64,000 bases of DNA, taken from positions 1,116,001 to 1,180,000 of the forward strand of contig NZ_WWGH01000002.1 in assembly GCF_009865135.1 (NCBI RefSeq), in the 5' to 3' direction. Shown piece after piece: positions 1 through 64,000 of the stretch. Within the stretch, counting starts at the first letter, position 1, and every line of letters starts with the position of its first letter. This DNA is from Streptomyces sp. SID8374. GTDB taxonomy: Bacteria; Actinomycetota; Actinomycetes; Streptomycetales; Streptomycetaceae. A program made the translations under genes and the position numbers. The notes under the pieces are model-generated. The model had not been told where the DNA came from. It was given only the letters and a program-made list of their open reading frames with translations, and searched no databases.

Positions 1-2
1 GT

Positions 3-1103
3 ATGCGTCGTGCCGCCGTTGCCGTTGCCGCCACCACGATGGCGATCTCGCTGGCCGCTTGCGGGAGCGCCAAGGAGTCCGGCGACAAGGCCGAAAAGGG
101 CTCGGAGAAGAAGGGCAACGACCTGAAGATAGGTCTGCTCCTCCCCGAGAACCAGACGGCCCGTTACGAGAAGTTCGACCGTCCGATCATCGAGAAGAAG
201 ATCGACGAGCTCACGGACGGCAAGGCGAAGGTCACCTACAACAACGCCAAGCAGGACGCGACCACTCAGGCGCAGCAGATCGACACGATGATCACCAACA
301 AGGTCGACGCGCTGATCATCGGTGCCGTGGACGCCAAGGCGATCGAGAACAGCGTCAAGAAGGCCAAGGACGCCGGCATCCCGGTCGTCGCCTTCGACCG
401 CCTCGCCGAGGGCCCGATCGACGCCTACACCTCCTTCGACAACGAAGAGGTCGGCCGCGCACAGGGCACCGCGCTCCTGGAGGCCCTGGGCGACAAGGCC
501 GACGGCGCCACGATCGTGATGATGAACGGCGCGATCACCGACCCGAACGCCGCGCTCTTCAAGAAGGGCGCCAAGTCCGTCCTCGACGGCAAGGTGAAGT
601 ACGGCAAGGAGTACGACACCAAGGAGTGGAAGCCGGAGAACGCCAACGCCAACATGGAAGCGGCGATCACCGCGCTCGGCAAGGACAAGATCGACGGCGT
701 CTACTCCGCCAACGACGGCATGGCGGGCGGCATCATCACCGCCCTCAAGGGCGCCGGCCTCTCCCCGCTCCCCCCGGTCACCGGCCAGGACGCCGAGCTG
801 GCGGGCGTGCAGCGCATCGTCACCGGTGAGCAGTTCATGAGCGTCTACAAGTCCTACCCGGCGGAGGGCGTCGTCGCCGCCGAGATGGCCGTCGCGCTCG
901 CCAAGGGCGAGAAGCTGGACTCGATCGCCACCTCGAAGGTCGACAACGCCAGCCAGAAGGGCATCCCCACGGTCCTCGTCCCGGTCATCTCGCTGACCAA
1001 GGACAACATCAAGGACACCGTGGTCAAGGACGGCATCTGGACGCTGGACGAGATCTGCTCGGGCAAGTACAAGGCCTCCTGCGACAAGATCGGCCTGAAG
1101 TAG
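3..1103 (+). CDS. Sugar ABC transporter substrate-binding lipoprotein (XylF-like)
   Basis: Extracellular receptor of a monosaccharide importer. The 366-residue product has a short signal peptide ending in a lipobox (LAAC, Cys20), a charged Lys/Glu linker, then a periplasmic-binding-protein type 1 fold starting at KIGLLLPENQ. The FDR and SFDNEEVG motifs in the first lobe are typical of xylose/ribose/galactose-type binding proteins, with XylF the nearest by eye. The ATP-binding subunit and permease follow on the same strand, completing an importer. The ATG is only 2 bases from the window edge, so no ribosome binding site is visible and the true start could lie upstream. Substrate is inferred from family resemblance; another pentose or hexose is possible. 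Confidence 0.9.
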   Translation: MRRAAVAVAATTMAISLAACGSAKESGDKAEKGSEKKGNDLKIGLLLPENQTARYEKFDRPIIEKKIDELTDGKAKVTYNNAKQDATTQAQQIDTMITNKVDALIIGAVDAKAIENSVKKAKDAGIPVVAFDRLAEGPIDAYTSFDNEEVGRAQGTALLEALGDKADGATIVMMNGAITDPNAALFKKGAKSVLDGKVKYGKEYDTKEWKPENANANMEAAITALGKDKIDGVYSANDGMAGGIITALKGAGLSPLPPVTGQDAELAGVQRIVTGEQFMSVYKSYPAEGVVAAEMAVALAKGEKLDSIATSKVDNASQKGIPTVLVPVISLTKDNIKDTVVKDGIWTLDEICSGKYKASCDKIGLK

Positions 1104-1107
1104 GCCC

Positions 1108-1274
1108 TGGGGCGTGTCCGGCGGATCTTGACCGGGTCCGCGACGCCTGGCACGGCGCCTCGCCGCGTTGCCGAAACGCCCGAATCGCTCCGCGATGAGG
1201 ACGTTCCAGCGCCTTGCGATGCACCGCACCGGACGCCGCGGCCTACCCGGCCCTGATCCGCCGGACACACCCCA
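1108..1274. repeat. 167-bp element with 20-bp terminal inverted repeats (MITE-like)
   Basis: The left end TGGGGCGTGTCCGGCGGATC (1108-1127) is matched in inverted orientation at 1255-1274 with 19 of 20 identities, and similarity continues inward with mismatches. The element begins four bases after the stop of the binding-protein gene, inside the transport operon. It is too short to encode a transposase. I recall near-identical sequences scattered in Streptomyces genomes, but could not check copy number. It could be a non-autonomous transposable element, or a long RNA hairpin that separates receptor expression from the downstream ATPase and permease. Confidence 0.65.
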
Positions 1275-1540
1275 GGTGGCGTCCGACCGGTCACGGCCGG
1301 CAGGACGCCCCCTCCCGCCGTACGCCCGACGCGTCCTCGCGAAGGCGCCACGGCATCACCGCCCGCGCACGGGCCCGCCGCACAGCGGTCCGCGCGCGCC
1401 ACGAAGCCTGTCCGGTGTCCCGCCCACCAACCGTCCCGCTACCGGGCGGGGCGCCGGACGGAACGCTTCCCCCTTTTTCTGTTCTTCTGCTCGACCGCCG
1501 CGCCTTCCCCCGGGCGCGGCATCCCCGCCGGTCAGGCGGC
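1275..1540. other. Intergenic stretch upstream of the ATPase gene
   Basis: This 266-base gap follows the inverted-repeat element. I see no coding sequence with a credible start, no clear intrinsic terminator and no consensus promoter. A pyrimidine-rich tract lies near 1470-1490, shortly before the ribosome binding site of the next gene. A promoter for the ATPase and permease genes could lie here, but I cannot point to one. Confidence 0.3.
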
Positions 1541-1556
1541 GAAGGAGATGGTTCAC

Positions 1557-2336
1557 GTGACCGCTACGCCCGTGTTGGCGTTGCGAGGGGTCTCCAAGCG
1601 ATTCGGTGCCGTCCAGGTACTCACCGATGTAGAGCTTGAGGTCCACGCCGGTGAGGTGGTCGCCCTGGTGGGCGACAACGGCGCCGGTAAATCAACGCTG
1701 GTCAAGACGATCGCCGGAGTGCACCCCATCGATGAGGGAGTCATCGAGTGGGAGGGCGAGGCGGTCGCGATCGACAAGCCGCACGACGCCCAGAACCTCG
1801 GCGTCGCCACCGTCTATCAGGACCTCGCGCTGTGCGACAACATCGATGTCGTCGGCAACCTCTACCTGGGCCGGGAGCTGCGCCGCTTCGGCATCCTGGA
1901 CGAGGTGGAGATGGAGCGCCGCTCCCGCGAGCTGCTCTCCACGCTCTCCATCCGGATCCCGAGCGTCCGCATCCCGATCGCCTCGCTCTCCGGCGGCCAG
2001 CGCCAGACCGTGGCCATCGCCCGGTCGATGCTCGGCGAGCCCAAGCTCGTCATCCTCGACGAGCCGACCGCCGCCCTCGGCGTGGAGCAGACCGCCCAGG
2101 TCCTCGACCTCGTCGAGAGGCTCCGTGAGCGCGGTCACGCGGTCATCCTCATCAGCCACAACATGGCCGATGTGAAGGCCGTGGCCGACAAGGTCGCCGT
2201 GCTCCGGCTGGGCCGGAACAACGGTGTCTTCGATGTGAAGACCACCTCCCAGGAAGAGATCATCTCCGCCATCACGGGCGCCACGGACAACGCCGTGACC
2301 CGACGTGCGGCGCGCAACGCGGAGGTTTCCAAGTGA
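1557..2336 (+). CDS. Sugar ABC transporter ATP-binding protein (XylG-like, single domain)
   Basis: ATPase subunit powering the importer. The 259-residue product has all ABC signatures: Walker A GDNGAGKST (39-47), Q-loop YQD (about 88), signature LSGGQ (144-148), Walker B LVILDEP (Asp168/Glu169) and H-loop His201. It carries one nucleotide-binding domain, about half the size of E. coli XylG or RbsA, as is common in actinobacteria, so it should work as a homodimer. Start choice: GAAGGAG at 1541-1547 directly abuts an in-frame ATG at 1548, which leaves no spacing, whereas the GTG at 1557 has nine bases and is preferred. Its stop overlaps the GTG of the permease gene by four bases (GTGA), implying translational coupling. 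Confidence 0.93.
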   Translation: MTATPVLALRGVSKRFGAVQVLTDVELEVHAGEVVALVGDNGAGKSTLVKTIAGVHPIDEGVIEWEGEAVAIDKPHDAQNLGVATVYQDLALCDNIDVVGNLYLGRELRRFGILDEVEMERRSRELLSTLSIRIPSVRIPIASLSGGQRQTVAIARSMLGEPKLVILDEPTAALGVEQTAQVLDLVERLRERGHAVILISHNMADVKAVADKVAVLRLGRNNGVFDVKTTSQEEIISAITGATDNAVTRRAARNAEVSK

Positions 2337-3643
2337 CCACCGACAAGTCCGCGGCCTCGCTGGACAAGACCCCCGCCCCGGCGGACGCGCCGGTCGGCAA
2401 CCCCGACGCGGCCGAGGGCGCGGCCACGGTCGTCGACCCCCGCCTGCTCATCCGCGAGCAGGGCTTCGCCGGATACATCACCGAGTTCAAGCGCAAGATC
2501 AGCGGCGGTGACCTGGGCTCCATCCCGGTGGTCGTCGGCCTCGCGATCATCGCCATCGTCTTCCAGAGCATGAACTCCGAGTTCCTCTCCGCGAAGAACA
2601 TCAGCGACATCGCCACCACGATGGTCGCCACCGGCATGATGGCCGTCGGCATCATCTTCGTCCTGCTGCTCGGCGAGATCGACCTCTCGGTCGGCTCGGT
2701 CAGCGGTGTCTCCGGCGCCCTCGTCGCGGTGCTCAGCGTCACCCAGGGCATGAACGAGTGGCTGGCGATCCTCGTCGCCATCGTCAGCGGCGCGGTGATC
2801 GGCGCGATCCACGGCTTCTTCTTCGCCAGGATCGGCGCCCCGGCCTTCGCCGTCACCCTGGCCGGCCTGCTGTTCTGGCTCGGCTTCATGCTCCAGCTGC
2901 TCGGCGACTCCGGCACCATCAACCTGGACGGCGACGGGGTGGTCGGCAAGCTGACCACGTACTACTTCACCGATGTCGCCGCCGCCTACGGGCTCGCCGC
3001 CGTCGCGGTCATCGGCTACTTCGCCGCCGCCTTCCTGGACACCCGCCGCCGCGAGGCCGCGGGCATCCCGTCCCGGCCGATCGCCGACATCGCCCTGCGC
3101 ACCGGCGTCCTCGCGGTGTTCGCGTTCGCCGCGGCGTACATGTTCAACCAGTACCGCGGCCTGCCGCTCGCCTTGGTCCTCTTCCTGATCGTCCTGGTCG
3201 GCACGGACTTCGTGCTGCGCCGCACGGCGTACGGGCGGAAGATCTTCGCGCTCGGCGGCAGCGTCGAGGCCTCCCGGCGCGCCGGTATCAACGTCACCGC
3301 GATCCGGATCTCCGTCTTCTCCATCGCGGGTACGTTCGCGGCGATCGGCGGCCTGTTCTGGGCCTCCAAGATCGCGGCGGCCAACCAGGGCTCCGGCACC
3401 GGCGACCTGCTGATGAACGTCATCGCGGCGGCCGTCATCGGCGGCACCAGCCTCTTCGGCGGCCGCGGCCGCACCTGGAACGCGCTGCTCGGTGTCATGG
3501 TGATCGTCTCCATCCAGTACGGACTGTCGCTGGAGGGCATCGCCACGCCGATCCAGTACATGGTCACCGGCGCCGTGCTGCTCGCCACGGTCGTCATCGA
3601 CTCCGTCACCCGTAAGACCCAGAAGACCGCGGGCCGCGCCTGA
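2333..3643 (+). CDS. Sugar ABC transporter permease (XylH-like)
   Basis: Membrane channel of the importer, 436 residues, of the branched-chain/ribose-type permease family (BPD_transp_2). About ten hydrophobic segments follow a polar N-terminal tail of roughly 60 residues that carries the GYITEFKRKI stretch before the first membrane helix. Family motifs GEIDLSVGSVSG and GGTSLFGGRG are present. The protein is longer than ribose permeases (about 320 residues) because of extra hydrophobic segments around residues 215-275, as in XylH. The GTG start lies in the GTGA overlap with the ATPase stop, with GGAGG just upstream. A strong hairpin follows the stop, closing the operon. Confidence 0.93.
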   Translation: MTTDKSAASLDKTPAPADAPVGNPDAAEGAATVVDPRLLIREQGFAGYITEFKRKISGGDLGSIPVVVGLAIIAIVFQSMNSEFLSAKNISDIATTMVATGMMAVGIIFVLLLGEIDLSVGSVSGVSGALVAVLSVTQGMNEWLAILVAIVSGAVIGAIHGFFFARIGAPAFAVTLAGLLFWLGFMLQLLGDSGTINLDGDGVVGKLTTYYFTDVAAAYGLAAVAVIGYFAAAFLDTRRREAAGIPSRPIADIALRTGVLAVFAFAAAYMFNQYRGLPLALVLFLIVLVGTDFVLRRTAYGRKIFALGGSVEASRRAGINVTAIRISVFSIAGTFAAIGGLFWASKIAAANQGSGTGDLLMNVIAAAVIGGTSLFGGRGRTWNALLGVMVIVSIQYGLSLEGIATPIQYMVTGAVLLATVVIDSVTRKTQKTAGRA

Positions 3644-3653
3644 CCGCGGATCC

Positions 3654-3696
3654 GCGCAGGTGCCCGGCGCCCCACAGGGGTGCCGGGCACCTGCGC
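3654..3696 (+). terminator. Strong hairpin terminator after the sugar transporter operon
   Basis: GCGCAGGTGCCCGGC (3654-3668) pairs perfectly with 3682-3696, and the inner CCCC/GGGG lengthens the stem to about 20 base pairs around an ACA loop. It lies 10 bases past the permease stop. There is no U-tract, which is common in high-GC actinobacteria. Confidence 0.85.
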
Positions 3697-3756
3697 GTCC
3701 CGGTCCGCCCGCGTTCGAACACAGGCTCCCGCTGCCCACGCCCGGCGGTGGAACAT

Positions 3757-3762
3757 TAGACT
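3757..3762 (+). promoter_or_regulatory. Possible -10 element (TAGACT) for dxs
   Basis: TAGACT stands 45 bases before the dxs GTG start, between the upstream terminator and the AAGGAGG ribosome binding site at 3796-3802. I see no convincing -35 hexamer at the usual distance, so the call rests on the -10 alone. Confidence 0.35.
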
Positions 3763-3807
3763 CATCGGATCGGCACGCTCGATCAGCTCAAACGCAAGGA
3801 GGCACGG

Positions 3808-5721
3808 GTGGATCTGCTGACCCGCATCAAGGGACCGCGCGACCTGGACCGACTCGGCCTCGACGAGCTGGACCAGCTCGCGGAGGAGATCCGCACCTTC
3901 CTCGTCGACGCGGTGTCCAAGACCGGCGGACACCTCGGCCCCAACCTGGGAGTGGTGGAGCTCACGATCGCCCTGCACCGGGTCTTCGAGTCGCCCCGCG
4001 ACAAGGTGCTCTGGGACACCGGCCACCAGAGTTACGTGCACAAGCTGCTCACCGGCCGCCAGGACTTCTCCCGCCTCAAGATGAAGGGCGGCCTCTCCGG
4101 CTACCCCTCGCAGGCCGAGTCCGAGCACGACGTCATCGAGAACAGCCACGCCTCCACGGTCCTCGGCTGGGCCGACGGCCTGGCCAAGGCCAACGAGGTA
4201 CTGAAGAAGGACGACCACGTCGTCGCGGTCATCGGCGACGGCGCGCTCACCGGCGGTATGGCCTGGGAGGCGCTGAACAACATCGCCGCCGCCAAGGACC
4301 GCCCGCTGGTCATCGTGGTCAACGACAACGAGCGCTCGTACGCTCCCACGATCGGCGGCCTCGCCAACCACCTCGCCACGCTCCGTACGACCGACGGCTA
4401 CGAGCGGTTCCTGGCCCGCGGCAAGGACATCCTGGAGCGCACGCCCGTCGTCGGCCGCCCGCTCTACGAGACCCTGCACGGCGCCAAGAAGGGCCTGAAG
4501 GACTTCATCGCCCCGCAGGGCATGTTCGAGGACCTCGGCCTGAAGTACGTCGGCCCCATCGACGGCCACGACATCGAGGCCCTGGAGTCCGCGCTCCAGC
4601 GCGCCAAGCGCTTCGGCGGCCCGGTCATCGTGCACTGCCTCACCGAGAAGGGCCGCGGCTACACCCCCGCCCTGGAGGACGAGGCCGACCGCTTCCACGC
4701 GGTGGGCAAGATCCACCCGGACACCGGTCTGCCGATCTCCACCTCCGGCCTCGACTGGACCTCGGTCTTCGGCGAGGAGATGCTCAAGCTCGGCCAGGAG
4801 CGCGAGGACATCGTCGCGATCACCGCGGCCATGCTCCAGCCGGTCGGCCTCGGCAAGTTCGAGGAGGCATTCCCGGACCGGATCTACGACGTCGGCATCG
4901 CCGAGCAGCACGGCGCGGTCTCCGCGGCGGGCCTGGCCACCGGCGGCCTCCACCCGGTCTTCGCGGTCTACGCCACCTTCCTCAACCGCGCCTTCGACCA
5001 GGTCCTGATGGATGTGGCCCTGCACAAGTGCGGCGTCACCTTCGTCCTGGACCGGGCCGGCGTCACCGGCACCGACGGCGCCTCGCACAACGGCATGTGG
5101 GACATGTCGATCCTCCAGTGCGTGCCCACCCTCCGGATCGCCGCCCCGCGCGACGCCGACCAGGTCCGCGCCCAGCTGCGCGAGGCCGTCGCCGTCGACG
5201 ACGCGCCCACCGTGGTCCGCTTCTCCAAGGGCGCGGTCGGCCCGGCGGTCAAGGCCGTCGGCAAGGCCGGGGGCATGGACATCCTGCGCGAGCCGAAGGC
5301 GGCCCGCCCGGACGTCCTGATCGTCTCCGTCGGCGCGCTCGCCCCGATGTGCCTGGAGATCGCCGACCTGCTGGACGCCCAGGGCATCTCCTCCACCGTC
5401 GTCGACCCGCGCTGGGTCAAACCGGTGGACGAGGCGCTCGCCCCGCTCGCCGAGCGCCACCGCGTCGTCGTCACCGTCGAGGACAACAGCCGCGCCGGAG
5501 GGGTCGGCTCCGCCGTCGCCCAGGCGCTGCGCGACGCGGGCGTCGACGTACCGCTGCGCGACTTCGGCATCCCGCCGGTCTTCCTCGACCACGCCTCGCG
5601 CGGCGAGGTCATGGCCGAGATCGGACTGACCGCCCCGGACATCGCCCGCCAGGTCACCGGCCTGGTCGCGAAGCTGGACGGCCGCTTCGAGAGCCGCGCG
5701 GTGGAGCCCGCCCGCGACTGA
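3808..5721 (+). CDS. dxs: 1-deoxy-D-xylulose-5-phosphate synthase
   Basis: First enzyme of the MEP isoprenoid pathway: condenses pyruvate with glyceraldehyde 3-phosphate using thiamine diphosphate to give DXP, which also feeds thiamine and pyridoxal synthesis. The 637-residue length is normal for Dxs. Visible signatures are the N-terminal [13 protein letters not shown] and GHQSYVHK motifs, the thiamine-diphosphate site [16 protein letters not shown], the catalytic-Glu motif [13 protein letters not shown], and a C-terminal transketolase domain (RWVKPVDE). GTG start with AAGGAGG (3796-3802) six bases upstream. It appears to be a single-gene unit: hairpin terminators stand before it (3654-3696) and after it (5748-5789). 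Streptomyces often carry two dxs genes; which copy this is cannot be told from here. Confidence 0.97.
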
Positions 5722-5747
5722 CCCGCGTATCTCTCCGTACGGCCGAC

Positions 5748-5789
5748 GGGCCGGGAGAGCCGCCCCTGTACGGGTGGTTCTCCCGGCCC
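5748..5789 (+). terminator. Hairpin terminator after dxs
   Basis: GGGCCGGGAGA (5748-5758) pairs with TCTCCCGGCCC (5779-5789), 11 perfect base pairs, and CC/GG pairs inside the loop extend it. It starts 26 bases after the dxs stop and separates dxs from the permease gene. Confidence 0.8.
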
Positions 5790-5876
5790 ATTCGCATGAA
5801 ACGGGCCAGATGGCGCGTTCTTACGCCTACCGGGTCCCAATCATGGCGTGCACAACGAGTGCGTGGAGGTACGCAG

Positions 5877-7379
5877 GTGAGCGCGCAGGTCACACCACCC
5901 CGCGGAAACGGCATGTTCCGCACCAAGTCCGTCGAACAGTCGATCCTTGACACCGAGGAGCCGGAGCACGCGCTCAAGAAGTCCCTCTCCGCCCTGGACC
6001 TCACGGTCTTCGGCGTGGGCGTCATCATCGGTACCGGCATCTTCGTCCTCACGGGCAAGGTCGCCAAGGAGACGGCCGGCCCGGCGACCGCCATCGCCTT
6101 CGTCGCGGCCGGCGTCGTCTGCGCCCTGGCCGCGCTCTGTTACGCCGAGTTCGCCTCCACCGTCCCCGTCGCCGGCTCCGCGTACACGTTCTCGTACGCC
6201 TCGCTCGGCGAGCTGGTGGCCTGGATCATCGGCTGGGACCTGGTGCTGGAGTTCGCGCTGGGCACGGCGGTGGTCGCCGTCGGCTGGTCCGGCTACGTCC
6301 GCTCGCTGATGGACAACGTCAACTGGACGATGCCCGAAGCCCTTTCGGGACCGGACGTGGCGGAAGGACTCGGCTTCGACATCCTCGCCTTCGCCCTGGT
6401 CCTGATCCTGACCGTCATCCTGGTCATCGGCATGAAGCTCTCCGCCCGGGTCACCTCGGTCGTCGTGGCGATCAAGGTCGGCGTGGTCCTCATGGTGATC
6501 GTCGCGGGCCTGTTCTTCATCAAGGCCGAGAACTACAAGCCCTTCATCCCGCCGGCCGAGAAGCAGCCCACCGGCTCCGGCTGGGACGCCCCGCTGGTCC
6601 AGCTGATCTTCGGCTACGAGCCCACCAACTTCGGCATCATGGGCATCTTCACCGCCGCCTCCATCGTCTTCTTCGCCTTCATCGGCTTCGACGTGGTGGC
6701 CACCGCCGCCGAGGAGACCAAGCTGCCCCAGCGCGACATGCCGCGCGGCATCCTCGGCTCGCTCATCATCTGCACGGTGCTCTACGTGGCGGTCTCGATC
6801 GTCGTCACCGGCATGCAGCACTACAGCGAACTCTCCGTCAGCGCCCCGCTCGCCGACGCCTTCAAGGCCACCGGGCACCCGTTCTACGCCGGTCTGATCA
6901 GCTTCGGCGCGGCGGTCGGCCTCACCACGGTCTGCATGATCCTGCTGCTCGGCCAGACCCGCGTCTTCTTCGCGATGAGCCGGGACGGACTGCTGCCGCG
7001 CTTCTTCTCCAAGACGCACCCGCGCTTCCGCACCCCGTACCGCCCGACGATCCTGCTCGGTGTGCTGATCGCGATCATCGCCGGGTTCACGAGCATCGAC
7101 GAGCTGGCCACCCTGGTGAACATCGGCACGCTCTTCGCGTTCGTCGTCGTCGCGCTCGGCGTCCTGGTCCTGCGCCGCACCCGCCCCGACCTGCCCCGCG
7201 CCTTCCGCACCCCGTGGGTGCCGCTGCTGCCGATCGCCTCGGTGGCCGCCTCGGTCTGGCTGATGCTCAATCTGCCGGTGGAGACCTGGGTCCGGTTCGG
7301 GGCCTGGATGGTGCTCGGAGTGATCATCTACTTCGTGTACGGGCGCCGCCACAGCCTGCTGGGCAAGCAGGCCCGCTAG
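5877..7379 (+). CDS. APC-family amino acid permease
   Basis: Cytoplasmic-membrane amino-acid transporter, 500 residues and about 12 membrane helices. The N-terminal cytoplasmic segment FRTKSVEQSI is followed by the APC signature VIIGTGIFVLTG in helix 1; the FFAFIGFDVVATAAEETKLP motif with the conserved Glu pair and the late FFAMSRDGLLP loop are typical of the cationic amino-acid/YhdG-type subgroup. The GTG at 5877 has GGAGG at 5865-5869 with seven bases of spacing; the open frame extends far upstream without plausible starts. The stop overlaps the stop of the convergent nuclease gene at a shared CTAG. Substrate specificity is not readable here. Confidence 0.9.
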   Translation: MSAQVTPPRGNGMFRTKSVEQSILDTEEPEHALKKSLSALDLTVFGVGVIIGTGIFVLTGKVAKETAGPATAIAFVAAGVVCALAALCYAEFASTVPVAGSAYTFSYASLGELVAWIIGWDLVLEFALGTAVVAVGWSGYVRSLMDNVNWTMPEALSGPDVAEGLGFDILAFALVLILTVILVIGMKLSARVTSVVVAIKVGVVLMVIVAGLFFIKAENYKPFIPPAEKQPTGSGWDAPLVQLIFGYEPTNFGIMGIFTAASIVFFAFIGFDVVATAAEETKLPQRDMPRGILGSLIICTVLYVAVSIVVTGMQHYSELSVSAPLADAFKATGHPFYAGLISFGAAVGLTTVCMILLLGQTRVFFAMSRDGLLPRFFSKTHPRFRTPYRPTILLGVLIAIIAGFTSIDELATLVNIGTLFAFVVVALGVLVLRRTRPDLPRAFRTPWVPLLPIASVAASVWLMLNLPVETWVRFGAWMVLGVIIYFVYGRRHSLLGKQAR

Positions 7380-7777
7380 GACCTTCCCTCCGGACCGGGC
7401 CGTACGGTACGGGGCCCGACGCACCGTGCCCCGTACGCCTCGACCCGCTGCCGCAGCCCCCGGTCGGCGGTGACGACGACGCAACCGCGCTCCGGCCCGG
7501 CGGCCGCCGCCAGTTCGGCGATCAGGTCGTCACCGCTGCCGGGGGCCGAGGCGACCTCGACGCCCGGCACGGACGCGACACCCCGGGCGGCCCCTTCCAC
7601 GACGAGCAGGATCTCGACGGGACCGGGCACCCCCGGCAGCCCGTCCGCGGCGTACGGGACCAGCGCGTCCCGCAGCCGCTCGGCCGCCCCGCGCCGGTCC
7701 CGCCACCACCCGTCGGGCACGGACCCGACCACGTTGGCCCCGTCCACGATCACCAGTACCGCCGCGCCGTCGTCCAT
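7376..7777 (-). CDS. NYN/PIN-like nuclease domain protein
   Basis: Small 133-residue protein with the acidic signature of NYN/PIN nucleases: IVDGANVVG (Asp12), GSGDDLI (Asp83, Asp84) and VVTADRGLR (Asp105), spaced as in a Mg-dependent RNase fold. The WWRDRRG segment after the first motif is common in actinobacterial members. A role in RNA processing or decay is inferred from the fold; the target is unknown. It is convergent with the amino-acid permease and shares the palindromic CTAG with its stop codon, so no terminator fits between them. Some databases label similar short proteins as nucleotide pyrophosphohydrolases, which the motifs do not support. Confidence 0.75.
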   Translation of the reverse strand: MDDGAAVLVIVDGANVVGSVPDGWWRDRRGAAERLRDALVPYAADGLPGVPGPVEILLVVEGAARGVASVPGVEVASAPGSGDDLIAELAAAAGPERGCVVVTADRGLRQRVEAYGARCVGPRTVRPGPEGRS

Positions 7778-7805
7778 CCCGGCAGCGTACGAGCTCCGGG
7801 TGCCG

Positions 7806-8885
7806 TCAGCCGCCGGTGGCGGGCGACTTCTTCGCTTCCTCGGGGATCGCGGTGTCCTCGCGGATCGCCTTCCACAGCTGACCGGCCTGCGGCTCGGCGG
7901 CGACCACCCGGTTCGGGTCGGCCTTGTCGTACGCCACCGGCAGCATGATGGTCTCCATCGTGGCCGGGTCGACGCCGTTCATGGAGCGGCCGAACTCCGC
8001 CAGCGAGGTGAGCGAGGCGAGCTCCGAGTCGGTGGTGAGCGACTTGGTGGCCGAGTTGGCGATCTTGTACGAGTTGGCCGGACTGCCCAGCAGATCCTGC
8101 GACTTGACCTCGCTCAGCAGGGCGATCAGGAACTGCTGCTGGAGCCCGATACGGCCGAGGTCGCTGCCGTCACCGATACCGTGCCGGGTCCGTACGTACG
8201 CGAGGGACTCGGTCCCGTCCAGCTTCTGCGGACCCGCGGTGAGGTTGAGCCCCGACGCCTTGTCGTCGATGTCCAGCGGTACGTCGACGGTGACACCGCC
8301 GATGGCGTCGACCAGGTCCTTGAACCCGGCGAAGTTGATCTCCAGGTAGTGGTCGATGCGGACGCCGGACATCTTCTCCACCGTCTTCACCACACAGGCC
8401 GGACCGACCTGCGCGTAGACGGAGTTGAACATGACGCGCTCCTTGGCGGGCACGGTCGCCCCGCCGTCCTTGGCGCACTCGGGCCGGGTCACCAGGGTGT
8501 CGCGCGGTATGGAGACGGCGACGGCCTTGGCACGGCCCTCGGGTATGTGGACCACCAGCGCGGTGTCGGACCGGGCACCGCTGACGCTCCCGCCCCCGCC
8601 CAGCGCCTCGTTCTCCGCCCCGTCCCGCGAGTCCGAGCCCAGGACCAGCAGGTTCTGCCCGCTGGTGGGGAGCTTCTCCGGGCGGTCCTCACCGAGCGCC
8701 TTGTCGATGTCGACGCCCTTGATGTTCCCGTCGAGACTGCTGTAGAGCCAGTACGCGGTGCCACCGCCCGCGAGCAGCAGGACGAGGAGGACGCCGAGCG
8801 TGATCTTGAGGCCGCGGCGGCGCTTGCGGGGCTTGGGGGCGCGGCGGGAGGCGCGGGGGCCCGGAGGCATGACGTCGTTGCTCAT
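7806..8885 (-). CDS. LCP (LytR-CpsA-Psr) family glycopolymer ligase
   Basis: Membrane-anchored extracytoplasmic enzyme of the family that transfers undecaprenyl-linked glycopolymers (teichoic acid, arabinogalactan, capsule) onto peptidoglycan. The 359-residue product has a basic cytoplasmic N-terminus (PKPRKRRR), one membrane helix at about residues 27-48, then the LCP domain with VLGSDSRDG, VSIPRDTLV, the FAGFKDLVDAIGGV core and the arginine-rich YVRTRH / DLGRIGLQQQ segment that binds the pyrophosphate lipid carrier. It lies 1.7 kb from a large glycerophosphotransferase gene, so that polymer may be its substrate (inference). ATG start with a weak AGG; the first bases of the gene face a divergent promoter region. 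Confidence 0.92.
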   Translation of the reverse strand: MSNDVMPPGPRASRRAPKPRKRRRGLKITLGVLLVLLLAGGGTAYWLYSSLDGNIKGVDIDKALGEDRPEKLPTSGQNLLVLGSDSRDGAENEALGGGGSVSGARSDTALVVHIPEGRAKAVAVSIPRDTLVTRPECAKDGGATVPAKERVMFNSVYAQVGPACVVKTVEKMSGVRIDHYLEINFAGFKDLVDAIGGVTVDVPLDIDDKASGLNLTAGPQKLDGTESLAYVRTRHGIGDGSDLGRIGLQQQFLIALLSEVKSQDLLGSPANSYKIANSATKSLTTDSELASLTSLAEFGRSMNGVDPATMETIMLPVAYDKADPNRVVAAEPQAGQLWKAIREDTAIPEEAKKSPATGG

Positions 8886-9136
8886 CCTGTTTTCGAGTCC
8901 CTAGGTCTCGCGGCCCCGTGGGGCTGTGGCGGGTGGACTCGGGTGGGGGGAGGAGCCGGTCCGACAATCGTGGTCCGTAGAACTATAGACAATGTGTCGA
9001 TCGTGCGTGCGACTCCCAGATGACATCGCCCGGCCATGCGGTCGCCGTGGCGGCGTCGGTCCGTAAGGGATCTTCGTATTCCGAGCGCCATCTGTTCGCT
9101 CGCTGTGAGGGTCTAGGATGAGCCGGATTCGAAATT
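8886..9136. promoter_or_regulatory. Divergent promoter region between the LCP gene and the propeller-like gene
   Basis: This 251-base gap separates genes transcribed away from each other. Toward the + gene, TAGGAT (9112-9117) could be a -10 element. Toward the LCP gene, TATAGT read on the minus strand (plus 8983-8988) sits about 100 bases upstream of its ATG. Neither has a convincing -35, so these are suggestions only. Confidence 0.35.
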
Positions 9137-10258
9137 ATGTGCAATGGGTCGAACGTCTGGAAGGTGACTCGGAACATGCTCGGACGGACCGCCCGTCCGG
9201 CCGCCAGGGTTGTTCCTGAGGCCGGCACCCTGCGGGGAATCTGGGTCGCCAAGGGCAGGGACGGCAGGCTCGCCGTCTACGTTCCGGCGGAGGGCGGACT
9301 CCGGCGCTGGACCGAGACGCGGCCGGGGGCGCGGGACTGGGGGCAGCCCGTCCTCGTCCCGATCGCGGGCCTCACCCATCTCTCCGTGACGCAGGACGCC
9401 AACGCGTACGTGCACTTCGTCGGCCGTCGCGAACGGCGGAAGGCCGACGGACGGACCGTCGTCGACATCGTGTACGCCATCCAGTACCAGCCGGGCCGCC
9501 CCGTCTCCGAGTGGCGTTCTCTCGGGAATCCGCACAAGGCCGCGGAGCCGGCCGGCCGGCTCGGGGAGCCCGTGGCGGTGGTGACACCTTCGGGGATGGT
9601 CCACATCTTCGTCCGCAACGCGGACGGCGGACTGACCCTGCGCCGCGAGCAGAGCGACGGCAAGTGGCGCCCCTGGGACGACCGTCGGGGCAGCGGCATC
9701 GAGTCGACCCTCGCGGCGATCGCCCTCGAATCCGGCCGCATCGAACTGTTCGCCACCACGGCGGACGGCATCCTGCACTGGTCCCAGCAGGCCGCGGGCG
9801 GGGCGCTCGGCGAAGGGCATCCGGCCCGCCTCGCGGTGGTGCCGGGGACGGTGGCGGTGCTGGAGACGGGGCCCGACCGTCCCACCTTCTACTGGACCGA
9901 TCCCGACGGCCGCGGAGTGGTGGCCTACCGTGCGGGGGCCTGGCCGACGGCTCTGGGCGGGGTGCCGGGCGAGGGCCCGAACGCCGCGCTCCGCGCACAC
10001 CTGGACGGGTACGACTGCACGGTCCTGGCCCATCGTGGCGTCGACGGAAGCGCCGTGGTCGGGGTGGGCGTCACCGAGGACGAGGGGAACGGGGTCTGGT
10101 GGTCCGACACGGGTGTGCCGTGTCTCGCGCCGCCGGTCCTGGCCCTGGACGCCTTCGGGCGGGTCGTGATGGCGGTCGTCGGCGAGGACGGGGTTCCCCG
10201 GGTGGCCCGGCAGCTGGACGAGCCCGGTCTGACGCTCTCGGAGTGGCGACGGCTCTGA
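9137..10258 (+). CDS. Beta-propeller/PLL-like hypothetical protein
   Basis: I do not recognise a named family. The 373-residue product is built of repeating units of about 45-50 residues with motifs such as GRLAVYVP..GGLRRW, VHIFVRNADGGLTLRREQ and IELFATTADGILHWSQQ, the pattern of small beta-propeller lectin-like domains that read out as query of sample values. There is no obvious signal peptide or membrane helix, so it is probably cytoplasmic or exported without a classical signal. The start is uncertain: ATG 9137 lacks a ribosome binding site, while ATG 9176 has GGAAGG twelve bases upstream. It is followed by the regulatory region of the glycerophosphotransferase gene and may belong to the same surface-polymer functions. 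Confidence 0.65.
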   Translation: MCNGSNVWKVTRNMLGRTARPAARVVPEAGTLRGIWVAKGRDGRLAVYVPAEGGLRRWTETRPGARDWGQPVLVPIAGLTHLSVTQDANAYVHFVGRRERRKADGRTVVDIVYAIQYQPGRPVSEWRSLGNPHKAAEPAGRLGEPVAVVTPSGMVHIFVRNADGGLTLRREQSDGKWRPWDDRRGSGIESTLAAIALESGRIELFATTADGILHWSQQAAGGALGEGHPARLAVVPGTVAVLETGPDRPTFYWTDPDGRGVVAYRAGAWPTALGGVPGEGPNAALRAHLDGYDCTVLAHRGVDGSAVVGVGVTEDEGNGVWWSDTGVPCLAPPVLALDAFGRVVMAVVGEDGVPRVARQLDEPGLTLSEWRRL

Positions 10259-10407
10259 TCCCGGCACCCGGGCCGACGGACTGTCAGGCCACCATGGCGC
10301 TTCCCGCGCGAAATGCGTATGACACAGATCGCTGAGAACCTTCGAAGGTTGTGCGCGGCACAGCATGGCGCATGTCACGTACGTGTGTCGAGTGCGAAGT
10401 CGAGTCA
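10259..10407. other. First part of a 351-base gap upstream of the glycerophosphotransferase gene
   Basis: Between the propeller-like gene and the surface-polymer gene lie 351 untranslated bases with lower GC than their surroundings. This first part has the 14-bp palindrome AACCTTCGAAGGTT (10337-10350) and the 10-bp palindrome CACGTACGTG (10377-10386). Either could be a protein-binding site; neither has the shape of a strong terminator. The promoter and second palindrome are listed separately. No coding sequence is apparent. Confidence 0.4.
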
Positions 10408-10424
10408 TGTGCAGAATCTGCACA
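10408..10424. promoter_or_regulatory. Palindrome abutting the -35 box (candidate operator)
   Basis: TGTGCAGAATCTGCACA is a perfect 7-bp inverted repeat around AAT. Its last base directly precedes the TTGACA hexamer at 10425. A dimeric regulator bound here would touch the polymerase site, so it could act as repressor or activator of the downstream glycosyltransferase operon. The regulator is not identifiable from this window. Confidence 0.6.
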
Positions 10425-10452
10425 TTGACATCCTTTAATGTTCACTTAAGAT
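10425..10452 (+). promoter_or_regulatory. Near-consensus housekeeping promoter for the glycerophosphotransferase operon
   Basis: TTGACA (10425-10430), a 16-base spacer, then TAAGAT (10447-10452) match the sigma-70-type consensus unusually well for this GC-rich genome. Transcription would start near 10459, giving a leader of about 150 bases before the ATG at 10610. Confidence 0.75.
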
Positions 10453-10609
10453 TTGCGTCTGACGCAACAGTTCGAGAGCCGAGCCGCAGGCGATCGGCGG
10501 GGGTGCGCCCGACTCCGAGTCAAGGGGGACTCGTCGGGCGCAGTGTGCGGTGGTCGGGAAGTCGTAGGTGTGCAGGTGGTTGTCCCTGCCTCGAACTGGA
10601 GTGTGAAGC

Positions 10610-13600
10610 ATGGCCGCTGGGCCCCGTTTGAGTGTCATCGTTCCGTTCCAGGACGTTGAGACCTACCTCACGGAGTGCCTGGAATCCATCGCGCGGCAGA
10701 CCTTCCGCGACTTCGAAGTGATCATGGTGGATGACGGCTCCACCGACACCTCCACGGCGATCGCCCAGGGCTTCTGCGCCGACGACCCGCGCTTCCGGCT
10801 GATTCGCCAGGAGTCGCACGGCCCCGGACACGCCCGCAACACCGGGCTCCGGGCCATGCACCCCGACGGCGAGTTCCTCGTGTTCGCGGACGGCGACGAC
10901 GTCATCCCCGAATACGCCTACGAGCTGCTCGTCCGCACGCTGACCGAATCCGGATCGGATTTCGTCTCCGGCAATGTCCAGATGATGAACTCCACCAAGA
11001 AGTGGCAGTCGCCGCTCCACAAAGGCCCCATGCAACGGGACCGCAGGGGCACGCATATTACGCGTTTCGAGGCCCTGATCTACGACCGCACCGTGTGGAA
11101 CAAGGTGTTCCGCCGGTCCTTCTGGGACCACCACTTCATCGAGTTCCCCGAAGGAGTCCTCTACGAGGACTCCTGGGTGAACATGTTCGCCCACTTCCGG
11201 GCGGCCAAGGTCGACGTCATCTCCGACATCGTCTACTTCTGGCGGCGCCGTGACGGTGGTGCCGCTCCCTCCATCACCCAGCGCCACACCGAACTGTCCA
11301 ACCTGCGGGACCGGGTCGCCGCCGTGCAGTCGGTGAGCCGCTTCCTGGGACAGCACCGCTCGCGCCAGTTCCGGGACCACAAGCGCAAGTACGATCTCGC
11401 CTGCCTGAAGTCCGACCTCATGCTCCACCTCAAGGTCCTGCCGGACGCGGACGACGACTACCGCGACGCCTTCATGCACTGGGCCCAGGAGTTCCTCGCC
11501 GAGGCCGCCTACGACATCATCGAGGAGCTCCCCGCCGACGCCCGGGTCAAGTGGCTGCTCGTGCACCAGGGCCGGCTCGGCGAACTTCTCGACGTCCTGG
11601 AGTTCGAGCGCAAGGGCGGGCCGCTGCCGGTGCGCCGACGGCTGCGCCGCTACCTCAACTACCCCCACCTGGAGAACCGGAAGACGGGTCTCTACAAGAG
11701 CGACTACCGGCTCGACAAGGAGCTCTCGCCCTACAGTTCGCTCTCCGGGGCGGAGTGGGACGGCGACTCCCTGGTCCTCAAGGGCTCCGCCTACATCCGG
11801 TTCATCAATGTGCACAAGCGGCACATGTCCACCAAGATGCTGGCGCTCCGCAACAAGAAGACCGGCAGCAAGCTCGTCAACCTGGCCAGGACCACCTACT
11901 TCCCGCAGGCGACCGAGCACTCCAACCAGAGCCGCTACTGCTACGACTGGTCCGGCTTCGAGAGCCGCTTCGACGTCACCCGGCTCCAGCGCAAGGGCCA
12001 GTGGGTGGAAGGGACTTGGGACGTCGCCGCCGGTGTGTTCAGCCGGGGCCTTTTCCGGTACAAGGGCATCAGCCGCGGCAGTGCGGGAACCGCCGCCAAC
12101 CCGGCGTACCGCTATGTCGACAAGAACACCCGGATACTCCCGCTCTTCGTCCAGGGCAGCCTGAAGCTCCGCGTCGAGATCGTCCGCTGCCGCATCACGC
12201 GTCACCGCGTGGCCGGAGACCACCTGGAGGTCGGCGGGGTCCTGCTCGTGCCCGCCGTCCCCGAATGGGGCAAGTTCCGCGTCACCAGCATGAACGGCGC
12301 CGGCCGGCACGACTCCTGGATGAAGTTCCAGCCCGGCGGTGAGGGCTGGTGCACCTTCTCCACCCGCGTCCCGCTCGCCGGCCTCGTCCCCGGCTCCCGG
12401 GCTGCCGGCGACACCGTCCCCCAGGCCTGGACGATGGGCAGCAACGGCTGGAAGGTCACCCTGCACGTGGAGGGCCGCAAGACGCCGCTCTACCCCGTGA
12501 TGGCCCCGGACGTCGAGGATGGCCACTACCGCATGCCCGAGCCGCTCCAGACCGAGGAGCGGGACCGCGAGGTCGTCGTCCACCGCAACGGCTCCGGCTA
12601 TGTGGTGCTCTTCGAGCGCGCCGCCCTGCCCCTGCTCAGCGACGGCGAGTGGCTCGCCGACGGCTCACTGGAACTCGTCTGCGACTATCCCGGAGTCGAC
12701 CTGCTCCCGCCCGCGGAGCGGATCAGCGCCCATCTCGTCGTACGCTCGCGGGCCCACGGTGCCGAGCGGGCGGTGCCGATCCAGTGGGACGGGCCGCGGT
12801 TCCGTGCCGTGCTGACCCCGGCCGCCATGCGCACCCTCGCCGGGGGCATACCGCTCGCCGCCGGCCGCTGGGACTTCTTCCTGCGCCGCCAGGACCCGTC
12901 CGCGGTGGCCCCCGAGGACCGTTCCCCGGACCTCATGGTCAAGATCGAACAGGGCATCATCCCGTCCATGCCCCAGGAGCTGGAGGTGGGGGAGCGGCGT
13001 TACGAGCTCCAGGCCGAGGCGTACGACAGGCTGTCGATGCTCGTGCACTCCGCCATGCCGGAGGAGGCGCGGGGCCCGTACCGGCAGAAGCTGCTGCGGA
13101 CCAGGGCCTACCCGCAGGCCCGCCGCGAGCCCGTCCGCCCCGCCGTACTGTTCGACGCCTTCAAGGGCACGCAGTGCTCGGACAGCCCCCGCGCGGTCCA
13201 CGAGGAGATGGTCCGGCGCGGCGTGGACCTCGAACACCTCTGGGTCGTACGGGACGACCAGGTCGACGTACCGCCGACGGCCCGGGCCGTGCGCATGTGG
13301 TCGCCCGAGTGGTACGAGGCCCTGGCGACGTCCCGGTACGTGGTCGCCAACAACCACCTCCCCGACTGGTTCAGCAAGCGCCCCGGCCAGACCGTCGTAC
13401 AGACCTGGCACGGCACCCCGCTCAAGAAGATCGGCCACGACATCGAGTCGGTGCACTTCGCCGACCAGCGGTACCTGGAGCGGGTCGAGAAGGAGGTGCA
13501 GAACTGGGACATGCTCGTGTCGCCCAACAGCTTCTCCACCCCGATCCTCCAGCGGGCCTTCAAGTTCCCCGGCGAGATGGTCGAGTGCGGCTACCCGCGC

Positions 13601-14419
13601 AACGACATCCTGCGCCGCCCCGGAACGGAACGCCGGGCCGAGGAGATCCGGCAGCGCATCGGCCTGCCCCTGGGCAAGCGCGTCATCATGTACGCGCCCA
13701 CCTGGCGGGACGACCAGTTCTACGCCCCCGGGAAGTACAAGTTCGACTTCCGGATCGACCTCGACGACGCCCGGGCCCGGCTGGGCGCCGACCACGTCCT
13801 CATGGTCCGCCGCCACCCCAACGTGGTGGACCCCGTCCCCGGCGCGGGCGACGGCTTCGTCTTCGACGTGTCCGACTACCCGGACATGGCGGACCTGTCG
13901 CTGATCAGCGACGTGATGATCACGGACTACTCGTCCCTGATGTTCGACTTCGTCAACACCGGGCGCCCCATCCTGTTCTTCACCTACGACCTGGACCACT
14001 ACCGGGACACCCTGCGCGGTTTCTACTTCGACTTCGAGCGGAGCGCCCCGGGGCCGCTGCTCTTCGAGTCGGCCGAACTGATCTCCGCGATCCGGAACAT
14101 CGACCGGATCGAGGCGGAGTACACCGACCGCTACCGCTGGTTCCAGCGGGAGTTCTGCGACCTGGACGACGGATACGCCGCCGCCCGGCTGACGGACCGC
14201 ATCCTCGTGGCGGGCGGCGACCTCGACGCCCAGCAGGCGTCCGCCCCGGCCGTGGGCACCGTGACGCCGCCTCACCCCGCCGCCCGGCAGCCGCAGCGGC
14301 CGACCGAAGCCGGCCGGCGGACGCAGTGGCACCCGCGCACCGGTCCCGCTGCCCATCACCCGACGAGCACCCCTACCGCTGATCCGTCCCGGCACGAAGT
14401 GGATGTCGTACATGTCTGA
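10610..14419 (+). CDS. Bifunctional GT2 glycosyltransferase / CDP-glycerol glycerophosphotransferase
   Basis: Large 1269-residue enzyme for a teichoic-acid-like or other glycopolymer. The N-terminal 330 residues form a GT2 glycosyltransferase (VIVPFQDVETYL, VDDGSTD, FADGDDV). A middle region of about 450 residues has no motif I can name. The C-terminal third is a TagF/TarF-type glycerophosphotransferase: WHGTPLKKIG (His near 934), YAPTWRDDQF and ITDYSSLMFDF (Asp near 1106), the histidines and acidic residues expected for transfer of glycerol phosphate from CDP-glycerol. No membrane helices, so it probably works at the inner membrane face. GGAG nine bases before the ATG; a near-consensus promoter lies upstream. 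The 3 prime end overlaps the next gene by 17 bases. A nearby LCP protein could attach the product to peptidoglycan. Confidence 0.9.
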   Translation: MAAGPRLSVIVPFQDVETYLTECLESIARQTFRDFEVIMVDDGSTDTSTAIAQGFCADDPRFRLIRQESHGPGHARNTGLRAMHPDGEFLVFADGDDVIPEYAYELLVRTLTESGSDFVSGNVQMMNSTKKWQSPLHKGPMQRDRRGTHITRFEALIYDRTVWNKVFRRSFWDHHFIEFPEGVLYEDSWVNMFAHFRAAKVDVISDIVYFWRRRDGGAAPSITQRHTELSNLRDRVAAVQSVSRFLGQHRSRQFRDHKRKYDLACLKSDLMLHLKVLPDADDDYRDAFMHWAQEFLAEAAYDIIEELPADARVKWLLVHQGRLGELLDVLEFERKGGPLPVRRRLRRYLNYPHLENRKTGLYKSDYRLDKELSPYSSLSGAEWDGDSLVLKGSAYIRFINVHKRHMSTKMLALRNKKTGSKLVNLARTTYFPQATEHSNQSRYCYDWSGFESRFDVTRLQRKGQWVEGTWDVAAGVFSRGLFRYKGISRGSAGTAANPAYRYVDKNTRILPLFVQGSLKLRVEIVRCRITRHRVAGDHLEVGGVLLVPAVPEWGKFRVTSMNGAGRHDSWMKFQPGGEGWCTFSTRVPLAGLVPGSRAAGDTVPQAWTMGSNGWKVTLHVEGRKTPLYPVMAPDVEDGHYRMPEPLQTEERDREVVVHRNGSGYVVLFERAALPLLSDGEWLADGSLELVCDYPGVDLLPPAERISAHLVVRSRAHGAERAVPIQWDGPRFRAVLTPAAMRTLAGGIPLAAGRWDFFLRRQDPSAVAPEDRSPDLMVKIEQGIIPSMPQELEVGERRYELQAEAYDRLSMLVHSAMPEEARGPYRQKLLRTRAYPQARREPVRPAVLFDAFKGTQCSDSPRAVHEEMVRRGVDLEHLWVVRDDQVDVPPTARAVRMWSPEWYEALATSRYVVANNHLPDWFSKRPGQTVVQTWHGTPLKKIGHDIESVHFADQRYLERVEKEVQNWDMLVSPNSFSTPILQRAFKFPGEMVECGYPRNDILRRPGTERRAEEIRQRIGLPLGKRVIMYAPTWRDDQFYAPGKYKFDFRIDLDDARARLGADHVLMVRRHPNVVDPVPGAGDGFVFDVSDYPDMADLSLISDVMITDYSSLMFDFVNTGRPILFFTYDLDHYRDTLRGFYFDFERSAPGPLLFESAELISAIRNIDRIEAEYTDRYRWFQREFCDLDDGYAAARLTDRILVAGGDLDAQQASAPAVGTVTPPHPAARQPQRPTEAGRRTQWHPRTGPAAHHPTSTPTADPSRHEVDVVHV

Positions 14420-15881
14420 CGCAGACCCGAACGCCCGCCGGGTGTTCAGCGGTGTCGAGGCCTCGGGCCCCCACCCCCTGGAGTACCGCTTCGCCCACGC
14501 CAAGAACGGCAACCGCCACCTGGTCGTGGTCTTCGCCAACCTCAACGCCCCCGGCGAATGGGGCTGGGCCAACGGCGTACTGGACAGGACCCGGGCCAAC
14601 ATCCTCTGGATCCGCGACCAGTTCGACGGGCAGAACAGCTACTACCTGTGCAGGGAGATGGACTTCACCCTGGAGCAGTCCGTCATCAACCTCATCTCCC
14701 GGGTCATGAACGCCCTCGGGCTGACTCCGGACGAGTGCACCATGTTCGGCAGCTCCAAGGGCGGGACCGCCGCCCTTCACTTCGGCCTGAAGTACGGGTT
14801 CCGGAACATCGTGGCCAGCGTGCCGCAGTTCCGCATCGGCTCCTTCGTCAGCGAGTCCATGCCGGGCGCCGCCCGTCTCATGATGGGCGAGGTGACCGAG
14901 GAGAAGGTCCGCGTCCTCGACTCCGTGCTCCCCGAGGTCGTGCGGACGAGCCCCAACCGCGACGCCAACATCTATCTGATCTCCTCGCCCCAGGACGAGC
15001 AGTACACCCGCCACGTCGAGCCGTTCCTCGGGCTGTTCCGGGACTACACGAACTTCAACTTCGTCTACAACGACTCGCCGCTGATCGCCGGCCACGGCAA
15101 GGTGACGCTGCGCAACCTGCCCACCATGATGGGGCTGCTGAACCTCCTGGTGGACGGCATCACCCCCCGTATCGGTGTGATCAGCAACGGCGGGGAGCAG
15201 CCGGAACGCGACACCTCGGCCATCGACGCCTACCTCAAGGCGACCTCCCAGGTGCAGGCCGAGGCGTTCCCCAGGCCTGCCGTCACCCTGCCGGCCCAGC
15301 ACGCGGAAGTCCCGGGCAACCAGCTGCGGTTCGCCGGCAGCGCGCCCGGCGCCGTACGCGTCAGCATGTGGGAGAACGGCAAGTACCTCGGATCGCCTCC
15401 GGTCCAGGCGGACGGCAGCTGGTCCTGGGAGCCCGAGAAGACCTGGTCCCCGGGGCGGCACGTCATCCGCCTCTTCGCGGTGAACGCGCAGAAGTTCCAC
15501 AGCGAGCGCACCGAGATCGTCTTCACCGCGCTGGAACCGGCTCACGCTCCGGTGCACCGCCGGCCGGCCACCCCGGTCATCACGGCACCGTTCCCGCAGC
15601 AGCAGGTGCGCAGCCAGGGCATCATCCTCACCGGGTACGGCGACGGGGGCACCCGGATCGTCTTCCGCCGGGAGGGCGCGGTCCTGGGCACCACGACGAC
15701 CGGACCCGACGGCACCTGGTTCTGGGAGCCCGGCTGGACCTGGCCCGAAGGGCAGCACACCGTCGAGTGCTCCGCGGTGGACGGGACGGGCGCCGAATCA
15801 CCGGCGGCCGCGATCGTCTTCACCGCGACCGGAGCCCTCGGCGTACCGGTGAACTCCTCCTACGCCGAACCGCGTTACTGA
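14403..15881 (+). CDS. Asp2-like alpha/beta-hydrolase with two Ig-like domains
   Basis: The N-terminal 270 residues form an alpha/beta hydrolase: nucleophile elbow GSSKGG (Ser118), with Asp198 (PQDEQ) and His231 (AGHGK) in the right order for a Ser-Asp-His triad. The motif and the LKYGFRNIV follow-on recall the accessory-Sec protein Asp2, a carbohydrate O-acetyltransferase, and XcbB/CpsF capsule proteins. Two Ig-like repeats follow (about 305-370 and 400-470), each ending with a DGSWSWEP or DGTWFWEP turn. No signal peptide is seen. The gene overlaps the glycerophosphotransferase gene by 17 bases and is followed by a paralogue, so acylation or other tailoring of the same polymer is a reasonable inference. 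A second ATG at 14412 is possible. Confidence 0.75.
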   Translation: MSYMSDADPNARRVFSGVEASGPHPLEYRFAHAKNGNRHLVVVFANLNAPGEWGWANGVLDRTRANILWIRDQFDGQNSYYLCREMDFTLEQSVINLISRVMNALGLTPDECTMFGSSKGGTAALHFGLKYGFRNIVASVPQFRIGSFVSESMPGAARLMMGEVTEEKVRVLDSVLPEVVRTSPNRDANIYLISSPQDEQYTRHVEPFLGLFRDYTNFNFVYNDSPLIAGHGKVTLRNLPTMMGLLNLLVDGITPRIGVISNGGEQPERDTSAIDAYLKATSQVQAEAFPRPAVTLPAQHAEVPGNQLRFAGSAPGAVRVSMWENGKYLGSPPVQADGSWSWEPEKTWSPGRHVIRLFAVNAQKFHSERTEIVFTALEPAHAPVHRRPATPVITAPFPQQQVRSQGIILTGYGDGGTRIVFRREGAVLGTTTTGPDGTWFWEPGWTWPEGQHTVECSAVDGTGAESPAAAIVFTATGALGVPVNSSYAEPRY

Positions 15882-15950
15882 CGCCGCCCCAGAACCACGG
15901 GGCGTGCGTCAGCCGGATGCGAGCCCCTACCCGATCGGAGCCCGCCACCC

Positions 15951-17096
15951 ATGTCCGCAGCACCGTCCGGCCTGCACACCGGCATCGACACCTCCGACGC
16001 GTACCCCGTGCAGTACCGCTTCAGCCACGCGAAGAAGGGCAACCAGCACCTGCTGGTCGTCTTCGCCAACATCGCCGCGCCCGACGACTACGGCTGGTCC
16101 AACGGCGTCTTCGACAAGCTGCGCTGCAACGTCCTGTGGATCCGCGACCGGTTCGACGGGCAGAACAGCTACTACCTGTGCAAGGGGATGGACTTCTCCC
16201 TGGAGAGGTCCGTCGTCACGCTGATCGCCAACGTGATGAACTCCCTGGGGCTCACCCCGGAGCAGTGCACCCTGTGGGGCGGCTCCAAGGGCGGCAGCGC
16301 GGCTCTGTACTTCGGGCTCAGATACGGCTTCCGCAACATCGTCTCGCTCGTCCCGCAGTTCCTGATCGGGACCTACCTCCACAAGCACCCCGCCATCGGC
16401 GAGTTCATGATGGGGCAGGTCACGGAGGCGAACATCCGCGTCCTCGACCGGGCCATCCCGGACCTCGTGATGTCCGGGGCGAACCGCGGGGCCAACATCT
16501 ACCTGCTCTCCTCCGCGCAGGACGAGCAGTACCCCGTCCAGGTGGAGCCGTTCCTCCACCTCTTCCACGGCTACGAGAACTTCAACTTCATCTTCAGCGA
16601 CTCCCCGTTCATCACCAGCCACACCGACGTCACCCGGCGCAATGTGCCGATGCTCATGGGGCTGGTGAACTTCCTCATCGACGGCATGGCCCCGCGCCTG
16701 GGCCAGGTCGTCAACGGGCGGGAGCGCCCGGACACCGACCGCTCGGCCATCGACGGCTACCTCAAGGCCACCTCGCAGGTCCGCGTCTCCTTCCCCGCAC
16801 CCGTCATCCACGGGCCGGTCCCCGGAGAGCGGGTCCAGGGGCCGGCGGTGCGGTTCACCGGATTCGCCCCGGGGGCGGTGCGGGTCAGCATCTGGGAGCA
16901 CGGCAAGTTCCTCGCCTCCCCCGACGTGGCGCCCGACGGAAGCTGGTCCTGGGAGGCGGCCGGCCGGTCCTGGTCGCCCGGCGAGCATCTGGTGCGCGTC
17001 TTCGCGGTGGACGCCTCCGGGTTCGCCTCCCCGGCCACCGACCTCGCCTTCCTGGTGGAGAACGCCTACGCGGCGCCCGCCGGGCCCCGCCCCTGA
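15951..17096 (+). CDS. Asp2-like alpha/beta-hydrolase with one Ig-like domain (tandem paralogue)
   Basis: A 381-residue paralogue of the gene just upstream, 69 bases away and presumably co-transcribed. Blocks such as QNSYYLC, GLTPEQCT and the YGFRNIV region are nearly identical. The triad is conserved: Ser112 in GGSKGG, Asp191 and His224. It has only one C-terminal Ig-like unit (about 290-360, ending DGSWSWE), so one unit was lost here or gained in its partner. Signal peptide and membrane segments are absent. Its stop is only four bases from the stop of the convergent phosphatase-like gene. Function is inferred to be polymer tailoring next to the glycerophosphotransferase; substrate unknown. 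Confidence 0.75.
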   Translation: MSAAPSGLHTGIDTSDAYPVQYRFSHAKKGNQHLLVVFANIAAPDDYGWSNGVFDKLRCNVLWIRDRFDGQNSYYLCKGMDFSLERSVVTLIANVMNSLGLTPEQCTLWGGSKGGSAALYFGLRYGFRNIVSLVPQFLIGTYLHKHPAIGEFMMGQVTEANIRVLDRAIPDLVMSGANRGANIYLLSSAQDEQYPVQVEPFLHLFHGYENFNFIFSDSPFITSHTDVTRRNVPMLMGLVNFLIDGMAPRLGQVVNGRERPDTDRSAIDGYLKATSQVRVSFPAPVIHGPVPGERVQGPAVRFTGFAPGAVRVSIWEHGKFLASPDVAPDGSWSWEAAGRSWSPGEHLVRVFAVDASGFASPATDLAFLVENAYAAPAGPRP

Positions 17097-17100
17097 CCGG

Positions 17101-18024
17101 TCAGCCGGTGGCCACCCGCATCAGCAGGGCCCAGTGGTCCGATGCGGGGGAGCGGAGCACCGAACACCCCTGACGGGGCAGGCCGGTGAAGAGGTAGTCG
17201 ATCTTGTAGCCGCTCCGGTGGGTCACCCGCGGCGCACCGGCCGAGGCGGACTGGTCGCACTCCCGGTAGGTGCTGTACGGGCCGTCGGTCCGGGCCCACG
17301 CATCCGTTCCGGCCTCCGTGGGCGGCCCGGTGTTCAGGTCGCCGCCGAAGACGGTGCGCGGCCCGGAGGCCGCACGGACCAGCGCCCGCAGCTGACCCTC
17401 GCGCAGCTGGGCCGACCCCGGAGCGGCCCCGCCCTGCTGCGGGTTGAGGTGGGTCGTGCAGAGCCGTACGTCCTCCGCCCCCGCCGTCGCGCAGAGGATG
17501 CCCCGGCGCAGACCGGCGGCCGGCTGGGGCAGCGGAACGTCGGCGACCCGGGTCAACGGCAGGGCGGACAGCATCCCGTACCCCGCCGTGCCCCGCCCGT
17601 CCCCCGTGCAGCGGACGGTGGAGCGGCGCCCTTCCCGGACCGCCGTGTACGGGCGGAACAGGCTCTGCCAGCTGCCGCCCAGCGACTCCCGTACGGCGGT
17701 GAGGTCCTCGGAGCACATCTCCTGGAGCAGGATGACGCGCGCCCCGGACCGGTGGGCCAGGGCTTCGATCCGGGCCCGCTTCTCCGCGGCCGACCCGGTG
17801 TCCTCGCAGTTCCACTGGCGTACGCCGCAGACGTTCCACGTCGCGACGGACAGGGTGCCCTGCGCGTCGGTGCGGCCCGGGGCGTCAGGGGCGTCGTCCT
17901 GCGTACCGCCGGACAGCCGCAGTCCGAAGACCACTCCCGCCAGCGCCGCCAGAATTCCGGCCCCCGCCGCCCACAGCAGCACAACCCTGTGGCGGCGTGG
18001 TGCGGCCGTCCGTCGTTCCGGCAT
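17101..18024 (-). CDS. Membrane-anchored endonuclease/exonuclease/phosphatase family protein
   Basis: The 307-residue product has a basic N-terminus, one membrane helix (about residues 14-36), then an exonuclease III/DNase I-like domain outside the cell. Catalytic signatures are all present: TWNVCG (Asn64), LLQEMC (Glu102), THLN (His192), GGDLNTG (Asp229, Asn231) and the final SDHW pair. The family cleaves phosphodiesters in nucleic acid or lipids; the substrate here is unknown. Four cysteines around 66-104 suggest disulfides. Start: a GAGGAGAGG sequence precedes the ATG at 18024, which is preferred over an in-frame ATG at 18072 that lacks one. It is convergent with the Asp2-like pair. Confidence 0.8.
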   Translation of the reverse strand: MPERRTAAPRRHRVVLLWAAGAGILAALAGVVFGLRLSGGTQDDAPDAPGRTDAQGTLSVATWNVCGVRQWNCEDTGSAAEKRARIEALAHRSGARVILLQEMCSEDLTAVRESLGGSWQSLFRPYTAVREGRRSTVRCTGDGRGTAGYGMLSALPLTRVADVPLPQPAAGLRRGILCATAGAEDVRLCTTHLNPQQGGAAPGSAQLREGQLRALVRAASGPRTVFGGDLNTGPPTEAGTDAWARTDGPYSTYRECDQSASAGAPRVTHRSGYKIDYLFTGLPRQGCSVLRSPASDHWALLMRVATG

Positions 18025-18119
18025 CGTCCGGCCTCTCCTCGCCATTTCCCCGCATGACGGAGCGGGCCGCACAGCCTCTCGGCCGTGCGGCCCGCTCCGG
18101 GACCACTCCTACCCCGTGA

Positions 18120-20249
18120 CTAGGCGGGCACGCTCGCCACGCCCCGCGCCAGGAACGGCTTCCCGTTCACCCGCTGGGAGACGCCTTCGCGGTCCAGGTA
18201 CGGCGTGATGCCGCCCAGGTGGAAGGGCCAGCCCGCGCCGGTGATCAGGCACAGGTCGATGTCCTGGGCCTCGGCGACGACGCCCTCGTCCAGCATCAGG
18301 CCGATCTCCTGCGCCACCGCGTCCAGGACGCGGTCGCGGGTCTGCTCCTCGGTGAGGACCGTGTCGCCCTGCTTGAGGAGGGCGGCGACCTCGGGGTCGA
18401 GGACCGGGGCGCCGGAGTCGTAGACGTAGAAGCCGCGCTTGCCGGCCTTCACGACCGCCGCGAGGTTCTCGGAGACGGTGAAGCGCTCCGGGAAGGCGCG
18501 GTTCAGGGTCTCGGAGACGTGCAGGCCGATGGCCGGGCCGACCAGCTCCAGAAGGACCAGCGGGGACATCGGCAGGCCGAGCGGCTCCACGGCCTTCTCC
18601 GCGACCTCGACCGGGGTGCCCTCGTCGATGACGTTCTGGATCTCGCCCATGAAGCGGGTGAGGATGCGGTTGACGACGAACGCCGGGGCGTCCTTCACCA
18701 GGACCGCGGTCTTCTTCAGCTTGCGGGCCACACCGAAGGCCGTCGCCAGCGAGGCGTCGTCCGTCTGCTCGCCGCGCACGATCTCCAGCAGCGGGAGGAT
18801 CGCGACCGGGTTGAAGAAGTGGAAGCCGACGACCCGCTCGGGGTTCTTCAGCTTCGACGCCATCTCGGTCACCGAGAGCGAGGAGGTGTTGGTGGCGAGG
18901 ATCGCGTGCGCCGGGGCGACCGCCTCGACCTCCGCGAACACCTGCTGCTTGACGCCGATCTCCTCGAAGACGGCCTCGATGATGAAGTCGGCGTCGGAGA
19001 AGCCCTCCGCCTTGTCCAGCACACCGGAGACCAGGGCCTTGAGGCGGTTGGCCTTGTCCTGGTTGATGCGGCCCTTGCCGAGGAGCTTCTCGATCTCGGC
19101 GTGGACGTAGCCCACACCCTTGTCGACGCGCTCCTGGTCGATGTCCGTGAGGACGACCGGGACCTCCAGGCGGCGCAGGAACAGCAGCGCCAGCTGCGAG
19201 GCCATCAGACCGGCGCCGACAACGCCGACCTTGGTGACCGGGCGGGCCAGGTTCTTGTCGGGGGCACCGGCCGGGCGCTTGGCGCGCTTCTGGACCAGGT
19301 TGAAGGCGTAGATGCCGCTGCGCAGCTCGCCGCCCATGATCAGGTCCGCGAGGGCCTGGTCCTCGGCGTCGAAGCCGGCGGACAGGTCGCCGTCCTTCGC
19401 CGCCGCGATGATGTCCAGCGCGCGGTACGCGGCCGGGGCCGCACCGTGCACCTTGGAGTCCGCGATGGCCCGGCCGCGGGCGACAGCCGCGTCCCAGCCC
19501 TCGCCGCGGTCGATCTCGGGGCGCTCCACGGCCAGTTCGCCCTTGAGGACGGCCGCGGTCCAGATCAGCGACTGCTCAAGGAAGTCCGCGCCCTCGAAGA
19601 TCGCGTCGGCGATCCCGAGCTCGAAGACCTGCTTGCCCTTGAGCTGGCGGTTCTGGTTGAGCGAGTTCTCGATGATCACCGAGACCGCGCGGTCGGCGCC
19701 GATCAGGTTCGGGAGCAGCGCGCAGCCGCCCCAGCCGGGGACCAGGCCGAGGAAGACCTCGGGCAGCGAGAACGCCGGGATGGCGGTGGAGACGGTGCGG
19801 TAGGTGCAGTGCAGACCGACCTCGACACCGCCGCCCATCGCCGCGCCGTTGTAGTACGCGAACGTCGGGACCGCGAGGCCGGAGAGGCGGCGGAAGACGT
19901 CGTGGCCGCCCTTGCCGATCGCCAGCGCGTCCTCGTGGCGGCCGAGCAGCTCCACGCCCTTGAGGTCGGCGCCGACGGCGAAGATGAACGGCTTGCCGGT
20001 GATGCCGACGCCGGTGATGGTGCCGTCGGCGGCCTCCTTCTCGACCTGGTCGATCGCGGCGTTCAGGTTCGCCAGCGACTGCGGTCCGAAGGTGGTCGGC
20101 TTGGTGTGGTCCAGGCCGTTGTCCAGCGTGATGAGCGCGAACCGCCCGGCACCGGACGGCAGGTCCAGGTGGCGTACGTGCGCCTGCGTGACGACCTCGC
20201 CGGGGAACAGCTCGGCCGCACCCTTCAGAAGCTCAGTGGTGGAGCTCAC
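18120..20249 (-). CDS. fadB: Fatty-acid oxidation complex alpha subunit (enoyl-CoA hydratase / 3-hydroxyacyl-CoA dehydrogenase)
   Basis: Bifunctional beta-oxidation enzyme of 709 residues. The N-terminal half is a crotonase domain with the oxyanion-hole glycines in NGAAMGGGVEVGLH and the PEVFLGLVPGWGG segment. The second half is a 3-hydroxyacyl-CoA dehydrogenase with the NAD-binding loop GVVGAGLMASQLA and the catalytic FHFFNPV histidine region, followed by two helical C-terminal domains. The GTG at 20249 overlaps the thiolase stop by four bases (GTGA) and GGAGG lies just upstream inside the thiolase gene, so the two are translationally coupled. The open frame extends further upstream, but only into thiolase sequence. 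Confidence 0.95.
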   Translation of the reverse strand: MSSTTELLKGAAELFPGEVVTQAHVRHLDLPSGAGRFALITLDNGLDHTKPTTFGPQSLANLNAAIDQVEKEAADGTITGVGITGKPFIFAVGADLKGVELLGRHEDALAIGKGGHDVFRRLSGLAVPTFAYYNGAAMGGGVEVGLHCTYRTVSTAIPAFSLPEVFLGLVPGWGGCALLPNLIGADRAVSVIIENSLNQNRQLKGKQVFELGIADAIFEGADFLEQSLIWTAAVLKGELAVERPEIDRGEGWDAAVARGRAIADSKVHGAAPAAYRALDIIAAAKDGDLSAGFDAEDQALADLIMGGELRSGIYAFNLVQKRAKRPAGAPDKNLARPVTKVGVVGAGLMASQLALLFLRRLEVPVVLTDIDQERVDKGVGYVHAEIEKLLGKGRINQDKANRLKALVSGVLDKAEGFSDADFIIEAVFEEIGVKQQVFAEVEAVAPAHAILATNTSSLSVTEMASKLKNPERVVGFHFFNPVAILPLLEIVRGEQTDDASLATAFGVARKLKKTAVLVKDAPAFVVNRILTRFMGEIQNVIDEGTPVEVAEKAVEPLGLPMSPLVLLELVGPAIGLHVSETLNRAFPERFTVSENLAAVVKAGKRGFYVYDSGAPVLDPEVAALLKQGDTVLTEEQTRDRVLDAVAQEIGLMLDEGVVAEAQDIDLCLITGAGWPFHLGGITPYLDREGVSQRVNGKPFLARGVASVPA

Positions 20250-21466
20250 TTGTTGCCTCCGTCGAAATTCGGGTTCTCCCAGATGACCGTGGCGCCCATG
20301 CCGAAGCCGACGCACATCGTCGTCAGGCCGTAGCGGACCTTGGGCTGCTCCTCGAACTGCCGGGCCAGCTGCGTCATGAGCCGGACACCGGAGGAGGCGA
20401 GCGGGTGGCCGTACGCGATGGCGCCGCCGTACTGGTTGACGCGGGCGTCGTCGTCGGCGATGCCGTAGTGCTCCAGGAAGGCGAGCACCTGCACGGCGAA
20501 CGCCTCGTTGATCTCGAAGAGACCGATGTCGTCGATGGTGAGACCGGCCTGGGCCAGTGCCTTCTCCGTCGCCGGGATCGGGCCGTAGCCCATGACCTCC
20601 GGCTCCACGCCCGCGAAGGCGTAGGAGACCAGGCGCATCTTGACCGGGAGGCCCAGCTCGCGGGCGACGTCCTCGGCGGCGAGCAGCGAGGCGGTGGCGC
20701 CGTCGTTGAGACCCGCGGCGTTGCCGGCCGTCACGCGGCCGTGGGCGCGGAAGGGGGTCTTCAGGTTGGCGAGGGACTCCAGCGTGGTGCCCGGGCGCAT
20801 CGGCTCGTCGGCGGTGACCAGGCCCCAGCCCGTCTCACCGGCCTCGGCGTTGGTGCGGCGCACGGAGACCGGCACCAGGTCCTGCTGGATCTTGCCGTTG
20901 GCGTACGCCTTGGCGGCCTTCTCCTGCGAACGCACCGCGTACTCGTCGGCGCGCTGCTTGGTGATCGTGGGGTAGCGGTCGTGCAGGTTCTCCGCGGTCA
21001 TGCCCATGAACAGGGCGGACTCGTCGACCAGCTTCTCCGACACGAACCGCGGGTTGGGGTCGACGCCCTCGCCCATCGGGTGGCGGCCCATGTGCTCCAC
21101 GCCACCGGCCACGACGACGTCGTACGCGCCGAAGGCGATGGAACCGGCCGTCGAGGTGACGGCGGTCAGGGCGCCCGCGCACATGCGGTCGATCGAGTAG
21201 CCGGGGACGGACTGCGGCAGACCGGCCAGGATTCCGGCGGTACGGCCGAGGGTGAGGCCCTGGTCGCCGATCTGGGTGGTCGCGGCGATGGCGACCTCGT
21301 CGATCTTCTTCGGGTCCAGGTCCGGGTTGCGGCGCAGCAGCTCCCGGATGGCCTTCACGACGAGATCGTCGGCGCGGGTCTCGTGGTAGATGCCCTTCGG
21401 GCCCGCTTTGCCGAACGGGGTGCGGACGCCGTCGACGAAGACGACGTCCCGGATGGTACGAGGCAC
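20246..21466 (-). CDS. fadA: Acetyl-CoA acetyltransferase (3-ketoacyl-CoA thiolase)
   Basis: Last step of beta-oxidation: cleaves 3-ketoacyl-CoA with CoA. The 406-residue product has the thiolase triad: nucleophilic Cys96 in DRMCAGAL, His near 354 in YGHPLASSG and the base Cys near 385 in MCVGFGMG. Start: GGAGGAG followed by seven bases and GTG at 21466. The open frame upstream of this GTG is rich in unlikely codons and has no ribosome binding site. First gene of a two-gene operon with fadB; a partly symmetrical sequence about 75 bases upstream (21541-21552) may be an operator. This trifunctional pair is the typical housekeeping fatty-acid oxidation set of Streptomyces. Confidence 0.95.
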   Translation of the reverse strand: MPRTIRDVVFVDGVRTPFGKAGPKGIYHETRADDLVVKAIRELLRRNPDLDPKKIDEVAIAATTQIGDQGLTLGRTAGILAGLPQSVPGYSIDRMCAGALTAVTSTAGSIAFGAYDVVVAGGVEHMGRHPMGEGVDPNPRFVSEKLVDESALFMGMTAENLHDRYPTITKQRADEYAVRSQEKAAKAYANGKIQQDLVPVSVRRTNAEAGETGWGLVTADEPMRPGTTLESLANLKTPFRAHGRVTAGNAAGLNDGATASLLAAEDVARELGLPVKMRLVSYAFAGVEPEVMGYGPIPATEKALAQAGLTIDDIGLFEINEAFAVQVLAFLEHYGIADDDARVNQYGGAIAYGHPLASSGVRLMTQLARQFEEQPKVRYGLTTMCVGFGMGATVIWENPNFDGGNK

Positions 21467-21540
21467 GATGGCTCTCCTCCAGGGTGCGGGATGGCACTGC
21501 TGCGGGGCACGCCCGTGGGGCGCACCGCCTGCCCTCATGC

Positions 21541-21552
21541 TACTTGCGGGTA
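21541..21552 (-). promoter_or_regulatory. Imperfect palindrome upstream of the fadAB operon (candidate operator)
   Basis: TACTTGCGGGTA matches its own reverse complement at 8 of 12 positions (TACYYGCRRGTA). On the minus strand it overlaps a possible -10 (TAGCAT, plus 21537-21542), about 70 bases before the thiolase GTG. TetR-type fatty-acid regulators often use TTAC..GTAA half-sites like these, but that link is inferred. Confidence 0.4.
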
Positions 21553-21702
21553 ACCAGACTGCCCACCCCTCATGGCCGGAGCGTCGAAGGTCACACCGTC
21601 CGGGTGCCCGCCCGGGCGCCGGTGAGACGGCGGAGGGACCGGAGAACCTGGCGTGATTTCGACCATCGGTTCGGCGTCTGAACAGGGCTCGGAGAGCGGA
21701 AA

Positions 21703-21725
21703 ACCCCCGGCCGGTGACCGGGGGT
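21703..21725 (-). terminator. Intrinsic terminator of the RNase D gene
   Basis: ACCCCCGG (21703-21710) pairs with CCGGGGGT (21718-21725). On the minus strand the stem is followed by TTTT, making it a classical factor-independent terminator 18 bases past the stop of the ribonuclease gene. Confidence 0.8.
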
Positions 21726-21743
21726 GCCGTCCGTGCGAGCGGG

Positions 21744-23021
21744 TCAGGCGGTGGCGGCGAGCGCCCGGACCAGGAGCGGGCTGACCTGTTCGATCTGCCA
21801 GTGCCGGGCCCCGTAACCGGCGAGCGTGTCCTCGACGGCGCTCGGCGTCACGATCTTCGGCGGCTCCCAGCAGACCCGGCGCACGGTGTCCGGGGTGATC
21901 AGGTTCTCCTGGGGCATGTGGAGCCGCTCGGCCAGCTCGGAGACGGCCGCACGGGCCGCCGAGAGCCGGGCGGCGGCCGCCGGGTCCTTGTCGGCCCAGG
22001 AGCGCGGGGGCGGCGGTCCGGCCGGCTGCTGGCCGGGCTGCGGCAGCTCCGACTCCGGCAGCGCCTTCGCCCGCTCCACGGCCGCCTGCCACTGCTCCAG
22101 CTGACGGCGGCCCATGCGGTGGCCGAATCCCGGCAGTGCGGTGAGCGCCTGGACGTTCGCGGGCACCGCGAGGGCGGCCTCCACGATCGCGGCGTCGCCG
22201 AGCACCTTGCCGGGGGAGATGTCCCGGCGCTGGGCCACCTGGTCCCGGGTGTTCCACAGCTCGCGGACGACCGCCATCTGACGGCGGCGGCGGACCTTGT
22301 GCATGCCCGAGGTGCGGCGCCAGGGGTCCTTGCGCGGCGGGGCGGGCGGCGCCGAGGCGATGGCGTCGAACTCCTCCCGCGCCCACTCCAGCTTGCCCTG
22401 CCGCTCCAGCTCGTCCTCCAGCGCGTCGCGCAGGTCGATCAGGAGCTCCACGTCGAGGGCGGCGTACCGCAGCCAGGGCTCGGGCAGCGGGCGGGTGGAC
22501 CAGTCGACGGCGGAGTGGCCCTTCTCCAGGGCGTAACCGAGGACGTTCTCGACCATGGCGCCGAGGCCGACGCGCGGGAAGCCCGCGAGCCGTCCGGCCA
22601 GCTCGGTGTCGAAGAGCGAGGTGGGAGCCATGCCTATGTCCCGCAGGCAGGGCAGGTCCTGGGTGGCGGCGTGCAGGATCCACTCGGAGCCGGTCAGGGC
22701 GGTGGAGAGGCCGGAGAGGTCGGGGCAGCCGACGGGGTCGACCAGGGCGCTGCCCGCGCCGTCGCGGCGCAGCTGCACGAGGTAGGCGCGCTGGCCGTAG
22801 CGGTAGCCGGAGGCGCGCTCGGCGTCGACGGCCACCGGTCCGGTGCCGCGGGCGAAGTCCGCGATCACCCGGGCGAGGGCGTCGTCGGAGGCCACCACCG
22901 GGGGAATGCCCTCGCGAGGTTCGAGCAAGGGGATCGGCGCCGGGGCGACGTCGTCCGGGGGGGGGGCGCCCCCGGTGGTTCGCAGTGAACTGTCTGCTGC
23001 GGTCTCTTGGGCGTCGGTCAC
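21744..23021 (-). CDS. rnd: Ribonuclease D (DEDDy 3 prime-5 prime exoribonuclease with HRDC domain)
   Basis: RNA 3 prime-end trimming enzyme, 425 residues. The DEDDy exonuclease core is complete: Asp66 and Glu68 (VAVDAERA), Asp122 (HAATQDLPCL), Tyr186 and Asp190 (YAALDVELL). An HRDC nucleic-acid-binding domain follows at about 220-305, and a C-terminal extension of about 100 residues is characteristic of actinobacterial members. A Pro-rich 35-residue N-terminal tail precedes the domain. The GTG start at 23021 has no clear ribosome binding site, so it may be leaderless or weakly translated. Intrinsic terminator just after the stop; the gene upstream on the same strand encodes a response regulator but a 36-bp palindrome separates them. 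Confidence 0.93.
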   Translation of the reverse strand: MTDAQETAADSSLRTTGGAPPPDDVAPAPIPLLEPREGIPPVVASDDALARVIADFARGTGPVAVDAERASGYRYGQRAYLVQLRRDGAGSALVDPVGCPDLSGLSTALTGSEWILHAATQDLPCLRDIGMAPTSLFDTELAGRLAGFPRVGLGAMVENVLGYALEKGHSAVDWSTRPLPEPWLRYAALDVELLIDLRDALEDELERQGKLEWAREEFDAIASAPPAPPRKDPWRRTSGMHKVRRRRQMAVVRELWNTRDQVAQRRDISPGKVLGDAAIVEAALAVPANVQALTALPGFGHRMGRRQLEQWQAAVERAKALPESELPQPGQQPAGPPPPRSWADKDPAAAARLSAARAAVSELAERLHMPQENLITPDTVRRVCWEPPKIVTPSAVEDTLAGYGARHWQIEQVSPLLVRALAATA

Positions 23022-23046
23022 GCGTCAAGGGTATCTGTGTATACGC

Positions 23047-23082
23047 GCCACCCGTCGACGGAACGTTCCGTCGACGGGTGGC
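23047..23082 (-). terminator. Perfect 36-bp palindrome downstream of the response-regulator gene
   Basis: GCCACCCGTCGACGGAAC (23047-23064) is followed with no gap by its exact reverse complement (23065-23082). It lies 55 bases past the stop of the regulator gene and 25 bases upstream of the RNase D start. As RNA it forms a very stable stem, most simply a terminator. The lack of any loop or mismatch is unusual. Confidence 0.7.
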
Positions 23083-23137
23083 CATGCGCGTAATCCAGCC
23101 GGAGACGCATCGGTGCACGTCCCGGCGGGGGTGGGGG

Positions 23138-23800
23138 TCAGTGGATGATGCCCGTCCGCAGGGCGACGGCGACCATGCCGGCGCGGTCCCCGGTGCCGAG
23201 CTTGCGGGCGATGCGGGCGAGGTGGGACTTGACGGTCAGGGCGGAGAGGCCCATCGAGACGCCGATGGCCTTGTTGGACTGGCCTTCGGCGACCAGGCGG
23301 AGCACCTCCACCTCACGTCCGGACAGTTCGCGGTAGCCGCCCGGGTGGCTCGGGGACCCGGGGGGCCGGCGGTGCATACGTGCGGCATTGGCGCCGATGG
23401 GGGCGACGCCGGGGCGGGTGGGGTGGCCGATGTTGGTTCGGGTGCCGGTGACGACGTAACCCTTCACACCGCCCGCGAGGGCGTTGCGAACGGCGCCGAT
23501 GTCGTCGGCGGCGGAGAGGGCGAGACCGTTCGGCCAGCCTGCGGCGCGGGTCTCGGACAGCAGGGTCAGCCCGGAACCGTCGGGCAGGTGGACGTCGGCA
23601 ATGCAGATGTCGCGCGGGTTGCCGACGCGGGGACGTGCCTCCGCGATGGACGATGCCTCGATGACGTCACGTACTCCGAGGGCCCACAGATGGCGGGTGA
23701 CGGTGGAACGGACGCGCGGGTCGGCCACGACGACCATGGCCGTCGGCTTGTTCGGGCGGTAGGCGACCAGGCTTGCGGGCTGCTCAAGGAGAACGGACAC
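23138..23800 (-). CDS. LuxR/NarL-type response regulator (orphan)
   Basis: DNA-binding regulator of 220 residues. Residues 20-130 form a receiver-like domain with the candidate phospho-acceptor Asp69 (CIADVHLPDGSG), a Ser in LALSAADD and Lys in VKGYVVTG, so the main switch residues remain, although the N-terminal acidic pocket has only one Asp (VVVADPR). A linker rich in Pro/Arg leads to a LuxR-type helix-turn-helix at about 155-215 (LSGREVEVLRLVAEGQSNKAIG, LTVKSHLARI, broken here for length). No histidine kinase gene is adjacent. GTG start with AGGAGG four bases upstream. Target genes are unknown; its conserved position beside RNase D and hemE may be chance. Confidence 0.88.
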   Translation of the reverse strand: MSVLLEQPASLVAYRPNKPTAMVVVADPRVRSTVTRHLWALGVRDVIEASSIAEARPRVGNPRDICIADVHLPDGSGLTLLSETRAAGWPNGLALSAADDIGAVRNALAGGVKGYVVTGTRTNIGHPTRPGVAPIGANAARMHRRPPGSPSHPGGYRELSGREVEVLRLVAEGQSNKAIGVSMGLSALTVKSHLARIARKLGTGDRAGMVAVALRTGIIH

Positions 23801-24012
23801 CAGGCCTCCTGGGGGGAGTGGCGGGACGGGGCCGGCTCGGGGGATGAAGCCGGGGCGAACCGTGCTTGAAGGGTCATTGACCTCTTCGGCAGCAGACCCG
23901 TCCTCCTTTAGAGGAAGATCACGATTTGGTGAGTAACAATTCGGGCAAATAGGACGCGCGATCGATTGTACGAAAAGAGAGTCGGCAAGTGTGCGAAATG
24001 GGTGACGGGGTG

Positions 24013-24672
24013 TTACGAAACCTGCGGCCCGCGCCGCTGCGGCAGCGTCACCACCGCCGCGTCCGTCGGGTCCGACGGCGGCAGCCCCGCGATCTGGCAG
24101 AGCAGATCACCCCAGGCCATCAGGTGCGACGCCGCGTCCGGCACCCCGCCGCGCCCCTCGCGCGGCGTCCACGAGGCCCGGATCTCGATCTGCGTCGCCG
24201 GACGGCGCGCGCCCAGCGCACCGAAGTAGTGCGATCCGGCGCGTGTCACCGTCCCTCCGGCTTCCCCGTACGACAATCCGCGCGCGTCCAGCGCCCCGGT
24301 CAGCCAGGACCAGCACACCTCCGGCAGCAGCGGATCGGCGGCCATCTCCGGCTCCAGCTCCGCCCGCACCAGCGTCACCAGACGGAAGGCGCCCTGCCAG
24401 GCGTCGTGCCCCGCCGGATCGTGCAGCAGGACGAGCCGGCCGTCCGCGAGATCGTCCTCGCCGTCGACCACCGCCGCCTCCAGGGCGTACGCGTGGGGTG
24501 CCAGGCGCTGCGGGGGCCGTGTGGTCTCCACCTCCAGCTCCGGGCGGAGCCGGGCTGAGCGCAGCGCGTCGACCGCCGACCGGAACGCGGGCGGGACGGG
24601 AGGACCCTCCGCACTGTCCTTGCTGTCAGCGCCATCGGAATGATCGGAAAATTGTCCCTGAGCCGGAGCCAT
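24013..24672 (-). CDS. DUF3000 family protein
   Basis: Conserved actinobacterial protein of unknown function, 219 residues, cytoplasmic by appearance. Recognisable family features are the FRSAVDALRSARLRPE start of the domain, the acidic LHDPAGHDAWQG stretch, the WSWLTGAL segment and the ITA-type IEIRASWTP strand. About 25 residues of low-complexity N-terminal tail precede the domain. The gene is divergent from hemE and separated by only about 90 bases, so the two share a promoter region; family members are commonly found beside hemE, but a functional link has not been shown to my knowledge. Confidence 0.8.
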   Translation of the reverse strand: MAPAQGQFSDHSDGADSKDSAEGPPVPPAFRSAVDALRSARLRPELEVETTRPPQRLAPHAYALEAAVVDGEDDLADGRLVLLHDPAGHDAWQGAFRLVTLVRAELEPEMAADPLLPEVCWSWLTGALDARGLSYGEAGGTVTRAGSHYFGALGARRPATQIEIRASWTPREGRGGVPDAASHLMAWGDLLCQIAGLPPSDPTDAAVVTLPQRRGPQVS

Positions 24673-24764
24673 GCCGGGAAGAGTAGGCGGAACGCGGGCC
24701 TCGCGCAGGGAGAGACACCCGTGCGGCGCCGGGCTCCTTCGCCATGCGTGCGAAGATTTGGTGC

Positions 24765-25850
24765 GTGAGTGCCAACACCAGCCCCTCGGGCCAGCAGACG
24801 ACGACCGCCGCCAGCAACGACGCCCTCCGTGACTCGGCGTTCCTCAAGGCCTGCCGGCGCGAACCCGGGCCGCACACGCCGGTCTGGTTCATGCGGCAGG
24901 CGGGGCGCTCGCTGCCCGAGTACCTGAAGGTCCGCGAGGGCATCGCGATGCTGGACTCCTGCATGATGCCGGAGCTGGTCACCGAGATCACGCTCCAGCC
25001 CGTACGCCGCCACAAGGTCGACGCCGCGATCTACTTCAGCGACATCGTCGTGCCCCTGAAGGCCATCGGCATCGACCTCGACATCAAGCCCGGCGTCGGC
25101 CCCGTCATCGCCGAGCCGATCCGCACTCGAGCCGACCTGGCCCGGCTGCGCGACCTGACCCCCGAGGACGTCCCGTACGTCACCGAGGCCATCGGGATGC
25201 TCACCGCCGAGCTGGGCGCCACCCCGCTCATCGGCTTCGCCGGGGCCCCCTTCACGCTGGCCAGCTACCTCGTCGAGGGCGGCCCCTCGCGCAACCACGA
25301 GCGCACCAAGGCCATGATGTACGGCGACCCGCAGCTCTGGGCCGACCTCGTGGACCGGCTCGCGGAGATCACCGGCGCCTTCCTCAAGGTCCAGATCGAG
25401 GCCGGGGCCTCCGCCGTGCAGCTCTTCGACTCCTGGGTCGGCGCGCTCGCCCCCGCCGACTACCGCCGCGCCGTGCTCCCCGCCTCCGCGAAGGTCTTCG
25501 ACGCCGTCGCCCCGTACGGCGTCCCCCGCATCCACTTCGGCGTCGGCACCGGCGAGCTGCTCGGGCTGATGGGCGAGGCCGGGGCGGACGTCGTCGGCGT
25601 CGACTGGCGCGTCCCGCTGGACGAGGCCGCCCGCCGCGTCGGCCCCGGCAAGGCGCTCCAGGGCAACCTGGACCCGGCCGTGCTCTTCGCCCCCACCCCG
25701 GCCGTCGAGGAGAAGACCCGTGAGGTGCTGGACCAGGCCGCCGGTCTGGAGGGCCACATCTTCAACCTGGGCCACGGCGTGATGCCGTCGATGGACCCGG
25801 ACGCGCTGACCCGGCTCGTCCAGTACGTGCACGAGCAGACCGCGCGCTGA
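24765..25850 (+). CDS. hemE: Uroporphyrinogen decarboxylase
   Basis: Converts uroporphyrinogen III to coproporphyrinogen III in haem synthesis. Family signatures are clear: [13 protein letters not shown] (Arg44, Arg48), [10 protein letters not shown] (Asp93), the [12 protein letters not shown] motif and the late [12 protein letters not shown] histidine motif; 361 residues is a normal length. The start is uncertain. GTG 24765 has no ribosome binding site, but AAGATT (24752-24757) sits seven bases before it as a -10 would for a leaderless transcript, which are common in Streptomyces. An in-frame ATG at 24744 would add seven residues and lacks both signals. A bidirectional terminator follows. 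hemY and hemQ lie 2.6 kb further on. Confidence 0.95.
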
Positions 25851-25863
25851 CTTCGGGGCTTCC

Positions 25864-25898
25864 GGGGCGCGGGAGGCTCCATCGCCATCCCGCGCCCC
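25864..25898. terminator. Bidirectional terminator between hemE and the oxidoreductase gene
   Basis: GGGGCGCGGGA (25864-25874) pairs with TCCCGCGCCCC (25888-25898), 11 perfect base pairs around a 13-base loop. It fills the 49-base gap between the two convergent genes and can serve both. Confidence 0.8.
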
Positions 25899-25899
25899 G

Positions 25900-27288
25900 T
25901 CAGCTCCCCGCGCCCCGCACCGCCGCCACCGTCTTGCGGGCCGCCACCAGCACCGGGTCCCACACCGGCGAGAACGGCGGCGCGTAGCCCAGGTCCAGCG
26001 CCGTCATCTGCTCCACGGTCATCCCGGCCGTCAGCGCCACCGCCGCCACGTCCACGCGCTTCGCCGACCCCTCACGGCCCACGATCTGCACCCCGAGCAG
26101 CCGCCCCGTACGCAGCTCCGCGATCATCTTCACCGTCATCGGCTTCGCCCCCGGGTAGTACCCCGCCCGCTGCGTCGACTCGATGGTCGCCGTGACATAC
26201 CGCAGCCCGACCGCCCGGGCGTCCTTCTCCCGCAGCCCGGTCCGGGCGATCTCCAGGTCGCAGACCTTGCTCACCGCCGTACCGACCACACCCGGGAACG
26301 TGCCGTAGCCGCCGCCGACGTTCGACCCGATGACCTGGCCGTGCTTGTTGGCGTGGGTGCCCAGCGCGATGTGGCGCGTGCGGCCCGCCACCAGGTCCAG
26401 GACCTCCACGCAGTCGCCGCCCGCCCAGATGTTCTCGTGGCCCACCGCCCGCATCGCCAGGTCGGTGAGGAGACCGCCGTGCGACCCGACCGTGAGGCCC
26501 GCCTCCCGGGCCAGCTCCGCCTCCGGCTCCACGCCGATCCCGAGGACCACCACATCCGCCGGATAGCTCCGCTCCTCGGTCACCACCTCGCTGGCCCGGC
26601 CGTCGGGACCGGTGAGGATCTTCGTGACCGAGGCGCCGTTGACCGTGGTGATGCCCAGGCCGTCCATCGCCTCGTGGACCAGCTCGCCCATGTCCGGGTC
26701 GAGGGTCGCCATCGGCTGCTCGCCCCGGTTGAGGACGGTCACCTCGAAGCCGCGCTTCAGCATCGCCTCGGCCATCTCGACGCCGATGTACCCGGCGCCG
26801 ACCACGACCGCCCGCCGCCTCTTCCCGGAGCCCACGGCGTCCAGCGAGTCCAGCAGCGCCTGCCCGTCGCCCAGGGTCTGCACCCCGTGCACGCCCGGCG
26901 CGTCGATGCCCGGCAGCTCGGGGCGGACGGGACGGGCCCCGGTGGCGATCACCAGCTTGTCGAAGCCCGTCCAGTAGGAGTCCCCGCTCTCCCGGTCCAG
27001 CGCCCGCACCCGCTGCCCCGCCACGTCGATCTCGGTGGCCTCGGTGCGCATCCGCAGATCGATGTCCCGCTCGCGGTGCTCCTCGGGGGTCCGGGCGATC
27101 AGGTCGTCCGGACCCCCGACGTCCCCGCTCACCCAGTACGGGATGCCGCAGGCGGAGTACGAGGTGAACTCGCCGCGCTCGAAGGCGATGATCTCCAGCT
27201 CGTCCGGCTTCCTCAGCCTGCGGGCCTGCGACGCGGCGGACATGCCCGCCGCGTCGCCGCCGATGACCACGAGTCGCTCCGCTGCCAT
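25900..27288 (-). CDS. FAD-dependent pyridine nucleotide-disulfide oxidoreductase (CoA-disulfide-reductase-like)
   Basis: Flavoprotein of 462 residues with two Rossmann sites: the FAD loop VVIGGDAAGMSAAS near the N-terminus and the NAD(P)H loop VVGAGYIGVEMAE in the middle, plus the WAGGDCVEV FAD motif and a C-terminal dimerisation domain. The single active-site cysteine in SYSACGIPYW (Cys47) matches CoA-disulfide reductases and NADH oxidases/peroxidases rather than two-cysteine reductases. Actual substrate unknown. Start: AAGGGA just before the ATG at 27288; an in-frame ATG at 27321 lacks a binding site. Next gene upstream on the same strand is a DUF4349 lipoprotein, 43 bases away, so the two may be co-transcribed. 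Confidence 0.88.
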   Translation of the reverse strand: MAAERLVVIGGDAAGMSAASQARRLRKPDELEIIAFERGEFTSYSACGIPYWVSGDVGGPDDLIARTPEEHRERDIDLRMRTEATEIDVAGQRVRALDRESGDSYWTGFDKLVIATGARPVRPELPGIDAPGVHGVQTLGDGQALLDSLDAVGSGKRRRAVVVGAGYIGVEMAEAMLKRGFEVTVLNRGEQPMATLDPDMGELVHEAMDGLGITTVNGASVTKILTGPDGRASEVVTEERSYPADVVVLGIGVEPEAELAREAGLTVGSHGGLLTDLAMRAVGHENIWAGGDCVEVLDLVAGRTRHIALGTHANKHGQVIGSNVGGGYGTFPGVVGTAVSKVCDLEIARTGLREKDARAVGLRYVTATIESTQRAGYYPGAKPMTVKMIAELRTGRLLGVQIVGREGSAKRVDVAAVALTAGMTVEQMTALDLGYAPPFSPVWDPVLVAARKTVAAVRGAGS

Positions 27289-27331
27289 TTGGGGTCCCTT
27301 CCGCCGTGTCAGGGAGCCCACGCTACGGCGC

Positions 27332-28345
27332 TCAGGGAGCGGGTGCGGTCTCCGGCTCCGGCTTCGGTGCCGGCGGGGCCGTACGGGCCGTCCGCCGGGC
27401 GCGCAGCACCCGCCACAGCACCAGCAGCAGCGCGGCCGTCACCAGGAACGGGGCGCTCGCGCCGATCGCCACCGCGATCCACCGGAACATCGTCACGAAG
27501 GCGTCCCAGCCGCCGCCCAGCGCGTCCAGGAACCCGGGGTCGTCGTCCTTCCCGCCCTTGCGCGGGGCGTCCGGCTCGCTCAGGTCCAGCGTGATCGTCG
27601 CCAGCGAGGTGCGGTCCTTCAGACCCGACTGCCGGGCCAGCAGCGACTCCAGGTCGGCCTGACGGCTGCTCAGCTCGCCTTCCAGGGCGACGACATCGGT
27701 GAGCTTCTCGGCCTTGTCCATCAGCTCCCGTACGCGGGTCACGCTCGCGCGCTGGGTGGCGATCCGGCTCTCCACGTCGACGACCTGGTCGGTGACGTCC
27801 TTCGCGTTCGAGGAGCGGGAGAGCAGCTTCCCGGCGCCGGTGAGCTTGCGCAGCACCTCCTGGTAGCTGTCCTGCGGCACGCGCAGCACGAGGTGCGAGG
27901 ACTCGTGCCTGTCGTCGATCCGCTCGGTGTTCTCGGTGGCCACCAGGCCCCCGCTCGCCTCCACCGCGCTCCGGGCGGCTGCGGCCGCCTTCGGTGCGCT
28001 CTTCACCTCGACGGAGAGCTCGGTGGTCCGGATGACATGGCTGCCCGCGGCCCCCGGCTTCGGCGCCTTGTCCTGCCGCTCGCCGCTCTTCGCCACCTCG
28101 GGAGCGGCGGAGGCCGCCGAGTCGCCCGGGGCGTACTGCTCGTCCACGAGCCCCTTCTGCGCGCCCGCCTTGATGTCCTTCGCCCCGCTCGCGTCGGACG
28201 CGGTGTTGTCGGAGGCCCCGCAACCGCCGACGAGCAGCACCGCGCCGAGCGCACCCGCCGTCAGAACGGCACGGAGGCGGGAGCGGCGGTGGTGTGCCGC
28301 ACGCGGTGGACGGGCGAGGAAGCGGGCGTCGATATCGCTGTTCAT
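27332..28345 (-). CDS. DUF4349 domain lipoprotein
   Basis: Envelope protein of 337 residues. A basic N-terminus and hydrophobic stretch end in a lipobox (VGGC, Cys42), followed by a disordered Ala/Lys-rich linker and the DUF4349 domain. That domain contains a long helical segment (about 190-250, with heptad-like Leu/Val spacing and LEGELSSRQADLESLLAR, broken here) that looks like a coiled coil, then a single C-terminal membrane helix near 290-320 and a Pro-rich tail. So it seems anchored at both ends. Role unknown. Start: GGGGGGAC precedes the ATG at 28345; an upstream in-frame ATG at 28435 would put 30 polar residues before the signal peptide. Confidence 0.85.
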   Translation of the reverse strand: MNSDIDARFLARPPRAAHHRRSRLRAVLTAGALGAVLLVGGCGASDNTASDASGAKDIKAGAQKGLVDEQYAPGDSAASAAPEVAKSGERQDKAPKPGAAGSHVIRTTELSVEVKSAPKAAAAARSAVEASGGLVATENTERIDDRHESSHLVLRVPQDSYQEVLRKLTGAGKLLSRSSNAKDVTDQVVDVESRIATQRASVTRVRELMDKAEKLTDVVALEGELSSRQADLESLLARQSGLKDRTSLATITLDLSEPDAPRKGGKDDDPGFLDALGGGWDAFVTMFRWIAVAIGASAPFLVTAALLLVLWRVLRARRTARTAPPAPKPEPETAPAP

Positions 28346-28471
28346 AACAGGTCCCCCCAGGACGCGTGTTGATACTGCCGGTTCGACGTGGGCCCTCCCG
28401 AACCGGTTTCCGACCGCAGGTTTCGAAGTGGTCACGGCCGGGACCCGGCAGGCGTTTGAGAGAGTGGACCC

Positions 28472-29959
28472 ATGCAGCGTTCACAGCAGGATGCGGAGCC
28501 GGCCGCGCGCCATGTCGTCGTCATCGGCGGCGGCATCGCCGGACTGGCCGCCGCCCACCGCCTGGTCGCCACCGGCCTGCGGGTCACGCTCCTGGAGGCG
28601 ACGGAGCGGCTGGGCGGCAAGCTCATGACCGGCGAGGTCGCGGGCGTCCGGGTCGACCTCGGCGCCGAGTCGATGCTGGCCCGCCGCCCCGAGGCGGTCT
28701 CCCTGGCCGAGTCGGTCGGCCTCGGCGGCCGACTCCAGCCGCCCGCCACCGCGACCGCCTCCCTCTGGACGCGCGACGCGCTGCGCCCGATGCCCAAGGG
28801 GCACGTGATGGGCGTCCCCGGCGATCCGGCGGCCCTCGACGGGGTGCTGTCGCCCGAAGGCCTCGCCCGGATCGCCGAGGAGCGCGACCTGACCCCGACG
28901 CCCGTCGGCGACGACGTGGCGGTCGGCGCATACGTCGCCGACCGGCTCGGCCGCGAGGTCGTCGACCGGCTGGTGGAGCCCCTCCTCGGCGGGGTCTACG
29001 CGGGCGACGCCTACCGGATCTCGATGCGCGCCGCCGTACCCCAGCTCTTCGAAGCGGTGAAGGAGGGCGGCCCGCTGCTGGAGGCCGTCCGCCGCATCCA
29101 GGAGCGAGCAGCGGCGCGGCAGCAGACCGGGCCCGTCTTCCAGGGCATCGAGGGCGGCATCGGCACCCTGCCGGACGCCGTGGCCGACGCCGTACGGGCC
29201 TCGGGCGGCGCGATCCTCACCGAGACCCCCGTCCTCGGCCTGACCCGTACGGACGCGGGCTGGGCGGTCCGCACCGACACCGGGGTGATCACCGCCGACG
29301 GCATCGTCCTGGCCACCCCGGCCTGGTCCGCCTCCGCCCTGCTCGCCGCCGAGTCCCCGGCCGCCTCCGCCGAGCTGGCCGGCGTCGAGTACGCGTCGAT
29401 GGCCCTGGTCACCCTGGCCTTCCGCCGTACCGACATCGAGGCGTACGAGGCCCTGCGCGGCCGCTCCGGCTTCCTCGTACCGCCGGTCGACGGCCGCACC
29501 ATCAAGGCCTCCACCTTCTCCAGCAACAAGTGGCAGTGGGTGGCCGACGCCGCCCCCGACCTCTTCGTGCTCCGCACCTCCGTCGGCCGGTACGGCGAGG
29601 AGGACCACCTGCACCGCGAGGACGGCGAACTCGTCGCCGTATCCCTGCGCGACCTCCAGGCGGCCACCGGACTCGCCGCCCGCCCGGTCGACAGCGAGGT
29701 CACCCGCTGGATCGGCGGACTGCCGCAGTACCCGGTCGGCCACCACAACCGCGTCGCCCGCATCCGCGACGAGGCGGCGAAACTGCCCGCGCTGCGGGTC
29801 TGCGGCGCCGTCTACGACGGGGTCGGCATCCCCGCCTGCATCGCGAGCGCGCAGCGGGCCGCCGACGAGATCGCGGCGGAGATCGGGGAGAAGATCGCGG
29901 GGGAGATCATCGCCACGCCCACCCTGGTTCAGGGCACCGGGAGCGAGGCGGGACAATAG
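28472..29959 (+). CDS. hemY: Coproporphyrinogen III oxidase / protoporphyrinogen oxidase (HemY, CgoX)
   Basis: FAD enzyme of 495 residues. The N-terminal dinucleotide-binding loop [16 protein letters not shown], the [12 protein letters not shown] motif and the C-terminal [13 protein letters not shown] segment identify the HemY family. In actinobacteria this enzyme is known to oxidise coproporphyrinogen III to coproporphyrin III in the coproporphyrin-dependent haem route, rather than act on protoporphyrinogen. That assignment is supported by the next gene, four bases downstream, which encodes HemQ, the last enzyme of the same route. A GAGAGAG stretch precedes the ATG. Older annotation calls it hemG. 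Confidence 0.93.
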
Positions 29960-29963
29960 CCGT

Positions 29964-30692
29964 ATGAGTGCTCCTGAGACTGTGACATCCAGCAAGAGTC
30001 CGAACGCCGGAAAGAAGGCCAAGGACCTCAACGAGGTCATCCGCTACACCCTCTGGTCGGTCTTCAAACTGCGCGACGTACTGCCGCTGGACCGGGCGGG
30101 ATACGCGGACGAGGTCCAGGAGCTGTTCGACCAGCTCGCGGCCAAGGACATCACCGTGCGCGGCACCTACGACGTCTCCGGTCTGCGCGCCGACGCCGAC
30201 CTGATGATCTGGTGGCACGCGGAGACCTCGGACGAGCTCCAGGAGGCCTACAACCTCTTCCGCCGCACCAAGCTCGGCCGCGCTCTGGAACCGGTCTGGT
30301 CGAACATGGCCCTGCACCGGCCCGCCGAGTTCAACAAGTCGCACGTCCCGGCGTTCCTCGCCGACGAGACGCCCCGCGACTACATCAGCGTCTACCCCTT
30401 CGTACGGTCCTACGACTGGTACCTGCTGCCCGACGAGGACCGCCGCCGCATGCTCGCGGACCACGGCAAGATGGCCCGGGGCTACCCGGACGTCCGCGCC
30501 AACACCGTCGCCTCGTTCTCGCTCGGCGACTACGAGTGGATCCTCGCCTTCGAGGCGGACGAGCTGTACCGCATCGTCGACCTGATGCGCCACCTGCGCG
30601 CCTCCGAGGCACGGCTCCACGTGCGCGAGGAGGTCCCGTTCTACACGGGCCGCAGGAAGAGCGTCGCAGACCTGGTGGCCGGGCTCGCATAG
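29964..30692 (+). CDS. hemQ: Coproheme decarboxylase / H2O2-dependent haem synthase (HemQ, ChdC)
   Basis: Chlorite-dismutase-family protein of 242 residues that decarboxylates coproheme to haem b using peroxide, final step of the actinobacterial/Firmicute haem pathway. Visible features: the duplicated ferredoxin-like folds, Tyr144 in [12 protein letters not shown] (candidate radical tyrosine) and His167 in LADHGKM (proximal haem ligand). The arginine required for chlorite breakdown is not recognisable by eye, consistent with HemQ. Four bases separate it from hemY, so the two form an operon ended by a strong hairpin at 30792-30832. The ferrochelatase of the pathway is not in this window. Confidence 0.95.
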
Positions 30693-30791
30693 CCAGCGAG
30701 TTCCCGCACCACCCCAACCCGGAAGATCAGAAGACGGGCACCAGGCACCGACCGTGCCGCCCGCCGTTCCAGCGACACCGGGTTCGGCTTC

Positions 30792-30832
30792 GGGCCCTGC
30801 CGGAGTGCATTCGCTGCACTCCGGCAGGGCCC
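30792..30832. terminator. Strong bidirectional terminator after hemYQ
   Basis: GGGCCCTGCCGGAGTGCA (30792-30809) pairs with 30815-30832, 18 perfect base pairs around TTCGC. It lies in the 161-base gap between hemQ and the convergent peptidase gene, 22 bases from the end of the latter. Confidence 0.9.
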
Positions 30833-30853
30833 GTCCGCGTTCCTGGAGACCGC

Positions 30854-32419
30854 TCAGTCCAGCGAGACGGGGTTCGGCTCCGCGTGCGGGGCGCACTCCG
30901 CGTCCCCGTCCGGTGTCGCCCCCGTCAGCAGATAGCGCCGCAGATGGTCGTCCACGCAGGTGTTCCCGGCCCCGCCGATGCCGTGCGTCCCGGCGTCCCG
31001 CTCGGTCACGAGCACCGCGCCGCGCAGCCGCCGCTGGAGCTCCAGTGCCCCCTTGTACGGGGTCGCCGCATCGCGCTCCGCCGCCAGGATCAGCACCGGC
31101 GGCAGCTCGCCCCACTCGGTCGAGACGTCAAGCGGCTGCTGCCGGGGCGCGGGCCAGAAGGCGCACGGCAGGTTGGTGAAGGCGTTGTCCCAGGTCTGGA
31201 AGGGCGCGACGGCCGCGAGGTCCGTGTGGTCGCGGTCCCAGACCTCCCACTCCTCGGGCCACGGCGCGTCGTTGCACTCGATCGCGGTGTAGACGGCCCG
31301 GGCGTTCTCGTCGCCCTGCGCCGTGATCGCGCGCGGCGACATCTGGGTGATCAGCGGCTCCGGGTTCCCCCGCACGTACTCGGAGAGGGCGGTCGCCCGC
31401 ATCGCCCAGTAGTCGTCGTAGTACCCGGCCTGGAGGAACGCCGCGTGGAACTGCCCCGGCCCCACATTCCCGCCCGCCGGCTCGGTCGCGAGGCGGGTGC
31501 GCACGTCGTCGTAATGACGCTGTACGGACTCGGGGGTGGTGCCGAGGCCGTAGACGTCGTCGTGCTTGGCGACCCAGCGCCGGAAGTCCTCCCAGCGGGA
31601 CTCGAAGGCCAGCGACTGGTCGAGGTTGGAGCGGTACCAGATCTGCTCGGGGTCCGGATCGACCGCCGAATCGAAGACCATACGGCGTACGCGTGAGGGA
31701 AAGAGGGTCGCGTACAAGGAACCTAGATACGTGCCGTACGAGGCGCCCATGAAGGTCAGCCGCTCGTCCCCGAGCGCCGCCCGCAGCACCTCCAGGTCAC
31801 GCGCGTTGTTGAGCGAGGTGTAGTGGCGCAGCGCCTCGCCCGCGTGCTTCTCGCACCCCCGCGCGTACGCCCGCGCCTGGGCGATCCGCTGCTCCTTGTA
31901 CGCGGCCGTGGGGTGGGCGGGGGAGTCGGTGGGGCTCTGCGCGAAGGCGGCCGGGTCCTGGCAGGAGAGCGGGGCGGAGGCGCCGACGCCGCGCGGGGCG
32001 TAGCCGACCATGTCGTACGCCTCGGCGACCTCCTTCCACTCGGACATCTCGCCCATCAGCGGGAAGGTGATGCTGGAGGCGCCGGGGCCGCCCGGGTTGT
32101 AGACCAAGGAGCCCTGCCGACCGGCCGCCTCGCCGGTTGCCAGGGCGCGGCTGACGGTGAGTTCGATGGTCCGCCCGTCGGGCTCCGCGTAGTCCAGGGG
32201 GACGCTGACGGTGCCGCACTCCAGGGTGTCCGGCAGCTGCTCCTCCTCCGGGCACGCCCCGAAGGAGATCCCGGCGGCTGCCGCGCGGGCCGCCGCCACC
32301 GCCGTACCGCGCTCCTCGGCGGAGGCCGGACCGGGGCCGCCCGATGCGGTGGCGGGGGCGGCGGCCAGGGCGGACAGGACCAGGGAGCCGATCGTTGCGT
32401 ACAGCGGTACTGCTCTCAC
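30854..32419 (-). CDS. Secreted alpha/beta-hydrolase, tripeptidyl-aminopeptidase type
   Basis: Extracellular serine peptidase of 521 residues related to Streptomyces tripeptidyl aminopeptidase and mycelium-associated SlpD/SlpE proteins. A Sec-type signal peptide ends near ATASGG (about residue 26). Catalytic features: oxyanion motif YNPGGPGAS, nucleophile Ser227 in GASYGTYLG, an Asp in ILAAERDAATPYKG and His in DAGTHGIGG. The C-terminal TAP-like domain (from about 415) carries the last two. Paired cysteines suggest disulfides. A secreted aminopeptidase trimming tripeptides from extracellular proteins is the family role. The start is a GTG or ATG at 32419 followed directly by the signal peptide. 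Confidence 0.88.
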   Translation of the reverse strand: MRAVPLYATIGSLVLSALAAAPATASGGPGPASAEERGTAVAAARAAAAGISFGACPEEEQLPDTLECGTVSVPLDYAEPDGRTIELTVSRALATGEAAGRQGSLVYNPGGPGASSITFPLMGEMSEWKEVAEAYDMVGYAPRGVGASAPLSCQDPAAFAQSPTDSPAHPTAAYKEQRIAQARAYARGCEKHAGEALRHYTSLNNARDLEVLRAALGDERLTFMGASYGTYLGSLYATLFPSRVRRMVFDSAVDPDPEQIWYRSNLDQSLAFESRWEDFRRWVAKHDDVYGLGTTPESVQRHYDDVRTRLATEPAGGNVGPGQFHAAFLQAGYYDDYWAMRATALSEYVRGNPEPLITQMSPRAITAQGDENARAVYTAIECNDAPWPEEWEVWDRDHTDLAAVAPFQTWDNAFTNLPCAFWPAPRQQPLDVSTEWGELPPVLILAAERDAATPYKGALELQRRLRGAVLVTERDAGTHGIGGAGNTCVDDHLRRYLLTGATPDGDAECAPHAEPNPVSLD

Positions 32420-32547
32420 GCCGGGACCTCTCTGCGGATGCGGAGAGGGGATGGTGAGGGGCGGGGCGGGTGAAGTACAGCACCGGGCCGGTGTGTTGCG
32501 CGGAACGACCCGGTTGCCGCAGTCTCTTTTACTGTTGGTGATTCAGC

Positions 32548-32627
32548 AGCACTGCTCGTGGTTCAGAAGCACTGCTCGTGGTTCAGAAGCGCCGCTCGTG
32601 GTTCAGGAGCACCGCTCGTGGGTCAGG
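32548..32627. repeat. Four tandem 20-bp repeats at the 3 prime end of the Cys-rich membrane protein gene
   Basis: The unit AGCACTGCTCGTGGTTCAGA occurs twice exactly (32548-32567, 32568-32587) and twice with two or three changes (32588-32607, 32608-32627). Copy 4 contains the stop codon of the minus-strand TIGR04222 gene, and every copy has a TGA in that frame. The first two units contain the small inverted repeat AGCA-C-TGCT. No spacers of constant unique sequence, so not a CRISPR. Likely slipped-strand expansion at the end of a low-complexity gene. Confidence 0.8.
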
Positions 32628-33657
32628 AGCTGCTGCCGCAGCTGGAGCCGCCCGAACTCCCGCAGCTGGACCCTGAGCTCCCGCAGCTGGACCCGCCACC
32701 GCAGCTGGAGCCCGAACCGCCGCAGCCGGACCCGCCGCCGCAGCCACCTCCGCCCCCGCCTCCGCAACTCGTGTGCCCCGGGCCCGCGTCGGCGCACCAG
32801 ACCGTGGTCGCCGCGAAGCCCGACGCCGCCGCCGTACCTCCCACGTACCCCGCCGACCGGCTCCCCGAGAAACCGGACCGCGTCCGCCGGCCCCGCATGT
32901 GCAGCCGGGCCGCCGCGATCAGCTGGGCCTGGAGCACCGGGTCGGGGAGCGCGCGCAGCCCCCGGTTGGCGACGAGGTACGGCGGGGTCAGCAGGTAGGC
33001 GTTCGCGGCCCGGAAGGCGTGTGCGGCCCGGCGGCCCGCCCGGGTGATCCGGTTGGCGGCGGCCGCGGCCACGACGAGCCCGCTGATCCCGCCCAGCAGG
33101 ATGCCGGGCAGCATCTTCAGGACGAACGGGAACGGCATGTCGAACGGGGAGTCGTGCGAAATGTACTGAAGGACCGTGAGCAGGATCGAGACCGGGAGCG
33201 CGGCGAAGCAGCCCACCCCCTGGACCAGTCCCCACCGCCGTACGGGACGGCTGTCGGCGGGCCGGACGAGCAGCCCGCGCTGGGCGAGCCCGTCACCGAT
33301 CTCCTGCACCGCCGGGTGGTGCATCACCGCCTCCCGCACCGCGTGCAGAGCCCCGCTCGGCGCGGTCGACAGCGCCTGGAGCACGGCGCGTTCGACCGGG
33401 TCGTTCGCCTGCGGACGCTGTACGGAGATGATGCCGGGGCCGCCGATGAGGACCCGGCCGTCGGAGTGCAGCGCGGTGAGCGCGGTGTCCGCGACCCTGG
33501 CCGGACCGCCGTTCAGGAACGCCGCCTCGTAGAGGTCGTGGACGGCGGGGGAGGGGCCGGCCGACGGGCGGCGGGACCGGGAGACGATCACCTTCGCGAT
33601 GAGGAGCACGGTGGAGAGGACGACCGCGAGGGTCCACAGCTGGGCGAGCGTGTTCAT
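32623..33657 (-). CDS. TIGR04222-type membrane protein with cysteine-rich C-terminal tail
   Basis: The 344-residue product has one N-terminal membrane helix (about 8-26), a soluble domain (30-140) with the family motif VHDLYEAAFLNGGPARVADTAL, broken here for length, and two further helices (about 143-165 and 178-201). The last 57 residues hold eight cysteines (288, 298, 306, 312, 319, 325, 332, 340), most separated by 5-7 Gly/Ser residues. Five bases upstream lies a DUF692 (MNIO) gene; enzymes of that family are known to oxidise cysteines in peptides, so the tail is a candidate substrate (inference). Start: ATG 33657 with GGGGAAG upstream rather than in-frame 33747. Function of the domain is unknown. 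Confidence 0.85.
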   Translation of the reverse strand: MNTLAQLWTLAVVLSTVLLIAKVIVSRSRRPSAGPSPAVHDLYEAAFLNGGPARVADTALTALHSDGRVLIGGPGIISVQRPQANDPVERAVLQALSTAPSGALHAVREAVMHHPAVQEIGDGLAQRGLLVRPADSRPVRRWGLVQGVGCFAALPVSILLTVLQYISHDSPFDMPFPFVLKMLPGILLGGISGLVVAAAAANRITRAGRRAAHAFRAANAYLLTPPYLVANRGLRALPDPVLQAQLIAAARLHMRGRRTRSGFSGSRSAGYVGGTAAASGFAATTVWCADAGPGHTSCGGGGGGGCGGGSGCGGSGSSCGGGSSCGSSGSSCGSSGGSSCGSSS

Positions 33658-33662
33658 GGCGG

Positions 33663-34952
33663 TCACTTCCCCACGAGGACGGCACGGGCCGCCCGGACGA
33701 TACGGCCGGCCCGGCTCGGCGGCCGGGGCCCGGAGCGGTCCTCCCACCAGTGCGTCAGCCGACGCTGCGCCACGGGGTCGGGGAGGCCGCCCGAGATCAG
33801 GATCCGCTCCACGAAGTCGAGGGCGTCGCGCCGGTAACCACCGCTCATCGGGCGCGACTTGGCGTAGTCGATGAACGCGGCGCGGTAGCCGTCGCCGAGG
33901 ATCTCCGGCAGCTCGGGCGCCACCTTGGCGACGACGTCGGCGCGCTTGGCGGCCAGCGCCCGGCTCTGCACCCGCAGCCGCCGGTGGTCGAAGCCCTCGG
34001 GCGCCGGGGTGCCCGCGACGAGCGCGGAGAGCAGTGCGGTCTGGGCGACGGCGGTACGGTCGCGGGCTCCGGGGGCGGCGGTGCGCGCCGAGGGCGTCGC
34101 CGTACGAGGGCGGGCTCCGCGTGGGTCGGCGGCCCCGGCCCGCAGTGTGGCCCGGATCGTCTCCAGCTCACCGGCCAGCTCCGTACCCGGCGGGAAGGCG
34201 TCGTCGCGCTCCAGCAGCACGCCCGGCGGGTCGACCCGGGAGCGCAGCTCGGCCAGCACGTCGAGGACCGGGGCGGTCACCGGGTGGGCGTGCGTGTCGT
34301 GCCAGACGCCGTCCTTCTCGACCCCGCCCGCCACATGGACGTACGCGATGGCCTCCACCGGCAGTTCGTCCAGCGCCTTCGCCGGGTCCTGGCCGAGGTT
34401 GACGTGGTTGGTGTGCAGGTTGGCCACGTCGATCAGCAGCCGCACCCCGGTCCGGTCGACCAGCTCCGCCAGGAACTGCCCTTCGGTCAGCTCCTCGTCC
34501 GGCCAGGAGATCAGCGCCGCGATGTTCTCCAGGGCCAGCGGCACGGGCAGCGCGTCCTGGGCGATGCGCACGTTCTCGCAGAGCACCTCCAGCGCGTCCC
34601 AGGTGCGGGGCACCGGCAGCAGGTGGCCCGCCTCCAGCCGCGGTGACGCGGCCAGCGGCCCCCCGGCCCGTACGAACGCGATGTGCTCGGTCACCAGCGG
34701 CGTGCCCAGCAGCTCGGCCCGCGCCGCCAGTCCGGCGAGCCGCTCGGCGTCCGGGCGGTCCGCACCGCCCAGGCCGAGCGAGACGCCGTGCGGCACGACC
34801 GTCACGCCCCGCTCCCTCAGACGCACCAGGGAGTCCGGGAGGTGGTCGGCACAGAGGTTCTCCGCCACCGCCTCGACCCAGTCGATCCCCGTGAGCGCCT
34901 CCACCTCGGCCGCGATCTCCGGCCGCCAGCCGATCCCGATGCCCAGCTTCAT
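33663..34952 (-). CDS. DUF692 / MNIO iron-dependent oxidase with fused HvfC-like C-terminal domain
   Basis: Residues 1-275 form a DUF692 TIM barrel with candidate metal ligands His55, His90, Glu142, Asp175, His183, His206, His221/His223 and Glu248, matching the His/Asp/Glu set of multinuclear non-haem iron oxidases such as MbnB and TglH, which modify cysteines of ribosomal peptides. After a variable Pro/Arg linker, residues 300-385 resemble the HvfC/DUF2063 partner domain (helical, [21 protein letters not shown] then the late [11 protein letters not shown], split here). Such partners recruit the precursor. Fusion of enzyme and partner is notable. Start: GGAGGAGGGG precedes ATG 34952. Gap to the Cys-rich membrane protein gene is five bases, so they form an operon. 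Confidence 0.88.
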
Positions 34953-35143
34953 GGTGTCCCCCTCCTCCGCTCGGTCCCCGGGGTGATGGCCCCGGGGAGC
35001 GGCGTCCAACCCGAACAGGGGGACGTTCAGAGGAGGATTTGAGGTTCCGGGCGGGCGGGTCTCGGTACGGCATCGGCTGGGAAGGCTGTCTTACGGGAGC
35101 GGCTTCGGAGGCCGCATCACGGCGGAGGGCTTGGCAGAGGGCT

Positions 35144-35893
35144 TTACGGCAGCGGCGGCATAGTCGGCGGCACCGGGCGCGAGGTGAACGACTGGTCGCC
35201 GGTCGGTGTCACCGGCACCGGAACCTGCGGCACCTGCCCGCCCTGCGGCATCGGCGGGCCCGAGGGGCTGGCCGTGGACCCGCCGGCCGCCTCGCGCGCC
35301 AGGGCGTCGAAATCGACGAAGCCGGTGCCCTCCAGCATGGTGATGTGGTCCAGCACGGTCTGGTTCGCGTCGCTGGCGAGCTGCCGGATCAGGGTGTTGC
35401 GGGTGGTGTGCCTGACCTGGCCTATCAGCCCGAACACCTTGCCGTGGGCGGCCCGCAGGATGTTGGCGAACTTCCGCTCGTACTCGTCCCCGCTCGCCGC
35501 CGTCAGTTCCGCCAGCCACGCCTGCTGCTGCTCGGTCGGCTGGTTGGGCAGCTCCACCCCGAGCTTCGCGGCCACGTCCCGGGCCCGCCGGTCCAGGTCC
35601 GTGTGGCCGACGACCAGGTGGTCCCCGGCGGCCTTCGTCGCCTCGCTGGGCGCCCGTTCGATCGCCTGCTGCCCGGCGGGCAGCTCCCACAGCCCGGCGA
35701 GGCGCACCTTGACCAGGAAGTCCCGGTCGGTCGCGGAGAGCGGGCCCCACTGGGTGGCGACGCTGGACGCGTTCAGGTTCGCCTCGCCGGTGCCCGAACG
35801 GTCCGCGTAGGACCAGACGGGGAAGGCGAGCGCGCCGACTGTGGCGACCAGTGCCGCGATGATGAGGGCCGTTCCGTTGATGCGTCGCAACAA
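35144..35893 (-). CDS. DUF4142 domain exported protein
   Basis: The 249-residue product has an N-terminal hydrophobic segment (about 8-28) that is a signal peptide or anchor, then a DUF4142 helical bundle (about 52-195: TDRDFLVKVRLAGLWE at its start, then the GHTDLDRRARDVAAKLG helix and HGKVFGLIGQVRH). DUF4142 is a ferritin-like four-helix fold of unknown role. The C-terminus is Pro/Gly-rich and disordered. Start: two consecutive TTG codons (35893, 35890) follow GGGAG; either could serve, a rare start even for Streptomyces. It is on the same strand as the DUF692 gene, 190 bases upstream, but seems a separate unit. Confidence 0.85.
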   Translation of the reverse strand: MLRRINGTALIIAALVATVGALAFPVWSYADRSGTGEANLNASSVATQWGPLSATDRDFLVKVRLAGLWELPAGQQAIERAPSEATKAAGDHLVVGHTDLDRRARDVAAKLGVELPNQPTEQQQAWLAELTAASGDEYERKFANILRAAHGKVFGLIGQVRHTTRNTLIRQLASDANQTVLDHITMLEGTGFVDFDALAREAAGGSTASPSGPPMPQGGQVPQVPVPVTPTGDQSFTSRPVPPTMPPLP

Positions 35894-36057
35894 GGTGTCT
35901 CCCGGGGCGAGGCGAGGCGTGACAGCGTCGATCAGGCGTCAATCAACCGCCTACTGGCTCGCCGTGCAGGCTATTTGGCGGTAATGCCGGTGGGGCGGTA
36001 TCGGGAGATACGTAGTCGGGCGCAGGAATACTCAGCCGCGGGTGGACCGGTTCGGGC

Positions 36058-36747
36058 CTACGGGGCGCCGAGCCGGTCGGCGAGACCGGCCAGCCCGTCG
36101 GCGTACACGTCGAACTTGTCCGACGTGGCGGGCGGATCGCCGACGGGCCGGGCGACATAGGCGGTACGCAGCCCGAGGGCCTGGGCCCCGCGCAGGTCCC
36201 AGGAGTGCGCGGCGACCATCAGAAGCCGCTCCGGCGGCAGCCCGGAGACGGTGACGGCCAGCCGGTAGACCTCCGGGTCCGGCTTGTAGGCCCGGGCGTC
36301 CTCGGCGGACAGGGCCTGGTGCCAGCGGAGTCCGGCGTGGGCGTCGATCCCGAGCAGCGCGGTGCGGCTCGCGTTGGAGAGCCCGACCAGGGGGAACCGC
36401 CCGGCGAGCCGGGCGAGACCGGCCACGGTGTCGGGCCACGGCGGAAGCTGGCGGGCCGACAGGGCCAGCGCCGCCACGGCGGCCGGATCGTCGACCCCGG
36501 CGGTCTCGGCGACGAGCCCGGCGGCCTCCCGGTCGAGGACGTCACTGGGGGCGTAGGGCCGGTCGCCGTCGAGGATGCGGCGCTGCTCGTCCTCGATGTG
36601 CCGCTGCCACAGCAGCAGGAGCCGTTCGGTCCCGGCATCGTCGAGTGAGGGGTCGAGGGCGCGGATACCGGCCCGGATCCCGGCGGGCTCGTCGACGAGG
36701 GTGCCGAGGATGTCGAAGACGAGGACGTCGATGTCCAGCTCTGCCAT
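36058..36747 (-). CDS. HAD-IA family hydrolase (haloacid dehalogenase type II-like)
   Basis: Cytoplasmic hydrolase of 229 residues. Nucleophile motif VFDILGTLVD (Asp11) lacks the second Asp used by phosphatases of the superfamily, as in L-2-haloacid dehalogenases. Motif II is VGLSNAS, motif III the Lys in AYKPDPEVY, and motif IV MVAAHSWDLRGAQALG with its His-Ser-Trp-Asp, all typical of type II dehalogenases. Thus a haloacid dehalogenase or another ester-forming HAD enzyme rather than a phosphatase. Substrate not predictable. Upstream lies a set of three direct repeats, then the PTH2-like gene on the same strand. Confidence 0.85.
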   Translation of the reverse strand: MAELDIDVLVFDILGTLVDEPAGIRAGIRALDPSLDDAGTERLLLLWQRHIEDEQRRILDGDRPYAPSDVLDREAAGLVAETAGVDDPAAVAALALSARQLPPWPDTVAGLARLAGRFPLVGLSNASRTALLGIDAHAGLRWHQALSAEDARAYKPDPEVYRLAVTVSGLPPERLLMVAAHSWDLRGAQALGLRTAYVARPVGDPPATSDKFDVYADGLAGLADRLGAP

Positions 36748-36785
36748 GTCCGGGCTCTCCTGGCTTCCGAGGGCGGGGGGGGAGT

Positions 36786-36866
36786 GTGTGCGTTCACCGG
36801 CGGGTTTCCGAGGGGCGTGTGCGTTCCCCGGCGGGACTACGACGGGGTGCGCGCGTTCACCGGCGG
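36786..36866. repeat. Three near-direct repeats with a 31-32-bp period
   Basis: GTGTGCGTTCACCGGCGGG (36786-36804) recurs at 36817-36835 with one change and again near 36847-36866 with two or three. The third copy covers the stop codon of the minus-strand PTH2-like gene. The other copies lie in the gap before the HAD gene. Probably local duplication of the gene end; a regulator site is less likely. Confidence 0.65.
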
Positions 36867-37609
36867 ACGCGTACGCCCCCGAGAGGGCAGAACCGCAGAC
36901 CGCCCTCCACGGCGACGGTAGGCCCGGGAGCGATCTCCGTGAACCCCGCGTCGCGTACCACCGGCAGGCCGCTCGTGGTCAGCTGCCGCCAGCGCTCCGG
37001 GGTGGCCGTGGCCACGGAGAGCGGGAACCCCGCCTCGCGCCAGGCCTTGCGCTCGGTGTCGGACAGCTCCCACCAGGCGAGCTGGGCACCGTGGCCGACC
37101 TGCGCCATCGTCTTGCCCGCCGACATCTCCAGCTCCGGGTTGAGCCAGAGGACCGGGCCCTGGGGGTCGGGGGCGGCGGGCGGTTCGGGGTCGTCCAGGT
37201 CGGTGCCCGACACCTGGAGCTTGGCCAGCTCCTTGGGCCAGCCGTCCAGGGGGATCGGCGGGTACACCCGTACCTCCGCGCTGTCGCCCGTCACCGTGAT
37301 CCCGGGCAGGGCGGCCGCCTTGCGCCACTCCGCGCCGCGCGCCCGGCGCACCACCTTGCGGATCCGGGCGTCCTCCCAGTCCCGCATCGCCCGGGCCCAC
37401 TCGCCCTCGCCGAGGGACCGCTCGTCGGACAGGATCGTCAGTACCGCGCGGGCGGCGGTGCGCAGGGCGTCCGTGCGGGCGGGCGGGTCCGTCTTCTCCA
37501 GGTGCACCACGAGCGGGAGCACGTACTGCGGGGCTTCGTCCCGGTCGGTCGGGCCGTTGTGGAAGGGGCTCGGGGAGGTGGTGTTCTGGGAGGTGTCGTC
37601 GCTGCTCAC
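36857..37609 (-). CDS. PTH2-like peptidyl-tRNA hydrolase with duplicated N-terminal half
   Basis: The 250-residue product has the PTH2 active-site signature MSAGKTMAQVGHGAQLAW (Lys166, Gln170, His173) in its second half, followed by the usual GLPVVRDAGFTEI end segment. PTH2 enzymes recycle peptidyl-tRNA released from ribosomes and are normally about 120 residues. Here residues 27-135 look like a second, degenerate PTH2 fold (VLPLVVHLE, IRKVVRRARGAEW) without the Lys-Gln-His set, so the protein may be an internal pseudo-dimer. GTG start at 37609. The stop falls inside a repeat array. The usual bacterial Pth1 is expected elsewhere in the genome. Confidence 0.75.
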   Translation of the reverse strand: MSSDDTSQNTTSPSPFHNGPTDRDEAPQYVLPLVVHLEKTDPPARTDALRTAARAVLTILSDERSLGEGEWARAMRDWEDARIRKVVRRARGAEWRKAAALPGITVTGDSAEVRVYPPIPLDGWPKELAKLQVSGTDLDDPEPPAAPDPQGPVLWLNPELEMSAGKTMAQVGHGAQLAWWELSDTERKAWREAGFPLSVATATPERWRQLTTSGLPVVRDAGFTEIAPGPTVAVEGGLRFCPLGGVRVRR

Positions 37610-37681
37610 GGTCCCAGTCTGCCAGGCGGAGCCCTACCGGCTCCTTGGCTTGACGGGCCGGCCCGGGTGAGGATGCTCCGC

Positions 37682-38356
37682 ATGAAGAGCGACCTTTTCT
37701 CCAGCGAGCACATGGCCCAGCCGGCCACCGCCCCCGGCATGACCTTGCAGAACTCCAAGTCGATCAAGTACGCCGTCAACGGGGAGATGCACGCCCGTCA
37801 GGGGGCGATGATCGCCTTCCGCGGCAACCTCCAGTTCGAGCGCAAGGGCCAGGGCATCGGCGGCCTGCTCAAGCGCGCGGTCACCGGCGAGGGACTCGCG
37901 CTCATGGCCGTACGCGGGCAGGGCGAGGCGTGGTTCGCGCACGAGGCCGCCAACTGTTTCATCGTGGAGATGGACCAGGGCGACCAGCTCACCATCAACG
38001 GCCGCAACGTCCTCTGTTTCGACGCCACCCTCTCGTACGAGATCAAGACGGTGAAGGGCGCCGGAATGGTCGGCGGCGGCCTGTTCAACAGCGTCTTCTC
38101 CGGCTACGGCAAGCTCGGCCTGATGTGCGAGGGCACGCCCATCGTGATCCCGGTGACGGGCGCCCAGCCGGTGTACGTCGACACGGACGCGGTCGTCGGC
38201 TGGAGCCAGCAGCTCACGACCACCCTGCACCGCTCCCAGAGCGTCGGTTCGATGGTGCGCGGCGGCTCGGGCGAGGCCGTGCAGCTGATGCTCCAGGGCG
38301 AGGGGTTCGTCATCGTGCGGCCGAGCGAGGCGAGGCCGGAGCGGACCTCCAACTGA
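37682..38356 (+). CDS. AIM24 family protein
   Basis: A 224-residue protein of the AIM24 (TspAF-type) family, built of beta strands with the motif MHARQGAMIAFRGNLQFERKG, broken in the family description at the RQG and FRG cores, then GLLKRAVTGEG and the conserved NGRNVLCFD and GSGEAVQLMLQGEGFVIVRP ends. Function is unknown in bacteria; in yeast the homologue is mitochondrial. Start: GAGG at 37669-37672 is nine bases before ATG 37682; an ATG at 37673 is too close. The open frame upstream is antisense to the HAD and PTH2 genes and not coding. Divergent from the PTH2-like gene. Confidence 0.85.
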   Translation: MKSDLFSSEHMAQPATAPGMTLQNSKSIKYAVNGEMHARQGAMIAFRGNLQFERKGQGIGGLLKRAVTGEGLALMAVRGQGEAWFAHEAANCFIVEMDQGDQLTINGRNVLCFDATLSYEIKTVKGAGMVGGGLFNSVFSGYGKLGLMCEGTPIVIPVTGAQPVYVDTDAVVGWSQQLTTTLHRSQSVGSMVRGGSGEAVQLMLQGEGFVIVRPSEARPERTSN

Positions 38357-38422
38357 CAGCCCGTTCCGACGGTACGGCTCTGGTAGCCCGGCCTGACAGC
38401 CCGGTTACGTACGCTTGTGGGC

Positions 38423-38611
38423 ATGGACGACGCCTCGTACTGCGCAACGCCCGCGCCCGCGCCCGCGATCACGGAGGCGGACGCGGGCCCGCCGTTCGCG
38501 GAGTGCGTGCTCTGCCGTGAGCCGACCGAGTACCCGGAGTCGGCCAAGGGCGCCACGCTCTGCCCGGTCTGCGCCTGGCAGGAGGCGGGGCGCTCGGCCT
38601 GCTCCGGCTGA
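38423..38611 (+). CDS. Small zinc-ribbon-like protein (62 residues)
   Basis: The product has an Ala/Pro-rich start and two CxxC knuckles, CVLCREPTEYPES and TLCPVCAWQEAG, 19 residues apart, the pattern of a small zinc ribbon. No further domain. It follows the AIM24 gene by 66 bases. The ATG has no good ribosome binding site; TACGCT seven bases upstream could be a -10 of a leaderless transcript. An in-frame GTG at 38417 is an alternative. Similar tiny genes occur in Streptomyces, but I cannot name a role. Chemistry of the motif and codon bias (GC-rich third positions) support that it is real. Confidence 0.65.
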   Translation: MDDASYCATPAPAPAITEADAGPPFAECVLCREPTEYPESAKGATLCPVCAWQEAGRSACSG

Positions 38612-38922
38612 GTCCGGTCCGGCCTCCCAGCCGGAGAACTCCGTCAGGGCCCGTTTCAGTTCGGCGCGAACAGGGCCTCGGGGGACGGGATGGAGCCGCG
38701 GCACACCGTCACGGTTCATGCCGAGGCGGCCCGACCTTCGACGCGGCTCATCCCGCGCTGCGTGAAGCCCGGTCGATTCTCGTCATTGACCCTGTGGTGG
38801 GCCGGGTCGTCGTATCCGGCCAGGGCACCACCGGATAGCGCCAACTCCCGGCAACCTCGGCACGGCGTCGCTCCGCGCGCGTTAGAAACGGGCGTCGGTG
38901 ATCGGGGGAGAGGCGTGGGGGA
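38612..38922. other. 311-base intergenic stretch with coding-like fragments
   Basis: No intact gene. On the + strand a frame ending at a TAG near 38839 reads FDAAHPALREARSILVIDPV then VGRVVVSGQGTTG, protein-like but without an acceptable start. On the minus strand a short stretch around 38625-38665 (ELKRALTEFSGWEAG) also looks coding. Both could be remnants of decayed genes. No clear terminator after the small zinc-ribbon gene. GGGGGAG near 38905 leads to the small ORF that follows. Confidence 0.35.
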
Positions 38923-39030
38923 ATGCTGACCATCAACGTTGCTGTGCTTCTGGCCCCGACGGCTTTCGGGCAAGGGCTCCTCGACATCGTGACCCAGCTG
39001 GTCACCGGCGTCTCCGACGCCGGCCGATGA
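38923..39030 (+). CDS. 35-residue hydrophobic leader-like peptide overlapping the nuclease gene
   Basis: ATG 38923 follows GTGGGGGA and the frame runs 35 codons to a TGA whose ATGA overlap contains the start of the nuclease gene. The peptide begins MLTINVAVLLAPTAFG and ends TQLVTGVSDAGR. Overlap of stop and start implies that translation of the peptide opens the start of the nuclease gene. Its amphipathic, hydrophobic character could also mean a small membrane peptide. I do not recognise a family. The lack of any ribosome binding site for the nuclease gene itself supports coupling. Confidence 0.55.
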   Translation: MLTINVAVLLAPTAFGQGLLDIVTQLVTGVSDAGR

Positions 39031-39740
39031 GCGCCCGCCGCCGTCCTCCGGCCCGCCGTTCCGCCTCCCGGCCGCGTAGGAAGCAGCTGTCGCGCAAGCG
39101 GCAGCAACGGCATCCGGCGGCAGTCCTCATCCCCGTCGTCATCACCCTGTGGGTGGTCGGCCGGCTACTCGACTGGGTCGCCGCGAACCGGTGGGTCGTG
39201 GTCGTCGCCCTTGCCCTCGCCGTGGCGGGCGGTGTGCTCTGGTACCGCCATCGGGCCGCCCAGCTCCAGGAGGAGCAGGAGCGCGCCCGGGCGCTGCGCT
39301 ACCAGGTGGAGCAGCTGGACCACCTGCACCACCGCGCGTTCGAACACGCCGTACGGGACCTGATGTTCCGGGACGGCTGCACCGACGCCGTCCAGGTCGG
39401 CGGCGCCGGGGACCACGGGGCCGACGTCAAGGCGACCGACCCGTACGGGCGCCGCTGGGTCATCCAGTGCAAGCACCGCAAGGCCGGTTCCGCCGGGTCT
39501 GCGGTCGGAACCCCGGATCTGCATGTCCTCAACGGCACCGGCCGCCCTGTGCACCGCGGGGACGTCGTCGTCCTCGTCACCAACGGGCGGTTCTCCAGGC
39601 CCGCCGTGGAGTTCGCGCAGTCCCAGCGGTTGCACCTGGTCGACCGCGCCACCCTTGCCGCTTGGGCCGGTGGCGGCCGGCCCCTCTGGGAACTCCTGCG
39701 GGCGGTGCCGCCTCCGAGAGGCCCCAGCCCGTTGTCCTGA
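39027..39740 (+). CDS. Membrane-anchored Mrr-like restriction endonuclease domain protein
   Basis: The 237-residue product begins with a very basic tail (10 Arg/Lys in the first 25), two membrane helices (about 31-47 and 56-73), a short coiled coil (75-100, EEQERARALRYQ), then an Mrr-type nuclease fold. The catalytic set is present: Asp133 in GADVKATD and the QCK motif (Gln147, Lys149), with QVGGAGDHG before it. Mrr-type enzymes cut DNA, often methylated DNA; a membrane-tethered form is common in actinobacteria and its job is not established. Gene start is the ATG in an ATGA overlap with a 35-codon ORF. Confidence 0.85.
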   Translation: MSARRRPPARRSASRPRRKQLSRKRQQRHPAAVLIPVVITLWVVGRLLDWVAANRWVVVVALALAVAGGVLWYRHRAAQLQEEQERARALRYQVEQLDHLHHRAFEHAVRDLMFRDGCTDAVQVGGAGDHGADVKATDPYGRRWVIQCKHRKAGSAGSAVGTPDLHVLNGTGRPVHRGDVVVLVTNGRFSRPAVEFAQSQRLHLVDRATLAAWAGGGRPLWELLRAVPPPRGPSPLS

Positions 39741-39812
39741 CCCCGGACCGCGCAGGGGTCGCTCAGACCGGCCCCCTGCCCGATGGCTAGGAAGTCGCCG
39801 CGCCCCGACCCC

Positions 39813-40718
39813 TCAGCCCTCCATCAGCTCCGACACCTTCACGAACCGGTAGCCCCGCTTCCGCAGCTCCGGAACGATTCTGCCGATCGCCTCCGCGGTG
39901 ACCGGCGCCGCGCTGCGCGTGCAGTGCAGCACCACCAGCGACCCCGGCCGCACCCCGTCCAGCACCTGCTCGGCCACCGCACCCGCATCCGTCGCGAACG
40001 CGTCGCCGCTCACCACGTCCCACTGCACCGCTGTCACGTTCGCCGGGGCCAGCGCGCGCAGCGCCGTGTCGTCGTAGCAGCCGCCGGGGAAGCGGAAGTA
40101 CGGCACCACGTTCCGTACCCCGGCCTCGCGGAACGCCGAGAACGCCCGCTCCACGTCGCGGGCCATCGAGTCCTTCGCGACCACCGGCAGGCCGTAGCAG
40201 TCGGCGGTGAAGGCGTGGTGGCTGTACGAGTGGTTGGCGACCTCGAACAGGTCGTCCGTGCCGATGCCCTTCGCCTGCGCCGGGTACTCCTCCGCCCACC
40301 GCCCGGTCATGAACACGGTCGAGGGCACCTTCAGCCGCCGCAGCAGGGCGATCAGCTCCGGGTTGTCGAAGCGCTCGCCCGCCTTCGCCCGGGGGCCCTG
40401 GTCGGCCGTCATGTCGGCGTCGAAGGTGAGCGCCACGACCTTCTCCGCCGCGGCCCCTCCCGCTGTGCCCCCGCCTCCGCCCCCGGCACCCTCGGCCTTC
40501 GGGCGCCGCTCGAAGACCGGGGTGCGCCCCGCCGGGCCGGGGGCCATGGTGGGCGGCTTCTTCGGGGGTGCGGAAGCGAGTGGGGAGGCGGCAGCGGGAG
40601 CCGTAGAGGTGGGTGCGGGTGCGGGGGTGGCGCCCCCGCACCCGGCCAGGGCGCCGCCGAGCAGCGCCCCCACGGCCGTCAGAGCAGCCGTCTTCCATTT
40701 CCGTGCAGTAGTGATCAC
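39813..40718 (-). CDS. Polysaccharide deacetylase (NodB) lipoprotein
   Basis: Surface enzyme of 301 residues. Signal sequence ends in lipobox LAGC (Cys27), followed by a Pro/Ala/Gly-rich linker to about 90, then a NodB homology domain. Motifs: TFDADM (motif 1; usual TFDDG has become D-A-D), NHSYSHH (motif 2 zinc histidines), RFPGG (motif 3), and VVLHC in place of the common LHD (motif 5). The changes suggest an unusual but probably still metal-dependent deacetylase of peptidoglycan or chitin-like glycans. GTG start. No clear ribosome binding site; may be leaderless. Confidence 0.85.
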   Translation of the reverse strand: MITTARKWKTAALTAVGALLGGALAGCGGATPAPAPTSTAPAAASPLASAPPKKPPTMAPGPAGRTPVFERRPKAEGAGGGGGGTAGGAAAEKVVALTFDADMTADQGPRAKAGERFDNPELIALLRRLKVPSTVFMTGRWAEEYPAQAKGIGTDDLFEVANHSYSHHAFTADCYGLPVVAKDSMARDVERAFSAFREAGVRNVVPYFRFPGGCYDDTALRALAPANVTAVQWDVVSGDAFATDAGAVAEQVLDGVRPGSLVVLHCTRSAAPVTAEAIGRIVPELRKRGYRFVKVSELMEG

Positions 40719-40819
40719 TCACGGAAAATATCTGACATTCCGCTTATGTGGTTATAGCGGCACTCCGGCGCGGCCCGGCGCGGCCCGTCAGGACGAAGGC
40801 GCCCCGGAGCGGCAGCCCC

Positions 40820-42223
40820 TCAGCGCCAAGGCCCCGTCACCGCGAACGTCGTCCCCGGCGTGTAGCAGTTCACGTACATCGTCGAACCGTCCGGCGAGAA
40901 CGTGACCCCCGCGAACTCACCCCACTCCGGCTTCTCGGGCGTCCCGATGTTCTGCCGCCCGCGCGCCATCGCGTACACCTCGCCCCGCCGCGTCACCCCC
41001 AGCACGTGCTGCGCCCCGCCGCCGTCCTCGCAGACCATCAGTCCGCCGTCGGCCGCCAGGCAGATGTTGTCCGGGGACTCGCCGGGGAGCTGGATGTCGG
41101 TGTCCGGGCCGAAGACCACGACCAGGGTGAGGCGGCGCTTCTTCGGCTCGTACCGCCAGACCTGGCCGTAGTGGTCGGCCGCCGAACCCTCGGCGCTGCG
41201 GGCGAAGCTGGAGACGAAGTAGACGGACGAGCCGCCCCAGTAGCAGCCCTCCAGCTTCTGGGCGTGCGTGATGCCCTTCGGGCCGAAGTCCTGGAGCCGG
41301 ATGGGCGTCTCTGCCGCCAGCGGGTCCGGTACGGGCACCCACTCCACCCGGTCGAAGCTCGCCCCGGTCTCCTGGACCACGGAGAGGTCCGGCAGCCCCG
41401 GTACCCGCATCGCCTCCAGTGCCCCGCCCGCCCGCAGCGAACCGGTGCCGCCGAGCGGCTCGGCCGGGAGGAAGCGGTAGAAGAGGCCGAACGGCTTGTC
41501 GAACGCGTCCTCCGTCTCGTACACGATCCCGTTCTTTGGGTCGACCGCGATCGCCTCGTGCTGGAAGCGGCCCATCGCGGTCAACGGGACTGCCCCGGTG
41601 CGGCGCGGGTCGGCGCCGTCGACCTCGAAGATGAAGCCGTGGTCCTTGGTGTACCCGTTGGTTCCGGCCCTGTCCTCGGTCTCCTCGCAGGTCAGCCAGG
41701 TGCGCCAGGGGGTGGGCCCGCCCGCGCAGTTCACCGCCGTACCGGCGATGGCGACCCGTTCGCCGAGGACCTTGTTCCGGCCGTCCAGCTCCAGGGACGT
41801 ACAGCCGCCCTTGGCCGCCGGGTCGTAGGTCAGCCCGTCGACGGTCGGCACGCCGATCTTCGCCGTGTGCCGGTTCTCGTGGTTGCGGACGAGGTGGACG
41901 CGGCCGTTGCGGCCCGCGAAGGCGGCCATGCCGTCGTGGTTGCTGGGCACCTTGCCCTCGCCGGAGCGCAGCGGGTCGCCCTCCCGGGACAGCACCCGGT
42001 AGCGGAAACCTTTCGGCAGGTCGAGGAGGCCGTCCGGGTCGGGGAGCAGGGGGCCGTAGCCGCCGTGGCCGCGCGCGGCGGCCGTACCCGCGAAGAGTTC
42101 GGAGAAGGCCCCGGTGAAGGCGATCGCGGCCGCTGCGCCGCTGCCGGCCAGGACCTGTCGTCGTGTCGCGGTGTGCCGGGGTGCGGTTGCTGCGGTCGCT
42201 GTGTTCCGGATTTCGGATGACAT
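40820..42223 (-). CDS. phoX: PhoX-type alkaline phosphatase (TAT-exported)
   Basis: Secreted phosphatase of 467 residues from the PhoX (DUF839) family, which hydrolyses phosphomonoesters with an iron-calcium cofactor. A twin-arginine signal (TRRQVLAG, Arg21-Arg22, then an Ala-rich hydrophobic core) directs folded export. Family motifs: RNHENR, TPWRTWLTCEE (the cysteine of TCEE is the expected iron ligand), FQHEAIAVDP and the late ADGGLMVCEDGGG. Start: GGGAG before ATG 42223; in-frame 42298 would add 25 odd residues before the signal. No PHO-box-like direct repeats stood out to me upstream. Confidence 0.9.
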   Translation of the reverse strand: MSSEIRNTATAATAPRHTATRRQVLAGSGAAAAIAFTGAFSELFAGTAAARGHGGYGPLLPDPDGLLDLPKGFRYRVLSREGDPLRSGEGKVPSNHDGMAAFAGRNGRVHLVRNHENRHTAKIGVPTVDGLTYDPAAKGGCTSLELDGRNKVLGERVAIAGTAVNCAGGPTPWRTWLTCEETEDRAGTNGYTKDHGFIFEVDGADPRRTGAVPLTAMGRFQHEAIAVDPKNGIVYETEDAFDKPFGLFYRFLPAEPLGGTGSLRAGGALEAMRVPGLPDLSVVQETGASFDRVEWVPVPDPLAAETPIRLQDFGPKGITHAQKLEGCYWGGSSVYFVSSFARSAEGSAADHYGQVWRYEPKKRRLTLVVVFGPDTDIQLPGESPDNICLAADGGLMVCEDGGGAQHVLGVTRRGEVYAMARGRQNIGTPEKPEWGEFAGVTFSPDGSTMYVNCYTPGTTFAVTGPWR

Positions 42224-42282
42224 GAGGCAACTCCCTGTTGGCGGACAGGTGACGTGACCCGCATGTGTGTAGCACGCACGAA

Positions 42283-42313
42283 GGCGCGGGGGAACCATGC
42301 GCGCCCCCGCGCC
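42283..42313. terminator. Hairpin between the OsmC and PhoX genes
   Basis: GGCGCGGGGG (42283-42292) pairs with CCCCCGCGCC (42304-42313), 10 base pairs with an 11-base loop, lying downstream of the OsmC gene and upstream of phoX, both on the minus strand. Distance from the OsmC stop is about 115 bases. Confidence 0.6.
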
Positions 42314-42427
42314 TCGTGTTGCTGCTGGGACGGCCCACCGAGCCGGACCGCCGCGCTGCCGGGCCGTCCGGAGGGAGGCCGCCGGGGTGCCGGTCGGCGC
42401 TCGTGGGCTCCGGCCGGCCCGCGCGGG

Positions 42428-42853
42428 TCAGGCCAGCGAGGCCGACAGCGTGATCGGCGTACCCGACAGCGCCTGGCTGACCGGGCAGTTCGCCTTGGCC
42501 TCCTCGGCCGCCTTCACGAAGCCCGACTCGTCCAGACCGGGGACCTCGCCCTCGACGGTGATGTGGATGCCGGTGATACCGGTGCCGGGCTGGAAGGTGA
42601 CGTCTGCCTTCGTCTCCAGCTTGGTGGGAGGAGTGCCGGCCCCGGCGAGAGCGTGCGAGAGCGCCATCGAGAAGCAGCTGGAGTGGGCGGCCGCGATGAG
42701 CTCCTCGGGGCTCGTCCTGCCGTTCGCCTGCTCCGAGCGGGACGGCCAGGAGACGGGGTAGTCACCGATGCCGGAGGAGTCGAAGGTGACGACCCCCTTG
42801 CCCTCGATCAGGTTGCCTTCCCAGACCGTGTGCGCCTGACGCGTGGTAGCCAT
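42428..42853 (-). CDS. OsmC/Ohr family peroxiredoxin
   Basis: Cytoplasmic peroxidase of 141 residues reducing organic hydroperoxides. The two catalytic cysteines are present: Cys60 (AAAHSSCFSMAL) and Cys123 (KANCPVSQAL), with the peroxidatic-site Arg region SRSEQANGRTSPEEL upstream. The NCPVS motif and length match OsmC and Ohr; the N-terminal TTRQAHTVWEGN is closer to OsmC. AAGGGA precedes ATG 42853; in-frame 42907 lacks a binding site. Single gene, hairpin downstream. Regulation not visible. Confidence 0.92.
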   Translation of the reverse strand: MATTRQAHTVWEGNLIEGKGVVTFDSSGIGDYPVSWPSRSEQANGRTSPEELIAAAHSSCFSMALSHALAGAGTPPTKLETKADVTFQPGTGITGIHITVEGEVPGLDESGFVKAAEEAKANCPVSQALSGTPITLSASLA

Positions 42854-42942
42854 GGTGGATCCCTTCAAACGGTGTACGCGGTTGTACGGAAGCGGAGTTA
42901 CGGGCACGCCGCCGAACGGGCACCCGGTGTCACCCCCCGAAC

Positions 42943-44037
42943 CTACTGCGTCACCAGGCCCTTTGCGTCACGTGCCAGTGCCGTCAGCCGCGAGATCGCC
43001 CGGAAGTATTTCTTCCGGTACCCGCCGTTCAGCATCTCGTCGCTGAACAGCTGGTCGAAGGGCAGCCCGGAGGCCAGCACCGGCACCTCGCGGTCGTACA
43101 GCCGGTCGGCCAGCACCACCAGGCGCAGCGCGGTCGACTGGTCCGGCACCGCCGTCACCCCGGTCAGGCAGACCGCGCCCAGCTCGTCGGTCAGCGCCCC
43201 GTACCGGCTCGGGTGCACCTTCGCCAGGTGTTCCAGCAGCCCCGGGAAGTCGTCCAGCGACGCGCCCGGCGTGGCGTACGCGGCCCGGGTGACCTGCTCG
43301 TCGGAGTACGGCGGCGGGGCCTCGGGCAGTCCGCGGTGCCGGTAGTCCTCACCGTCGATGCGCAGCGGGCGGAAGTGCGCGGACAGCCCCTGGATCTCGC
43401 GCAGGAAGTCGGCGGCGGCGAACCGGCCCTCGCCGAGCTTGCCCGGCAGCGTGTTCGAGGTCGCGGCCAGCGCCACCCCGTGCTCCACCAGCCGGCTGAG
43501 CAGCGAGGAGACCAGGACGGTGTCGCCCGGGTCGTCCAGCTCGAACTCGTCGATGCACAGCAGCCGGTGCCCGCTCAGCGTCTGCACGGTCTGCTGGAAC
43601 CCCAGCGCACCGACCAGGTTCGTCAGTTCCACGAACGTGCCGAACGCCTTCAGCGACGGCTCGGCGGGCGTGGCGTGCCAGAGGGAGGCGAGGAGGTGGG
43701 TCTTGCCGACGCCGTAGCCGCCGTCGAGATACACCCCGCGCGGACCGCTCGGCGCGGCCGGCTTCTTGCCCCCGAACCACTTCCGGCGCCCGGCACCCGT
43801 CGCGTGCGACCCGCCGAGCCCGGCGGCGAAGCCCGCGAGGACGGTCACGGCCTCGCTCTGGCTGGGCTGGTTCGGGTCGGGTACGTAGGTGTCGAAGCGC
43901 ACCGAATCGAAGCGCGGCGGCGGCACCATCTCGGCGACCAGACGGTCGGCGGGGACGCGCGGCTCGCGGGCGCACAGGGACAGCGGGGCCGTTTCGGCAA
44001 GGGGGCTCTGCCCCGGAAACGCGGTGGAGGACGACAC
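42943..44037 (-). CDS. zapE: AFG1-family ATPase (cell division protein ZapE-like)
   Basis: P-loop ATPase of 364 residues. Walker A GGYGVGKTH (about 106-114), Walker B LLCIDEFEL with the AFG1 signature DEFELDDPGD, and the sensor ATSNTLPGKLGEGRF. In E. coli ZapE acts on FtsZ rings during division under stress; in actinobacteria the role is less certain. N-terminal 40 residues are variable. The GTG start at 44037 is preceded by GGTGGAGAG. Divergent from the reductase gene, with only 37 bases between the two starts, so promoters must overlap. Confidence 0.88.
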   Translation of the reverse strand: MSSSTAFPGQSPLAETAPLSLCAREPRVPADRLVAEMVPPPRFDSVRFDTYVPDPNQPSQSEAVTVLAGFAAGLGGSHATGAGRRKWFGGKKPAAPSGPRGVYLDGGYGVGKTHLLASLWHATPAEPSLKAFGTFVELTNLVGALGFQQTVQTLSGHRLLCIDEFELDDPGDTVLVSSLLSRLVEHGVALAATSNTLPGKLGEGRFAAADFLREIQGLSAHFRPLRIDGEDYRHRGLPEAPPPYSDEQVTRAAYATPGASLDDFPGLLEHLAKVHPSRYGALTDELGAVCLTGVTAVPDQSTALRLVVLADRLYDREVPVLASGLPFDQLFSDEMLNGGYRKKYFRAISRLTALARDAKGLVTQ

Positions 44038-44074
44038 AACTCTCCACCCTAAGGCCCGTGCCAGACTGCAACCC

Positions 44075-44893
44075 ATGCGAAGCCTGTTCCCTGTGACGGA
44101 CCTGACAACAACAGCCGCTGCCTCCGACCCCTCGGAGCTGCTCACGGACCGCGAGTGGAGCCTCGACGAGCTGGCCGAGGCGTACGCGTACCCCACCGGC
44201 CTCCCCGCCGAAGGCCCCGGGAACGCCTGGCTGCGCGCCAACATGGTCTCCACCCTCGACGGCGCCGCCCAGCACGACGGCCGCTCGCAGCCCATCTCCT
44301 GCGCCGCCGACATGCGCATCTTCGGCACCCTGCGGGCCCTGGCCGATGTGGTGATCGCGGGGGCCGGGACCGTACGCCAGGAGGGGTACCGTCCGGCCCG
44401 CGCCCGGGAGGCCTTCGCGGCGCGGCGGGCGGCGGCCGGGCAGGGCCCCGCGCCGGCCATCGCGGTGGTGACCGGTTCGCTGGACCTGGACTTCTCGCTG
44501 CCGCTCTTCACCGAGCCGCTGGTCCCGACCCTTGTGGTGACCGGTGCCGGGGCTCCCGCCGACCGGATCGCCGCCGCCCGGAAGGCGGGCGCGGAGGTGG
44601 TGATCGCGGGCGAGGGCACCCGGGTGGACCCGGCGCGCGCGGTGCGGGAGCTGGCGGACCGGGGACTGCGGCGGCAGCTGACCGAGGGCGGGCCCCGGCT
44701 GCTGGGCCAGTTCGTGGCGGCGGGGGCGCTGGACGAGCTCTGCCTGACGCTCTCCCCGATGCTCACGGCCGGGGACGCGCAGCGGATCGCGGGCGGCCCC
44801 GGAGTGATCGTGCCGGAACGTTTCGCCTTGGCGTCGCTGCTGGAAGAGGACGGGTTCCTCTTCGGGCGGTACCGGCGGCGGGATGCCCGGTAA
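44075..44893 (+). CDS. RibD C-terminal-type pyrimidine reductase
   Basis: Stand-alone reductase of 272 residues with the RibD/DHFR-like fold: NMVSTLDGAAQHDGRSQPIS (split in the family as NMVxSLDG and the SxPIS step), ADVVIAGAGTVRQEGY and the ELADRGLRRQLTEGGPRLLGQF NADPH-binding segment. The bifunctional RibD deaminase half is absent, so it may act in riboflavin synthesis with a separate deaminase, or in deazaflavin or other pterin-like chemistry. ATG 44075 has no ribosome binding site; CAGACT seven bases upstream may be a leaderless -10. Divergent from zapE. Confidence 0.85.
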   Translation: MRSLFPVTDLTTTAAASDPSELLTDREWSLDELAEAYAYPTGLPAEGPGNAWLRANMVSTLDGAAQHDGRSQPISCAADMRIFGTLRALADVVIAGAGTVRQEGYRPARAREAFAARRAAAGQGPAPAIAVVTGSLDLDFSLPLFTEPLVPTLVVTGAGAPADRIAAARKAGAEVVIAGEGTRVDPARAVRELADRGLRRQLTEGGPRLLGQFVAAGALDELCLTLSPMLTAGDAQRIAGGPGVIVPERFALASLLEEDGFLFGRYRRRDAR

Positions 44894-45102
44894 CCGGCGG
44901 TAGGGACGCGCGGTGACCCCCTCGGGGGCGCGGGTTCACCGGCGGGGGGACACTTAGCGGAATTACCCGTTCCGGTTAGCTTCGGCTGGGCACACTTACC
45001 TCTGCAGTCCCCGTGGAAGCACGGGGAAGGATGGTTTCAGCAAACGACCGTCGACGGCCGAGCCGGCTGTCGGCGAGACGCAGAAGCGGAAGGGCGCCTG
45101 TC
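44894..45102. other. Leader region upstream of the small UspA-like gene
   Basis: This 209-base gap contains a compact hairpin, TCCCCGT (45008-45014) pairing with ACGGGGA (45021-45027), about 75 bases before the next start. A relatively AT-rich patch (44950-45000) may hold the promoter. No riboswitch class that I know is recognisable. Confidence 0.35.
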
Positions 45103-45573
45103 GTGTTCACAAGCGTTTTGATGATCGAGAAGCCGCTCACTCCCGAGGACGTGGACTTCGTCACCACCCTCCACGGCGAGGAGCGGATCTCGTTCGTCGT
45201 TCTGTTGCAGCCGCGCGGCGACCAGGCCGATGTCCTGCTGCGCGCGATCGACGACGTGGCGATGGGGGAGCTCAAGGAGGCCGTCCGCGAGGGCGAGGAA
45301 CCGGAGGGCAAGGAGGCCCGCGAACCCGCCGAGATCGGCCTCGAATACTCGCTACGGGCGCTGCGCGAGGCGGGCGCCGAAGCGGTCGGACAGGTGATCG
45401 AGGACCACCCCCTGGACAAGCTGAAGACCGTCGTCGACGACGCGGGCGCGGACGAGGTCATCGTCCTGACCGCCCCGCACTACGTGGAGGAGTTCTTCCA
45501 CCGCGACTGGGCCTCCCGCGCCCGGCACAAGGTCGGCGTCCCGGTGCTCAAGCTCTTCGCGCACAGCGAATAG
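45103..45573 (+). CDS. Conserved actinobacterial protein, often mislabelled indole-3-glycerol phosphate synthase
   Basis: A 156-residue cytoplasmic protein beginning VFTSVLMIEKPLT. The sequence alternates strands and helices (VVLLQPRG, VGQVIEDHPLDKLKTVVD, DEVIVLTAPHYVEEFFHRDW, split) in a manner like a nucleotide-binding UspA-type fold. From memory, database entries for this family carry the label indole-3-glycerol phosphate synthase, but none of the catalytic residues of TrpC are visible and it is far shorter than TrpC (about 265). Start: GGAAGGG before GTG 45103; ATG 45121 is possible. It lies 69 bases upstream of murC, so may be in the same operon. Confidence 0.7.
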   Translation: MFTSVLMIEKPLTPEDVDFVTTLHGEERISFVVLLQPRGDQADVLLRAIDDVAMGELKEAVREGEEPEGKEAREPAEIGLEYSLRALREAGAEAVGQVIEDHPLDKLKTVVDDAGADEVIVLTAPHYVEEFFHRDWASRARHKVGVPVLKLFAHSE

Positions 45574-45642
45574 GCTGAAGCCGCGCGGCCACCGGAGGCA
45601 AGCCGGACCGCGCCACCACACCACGAGCACGGAGGATCACAG

Positions 45643-47043
45643 ATGGCACCCGGCATTCCCGCCGCCATGGAACGACCGCACTTCATCGGCATCGGCGGCG
45701 CCGGAATGTCGGGCATCGCGAAGATCCTCGCCCAGCGCGGGGCGAAGGTGGCGGGCAGCGACGCCAAGGAGTCCGCCACCGCCGAGTCGCTGCGGGCGCT
45801 GGGGGTGACCGTGCACATCGGGCACGACGCCCGGCACCTGGCCGACGACGCGTCCTGTGTGGTCGTCTCCAGCGCCATCCGCGCCGACAACCCGGAGCTG
45901 CTGCGGGCCAACGAGCTGGCCATCCCGGTGGTCCACCGCTCCGACGCGCTGGCCTCCCTGATGAACGGCCTGCGCGCCATCGCGGTGGCGGGCACCCACG
46001 GCAAGACGACCACCACATCGATGCTGGCCGTCGCCCTCTCCTCGCTGAGCCTGGCCCCCTCGTACGCCATCGGCGGCGACCTGGAGGGCCCCGGCACCAA
46101 CGCCACGCACGGCGAGGGGGACATCTTCGTCGCGGAGGCGGACGAGAGCGACCGCAGCTTCCAGAAGTACGACCCCGAGGTCGCGATCGTCCTCAACGTG
46201 GAGCTGGACCACCACGCGAACTACGCCTCGATGGACGAGATCTACGACTCCTTCGAGACGTTCGTCGGCAAGGTCGTCCCCGGCGGCACCCTGGTCATCT
46301 CCGCCGACCAGCCCGGCGCGGTGGAGCTGACCCGCCGGGTCCGCGACCTCTCGGACCTCAAGGTCGTCACGTACGGCTCCGCCGAGGACGCCGACGTACG
46401 TGTCCACAAGGTCACCCCGCGCGGCCTGACCAGCGAGGTCACGGTCCTGCTGAACGGCAAGTTCCTCACGTTCACCGTCTCGGTCCCCGGCGCCCACTAC
46501 GCCCACAACGCGGTCGCCGCCCTCGCCGCCGGGGTCGCCCTCGGCATCCCGGCGCACAACCTCGCCTCGGCGCTCGGCAGCTATACCGGGGTCAAGCGCC
46601 GCCTCCAGCTCAAGGGCGAGGCGGCGGGCGTGCAGGTCATCGACTCGTACGCGCACCACCCCACCGAGATGACCGCGGACCTGGAGGCCATGCGCGGCGC
46701 CGCCGCCGACGCCCGCATCCTGGTCGTCTTCCAGCCGCACCTGTTCTCCCGTACGCAGGAGCTGGGTGCGGAGATGGGCCAGGCCCTCGCGCTGGCCGAC
46801 GCCTCCGTGGTCCTGGACATCTACCCGGCCCGCGAGGACCCGGTCCCGGGCATCACCAGCGCCCTGATCATCGACGCGGCGAAGGCGGCGGGCGCCGAGG
46901 TCACCGCCGTCCACGACCAGGACGCGGTCCCGGCCGCCGTCGCGGGAATGGCGAAGCCCGGTGATCTCGTTCTCACCATGGGAGCGGGCGATGTCACCGA
47001 CCTCGGCCCGCGCATCCTGGACCACCTGTCGAACGACCAGTAG
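45643..47043 (+). CDS. murC: UDP-N-acetylmuramate--L-alanine ligase
   Basis: Cytoplasmic ligase adding L-Ala to UDP-MurNAc, first step of the peptidoglycan stem peptide, 466 residues. Rossmann-like N-terminal domain (FIGIGGAGMSGIA), ATP-binding P-loop GTHGKTTTTS (117-126), Mg-binding EADESDRSF, and C-terminal domain with HHPTEM and FQPHLFSR. GGAGG 8 bases upstream of the ATG. In most Streptomyces murC sits apart from the mra/dcw cluster next to msrB, as here. The 3 prime end merges into a 15-bp tandem repeat. Confidence 0.96.
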   Translation: MAPGIPAAMERPHFIGIGGAGMSGIAKILAQRGAKVAGSDAKESATAESLRALGVTVHIGHDARHLADDASCVVVSSAIRADNPELLRANELAIPVVHRSDALASLMNGLRAIAVAGTHGKTTTTSMLAVALSSLSLAPSYAIGGDLEGPGTNATHGEGDIFVAEADESDRSFQKYDPEVAIVLNVELDHHANYASMDEIYDSFETFVGKVVPGGTLVISADQPGAVELTRRVRDLSDLKVVTYGSAEDADVRVHKVTPRGLTSEVTVLLNGKFLTFTVSVPGAHYAHNAVAALAAGVALGIPAHNLASALGSYTGVKRRLQLKGEAAGVQVIDSYAHHPTEMTADLEAMRGAAADARILVVFQPHLFSRTQELGAEMGQALALADASVVLDIYPAREDPVPGITSALIIDAAKAAGAEVTAVHDQDAVPAAVAGMAKPGDLVLTMGAGDVTDLGPRILDHLSNDQ

Positions 47044-47093
47044 CCGAGCGACAACGGATCGAACGACAACCGATCGAACGACGACCTGTCGAA
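47019..47093 (+). repeat. 15-bp degenerate tandem repeat at the end of murC
   Basis: CGACAACGGATCGAA (47049-47063), CGACAACCGATCGAA (47064-47078) and CGACGACCTGTCGAA (47079-47093) are consecutive 15-base units. The last matches GGACCACCTGTCGAA at 47019-47033, inside the last codons of murC, at 13 of 15 positions; 47034-47048 carries the stop. The murC-msrB spacer thus seems to be made of copies of the murC end. Confidence 0.75.
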
Positions 47094-47108
47094 CCGAGGG
47101 AGCGAGCC

Positions 47109-47516
47109 GTGCCGTACGACGTCGAGAAGCCGGACGAGCAGTGGCGGGCGGAGCTGTCCCCCGCCGAGTACCAGGTCCTGCGCCAGGCCGGCACCGAACC
47201 CGCCTTCCGGGGGGAGTACACCGACACCAAGACGGCGGGCGTCTACTCCTGCCGGGCCTGCGGGGCGGAGCTGTTCCGCTCGGACACCAAGTTCGAGTCG
47301 CACTGCGGCTGGCCGTCCTTCTACGACCCGAAGGACACCGACGCGGTGGAGCTGATCGAGGACCGCAGCCACGGCATGGTCCGCACCGAGGTGCGGTGCG
47401 CCCGCTGCGGCTCGCACCTGGGCCATGTCTTCGAGGGCGAGGGCTACCCGACCCCGACGGACCAGCGGTACTGCATCAACTCGATCTCGCTGACCCTGGC
47501 GCCGGACGAGAGCTGA
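47109..47516 (+). CDS. msrB: Peptide-methionine (R)-S-oxide reductase
   Basis: Repairs methionine-R-sulfoxide in proteins. The 135-residue product has the structural zinc site CRAC (Cys48, Cys51) and CARC (Cys97, Cys100), the CGWPSF motif, and catalytic Cys122 in RYCINS. GTG start with GGGAG seven bases upstream. It lies 65 bases past murC with repeats in between and is followed by a bidirectional terminator. Usually cytoplasmic; no signal peptide. Confidence 0.96.
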   Translation: MPYDVEKPDEQWRAELSPAEYQVLRQAGTEPAFRGEYTDTKTAGVYSCRACGAELFRSDTKFESHCGWPSFYDPKDTDAVELIEDRSHGMVRTEVRCARCGSHLGHVFEGEGYPTPTDQRYCINSISLTLAPDES

Positions 47517-47538
47517 GCCGGGCGCCCACGGAGGGCCC

Positions 47539-47570
47539 GATGCCCGCACAGGAAGACCTGTGCGGGCATC
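47539..47570. terminator. Bidirectional terminator after msrB
   Basis: GATGCCCGCACAGG (47539-47552) pairs with CCTGTGCGGGCATC (47557-47570), 14 perfect base pairs around AAGA, between msrB and the convergent 48-residue gene. Confidence 0.88.
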
Positions 47571-47621
47571 TGAGGCATACGCTTCCCGGCACCGCTCCGG
47601 CTCTCCGCCGAAGCGCCGAAG

Positions 47622-47768
47622 TCACCGGCGTCCGCGCAACCGTCCGAACAGGCTGCGTGCCTGGGCGCGCTTACGCGGGTCGGCCGCCGCGCGTCGGGCC
47701 GACTCGATGGTCCGCCGGCCCTGCGGGCTGCGGGTGAACTGGGTGATGCGAGCGATCAGGCGGGACAT
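47622..47768 (-). CDS. Small basic protein (48 residues)
   Basis: Starts MSRLIARITQFTRSPQGRR and ends in a run of Arg/Gly (LFGRLRGRR); net charge strongly positive. AAGGAGG five bases before ATG 47768 is one of the best ribosome binding sites in the window, which argues that this tiny gene is real. A nucleic-acid- or membrane-binding role fits its charge, but no function is known to me. Similar short proteins are conserved in Streptomyces near msrB. Confidence 0.7.
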   Translation of the reverse strand: MSRLIARITQFTRSPQGRRTIESARRAAADPRKRAQARSLFGRLRGRR

Positions 47769-47856
47769 GGTTCCTCCTTGAAGGGCCTGCCGCTCGCCTA
47801 CCCCGTAAACGCCCGGCCGCACGCTCACGGTGACGGCGGGTTCACCGAGGGGTGCC

Positions 47857-48327
47857 TCACCCCTGGTGGGGATCCTCGGCCGCCTCCGACCGCAGCAGCG
47901 GGTGGATGACTCCGGGGAAGACCCGGGCCCGTACGACCTCCTCGGCCGACCCGCCCTGCACGACCGTCTCCGCGACACCCCAGGGACGCCCGGCCAGGTG
48001 GATGGTGAGGGTGTACGAGGAGGAGCAGCCGGTGCACTCGTAGCGGTCGGCCCAGGTCTCGACCTCGGTGGTGGAGCCCGGGTAGCGCTTCACATGGCGG
48101 TGGAGGGCGTGGCAGTGGCCGCAGGTCTCGCCGGGCTCGCAGGTCCCGCCGCACGGACACGGCACGTCGAAGCTCTCGGCGGGGGTCCAGCGCTGGACGA
48201 GGACGGCCTCGCGGGTGGCGCCCATGTCCTTCATGGCCTTGAGGTTGCGGGCGGCGACGTTGTACGACTCGCCGGTGGCGGCCATCCGGTCACGGATGAC
48301 GTCCTTGCGTCCACGGTTGGTCGTCAT
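47857..48327 (-). CDS. Hypothetical protein with two cysteine clusters (zinc-finger-like)
   Basis: The 156-residue product begins TTNRGRKDVIRDRMAATGESYNVAAR (helical, similar to N-terminal segments of actinobacterial plasmid- and phage-type proteins, quoted in two parts: TTNRGRKDVIRDR and ATGESYNVAARN). Then come Cys clusters CPCGGTC / GETCGHC and ECTGC with two histidines, likely binding zinc. The C-terminal part has no motif. Ribosome binding site AGGAGGAGC precedes ATG 48327. Function unknown. Upstream and divergent is a 72-residue membrane peptide. Confidence 0.7.
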   Translation of the reverse strand: MTTNRGRKDVIRDRMAATGESYNVAARNLKAMKDMGATREAVLVQRWTPAESFDVPCPCGGTCEPGETCGHCHALHRHVKRYPGSTTEVETWADRYECTGCSSSYTLTIHLAGRPWGVAETVVQGGSAEEVVRARVFPGVIHPLLRSEAAEDPHQG

Positions 48328-48370
48328 GCGGCTCCTCCTGGGTTCACGCAGCCCGCCAGGAGGCCCATGA

Positions 48371-48589
48371 GTGACATCGGTACCTCTTTACGGTACCTGT
48401 CCGGGCCCGGCGCCCGGACCCGGCCGTCCGGCCACTTCGGCGCCGCCGGGCAAGCGGCTGGGCGGCCAGGACCGGGGCGTGGCCCTGCCGGCCATCGTGA
48501 CCGGCCGGCTGCTGATGCTCTGCGCGCTGGTGCTCGCGTACGTGGGGCTGGTGGCGGGACTCGGGGTCCTGGCCGACTCCGCGAGCTGA
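48371..48589 (+). CDS. Small single-pass membrane protein (72 residues)
   Basis: GTG 48371 with AGGAGG (48358-48363) seven bases upstream. An ATG at 48367 in another frame is too close to that site and gives an unlikely protein. The product has a Pro/Gly-rich N-terminal half and a C-terminal membrane helix (about 45-66, LLMLCALVLAYVGLVAGLGV). A palindrome GGTACC-7-GGTACC (48380-48398) sits at the beginning of the frame. No family recognised. Confidence 0.6.
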   Translation: MTSVPLYGTCPGPAPGPGRPATSAPPGKRLGGQDRGVALPAIVTGRLLMLCALVLAYVGLVAGLGVLADSAS

Positions 48590-48683
48590 GCACCGCGAGG
48601 TGAGCACCGCTGAGCTGAGCGGTCCGGGTGCACTCCCGGCGAGGACGGGCAGGATCATGACGTGATGGCCGCTGCCGGTGTGA

Positions 48684-48929
48684 TCACTCCGGCGGTGTCC
48701 GCCCACCGGCCTGCCCGTCGGCCTCCCGCGCCCGGGTCAGTTCGGCCGTCGACCGGCGCAGGATCTCGACCGTGCCCGTGAGCCGGCGGGTGACCGCCGC
48801 GCGCTCCACGTCGTCCATGCCGTCCACGAGGCCGTTCATCGCCTCGGCCATCGGGGCGAAGAGCCGGGCCAGGTCCCGGCGGTGCTCAGCCGTCACGCTC
48901 AGCGCGTACCTGCGCCCGTCCGAACGGTC
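48684..48929 (-). pseudogene. Remnant of a MarR-family regulator (C-terminal part only)
   Basis: Read from just after an in-frame TAG (48930-48932), the frame gives DRSDGRRYALSVTAEHRRDL then ARLFAPMAEAMNG and a dimerisation helix VERAAVTRRLTGTVEIL, which is the wing and C-terminal helices of a MarR winged-helix regulator. The helix-turn-helix half is missing. A GTG at 48896 could permit a 70-residue product, but no ribosome binding site is seen. Interpreted as a decayed regulator; upstream bases 48933-49069 show no N-terminal half in any frame that I can find. Confidence 0.65.
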
Positions 48930-49069
48930 CTAGCGGCGGTCCCCACTGGCTCCCGTGGAGCGCCAGGGCCCGGGTCCGCACCCTGAGACGCGAGAACCGG
49001 CGCACCTACCTGTGGCGCCTGGGGGCATTCCTGGCGCTCTACGTCGCGGCTGCGCGCGGAGTCCGTAGG

Positions 49070-49101
49070 GTCAGCCGCCCGCGAGCAGCAAGGCGGCTGA
49101 C
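49070..49101 (-). terminator. Hairpin downstream of the DUF397 gene
   Basis: GTCAGCCGCC (49070-49079) pairs with GGCGGCTGAC (49092-49101), 10 base pairs with a 12-base loop, 17 bases past the DUF397 stop. Confidence 0.7.
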
Positions 49102-49118
49102 GGAGGCTCAGGGCCCGC

Positions 49119-49367
49119 TCAGCCCTGGGCGGCGTACGAGAGGAAGCGCGTCCAGGCGGTCGGGGCGAGGGCGAGCTGCGGGCTCTCCTCGATCTTGGAG
49201 TCGCGGACGTGGACGGTGGAGGGGCAGGCGGCGACCTCGACGCAGTCGTCACCGGAGCCGCTGCTGTAGCTCGACTTGTGCCATTCCAGGGCCACTTCCA
49301 CGCAGGAGTCGCCGGAGCCGCTGCTGTAGCTGCTCTTGAACCAGGCCAGGTCTGTGGTGGTGCTCAT
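49119..49367 (-). CDS. DUF397 protein with duplicated N-terminal motif
   Basis: Typical actinobacterial small partner of WhiJ-like regulators, 82 residues. The family motif (W)xKSSYSSGSGDxCVEVA occurs twice in tandem (about 9-26 and 29-46) whereas one copy is usual, followed by the normal VHVRDSK end and TAWTRFL tail. So an internal duplication. It overlaps the XRE gene by four bases (ATGA), implying coupled translation. Known pairs of this type act in developmental and antibiotic control in Streptomyces; the specific role here is open. Confidence 0.88.
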   Translation of the reverse strand: MSTTTDLAWFKSSYSSGSGDSCVEVALEWHKSSYSSGSGDDCVEVAACPSTVHVRDSKIEESPQLALAPTAWTRFLSYAAQG

Positions 49368-50239
49368 CTCGCTCCTCGCATACGCCGCATCAGGCTCTTG
49401 GAGTCGTCCAACGAGAGAGCCTGTGAACGCATACTGGCACACCGCATCTGGAGTGCGCTGATCACCTTGGGGTCGGAGATGAACTGCCCGTGCTCCTGCC
49501 CCTCCAAGTAGCCGAACCACTGGTGCTCCGGTGTCTCCAGCAGCCGCATCGGCCCGTGCAGGCCCGCGTGGTGATGCCGTACCAGCGGCATGATCTGGAT
49601 GTCCACGTTGCGCAGCTCGGACAGGTCGAGAATGTGGTCGATCAGCTCATTGGTGACCTCCTCGCCGCCCAACTGCCGCAGGAACAGGTGCTCTTCCAGG
49701 ATGAAGGTGAACGCGGTGTTGGGGCGGTTCCGCAGGAGTTGCTGACGCTCCAGCCGAGCCGCGAGCTGTGCCTCGATCTGCTCGTCGTCGAGGGGCGGCA
49801 ACTGGTCCGCGAACAGCGTCCGCGCGTACGCCGGTGTCTGCAACAGCCCCGGAATCAACCGGCACTCGTACGTGTACAGACTCAGCGCCCCCAACTCCAG
49901 CAGCGCCCACTGCCGGAACCAGCTCGCCAGCCCCTTCCGCCGCGTCAGATGCTTCGCCGCCGCCAGAATCACGCCGAACGCGTCGAGAACGCTGTCCGCG
50001 CGCTCCGCGAAGTCCGGCGGCGGGAGGCGGCGGCCCTGTTCGATGGAGGCGATGGTCTCCAGTGAGTACCCGACGAGCGGTGCGAACTGTTCCTGCGTCA
50101 GCCGGGCCCGCTTGCGGAAGGTCTTGACGACTTCTCCGAACATCTTGAGGTTGTAGTGGGGTTCGGATCCAGGGCGGATCGCGCCGCCGTTGCCGAAGGT
50201 CCCGTACGTACTGTCGATGCCATCCGTGCCGTGCGTCAT
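49364..50239 (-). CDS. WhiJ-like XRE-family transcriptional regulator (DUF5753)
   Basis: The 291-residue product has an N-terminal XRE helix-turn-helix (about 38-90: FRKRARLTQEQFAPLVGYS and IASIEQGRRLPPP) and the C-terminal DUF5753 domain (WFRQWALLELGALSLYTYE in two parts, IPGLLQTPAYART, LEEHLFLRQLGG). This architecture with an adjacent DUF397 gene and an ATPase gene defines the WhiJ-like families abundant in Streptomyces. GGAGG about nine bases before ATG 50239 is favoured over ATG 50287. Probably binds the palindrome in the divergent promoter region (inference). Confidence 0.9.
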   Translation of the reverse strand: MTHGTDGIDSTYGTFGNGGAIRPGSEPHYNLKMFGEVVKTFRKRARLTQEQFAPLVGYSLETIASIEQGRRLPPPDFAERADSVLDAFGVILAAAKHLTRRKGLASWFRQWALLELGALSLYTYECRLIPGLLQTPAYARTLFADQLPPLDDEQIEAQLAARLERQQLLRNRPNTAFTFILEEHLFLRQLGGEEVTNELIDHILDLSELRNVDIQIMPLVRHHHAGLHGPMRLLETPEHQWFGYLEGQEHGQFISDPKVISALQMRCASMRSQALSLDDSKSLMRRMRGAR

Positions 50240-50324
50240 GTACGGCCACCTCCCCGTGGGCCTGTCCTGGTTCTCCAACCCGTCCATGCTCACGGAACGT
50301 GATTCGTACTGTCTACCCTTTGCG

Positions 50325-50349
50325 CCCGTACGCTGACTCAGCGTACGGG
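50325..50349. promoter_or_regulatory. Perfect 25-bp palindrome in a divergent promoter region
   Basis: CCCGTACGCTGA (50325-50336), a single C, then TCAGCGTACGGG (50338-50349). It lies between the XRE gene (minus) and the ATPase gene (plus), 86 bases from the first and 46 from the second, a good place for an operator controlling both. Confidence 0.65.
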
Positions 50350-50394
50350 TCGCTGACCTGGTGGAGACGGGCCTCGCGCCCGGAATCTGGGGGC

Positions 50395-50859
50395 ATGGAA
50401 GCACCTACGAAGGCCCAACCCGACGTAACCGTACGTGTGTTCAAGCGGCAGTTCAGCTCGAATCCGCGCGGCGCCCGGCTCGCCCGCCGCGTCGGCCTCT
50501 ACCAGCTGCACACCTGGGGCATCCCGTACCTCAGTGACGCCTCGGAGTCGGCCGCGCTCATCATCGGGGAGCTGACGGCCAACGCGGTGACCCATGGGCG
50601 CGTCCCCGGCCGTGACTTCGAGCTGCGCCTGACGCACACGCCCGGCGACCGGGAGATCCTGGGGGTCCTGCGGATCGAGGTGTCCGACACCCGGGGCGAG
50701 TGCCGGCCCCCGGGGCCGGGGGAGATCACCGCACCGGCGGACGGCGACGACAGCGGGCGCGGCATGCTGATCGTGGACGCGCTGGCGGACCGCTGGGCGG
50801 TCGTCGACCGCGAACCGCCGGGCAAGACGGTCCGCGCGGAGCTGGACCTGCTGTACTGA
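50395..50859 (+). CDS. Anti-sigma-factor-like ATP-binding protein (HATPase_c_2)
   Basis: A 154-residue GHKL ATPase of the RsbW/SpoIIAB type: N-box ELTANAVTHG, then G-box DDSGRGMLIVDALADRW. Small single-domain versions regulate sigma factors or act as signalling partners in WhiJ-like loci. Start ATG 50395 with a G-rich stretch directly upstream. Divergent from the XRE/DUF397 pair, sharing the promoter region with a palindrome. No sigma factor gene is adjacent, so its partner is unknown. Confidence 0.85.
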   Translation: MEAPTKAQPDVTVRVFKRQFSSNPRGARLARRVGLYQLHTWGIPYLSDASESAALIIGELTANAVTHGRVPGRDFELRLTHTPGDREILGVLRIEVSDTRGECRPPGPGEITAPADGDDSGRGMLIVDALADRWAVVDREPPGKTVRAELDLLY

Positions 50860-50919
50860 CCAGGCCCGGCGCGCTGCGCCCGGGCATGCCGACCGGTTCG
50901 GGCGGCGGTGTGCGGGCCT

Positions 50920-51507
50920 TCAGGTGTCGCAGTCGGCCGTGGCCCGTGCGGCGGCGATTCCGCAGGCCCAGCCGGGGGCCCGTCCGGTGCCGGGCGGGGT
51001 GATGCGGGTGGCGTCGACACCGCTGGTGTGCAGGAGCCAGGAGATGAGGGAGTTGGAGTTCCACATGTCACCGCTCCCGAAGGCGTCGCGTCCCCAGGTC
51101 AGGGCGGGCACGGTGGAGACACGTGCGAGCAGGCTCCGCGCACCGTCCGGAGTGAGGGCGAACTGCCGGGGTGCGCCGACCGCCAGGTCGCGGTCGGGCA
51201 GGACGCCCTCCGGCCAGCAGCGGACCTCGTAACGGAACAGGCGCCACCGCCCCAGCGGCCTCCACCCGACCGGGCCCGCCGCCACGACACCACGGGACGG
51301 AGAGGTCTGACCCCAGGCAGGGCCCATCTCGATGACGTGGCGTCCCCCGTCCGAGAACACCTCCAGGGCGGCATGGAACAGCGGCCGCGGTTCACGGTGT
51401 TCCCGGCGGGCCGCCAGCTCCTCCCACCACCGGCTCGTACGGACCACCACGCGCCCGCCGGCCCCGACGGGCAGCCACCAGAGCGCGGCGCTCGGCTCGG
51501 TCATCAC
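50920..51507 (-). CDS. Hypothetical protein (195 residues)
   Basis: I do not recognise a named family. The protein begins MMTEPSAALWWLPVGAGGR, has strand-rich blocks (HVIEMGPAWGQ, RWRLFRYEVRCWP) and a C-terminal motif DMWNSNSLISWLLHTSGVD followed by GRAPGWACGI. The WNSNS..SWLL motif resembles the active-site helix of papain-like NlpC/P60 or LRAT folds in which the Cys is normally next to Asn-Ser; here that position is Ser or Asn, so it may be inactive (inference). No signal peptide. GC-rich third codon positions support coding. Confidence 0.65.
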   Translation of the reverse strand: MMTEPSAALWWLPVGAGGRVVVRTSRWWEELAARREHREPRPLFHAALEVFSDGGRHVIEMGPAWGQTSPSRGVVAAGPVGWRPLGRWRLFRYEVRCWPEGVLPDRDLAVGAPRQFALTPDGARSLLARVSTVPALTWGRDAFGSGDMWNSNSLISWLLHTSGVDATRITPPGTGRAPGWACGIAAARATADCDT

Positions 51508-51596
51508 GGCTCCCAGGCGCGCGAGGTCTGCCGACGGGCCGGGCGGGACCGGCGGGCGGAGGCCGAGTAGGTTCAGCGGGCGGAGGCGGGGTGAGG

Positions 51597-51956
51597 TCAG
51601 TGGTCGGAGTAGCTGAAGTCGCCCATGGTCCAGGCGCTGACGTCCTCGATCGCCACGCGGTACATCCCGCCCGTCTCCGGGATCCCCACGGAGCCCTGGA
51701 GGATGCGCGCCACATGGAAGTGCAGATGTGTGGGCGGCCCCTCCTTGCGCGATGCGGCGGTGAAGGCGGCGGAGAACTCGCTCAGCTGGGAAGAGTCCGC
51801 CAGGACCTCCGAGACCCGCTGCCTCCAGACGGCCTCGGGGGCCAGCCGGCCGGTGATGACGGCACCCCCGGCGACGACGGTCAGCGACATCTGGTTGCTG
51901 TTTCCGGACTCGACCAGGGCGGCCACATCAACGAGCAACTCGTCAGGCTTCGACAT
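51597..51956 (-). CDS. Hypothetical protein, possibly GvpU-like (119 residues)
   Basis: Begins MSKPDELLVDVAALVESGN, then a strand-rich stretch (LTVVAGGAVITGRLAP) and ends THLHFHVARI...MYRVAIEDVSAWTMGDFSYS. The start resembles gas-vesicle accessory GvpU in my memory, but no gas vesicle genes are in the window, so this is a weak assignment. ATG 51956 has no ribosome binding site; TAGAAT eight bases upstream on the minus strand fits a leaderless -10. Confidence 0.65.
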   Translation of the reverse strand: MSKPDELLVDVAALVESGNSNQMSLTVVAGGAVITGRLAPEAVWRQRVSEVLADSSQLSEFSAAFTAASRKEGPPTHLHFHVARILQGSVGIPETGGMYRVAIEDVSAWTMGDFSYSDH

Positions 51957-52048
51957 GGAACCCGATTCTAGTCGCCAGTTCCCCGGTTTCGCGGAGGGGC
52001 CCCGGACGCACACTCCGGGACCCCCGGCCTTCTTCGATGGATCAAAGG

Positions 52049-52339
52049 TCACCGCAGGGCGGCGGCCAGCTTCGCGATGGGAGGGTTGCGCAGTGCGGCG
52101 GGGCTTTCGTCGGTGACGGAGATCCGCCGGTCCGGGTTGGCCCAGCTCGTCGTCGCCTCGGTCCGCTCGCCCGTCGCCTCGATCCGACGGTCCTGCAAGC
52201 GCGCCATGAGCAACGCCGAAGCGGGGTCCTTGACCTGTGGTTTCTGCACGGGAGCCGTGGGCGACTCGGCCATCGCCGCGCCGCCCTCGACCAGGGGCAC
52301 GGACAGCGCGAGTGCGACGGCGAGGGCTATGCGCCGCAT
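52049..52339 (-). CDS. Small secreted hypothetical protein (96 residues)
   Basis: Starts MRRIALAVALALSVPLVEGG with a signal peptide cleaved near AAMAES; the mature part is polar and lacks cysteine or a named motif. ATG 52339 has no strong ribosome binding site, so confidence is limited. Located between a GvpU-like gene and the GAP1 gene, all on the minus strand. Confidence 0.5.
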   Translation of the reverse strand: MRRIALAVALALSVPLVEGGAAMAESPTAPVQKPQVKDPASALLMARLQDRRIEATGERTEATTSWANPDRRISVTDESPAALRNPPIAKLAAALR

Positions 52340-52400
52340 CCGAGAGGGCGACGGCAGGGGCTGCCGCTCCTCCTGTGCTGATGGTGTGTGGTGCCGACGC

Positions 52401-54836
52401 TCAGCCCCGCCGCACCCGCCCCGCGATCCGCCGCCCCAGGCGGCCCAGCGCGCGCGACCGGTTCCAGTCGCGGAAGGCGTTGGCCCGGCCGCTGCTGCCC
52501 GTCCGGCCCACCGTCTCCTCCACCTCCGCCACGGCCTCCGCCGTCATCCCGCGCACCGCCGGGCGCAGCACCTCCTCCAGGAGGGCGGCGGCCGTGGTCG
52601 TCCAGGCGGGGCCCGCGTGCGGGTGGGCGGTCCAGTGGGTGAAGCAGTCGGCCGCGTAGGCGGGGTGGGTGCGGAGGCGGGCGCGGGTCGGCTCGGCGCG
52701 GGCCGCGCGGTCGTAGGCGGCGATCAGGTCGGCGTCGTCGCTCCGGACGAAGGCGTACAGCTCCGCCCCGGGCCGGTCCGGGGCCAGCAGGCGTTCCACC
52801 AGGGCGGTGAACGCCCGCTCCTGGACGGCTGGTTCGAGCGGGGCGGCCCGGTCGCGCAGCGTGCGGACCTGCTCCGCCCAGCCGGGCTCCGGCGCTCCTG
52901 TGCGCAGGTCGCGGCAGAGGTCCAGGAGCTGGAGCGCGGCCCGTTCCCGGCCGCCGATCTCCTGTGGGAAGCCTTGCAGCAGGTCGTGGGCGAGCGCGGT
53001 GGCCTCCTCCGTCTCTGCCGGGGCGCCGAGCGCCGCGTCGACCAGGCGGGCCCACGTACCGGCCGCCCGGTGCGCGTCCGAGGTCGCCGCCTCCAGCAGC
53101 AGCCGGGCCTCCTCCACCGTGGGCGCGCGGTCCTCCCAGACCAGGCCCACCGCCGTCCGCAGGACCAGGGGCTCGGCGAAGGGGGAGAGGCCGGCCGCCC
53201 GCAGGACCCGGTGCCAGACCGCCGTACGGTCCCGGCCCAGCGTGGTCATCGCGCCCGGCACCTCGGCACACATCCGCAGGTGCGGCAGGGCCTGCGTCCC
53301 GGTGAACGGCAGCGCGACCCGCTCCAGGAACCGGGCCACCGCGCCCGGGTCCTCGGGCGCGATCCGGTCCAGCGCGCCGAGCAACGCCGTCCGTACGTCG
53401 AACTGCTCGTCCAGCAGCTCAAGAAGGGCCGGGGCGAAGACAGGTGCCCCTTCGGCCCCGTCCGCCTCCGCCAGGATCGTCCGGGCCAGCCGGTCGACGA
53501 CCTCCGGCAGCACCTCCGTACCGTCCACACCCAACAGCCGTGCTACCCGCAGCAGTTGTACGGTGCGTGCGACCGGGCGCGCACCGCCCGCACCGCTCTC
53601 CAGCTCGGCCAGGATCTCCGGGCCGAGCGCCCCGGCGATCGCCTCCCCGTCCGGGCCCGTGAACGCGTCCCGGCGCGGCAGCTCCAGCGAGCCGTTCCCG
53701 CCCCGCACCGCCTCCGTCACCAGCATCGCGGCGAGCGGCGCGGTGACCGAGGCCGGGCACCGCCCGTCCAGCGCGCCGAACAGCCGCCCCACCGCGTCGA
53801 ATTCGGAGCCCGTACGGTCATCGATACCCGGCGAGGTCAGCGCCTCCACCAACTGGCCGATCCGCTTCGCGTCCAGCGCGTACGGCCGCTCCGCCGCCCA
53901 ACCGGCCGCCGCCGCCCGCTCGTCGGGCCCGAGCGTGACCCCGGCGCACAGTGCGATCACCGCCAACGGCCCGGCGGCGAACGGGTCCCCGGGCAGCCCG
54001 CGCGCCTCTTCGAACAGCTCCGGCGCCCGGCTCCGCCACACCCGCGCCGCCGTCCGCGCCCATACGTCCGCCGTGGCGTCCACCGGGGGCCGGTCCGCGC
54101 ACACATGGACCCGCAGCCCCGCCTCCCGCGCCGCCGCCGCGTCCTCGGGCAGCACCCCCACCACCCGCAGCGCCGAACTCCCCGGCCGCCGCGTGTACGT
54201 GGTGAACGTCAGCCGCTCCACGCTCTCCCTCGGCAGCGCCACCGCCGCCAGCCCCAGCCAGCGCGCCACATCCGCGCACTGCCTCTCCGCCAGCACCACC
54301 GGCCCGCCCGCAGGGGCCTCCTCCTCGCTCGCCCGGCGCAGATCGGCGAGGACGGCCGCCAGCCAGGGGCCGCGCGAGACGGCGAAGTCGTCGAGACCCT
54401 CCCGTACGGGGGCGGGGCCCGGCGGCAACGTGCCGAGCGGGTCGGGCAGCGCGCCGCCGACCGGTGTCGCGGAGACCCAGTGCGGCGACCGCCACGCCTC
54501 CACCGGCAGCCGGTCGCCCGGCAGCGGCACGCCTGCCGGTATGTGCACCGCGTGCGTGTGGAACCGGACCGGCGCCGTGCCCTCGCCGCGCGCCGGAGCC
54601 GTGCGCCCGACCAGGCGGCTGCCGTCGGAGAGCACGGTGTACGTGAACGCCTGCGGGAGGGAGCGGAGTTCGGCGTCCGTGGGCCGGTGCGAGGCCCCGT
54701 CGGGGAGTGTGTATCCGACCAGCGGTTCCATCTCGGCGAGCAGCGCCGCCGACACCCCCGGCCCGACCGCCGTGAACCGGCCCGTCGACTCTTCCCCCGG
54801 CGCGGCGGAGATGTGGTGCACCTGTGCAAGGCTCAT
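52401..54836 (-). CDS. GTPase-associated protein 1-like (GAP1-N2/GAP1-M) protein
   Basis: The 811-residue product begins MSLAQVHHISAAPGEESTGR and runs through GPGVSAALLAEMEPLVGYT, RPTDAELRSLPQAFTYTVLS and FHTHAVHIPAGVPL, WRSPHW, which I recognise as the N-terminal domain (GAP1-N2) and following modules of GTPase-associated protein 1 found in predicted NTP-dependent conflict systems. The rest is alpha-helical and Leu/Ala/Arg-rich with no membrane segment. The usual companions (double GTPase, TRAF-like, GASH) are absent from the neighbourhood here. ATG 54836 has GAGGG eight bases upstream. A role in immunity is family inference only. Confidence 0.75.
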   Translation of the reverse strand: MSLAQVHHISAAPGEESTGRFTAVGPGVSAALLAEMEPLVGYTLPDGASHRPTDAELRSLPQAFTYTVLSDGSRLVGRTAPARGEGTAPVRFHTHAVHIPAGVPLPGDRLPVEAWRSPHWVSATPVGGALPDPLGTLPPGPAPVREGLDDFAVSRGPWLAAVLADLRRASEEEAPAGGPVVLAERQCADVARWLGLAAVALPRESVERLTFTTYTRRPGSSALRVVGVLPEDAAAAREAGLRVHVCADRPPVDATADVWARTAARVWRSRAPELFEEARGLPGDPFAAGPLAVIALCAGVTLGPDERAAAAGWAAERPYALDAKRIGQLVEALTSPGIDDRTGSEFDAVGRLFGALDGRCPASVTAPLAAMLVTEAVRGGNGSLELPRRDAFTGPDGEAIAGALGPEILAELESGAGGARPVARTVQLLRVARLLGVDGTEVLPEVVDRLARTILAEADGAEGAPVFAPALLELLDEQFDVRTALLGALDRIAPEDPGAVARFLERVALPFTGTQALPHLRMCAEVPGAMTTLGRDRTAVWHRVLRAAGLSPFAEPLVLRTAVGLVWEDRAPTVEEARLLLEAATSDAHRAAGTWARLVDAALGAPAETEEATALAHDLLQGFPQEIGGRERAALQLLDLCRDLRTGAPEPGWAEQVRTLRDRAAPLEPAVQERAFTALVERLLAPDRPGAELYAFVRSDDADLIAAYDRAARAEPTRARLRTHPAYAADCFTHWTAHPHAGPAWTTTAAALLEEVLRPAVRGMTAEAVAEVEETVGRTGSSGRANAFRDWNRSRALGRLGRRIAGRVRRG

Positions 54837-55109
54837 CTGTCGGCCCTCTTCGTCCTGCCGCGACCGGTCCCCGTTCCACCCACCCACGCGACCGGGTCGG
54901 GGGAGAAGTCCACGGCCGCGGGGGCGACGTTATCAAGGACGGGGGCGGTCTCCCTACGCTGCGTCAGGTGCTGGCCTGAAGGCCGTTCCCCGATCGGCGA
55001 GGGCCACGGGCTGGTGGCCGCCGCCGACGAGGAGACCCACGGGCTGCTGATGTCGATGATCCGCCGCTGACGCCGCCCACCGCCGTTCTCCCGTTCCCCT
55101 GGCGTGACG
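54837..55109. other. Intergenic stretch upstream of the GAP1 gene, with a coding-like fragment
   Basis: No intact gene. On the + strand a frame ending at 55070 reads IGEGHGLVAAADEETHGLLM then SMIRR with codons typical of the organism, but no start codon precedes it before a non-coding region, so it may be the tail of a lost gene. The GAP1 promoter must lie here. Confidence 0.3.
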
Positions 55110-55140
55110 GAGGGGCGGCGGCCACCGGCCGCCGCCCCTC
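55110..55140. terminator. Terminator after the PA14/DUF1080 gene
   Basis: GAGGGGCGGCGGCC (55110-55123) pairs with GGCCGCCGCCCCTC (55127-55140), 14 perfect base pairs and an ACC loop, 15 bases past the stop of the minus-strand gene. Confidence 0.88.
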
Positions 55141-55155
55141 TCCTGGACCGCCGCC

Positions 55156-58100
55156 CTACGTCAGCGGCTCCACCCACACGTTCCGGTAGCGGATCTTGCT
55201 GCCGTGGTCCTGGAGCTTGATCGCGCCCGCCGTCGCGGCCTCGGCCGCTCCGCCGCCGGTCGGGCCGTCGACCGCCACGTCGTCGTGGACGGTGACGCCG
55301 TTCCAGACGACGCTGATCCTGGCGTCCTCCGTCTTGTTGCCCGATGAGTCGAAGCGGGCGGCGCGGAAGGTGATGTCGTACGTCTGCCAGGTCTCCGGCG
55401 CGGTGGCCGCGTTCACGTCCGGGGCCTTCTTCGTGTAGATCGCCCCGGCCTCGTTGTCGGCGAGCGTGTCGTCACCGTACGAGTCCAGGATCTGCACCTC
55501 GTACCGCTCCTGGAGGTAGACCCCGCTGTTGGCCCGGTCCTGGCCGGTCACGTCCGGCGGGAGGTTCGGCAGCCAGAACTCCACGTGGACACGGAAGTCC
55601 TCGAACCCCTGCTTCGTGCGCAGATCGCCGTTGTTGATCTCCATCTCCCCGCCGCTCACCGGCCATTCGGGGGTGCGCCCGTCCGGGTGCTGCCAGGCCG
55701 CCTGGGTCGTGCCGTCGAAGAGCGGGATGCGGGCGCCCTTCGGGTGGACGGCGATCATGTCGAGGTTCACATGGCCGGTGTCGCCGCTGTCGACGGAGTA
55801 CGTGATGGTGTTGTGGCCCTCGTCCAGCTCCAGTTGCTCGTTCTTCGTCGCCCAGGTCTTCCAGTCGGTGGTGGAGGCCAGGCTCGTCTGCCGGACCTTC
55901 GTACCGTTGACATGGACGCTGATCGTCTTGGTGCCGGGGGCCGGATTCGGGCCGTTGGAGTAGCGCAGGCCGACGTCGTACGTCCCCGCCTTCCCGGTCC
56001 GCACGTCGAAGGTGACCGCCGCGCCCTCGTTGCCGAAGTCGTCGACGAAGCCGCCGCCCGAGTAGCCCGCGTGCTCGGTGTCGACGCCCGCGCCGCCGGT
56101 GAGGGTGCCTTCCTCCGCCTCGTACAGGGTGGGCAAAGGCTGGTCACCGGGAAGGGAGTTGAGCGTGTACCAGGCCTCCGTGGACCACAGCTCCGTGCCG
56201 CTCGCTGAGGAGAAGGGGCGCGGGGAGCGGACGTGGACGACGCGGTTCGGCTTGAGACCGGGAAGGGCGAGCGTGACCTTCTTGCCGTCCTCGGAGAGCG
56301 TCGCCGAGCTGACCGTGAGGGCCTCCTCGTCGATCTTGGGGCCGCCGTAGGCGGGGGTGGGCGCGTACGTCCACTGCTCCACCTGGTAGCTCTCGGCGAG
56401 CTTCGCCGCCGTCTCCTCCGAGAGCGGCTCGGTGTACTCCAGCTCGAAGCCACCGGGCTTGGCCCGCATCGCCAGGATGTCGAACGCCTTGTCCCCGCTG
56501 GGGGAGAGCTTCTGGAGCCCGTACGTCAGCTTGCCCTCCTGGCCCCAGTTGCCGCCCGCGCCGAGCCCGCCCGCGTAGATCGCGCCGTCCGGGCCCATGC
56601 TGATCCGGTTGACGCCCGCCTCCAGGCCCTGGGTGAAGCGGAAGACCGCGCCCTGGTACTCGCCGTCGACCTTCTCCAGGTAGGCACGTTGGATGCCGCC
56701 GTACGTCACGTCCCCGAACAGCATCTGCCCGGCGAACCGGCCCTCAGTCAACTGGAGAGGAGTGGAAGGAGAGTTGGCTATCTCGTTCTGCGGGAGCCAG
56801 AGCACCGGCTTGGTGACCGGCTTCGTGTCGAAGGGGCCCGACGGGTTGGTGAAGTGGTTGAAGAAGCGGTCCTGCTTGACGTGGAGCAGCTTCGAGGACG
56901 GCAGCCAGCCGCCCTGGTTGTCCAGGACGAACAGGTCGTCGTCCGGGCCCCAGCCGATGCCGTTGGGCGTCCGCAGGCCACCGGCGATGTAGTCGACCTT
57001 GCCGGTCTCCTTGTTCACCTTGATCGTCGTGCCGCGGTTCTGGGCCGGCTGCGGGTTCGTCGTCGCGCCGCCGTAGTCGATCGCCACGGACAGGTTCAGG
57101 TAGAAGTAGCCGTCCCGGTAGAGCAGGCCGAAGGCGAACTCGTGGAAGTTGCCGCCGTACGGCCACGTCGCCACGGTCCGCTGCTCGTCGGTGACGTCGT
57201 CGCCGTCGGTGTCGGTCAGCTCGGTCAGCTTGTGCTTCTGCGAGACGTAGAGCTTGCCGTCGACGGCCTTGATGCCCATGGGCTCCTTGAGCCCCTCGGC
57301 CACCTTCTTCGCCTTCACCTTGTCCGGACCGGTCTCGCCCTGGACGTCGTCGAGGAGGTAGACCTCCCCGGTCTCGTTGTCCGTACCGCCCCAGGTCGTC
57401 ACCGCGAGGCGGCCGTCCGGCAGCCAGTCCATCGCGGAGACCTGCGGCTCGAAGCCCGCCGGGCGCAGATCGGTGAGCGCGTAGTCCGGGTGCGTCTCGG
57501 TCAGCGGCAGCCCGTCGCCGGGGGAGTCGAGGGCGCCCTCGCACTCCTTGCGGCCCGGCGCCGTCACCCGTACGACGTCGGCGTCCGTGGAGAGCACGGA
57601 GTTCGGTACGACGGCGAAGTCACCGGCGCCCGGCGGCTGCCAGGCGAGCGTGACCTGCTGGCCGCCGGTGCGGTCGAAGTGGTCGATACGCAGCGAGTGG
57701 TAGCCCGCCGTGAGGGTGACCGTGCCGTCCTTCGGGTCGGCGCCGTGCAACCCGTCGTGGTCGATGACGAGTTGGTCGTCGAGGAACAGCCGCGACCCGT
57801 CGTCGCTGGTGAGCCGGAACGTGTACGAACCGTCCTCGGGCACATTGATGTTGCCCGTCACCTGGGAGACGAAGCGGTCCTCGAAGCCGAAGTCGTCCGC
57901 CGAGTCCCAGTCGATCTGCGGCATCAGCTTGTCGACGTTGGGCGTCTGGCCCGCCTTGATGTCGCACAGCTCGTCCAGGGGCACCTGCACATCGAAGACG
58001 CGCAGGGTCACCCCCGGTTCCTGCGGGGGGAGTTCGGCCGGGGCCGCCGGTGCGGCGGTGGCCGGGACGGCGGCGAAGGCGCCGATGAGGAACGAGGCGG

Positions 58101-58185
58101 CCACCAGGCCGGTGAGGTGCCTGCGGAGCGGTCGGTGCCGCGATGCGGATGGTCTGCGGAAGGGGTGGAACGGCCGTGGATGCAT
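55156..58185 (-). CDS. Secreted multidomain PA14 / sugar-dehydrogenase-like / CBM / DUF1080 protein
   Basis: A 1009-residue exported protein. Signal peptide (hydrophobic stretch about 24-45, cleavage near ATAAPA); PA14 domain (about 60-190: SDDGSRLFLDDQLVIDHDG, then HSLRIDHF); a PQQ-glucose-dehydrogenase-like six-bladed propeller (about 235-560: MDWLPDGRLAVTTWGG, GLRTPNGIGWGPDDDLFV, ISMGPDGAIYAGGLG); a fibronectin-like linker; a CBM6/35-type domain (about 700-830: YEAEEGTLTGGAG, HAGYSGGGFVDDF); and C-terminal DUF1080 (about 840-1005: PLFDGTTQAAWQHPDG, NSGVYLQERYEVQILDSYGD), a laminarinase-like fold of glycoside hydrolases acting on 3-keto sugars. Likely a carbohydrate-oxidising or binding enzyme. 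AGGAGG precedes ATG 58185. Confidence 0.88.
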   Translation of the reverse strand: MHPRPFHPFRRPSASRHRPLRRHLTGLVAASFLIGAFAAVPATAAPAAPAELPPQEPGVTLRVFDVQVPLDELCDIKAGQTPNVDKLMPQIDWDSADDFGFEDRFVSQVTGNINVPEDGSYTFRLTSDDGSRLFLDDQLVIDHDGLHGADPKDGTVTLTAGYHSLRIDHFDRTGGQQVTLAWQPPGAGDFAVVPNSVLSTDADVVRVTAPGRKECEGALDSPGDGLPLTETHPDYALTDLRPAGFEPQVSAMDWLPDGRLAVTTWGGTDNETGEVYLLDDVQGETGPDKVKAKKVAEGLKEPMGIKAVDGKLYVSQKHKLTELTDTDGDDVTDEQRTVATWPYGGNFHEFAFGLLYRDGYFYLNLSVAIDYGGATTNPQPAQNRGTTIKVNKETGKVDYIAGGLRTPNGIGWGPDDDLFVLDNQGGWLPSSKLLHVKQDRFFNHFTNPSGPFDTKPVTKPVLWLPQNEIANSPSTPLQLTEGRFAGQMLFGDVTYGGIQRAYLEKVDGEYQGAVFRFTQGLEAGVNRISMGPDGAIYAGGLGAGGNWGQEGKLTYGLQKLSPSGDKAFDILAMRAKPGGFELEYTEPLSEETAAKLAESYQVEQWTYAPTPAYGGPKIDEEALTVSSATLSEDGKKVTLALPGLKPNRVVHVRSPRPFSSASGTELWSTEAWYTLNSLPGDQPLPTLYEAEEGTLTGGAGVDTEHAGYSGGGFVDDFGNEGAAVTFDVRTGKAGTYDVGLRYSNGPNPAPGTKTISVHVNGTKVRQTSLASTTDWKTWATKNEQLELDEGHNTITYSVDSGDTGHVNLDMIAVHPKGARIPLFDGTTQAAWQHPDGRTPEWPVSGGEMEINNGDLRTKQGFEDFRVHVEFWLPNLPPDVTGQDRANSGVYLQERYEVQILDSYGDDTLADNEAGAIYTKKAPDVNAATAPETWQTYDITFRAARFDSSGNKTEDARISVVWNGVTVHDDVAVDGPTGGGAAEAATAGAIKLQDHGSKIRYRNVWVEPLT

Positions 58186-58466
58186 TCTTCCTCCTGGCCC
58201 CTCGCAGCGAGAGGCACGTCGCGGCGGTGGGTGGGGCCACCCGTCGCCCGGGGGTGAACGGTTCGGCTCGTGCGGGTCAGGCTGCGTGACCCCGCCGTAA
58301 CTCCGGCGGGTCGCGACCGAAACAGTAGGAGGCTTCTGCTGACGCCGTCCATACTTCGTCACCACTGTGTTCAAAGTTCGCCGGTCTTCGTGCAAAGGTC
58401 TGAACGTGGTGTGGCCTGAAAGTTTCTGTCGGTTTGTCAGCACCGGGTCCGTACTACGTTGGCGCC

Positions 58467-59309
58467 ATGAACGAAGTGAGGCTCTCCGCCGGTGTGATCG
58501 CGTACGAGGACAGCGGTGGCGACGGACCCGTGGTGGTCCTCCTGCACGGTGTCGCCATGGACGGTTCGCTCTGGCGCCATGTCGTCGCCGGGCTCGGCGA
58601 CGGGGTCCGGTGCATCGTGCCGACCCTGCCGCTCGGCGGGCACCGGCGGCCGATGGAACCCGACGCGGACCTGACGGTGCTCGGCGTCGCCCGGCTGGTC
58701 GCGGAGTTCCTGGAGGCGCTCCAGCTGGACGGTGTGACCCTGGTGATGAACGACTGGGGCGGCGCCCAGGCCCTCGTCGCCGACGGGCGGGCCGACCGGA
58801 TCGGCCGGCTCGTCATCACGTCCTGCGAGGCGTTCGACAACTACCCGCCCGGACTGCCCGGCCGGAACCTGGCCACCCTCGCGAAGCTGCCCGGCGGGCT
58901 GGAGTTCGCCTTCACCCTGCTGAGGTCGAAGCGCGCCCGGCGGCTGCCCATGACCTGGGGGTGGATGAGCAAGCGGCCCGTGCCGGACGCCGTGATGGAC
59001 GGCTGGTTCCGGCCGCTGTGGGCCTCCAAGGAGATCCGCCGCGACCTGCGGACGTATGTGCTCGGCGTGCCGGACCGGGCCGAACTGCTGCGATGGGCCG
59101 ACCAGTTGCGCACCTTCGACCGCCCCGCCCTCGTCATCTGGGCCACCGAGGACCGCGTCATGCCCCTCGACCACGGACGTCGGCTCGCCGAACTCCTCCC
59201 GCAGGGGCGGCTGGTGGAGGTCGACGACAGCTACACGCTGCTCCCGGAGGACCGGCCGGACGCCCTCGTCGAACACCTCACCGCGTTCCTCGCGGAGACC
59301 GCCGCCTGA
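58467..59309 (+). CDS. Alpha/beta-hydrolase with Asp nucleophile (haloalkane dehalogenase / epoxide hydrolase-like)
   Basis: A 280-residue cytoplasmic hydrolase. Oxyanion motif LLHG (His27), then the nucleophile elbow MNDWGGAQAL with Asp96 in place of Ser, as in haloalkane dehalogenases and epoxide hydrolases (their HDWGG). A late acid lies in ATEDRVMP. Where the catalytic His should be, the sequence reads VDDSYTLLPED with Tyr near 256, so the base seems replaced. The ATG has no ribosome binding site; TACGTT six bases upstream with TTGTCA further back suggests a leaderless transcript. Substrate unknown. Confidence 0.8.
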   Translation: MNEVRLSAGVIAYEDSGGDGPVVVLLHGVAMDGSLWRHVVAGLGDGVRCIVPTLPLGGHRRPMEPDADLTVLGVARLVAEFLEALQLDGVTLVMNDWGGAQALVADGRADRIGRLVITSCEAFDNYPPGLPGRNLATLAKLPGGLEFAFTLLRSKRARRLPMTWGWMSKRPVPDAVMDGWFRPLWASKEIRRDLRTYVLGVPDRAELLRWADQLRTFDRPALVIWATEDRVMPLDHGRRLAELLPQGRLVEVDDSYTLLPEDRPDALVEHLTAFLAETAA

Positions 59310-59443
59310 CCGCCGAAGCCGCCCGTGTGCGGGCCCTGTCACGCATGTTCCGATGGGGCAACAGTCCCTGACCGTGCCGCTCCGGGCACACGCGGTGAAC
59401 CTATGATCGGCCACGGCGTCGAGGGAGAGCGGGGGAGAGCGCT

Positions 59444-60292
59444 GTGGGCTGTCAAGGGCCGTTAGGTGCGCGGAGGTTCGGGCGGCGGGGGCGAGGGTGG
59501 GGGCGGCGCGCTCCGGTCCTCTTGATCGTGCCCGTGCTGCTGCTCGTCGGGTGTTCGGGCGGGGGCGGTGACAGCCCCGGTCCGGAGGGCCGGAAGACGA
59601 CGGGCAGCTCCGGCCCGGGCGCGGAGGCCGCCGCCACCGCGTCCGGTGGACCGGCCGAGCCCGACCCCGCCCGACTTCCCCGGACCCGGGCCGCCGCTCT
59701 CGACCTCATCGGCCAGGTCATCGCCGGTCCCGACAGCTTCGGTCCCGGGGTGGTGAAGCGGAGCCCGTACGAGAGTGATCCGGCCACCTGGCCCGTGCTC
59801 GGCGCCGACTGCGTCTGGAAGCAGGGCAAGCCGGCCGACACCGTCCTGGCCACCCGCACCCGGTACTTCGAGGTGCCCGCCGCCGCGGGCAAGGGGCCGG
59901 TCCGGCTGGCCGCCGTCGTCACCGTCCACCGCACCCGTGAGGACGCGGAGTGGGAGATGGCGGAGTCCATCGAGGAGACCATGCGCTGCCCCACGCAACA
60001 GCTCACCGCCGACGAGCAGATCGGCTCCATGGTCGCGGCCGCGCTCCTCGGGGGCGAGGAGGTCCAGCGCAACTCCGACGACGCGCTGACGGAGTCCGGC
60101 GAGTACCGCTCCACCGAGCTGGGCGGGCCGCACCCCTACACCTGGCAGCAGGCGCAGACGTCCCAGGTCACCGTCGCCGTGACCGGCAAGGGGGCTAAGG
60201 GGCGCACGGAGAAGGAGATCGACGCCCTCGTCACCCAGGCGCAGGCCACCATGCTGGTCCGGCTGGAATCCGCCGTCGAGAAGCAGAGCTGA
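59444..60292 (+). CDS. Lipoprotein of unknown function upstream of the receptor kinases
   Basis: The 282-residue product has an Arg-rich N-terminus, a membrane segment (about 24-36) and lipobox LLVGC (Cys37), then a Gly/Ser/Thr-rich linker and a soluble domain from about residue 75 (RTRAAALDLIGQVIAGPDSF, CVWKQGKPADTVLATRTRYF, and cysteines at about 124 and 180). I cannot name the domain; it might be a sensor or substrate of the kinases, as nine bases separate it from the next gene. GGGGAGAG precedes the GTG. Position suggests an operon with two kinases. Confidence 0.78.
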   Translation: MGCQGPLGARRFGRRGRGWGRRAPVLLIVPVLLLVGCSGGGGDSPGPEGRKTTGSSGPGAEAAATASGGPAEPDPARLPRTRAAALDLIGQVIAGPDSFGPGVVKRSPYESDPATWPVLGADCVWKQGKPADTVLATRTRYFEVPAAAGKGPVRLAAVVTVHRTREDAEWEMAESIEETMRCPTQQLTADEQIGSMVAAALLGGEEVQRNSDDALTESGEYRSTELGGPHPYTWQQAQTSQVTVAVTGKGAKGRTEKEIDALVTQAQATMLVRLESAVEKQS

Positions 60293-60301
60293 GGCCGGGC
60301 G

Positions 60302-62626
60302 ATGGACGCACTGCGACTGAACGATCCCGCGCGCATCGGCGGACACCGGCTCCTGGGCCGCCTCGGAGCGGGCGGCATGGGCGTCGTCTACCTCGGGCGC
60401 ACCGACGCCGGAGCGCTCGCCGCCCTCAAGGTGATCCTCCCCGAGTACGCCGGGGACGCGGACTTCCGGACCCGCTTCCGCCGCGAGGCCGAGGCCGCCC
60501 GCCGGGTGGACAGCCCCTGGGCCGTCCCGGTCACCGGAGCCGACACCGAGTCCGAAACCCCATGGCTGGCAACGGAGTTCGTACCCGGGCCGACGCTCTC
60601 GGAGGTCGTCGCCCGCTGCGGCCCACTGCCCGCCCGCAGCGTCCTTGTGCTCGGCCGGCTGCTCGCCCGCGCCCTGACCGCCGTACACGGGGCGGGACTT
60701 GTCCACCGGGACGTCAAACCGGGCAACGTCCTCCTGACGGCCGACGGCCCCCGGCTCATCGACTTCGGGATCGCCCGCGCCGCCGACGCCACCGCGCTCA
60801 CCGCCACCGGCCTCGTCGTCGGCACCCCCGGCTTCCTCCCGCCCGAACAGGCCACCGGGAACGGGGCGGGCGCCGGGCCGGCCGGGGACGTCTTCTCGCT
60901 CGGTGCGCTCCTGGCGTACGCCGCCACCGGCCGGCCGCCCTTCGGCAGCGGGGCCGTCGACGCCCTGCTCTACCGCACGGTCCACGACGCCCCCGACCTC
61001 GACGGGGTCGACGACCCCGGCCTCCGTACCCTGCTCACCGACTGCCTGGCCAAGGACCCGGCCGCCCGGCCCACCGCCGCCGACCTGGACGCCCGGATCG
61101 CCGAGGACATGCCGGGCGACGGCGCGAGCGCCGCCGATATGGACAACAAGACCGCCGAGGACGTGCCAGGGCCCGGCGCGAGCGCCGACTGGCTGCCCGA
61201 GGACGCCGTCCGCATCATCGCGGAACGGTCCGCCGCGATGCTCGAACTGCCCGACATCGACGCCACGGTGAGCGATCCCCCCGCAGAGCCCGCACCGGCC
61301 CGGCGACGGTTCCTGGCGCTCGCGGCGGGTGGTGTGGTGGCGCTCGGAGCGGGCACCTTCGCCGCCGTGCAGCTGATGGGCGACGAGCCCGACGGCCGGA
61401 ACGGCGCAACGGCCATGCGGGGATGGACAATTGGCGTACACGCTGACCTGACGGGGGCTCAGAAGGCGGCCGGGCGAGCGCAGGAACGCGGGGTGCGGCT
61501 GGCCGTCGAACGGTTCAACGCCCGTACGGACAAACCCTTCACGCTCACCGTGAAGGTCCTCGACGACCGGGGCGACCCGGCGCGTTCCGTGCGCGTCGCC
61601 GAGGAGTTCGCCCGCGACCGGGACGTACTCGCGGTCATCGGCCCGACCGGCGACGCGACCACCACGGCCGCACTGCCCGCGTACGACGAGGCGGTGCTGC
61701 CCTTGCTGACGGTGTCGTCCCTCCAGATCGCCTACCCGGCCCGCGTCAACTCCGCCTTCTTTCAAGCCTCCCCCTCCTACGCAGCGCTCTCCGTGCCCAT
61801 CGTCAACCGCCTCCTCCTGCGCCCGGACGTGGAGCGCCTCGGCGTCCTGATCGACAGGTCCGGCGGACAGGCCGCCTACCAGGCGGGGTACGCGGCCAAC
61901 CTGATGACCCCCAGCCTCACCACCGGCACCACCCGTCCGCGCGTGGTCCCGGCCGGGACGTCCGACCTCGGGCCGGTGGTCGCGGACCTCCTCACCCACC
62001 GCAGCGACGCGCTCTTCTACGCGGGGGACGCGGCCGGGGCCGCCCGAACGGCGCTCGCCCTGGCCGCCACGCCCTTCAAGGGGCCGCGCATGGCACAACA
62101 CACCGTCATGGGGCCCGAGTTCCTGGAGCGGGCGGGGGAGGCGGCCGAGGGGTGGGAGTTCGTCACGCCGTTCACGGACGCCGGTGCGGCAGCCGGTGCC
62201 GCCGACTTCGCGGCCGCGCACCGCAAGCGGTTCGGCACCGCCCCCGCCACCTGGTCCGCCGAGGCGTACGACGTCGCCGGGCTCGTGGCACAGAGGGTGG
62301 CCGCCCTGGTCAGCTCCGGCACGAACGGCGGTGCGGGGGCCACCGGTTCACCGAGCGCCGTGCCGTCCGGTTCACCGGGCGCTGCGTCGTCCGGTTCACC
62401 GAGTGCTGTGCCGTCCGGTTCACCGAGCCCCACGCGCACCGGGGACGGGCGCCCCACCCGTGCCGCGCTCGCCGCCGCCGTCACCACGTCCATGTACGAG
62501 GGCGTCTCCCGCACCTACGCCTTCGACGAGCAGCGGCAGGTACTGGCGGGTCGGGACGCCCACCTCTACCGGGTGGAGGGCGGCCGCTACCGCTACCTCG
62601 GCCCGGCCCCGCAGCCGAAGAGCTGA
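60302..62626 (+). CDS. Receptor Ser/Thr kinase with extracellular amino-acid-binding-protein domain
   Basis: A 774-residue membrane kinase. Hanks motifs: Gly loop GRLGAGGMGVVYLG, Lys43, HRDVKPGN (135-142), DFG (Asp154), GTPGFLPPEQ. A linker with an internal duplication (AEDMPGDGASAADM / AEDVPGPGASADW, about 268-297) leads to a single membrane helix (about 337-359). The extracellular part (375-774) looks like a Leu/Ile/Val-binding-type periplasmic protein (WTIGVHADLTG, AEEFARDRDVLAVIGPTGDA, SAEAYDVAGLVA), not PASTA. It carries four Ser/Pro/Gly repeats at about 680-710. Ligand-driven phosphorylation is the obvious inference. First of two tandem paralogues. Confidence 0.92.
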   Translation: MDALRLNDPARIGGHRLLGRLGAGGMGVVYLGRTDAGALAALKVILPEYAGDADFRTRFRREAEAARRVDSPWAVPVTGADTESETPWLATEFVPGPTLSEVVARCGPLPARSVLVLGRLLARALTAVHGAGLVHRDVKPGNVLLTADGPRLIDFGIARAADATALTATGLVVGTPGFLPPEQATGNGAGAGPAGDVFSLGALLAYAATGRPPFGSGAVDALLYRTVHDAPDLDGVDDPGLRTLLTDCLAKDPAARPTAADLDARIAEDMPGDGASAADMDNKTAEDVPGPGASADWLPEDAVRIIAERSAAMLELPDIDATVSDPPAEPAPARRRFLALAAGGVVALGAGTFAAVQLMGDEPDGRNGATAMRGWTIGVHADLTGAQKAAGRAQERGVRLAVERFNARTDKPFTLTVKVLDDRGDPARSVRVAEEFARDRDVLAVIGPTGDATTTAALPAYDEAVLPLLTVSSLQIAYPARVNSAFFQASPSYAALSVPIVNRLLLRPDVERLGVLIDRSGGQAAYQAGYAANLMTPSLTTGTTRPRVVPAGTSDLGPVVADLLTHRSDALFYAGDAAGAARTALALAATPFKGPRMAQHTVMGPEFLERAGEAAEGWEFVTPFTDAGAAAGAADFAAAHRKRFGTAPATWSAEAYDVAGLVAQRVAALVSSGTNGGAGATGSPSAVPSGSPGAASSGSPSAVPSGSPSPTRTGDGRPTRAALAAAVTTSMYEGVSRTYAFDEQRQVLAGRDAHLYRVEGGRYRYLGPAPQPKS
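62342..62431 (+). repeat. 24-bp minisatellite inside the kinase receptor domain
   Basis: Three 24-base units beginning (A/T)CCGGTTCACCG (62342-62365, 62366-62389, 62390-62413) and a partial fourth (to 62431). Each encodes a (S/T)GSPxAxP-type octapeptide, in frame. A hydrophilic loop within the extracellular domain that could vary between strains. Confidence 0.85.
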
Positions 62627-62627
62627 C

Positions 62628-64000
62628 GTGCGGCCCCTCACCTCCCAGGACCCCCGCACGGTCGGCCCGTACCGCACGCTGGCCCGGCTCGGCGCGGGCG
62701 GCATGGGCGTGGTCTACCTGGCGCGTTCGGCGGGCGGGGCCCTCGCCGCCGTGAAGGTGATCCGCGCCGAGCACGCCGCCGACCCCGGCTTCCGGGCCCG
62801 GTTCCGGCGCGAGGCGGAGGCCGCCGGGCGGATCACCGGGCCGTGGGTGGTCCCGGTGCTCGGCGCGGACACGGAGGCCCGGGAACCGTGGCTGGCGACC
62901 GCCTTCGTCCCCGGCCCGTCCCTGGGCGAGGTCGTCGGCGACCGGGGCGCCCTGCCCGCCGAGACCGTACGGGCGCTCGGGGCGCGGCTCGCGGACGCCC
63001 TGGTCACCGTGCACGAGGGCGGGCTGATCCACCGCGACGTGAAACCCGGCAACGTGCTCCTCGCCCTGGACGGGCCCCGGCTCATCGACTTCGGGATCGC
63101 CCGGCACGAGGGCGCCACCGCCCTCACCGCCACCGACGCGGTGATCGGGACCCCCGGCTACCTCGCCCCCGAACAGGCGTCGGCCGGAGCGGCGGTCGGA
63201 CCGGCGTGCGACGTGTTCTCGCTGGGCTGCGTCCTCGTGTACGCGGCCACGGGGCGGCGCCCGTTCGGCGACGGCAGCCCGGCGGGCGTCCTGTTCCGGA
63301 CGATCCACGAGGAGCCGGACCTCGACGGGGTGCCGGGTGCTTTGGCGCCGCTGGTCACGGCCTGCCTGGCCAAGGACCCGGCTGCCCGGCCGACGGCGGG
63401 GGAGGTGCGGGACGCGCTGGCGGGCGGGGGAGCGGACCCGCGCGAGGCGCTGGCCCGGCCCTCCCCCTCTCGTACGCCTCCCCACCTCCGTACGCCCGAC
63501 GACCCCGCTCCCCGTACGCCTCCCCACCCCCGCGGGCCCACCGACCCCGCACCCCACCCCCGTACCCCCTCCGGCCCCAGCCCCCTGACGCCCCCTGCCC
63601 CCTGGTCGCTTCCCGGCCTCTCCGCCCTGGTCGCCGAGCGTTCGGCCGCCGCCCTCGCGCTGCCCGACCCCGAGCCCCTCATCCCCGCCACCGTCACCGT
63701 CACACCGGACGGTGACCCGGCCCCCTCCCTCACCCGCCGCCGGCTCCTCATCGCCGGGGCGGCCGGGGCCGTGGTCCTGGCGGGTGGCTCCACGGCGGCC
63801 TGGATCGCCTCGCGGCGGCGCGACCAGGGCGCCGCCGGGCCGCGGGGCGACCTCCCCACCCGCACCATCGGCCTCCACGCCGACCTCACCGGACCCGGCC
63901 GCGCCACCGGCCTGGCCCACCGGCGCGGCGCGCAACTCGCCGTCGACGACCACAACTCCCGTACCGCCAAAGCCTTCCGCCTAGCCCTGCGCATCGAGGA
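62628..64000 (+). CDS. Second receptor Ser/Thr kinase with binding-protein domain (partial, runs off the window)
   Basis: GTG 62628 follows the stop of the previous kinase by one base. The visible 457 codons encode a kinase paralogue with the same residue positions: GAGGMGVVYLA, Lys43, HRDVKPGN (135-142), DFG (Asp154). The linker is long and Pro-rich (about 275-335), then a membrane helix (LLIAGAAGAVVLAGGSTAAWI, about 371-391) and the start of a binding-protein domain (IGLHADLTG) like that of its neighbour. The 3 prime end lies beyond 64000. Tandem duplication within the operon is clear. Confidence 0.9.
   Translation, partial: MRPLTSQDPRTVGPYRTLARLGAGGMGVVYLARSAGGALAAVKVIRAEHAADPGFRARFRREAEAAGRITGPWVVPVLGADTEAREPWLATAFVPGPSLGEVVGDRGALPAETVRALGARLADALVTVHEGGLIHRDVKPGNVLLALDGPRLIDFGIARHEGATALTATDAVIGTPGYLAPEQASAGAAVGPACDVFSLGCVLVYAATGRRPFGDGSPAGVLFRTIHEEPDLDGVPGALAPLVTACLAKDPAARPTAGEVRDALAGGGADPREALARPSPSRTPPHLRTPDDPAPRTPPHPRGPTDPAPHPRTPSGPSPLTPPAPWSLPGLSALVAERSAAALALPDPEPLIPATVTVTPDGDPAPSLTRRRLLIAGAAGAVVLAGGSTAAWIASRRRDQGAAGPRGDLPTRTIGLHADLTGPGRATGLAHRRGAQLAVDDHNSRTAKAFRLALRIE

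Follow-up and report, generated by a model that had tools for sequence, protein, structure and literature searches.

MNIOs (DUF692) are iron enzymes that modify peptides, and the group is growing fast. Their well-studied substrates are small peptides that are encoded beside the enzyme, and TglH acts on the C-terminal cysteine of a small peptide. Actinomycetota contain MNIO genes next to genes of the TIGR04222 family. According to PMC12452194 (2025), TIGR04222 accounts for 40% of more than 1,000 signal-less cysteine proteins whose genes precede MNIO genes, and the tails of a TIGR04222 subset are suggested as MNIO substrates and are placed in the periplasm from predicted topology. The same paper reports that MNIO is absent from 490 of 1372 TIGR04222 genomes and lists in its Table 2 the order adjamnio-II PTH-like gene, MNIO, TIGR04222. 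TIGR04222 is also mentioned once, as a predicted ribosomal peptide, in PMC5183585. Captophorin cysteines are described as being converted to copper-binding 5-thiooxazoles in PMC13097082.

The MNIO–TIGR04222 pair is thus not new, because the link, the tails as putative substrates and the gene order are all published (PMC12452194). The locus of Streptomyces sp. SID8374 analyzed here, in a window of 64,000 nucleotides (the whole stretch under study), resembles the clusters of that paper in its two families, its Cys-rich Gly/Ser tail and its upstream PTH2-like gene. It differs from them in that the partner is fused, the predicted topology is opposite and an unlinked one-helix protein with a Cys tail is proposed as a further substrate. 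The Cys-Gly contexts are like those of bufferins and captophorins (BufB; PMC12452194, PMC13097082), as in the EGKCG motifs. However, the window MNIO scores under the equivalog cut-offs, no DUF2063 match exceeds its cut-off and the carrier is a membrane protein rather than an exported peptide. Our literature search, which reached neither supplements nor most subscription papers, turned up no earlier account of a partner fused to MNIO, of the small unlinked protein or of a cytoplasmic reading of the tail.

The locus and its fused partner domain

The window genome contains a single match of each family over its cut-off, and the two genes are adjacent (Table 1). An earlier note on this DNA had assigned them to DUF692 and TIGR04222 and had placed them five bases apart; both family calls are right, and the gap spans 33658-33662.

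Table 1. Features of the MNIO locus and of the distant small-protein gene (window positions unless stated otherwise)
Feature	Position	Strand	Basis and remarks
MNIO (DUF692, PF05114) fused to C-terminal partner domain, 429 aa	33663..34952	-	PF05114 256.3 bits (gathering score 25); AlphaFold2 mean pLDDT 95.0; TglH 8hi7_B
MNIO TIM-barrel domain, residues 4-270	34143..34943	-	PF05114; structure comparison
Fused partner domain, residues 296-428, all-helical, like published PME-type 2 partners	33669..34067	-	Separate gene downstream of MNIO in most non-Streptomyces loci; weak DUF2063 similarity
Candidate substrate: type A TIGR04222 membrane protein (344 aa)	32623..33657	-	TIGR04222.1 169.1 bits (cut-off 43); model pLDDT 80.9
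Membrane helix 1, residues 2-28	33574..33654	-	Hydrophobicity; model
GPP34/GOLPH3-like soluble part (residues 34-132, approximate), predicted to be cytoplasmic	33262..33558	-	Pfam, structure and hhalign comparisons
Membrane helix 2, residues 133-167	33157..33261	-	Hydrophobicity; model
Membrane helix 3, residues 178-201, then basic stretch	33055..33126	-	Hydrophobicity; charge; model
Cys-Gly/Ser tail, residues 287-344, starting with W-C-A motif, eight Cys	32626..32799	-	Sequence
PTH2-like gene, two genes further upstream, not thought a substrate	36857..37609	-	PF01981 30.7 bits (cut-off 23)
Unlinked small one-helix protein with W-W-x motif and Cys-Gly(-His) tail	G000 C1 4086359-4086619, outside the window		About 90 residues; no Pfam match

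The predicted MNIO model is confident along the whole chain and superimposes on TglH 8hi7_B (Z 28.1, rmsd 2.8, 265 residues aligned, 25% identity in the aligned part) and on 7dz9_A (Z 28.0, rmsd 2.2, 252 aligned), and thus adopts the TIM-barrel fold of MbnB and TglH. As in TglH/TglI of Pseudomonas syringae, the barrel is accompanied by a partner protein. Nine residues (H55, E89, E142, D175, N178, H206, D219, H221 and E248), which we take by motif to be metal ligands, are kept in all 92 rows of the MNIO alignment, save that three have D for E89. The top-scoring NCBIfam models are BufB and HvfB, and the scores (MNIO_BufB, 173.8 bits against 310; HvfB-type, 142.2 against 360) leave the enzyme outside the BufB type. 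The best-matching named sequences come from Streptomyces, among them S. cyaneofuscatus, S. microflavus and S. anulatus, and a reading frame with a Cys-rich Gly/Ser tail follows the MNIO gene in 67 of the 73 named loci (80 in total) that have enough downstream sequence.

The partner domain comprises about 95-200 residues and has ten invariant columns across 32 rows in an alignment of partner sequences; the partner alignment A3 leaves out four of 35 candidates. It is fused to MNIO in 34 of 40 Streptomyces loci and encoded downstream in the remaining six. Outside Streptomyces (55 loci), it is encoded directly downstream of MNIO in 39, fused in 11 and absent in three, and two further loci have no reference in this count. 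By a profile built partly from these same loci, the partner is therefore fused or directly downstream in 90 of 95. Its similarity to DUF2063 (PF09836) is weak: the window domain scores E 0.16 and 12.7 bits against a cut-off of 27.2, the best of the 32 members reaches E 7e-4, and hhalign gives a probability of 13.5 (E 0.0021). A Pfam search found no PF09836 match anywhere in the window genome, the structure lists held no row for the partner domain, whether of the NGO1945 (3dee) fold or any other (the rows spanned residues 1-277 of the MNIO chain), and profile comparison of TIGR04222 against the partner gave no match. The domain, encoded with MNIO and lacking a DUF2063 signature over the cut-off, is in these respects like a PME-type 2 partner. 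What is new here, as read from the gene arrangement, is that the small partner is usually fused to MNIO in Streptomyces, whereas in most other actinomycetes a separate gene after MNIO encodes it. Many TIGR04222–MNIO clusters seem partnerless in PMC12452194; some of these may have a partner that is fused or encoded by a short gene downstream.

The TIGR04222 protein has three membrane helices, as the earlier note proposed from the letters alone; a hydrophobicity scan finds them and the model agrees, helix 1 being taken as a membrane helix on both grounds. In keeping with the family (near_uncomplex), its C-terminus is of low complexity. The eight tail cysteines (residues 288, 298, 306, 312, 319, 325, 332 and 340) also lie where that note saw them, and they are separated by 5-9 residues, where the note gave mostly 5-7. 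A ninth cysteine, residue 150, lies outside the tail, which is modeled with low confidence. Of 17 type A tails from Streptomyces, 16 have the W-C pair, although one of the 16 does not have it at the first cysteine, and glycine follows cysteine in 264 of 330 cases across 59 MNIO-adjacent Cys tails.

Association of Cys tails with MNIO across genomes

MNIO and TIGR04222 occur together across the phylum. Among 296 genomes, TIGR04222 is present over the cut-off in 15, MNIO in 19 and both in 14, and in all 14 the listed places, read by eye, lie within about 2.1 kb on one strand. Among 393 genomes of the class, MNIO is found in 98, TIGR04222 over the cut-off in 114 (113 usable, one being missing from the match list) and both in 83. 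The two genes lie within 8 kb of each other in 74 of these 83 genomes and on the same strand in 74 of 74. The association that the earlier note asked to have counted is far beyond chance, with a Fisher P of 1.7e-43, a value that overstates independence because the genomes are related. The TIGR04222 searches scored 7-9 first-look candidates per genome, and absences are accordingly weak. The locus reading covers MNIO matches of at least 100 bits and leaves out G484 C216, G404, G417 and G709 C29; the MNIO-locus comparison covers located rows of at least 180 bits, one row being unlocated; and the MNIO rows of A1 exclude MNIOs of the bufferin type (over 300 bits), sequences containing X and one that is truncated. 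The nearby hemG/hemQ genes raised a possible link with heme synthesis, which was rejected as Streptomyces synteny; it is absent in five loci of other genera (L062-L066).

Outside Streptomyces, the presence of MNIO is reflected in the tails themselves. We classed 144 TIGR04222 copies by a rule, picked after the tails had been viewed, that asks for at least three cysteines within a stretch rich in Gly/Ser and no longer than 45 residues. Among non-Streptomyces genomes, such a tail is found in 44 of 47 with MNIO vs two of 29 without. Both exceptions were counted, although the G444 copy is close to the edge of its contig and that of G517, which has many cysteines but no Gly-Cys repeats, may have been misread. 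G617 was assigned to the MNIO-free genomes, its sole PF05114 match (51 bits) being of another kind. Where MNIO is absent, the TIGR04222 protein often ends in a Gly/Ser/Asp tail that has few cysteines or none, and the cysteine repeats are therefore more than a by-product of Gly/Ser coding.

A Streptomyces clade without type A and an unlinked small protein

PF05114 is found in 96 of 101 Streptomyces genomes, so loss of MNIO is rare in the genus. Nevertheless, a Cys tail is missing from 18 of the 36 Streptomyces genomes in which both families occur; these 18 carry type B, a paralogue that lacks the tail, and type B stands beside type A in six other genomes. We built a tree from 40 Streptomyces MNIO rows, in which the 20 fused MNIOs that lack type A fall into a single clade with support 100/98; 17 of its members have type B, and three have no TIGR04222 beside MNIO. 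The nine ligand-type residues are intact in this clade, and dN/dS of MNIO is 0.08-0.17 in six pairs of its members vs 0.11-0.19 in five type A pairs. Because these 20 MNIOs stay under purifying selection without type A, the type A tail cannot be the sole substrate of such an enzyme. The proposal of the earlier note that the neighboring tail is the substrate thus survives in part: Cys tails track MNIO outside Streptomyces, but this tail alone does not suffice. Loss of the cysteines with retention of DUF692, which that note had named as evidence against its proposal, is in effect what this clade displays.

What does the enzyme act on in the type-A-less clade? It must act on something else, because MNIO is conserved there without a Cys-tailed TIGR04222 protein. 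Other carriers of such tails exist. Among 17 non-Streptomyces MNIO loci without a TIGR04222 neighbor, eight encode next to MNIO a small protein with one helix and a Cys-Gly(-His) tail, two (G600 and G648) have a larger frame with a Cys-Gly(-His) tail, and seven have no Cys tail within about 5 kb of MNIO. A profile of the small MNIO-adjacent proteins (A7) retrieves a protein of about 90 residues that is encoded away from MNIO in 12 Streptomyces genomes. It consists of one helix, a basic stretch, a W-W motif that is invariant in all 12 and then Cys-Gly repeats. Each of the 12 genes has an ATG start after a purine-rich stretch and adjoins an aminotransferase gene, and DUF2617 lies in the fetched stretch in 11 of 12; neighbors were recognized by their N-terminal sequences, with Pfam names taken from the copies of the window genome. 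The window genome's small protein matched no Pfam family, and four small proteins of this kind matched no NCBIfam family.

In the type-A-less clade, the unlinked protein carries at least three tail cysteines in all 18 genomes examined of the 20; in the other two members, G731 and G738, the A7 profile, which is less specific, found nothing. A second Cys-tail protein of this kind would explain the conservation of MNIO in the clade. The A8 small-protein profile matched 65 of 101 Streptomyces genomes, including the MNIO-free G302 and G388. At most 142 candidates were scored in the A7 search and 51 in the A8 search, so absences are again weak. The A7–A8 profile match spans 23 tail columns, and it thus shows that the tails are alike rather than that the anchors share descent.

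The 12 small proteins found with A7 and the four clade members found with A8 are biased towards cysteine, and the unbiased part of the evidence is the syntenic comparison of the site upstream of DUF2617 in 30 Streptomyces genomes (22 with and eight without MNIO). At least three tail cysteines are encoded there in 17 of 22 genomes with MNIO vs two of eight without (P 0.028), and independent events are few because the MNIO-free genomes fall in a few lineages. The other genomes with MNIO comprise G609 and G669, with two tail cysteines as in some MNIO-free genomes, and G683, G697 and G718, with no small reading frame. The eight MNIO-free genomes comprise four with frames of 0-2 cysteines, two with no frame and two with full tails (G302 and G388). 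When these last two are set aside, none of six MNIO-free genomes has at least three tail cysteines (P 0.0012). The assemblies of G302 and G388 are in about 740 and 1420 contigs, and this fragmentation may account for their apparent lack of MNIO; by its DUF2617 sequence, G388 belongs with genomes from the type-A-less clade.

Tail topology and candidate mechanisms

Three observations bear on the side of the membrane that the TIGR04222 tail faces. The protein has three helices. Lysine and arginine are more numerous after helix 3 than in the loop between helices 2 and 3 in 39 of 40 TIGR04222 proteins from Streptomyces and 39 of 42 from elsewhere, three of the 85 MNIO-adjacent copies having been left out as too short. 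Moreover, the soluble part resembles GPP34/GOLPH3, a cytosolic family. This likeness is limited to the soluble part, the membrane helices and tail being found in TIGR04222 alone, and we claim only distant similarity: hhalign against GPP34 gives a probability of 72 (E 3.4e-5, 78 columns), and the model aligns with GOLPH3 9qpq_B (Z 7.6, rmsd 5.6, 147 aligned) and 3kn1 (Z 7.2, rmsd 5.1, 141 aligned), where a Z under 8 may reflect a common arrangement alone. The window protein matched no Pfam family, and PF05719 was matched by two of 79 homologues (best E 0.0028). A likeness of the model to ExbB/TolQ was rejected as a common helix arrangement, with a Z of about 8-10 but an rmsd mostly of 7-16; a few rows reach an rmsd near 3 over about 90 residues. 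Together, the helix number, charge distribution and GPP34-like similarity suggest that the tail is cytoplasmic, opposite to the periplasmic placing in PMC12452194.

We consider it rather probable that the fused MNIO acts in trans on several membrane-anchored Cys-Gly tails at the cytoplasmic face, probably making metal ligands. The MNIO, with its partner domain in the same chain, would bind the tails at the inner membrane face, where a W-C or W-W mark at the tail start perhaps serves for binding, and would oxidize cysteines in the Cys-Gly/Ser tails of membrane-anchored proteins. The TIGR04222 neighbor would be one substrate in the window genome and the unlinked small protein a second, and the latter would be the main substrate in one large Streptomyces clade. 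The likely product would be Cys-Gly units in an oxidized form, for example 5-thiooxazoles, with copper or some other soft metal bound to them at the membrane. By analogy with captophorins, as described in PMC13097082, such a product would be a membrane-tethered metal ligand.

Alternatively, the TIGR04222 tail may be modified as published, outside the membrane like a bufferin, by a self-contained gene pair. The periplasmic placing in PMC12452194 comes from predicted topology, and it would agree with a fourth hydrophobic stretch that precedes the tail in some non-Streptomyces members (for example G214, 2.46; G582, 2.0; G049, 1.98). Because of these members, a cytoplasmic tail may not hold for the whole family. 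However, neither the helix scan nor the model finds a fourth helix over the threshold in the window protein, the charge distribution and the GPP34-like soluble part argue for the opposite side, and a self-contained pair is difficult to reconcile with 20 MNIOs that are conserved without the tail protein. We regard this reading as unlikely.

The persistence of the enzyme without the tail protein would also fit a model in which MNIO modifies another, unrecognized peptide, and the Cys tails, themselves unmodified, are metal- or redox-binding partners in need of that same product; many MNIO substrates are indeed hard to spot according to PMC12452194. Yet MNIO and its partner accompany Cys tails on carriers of several kinds, and the unlinked ortholog has fewer cysteines where MNIO is absent, which makes this model quite improbable. 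Lastly, tails of Cys, Gly and His could bind metals unmodified, as plain reduced thiols in zinc, iron-sulphur or disulphide chemistry, and their adjacency to MNIO could reflect shared metal-stress regulation. Such regulation would not require the cysteine-poor Gly/Ser/Asp tails often kept by MNIO-free genomes, and we hold this explanation to be very improbable.

Our preferred reading of a trans-acting, fused MNIO can be taken further. The chances seem about even that one MNIO–partner enzyme is a general trans maturase of cytoplasm-facing Cys-Gly tails on at least three kinds of anchor, namely the GPP34-like three-helix protein, the one-helix protein beside MNIO and the one-helix W-W-motif protein at a distant conserved locus. 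Under this proposal, tails lose their cysteines when the enzyme is lost, and W-C/W-W may be a shared recognition mark. If the proposal is true, MNIO chemistry in these bacteria is a protein-tail modification of resident membrane proteins and not the making of a secreted peptide. A trans-acting MNIO that marks tails would widen the chemistry of the family from metallophore making to protein modification and would explain MNIO genes that have no neighboring substrate, and a short list of candidate proteins in common Streptomyces follows from it.

Soluble part and stop region of the TIGR04222 protein

A remote kinship may link the soluble part of the TIGR04222 membrane protein with DUF2207_C and GPP34. 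In a Pfam search of 79 TIGR04222 members, DUF2207_C matched 12 (best E 3e-4) and GPP34 matched two (best E 0.0028). The TIGR04222 stop and the adjoining stretch past it are covered by a tandem repeat with a 20-bp unit (4.7 copies, 90% matches). The stop region of a relative, G104, contains its own local repeat, which is unlike that of the window.

Features discussed in this part and their positions
Feature	Source	Positions	Remark
Tandem repeat	window	32538-32630	
TIGR04222 soluble part	window	33262-33558	
DUF4142 gene	window	35144-35893	directly upstream of MNIO
Six-Cys protein	window	38417-38611	
Stop region	L052 (G104)	about 4770-4870	
Larger reading frame	L138 (G600)	5876-7234	
Larger reading frame	L130 (G648)	3517-4947	

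Neighbors of the MNIO gene

At three Streptomyces loci without the tailed TIGR04222 gene (L051, L053 and L056), a DUF4142 gene occupies its place directly downstream of the MNIO (DUF692) gene, and at L054, which also lacks the tailed gene, DUF4142 genes flank the MNIO gene on both sides. Several other Streptomyces also keep the small six-Cys protein close to this locus. Judged by eye, it resembles a zinc ribbon, and its sole match in a Pfam search was below threshold.

Cys-Gly tails on larger reading frames

In G600 and G648, two non-Streptomyces genomes without a TIGR04222 neighbor at the locus, a larger reading frame with a Cys-Gly tail adjoins the MNIO gene. These frames constitute yet another carrier of such tails next to MNIO.
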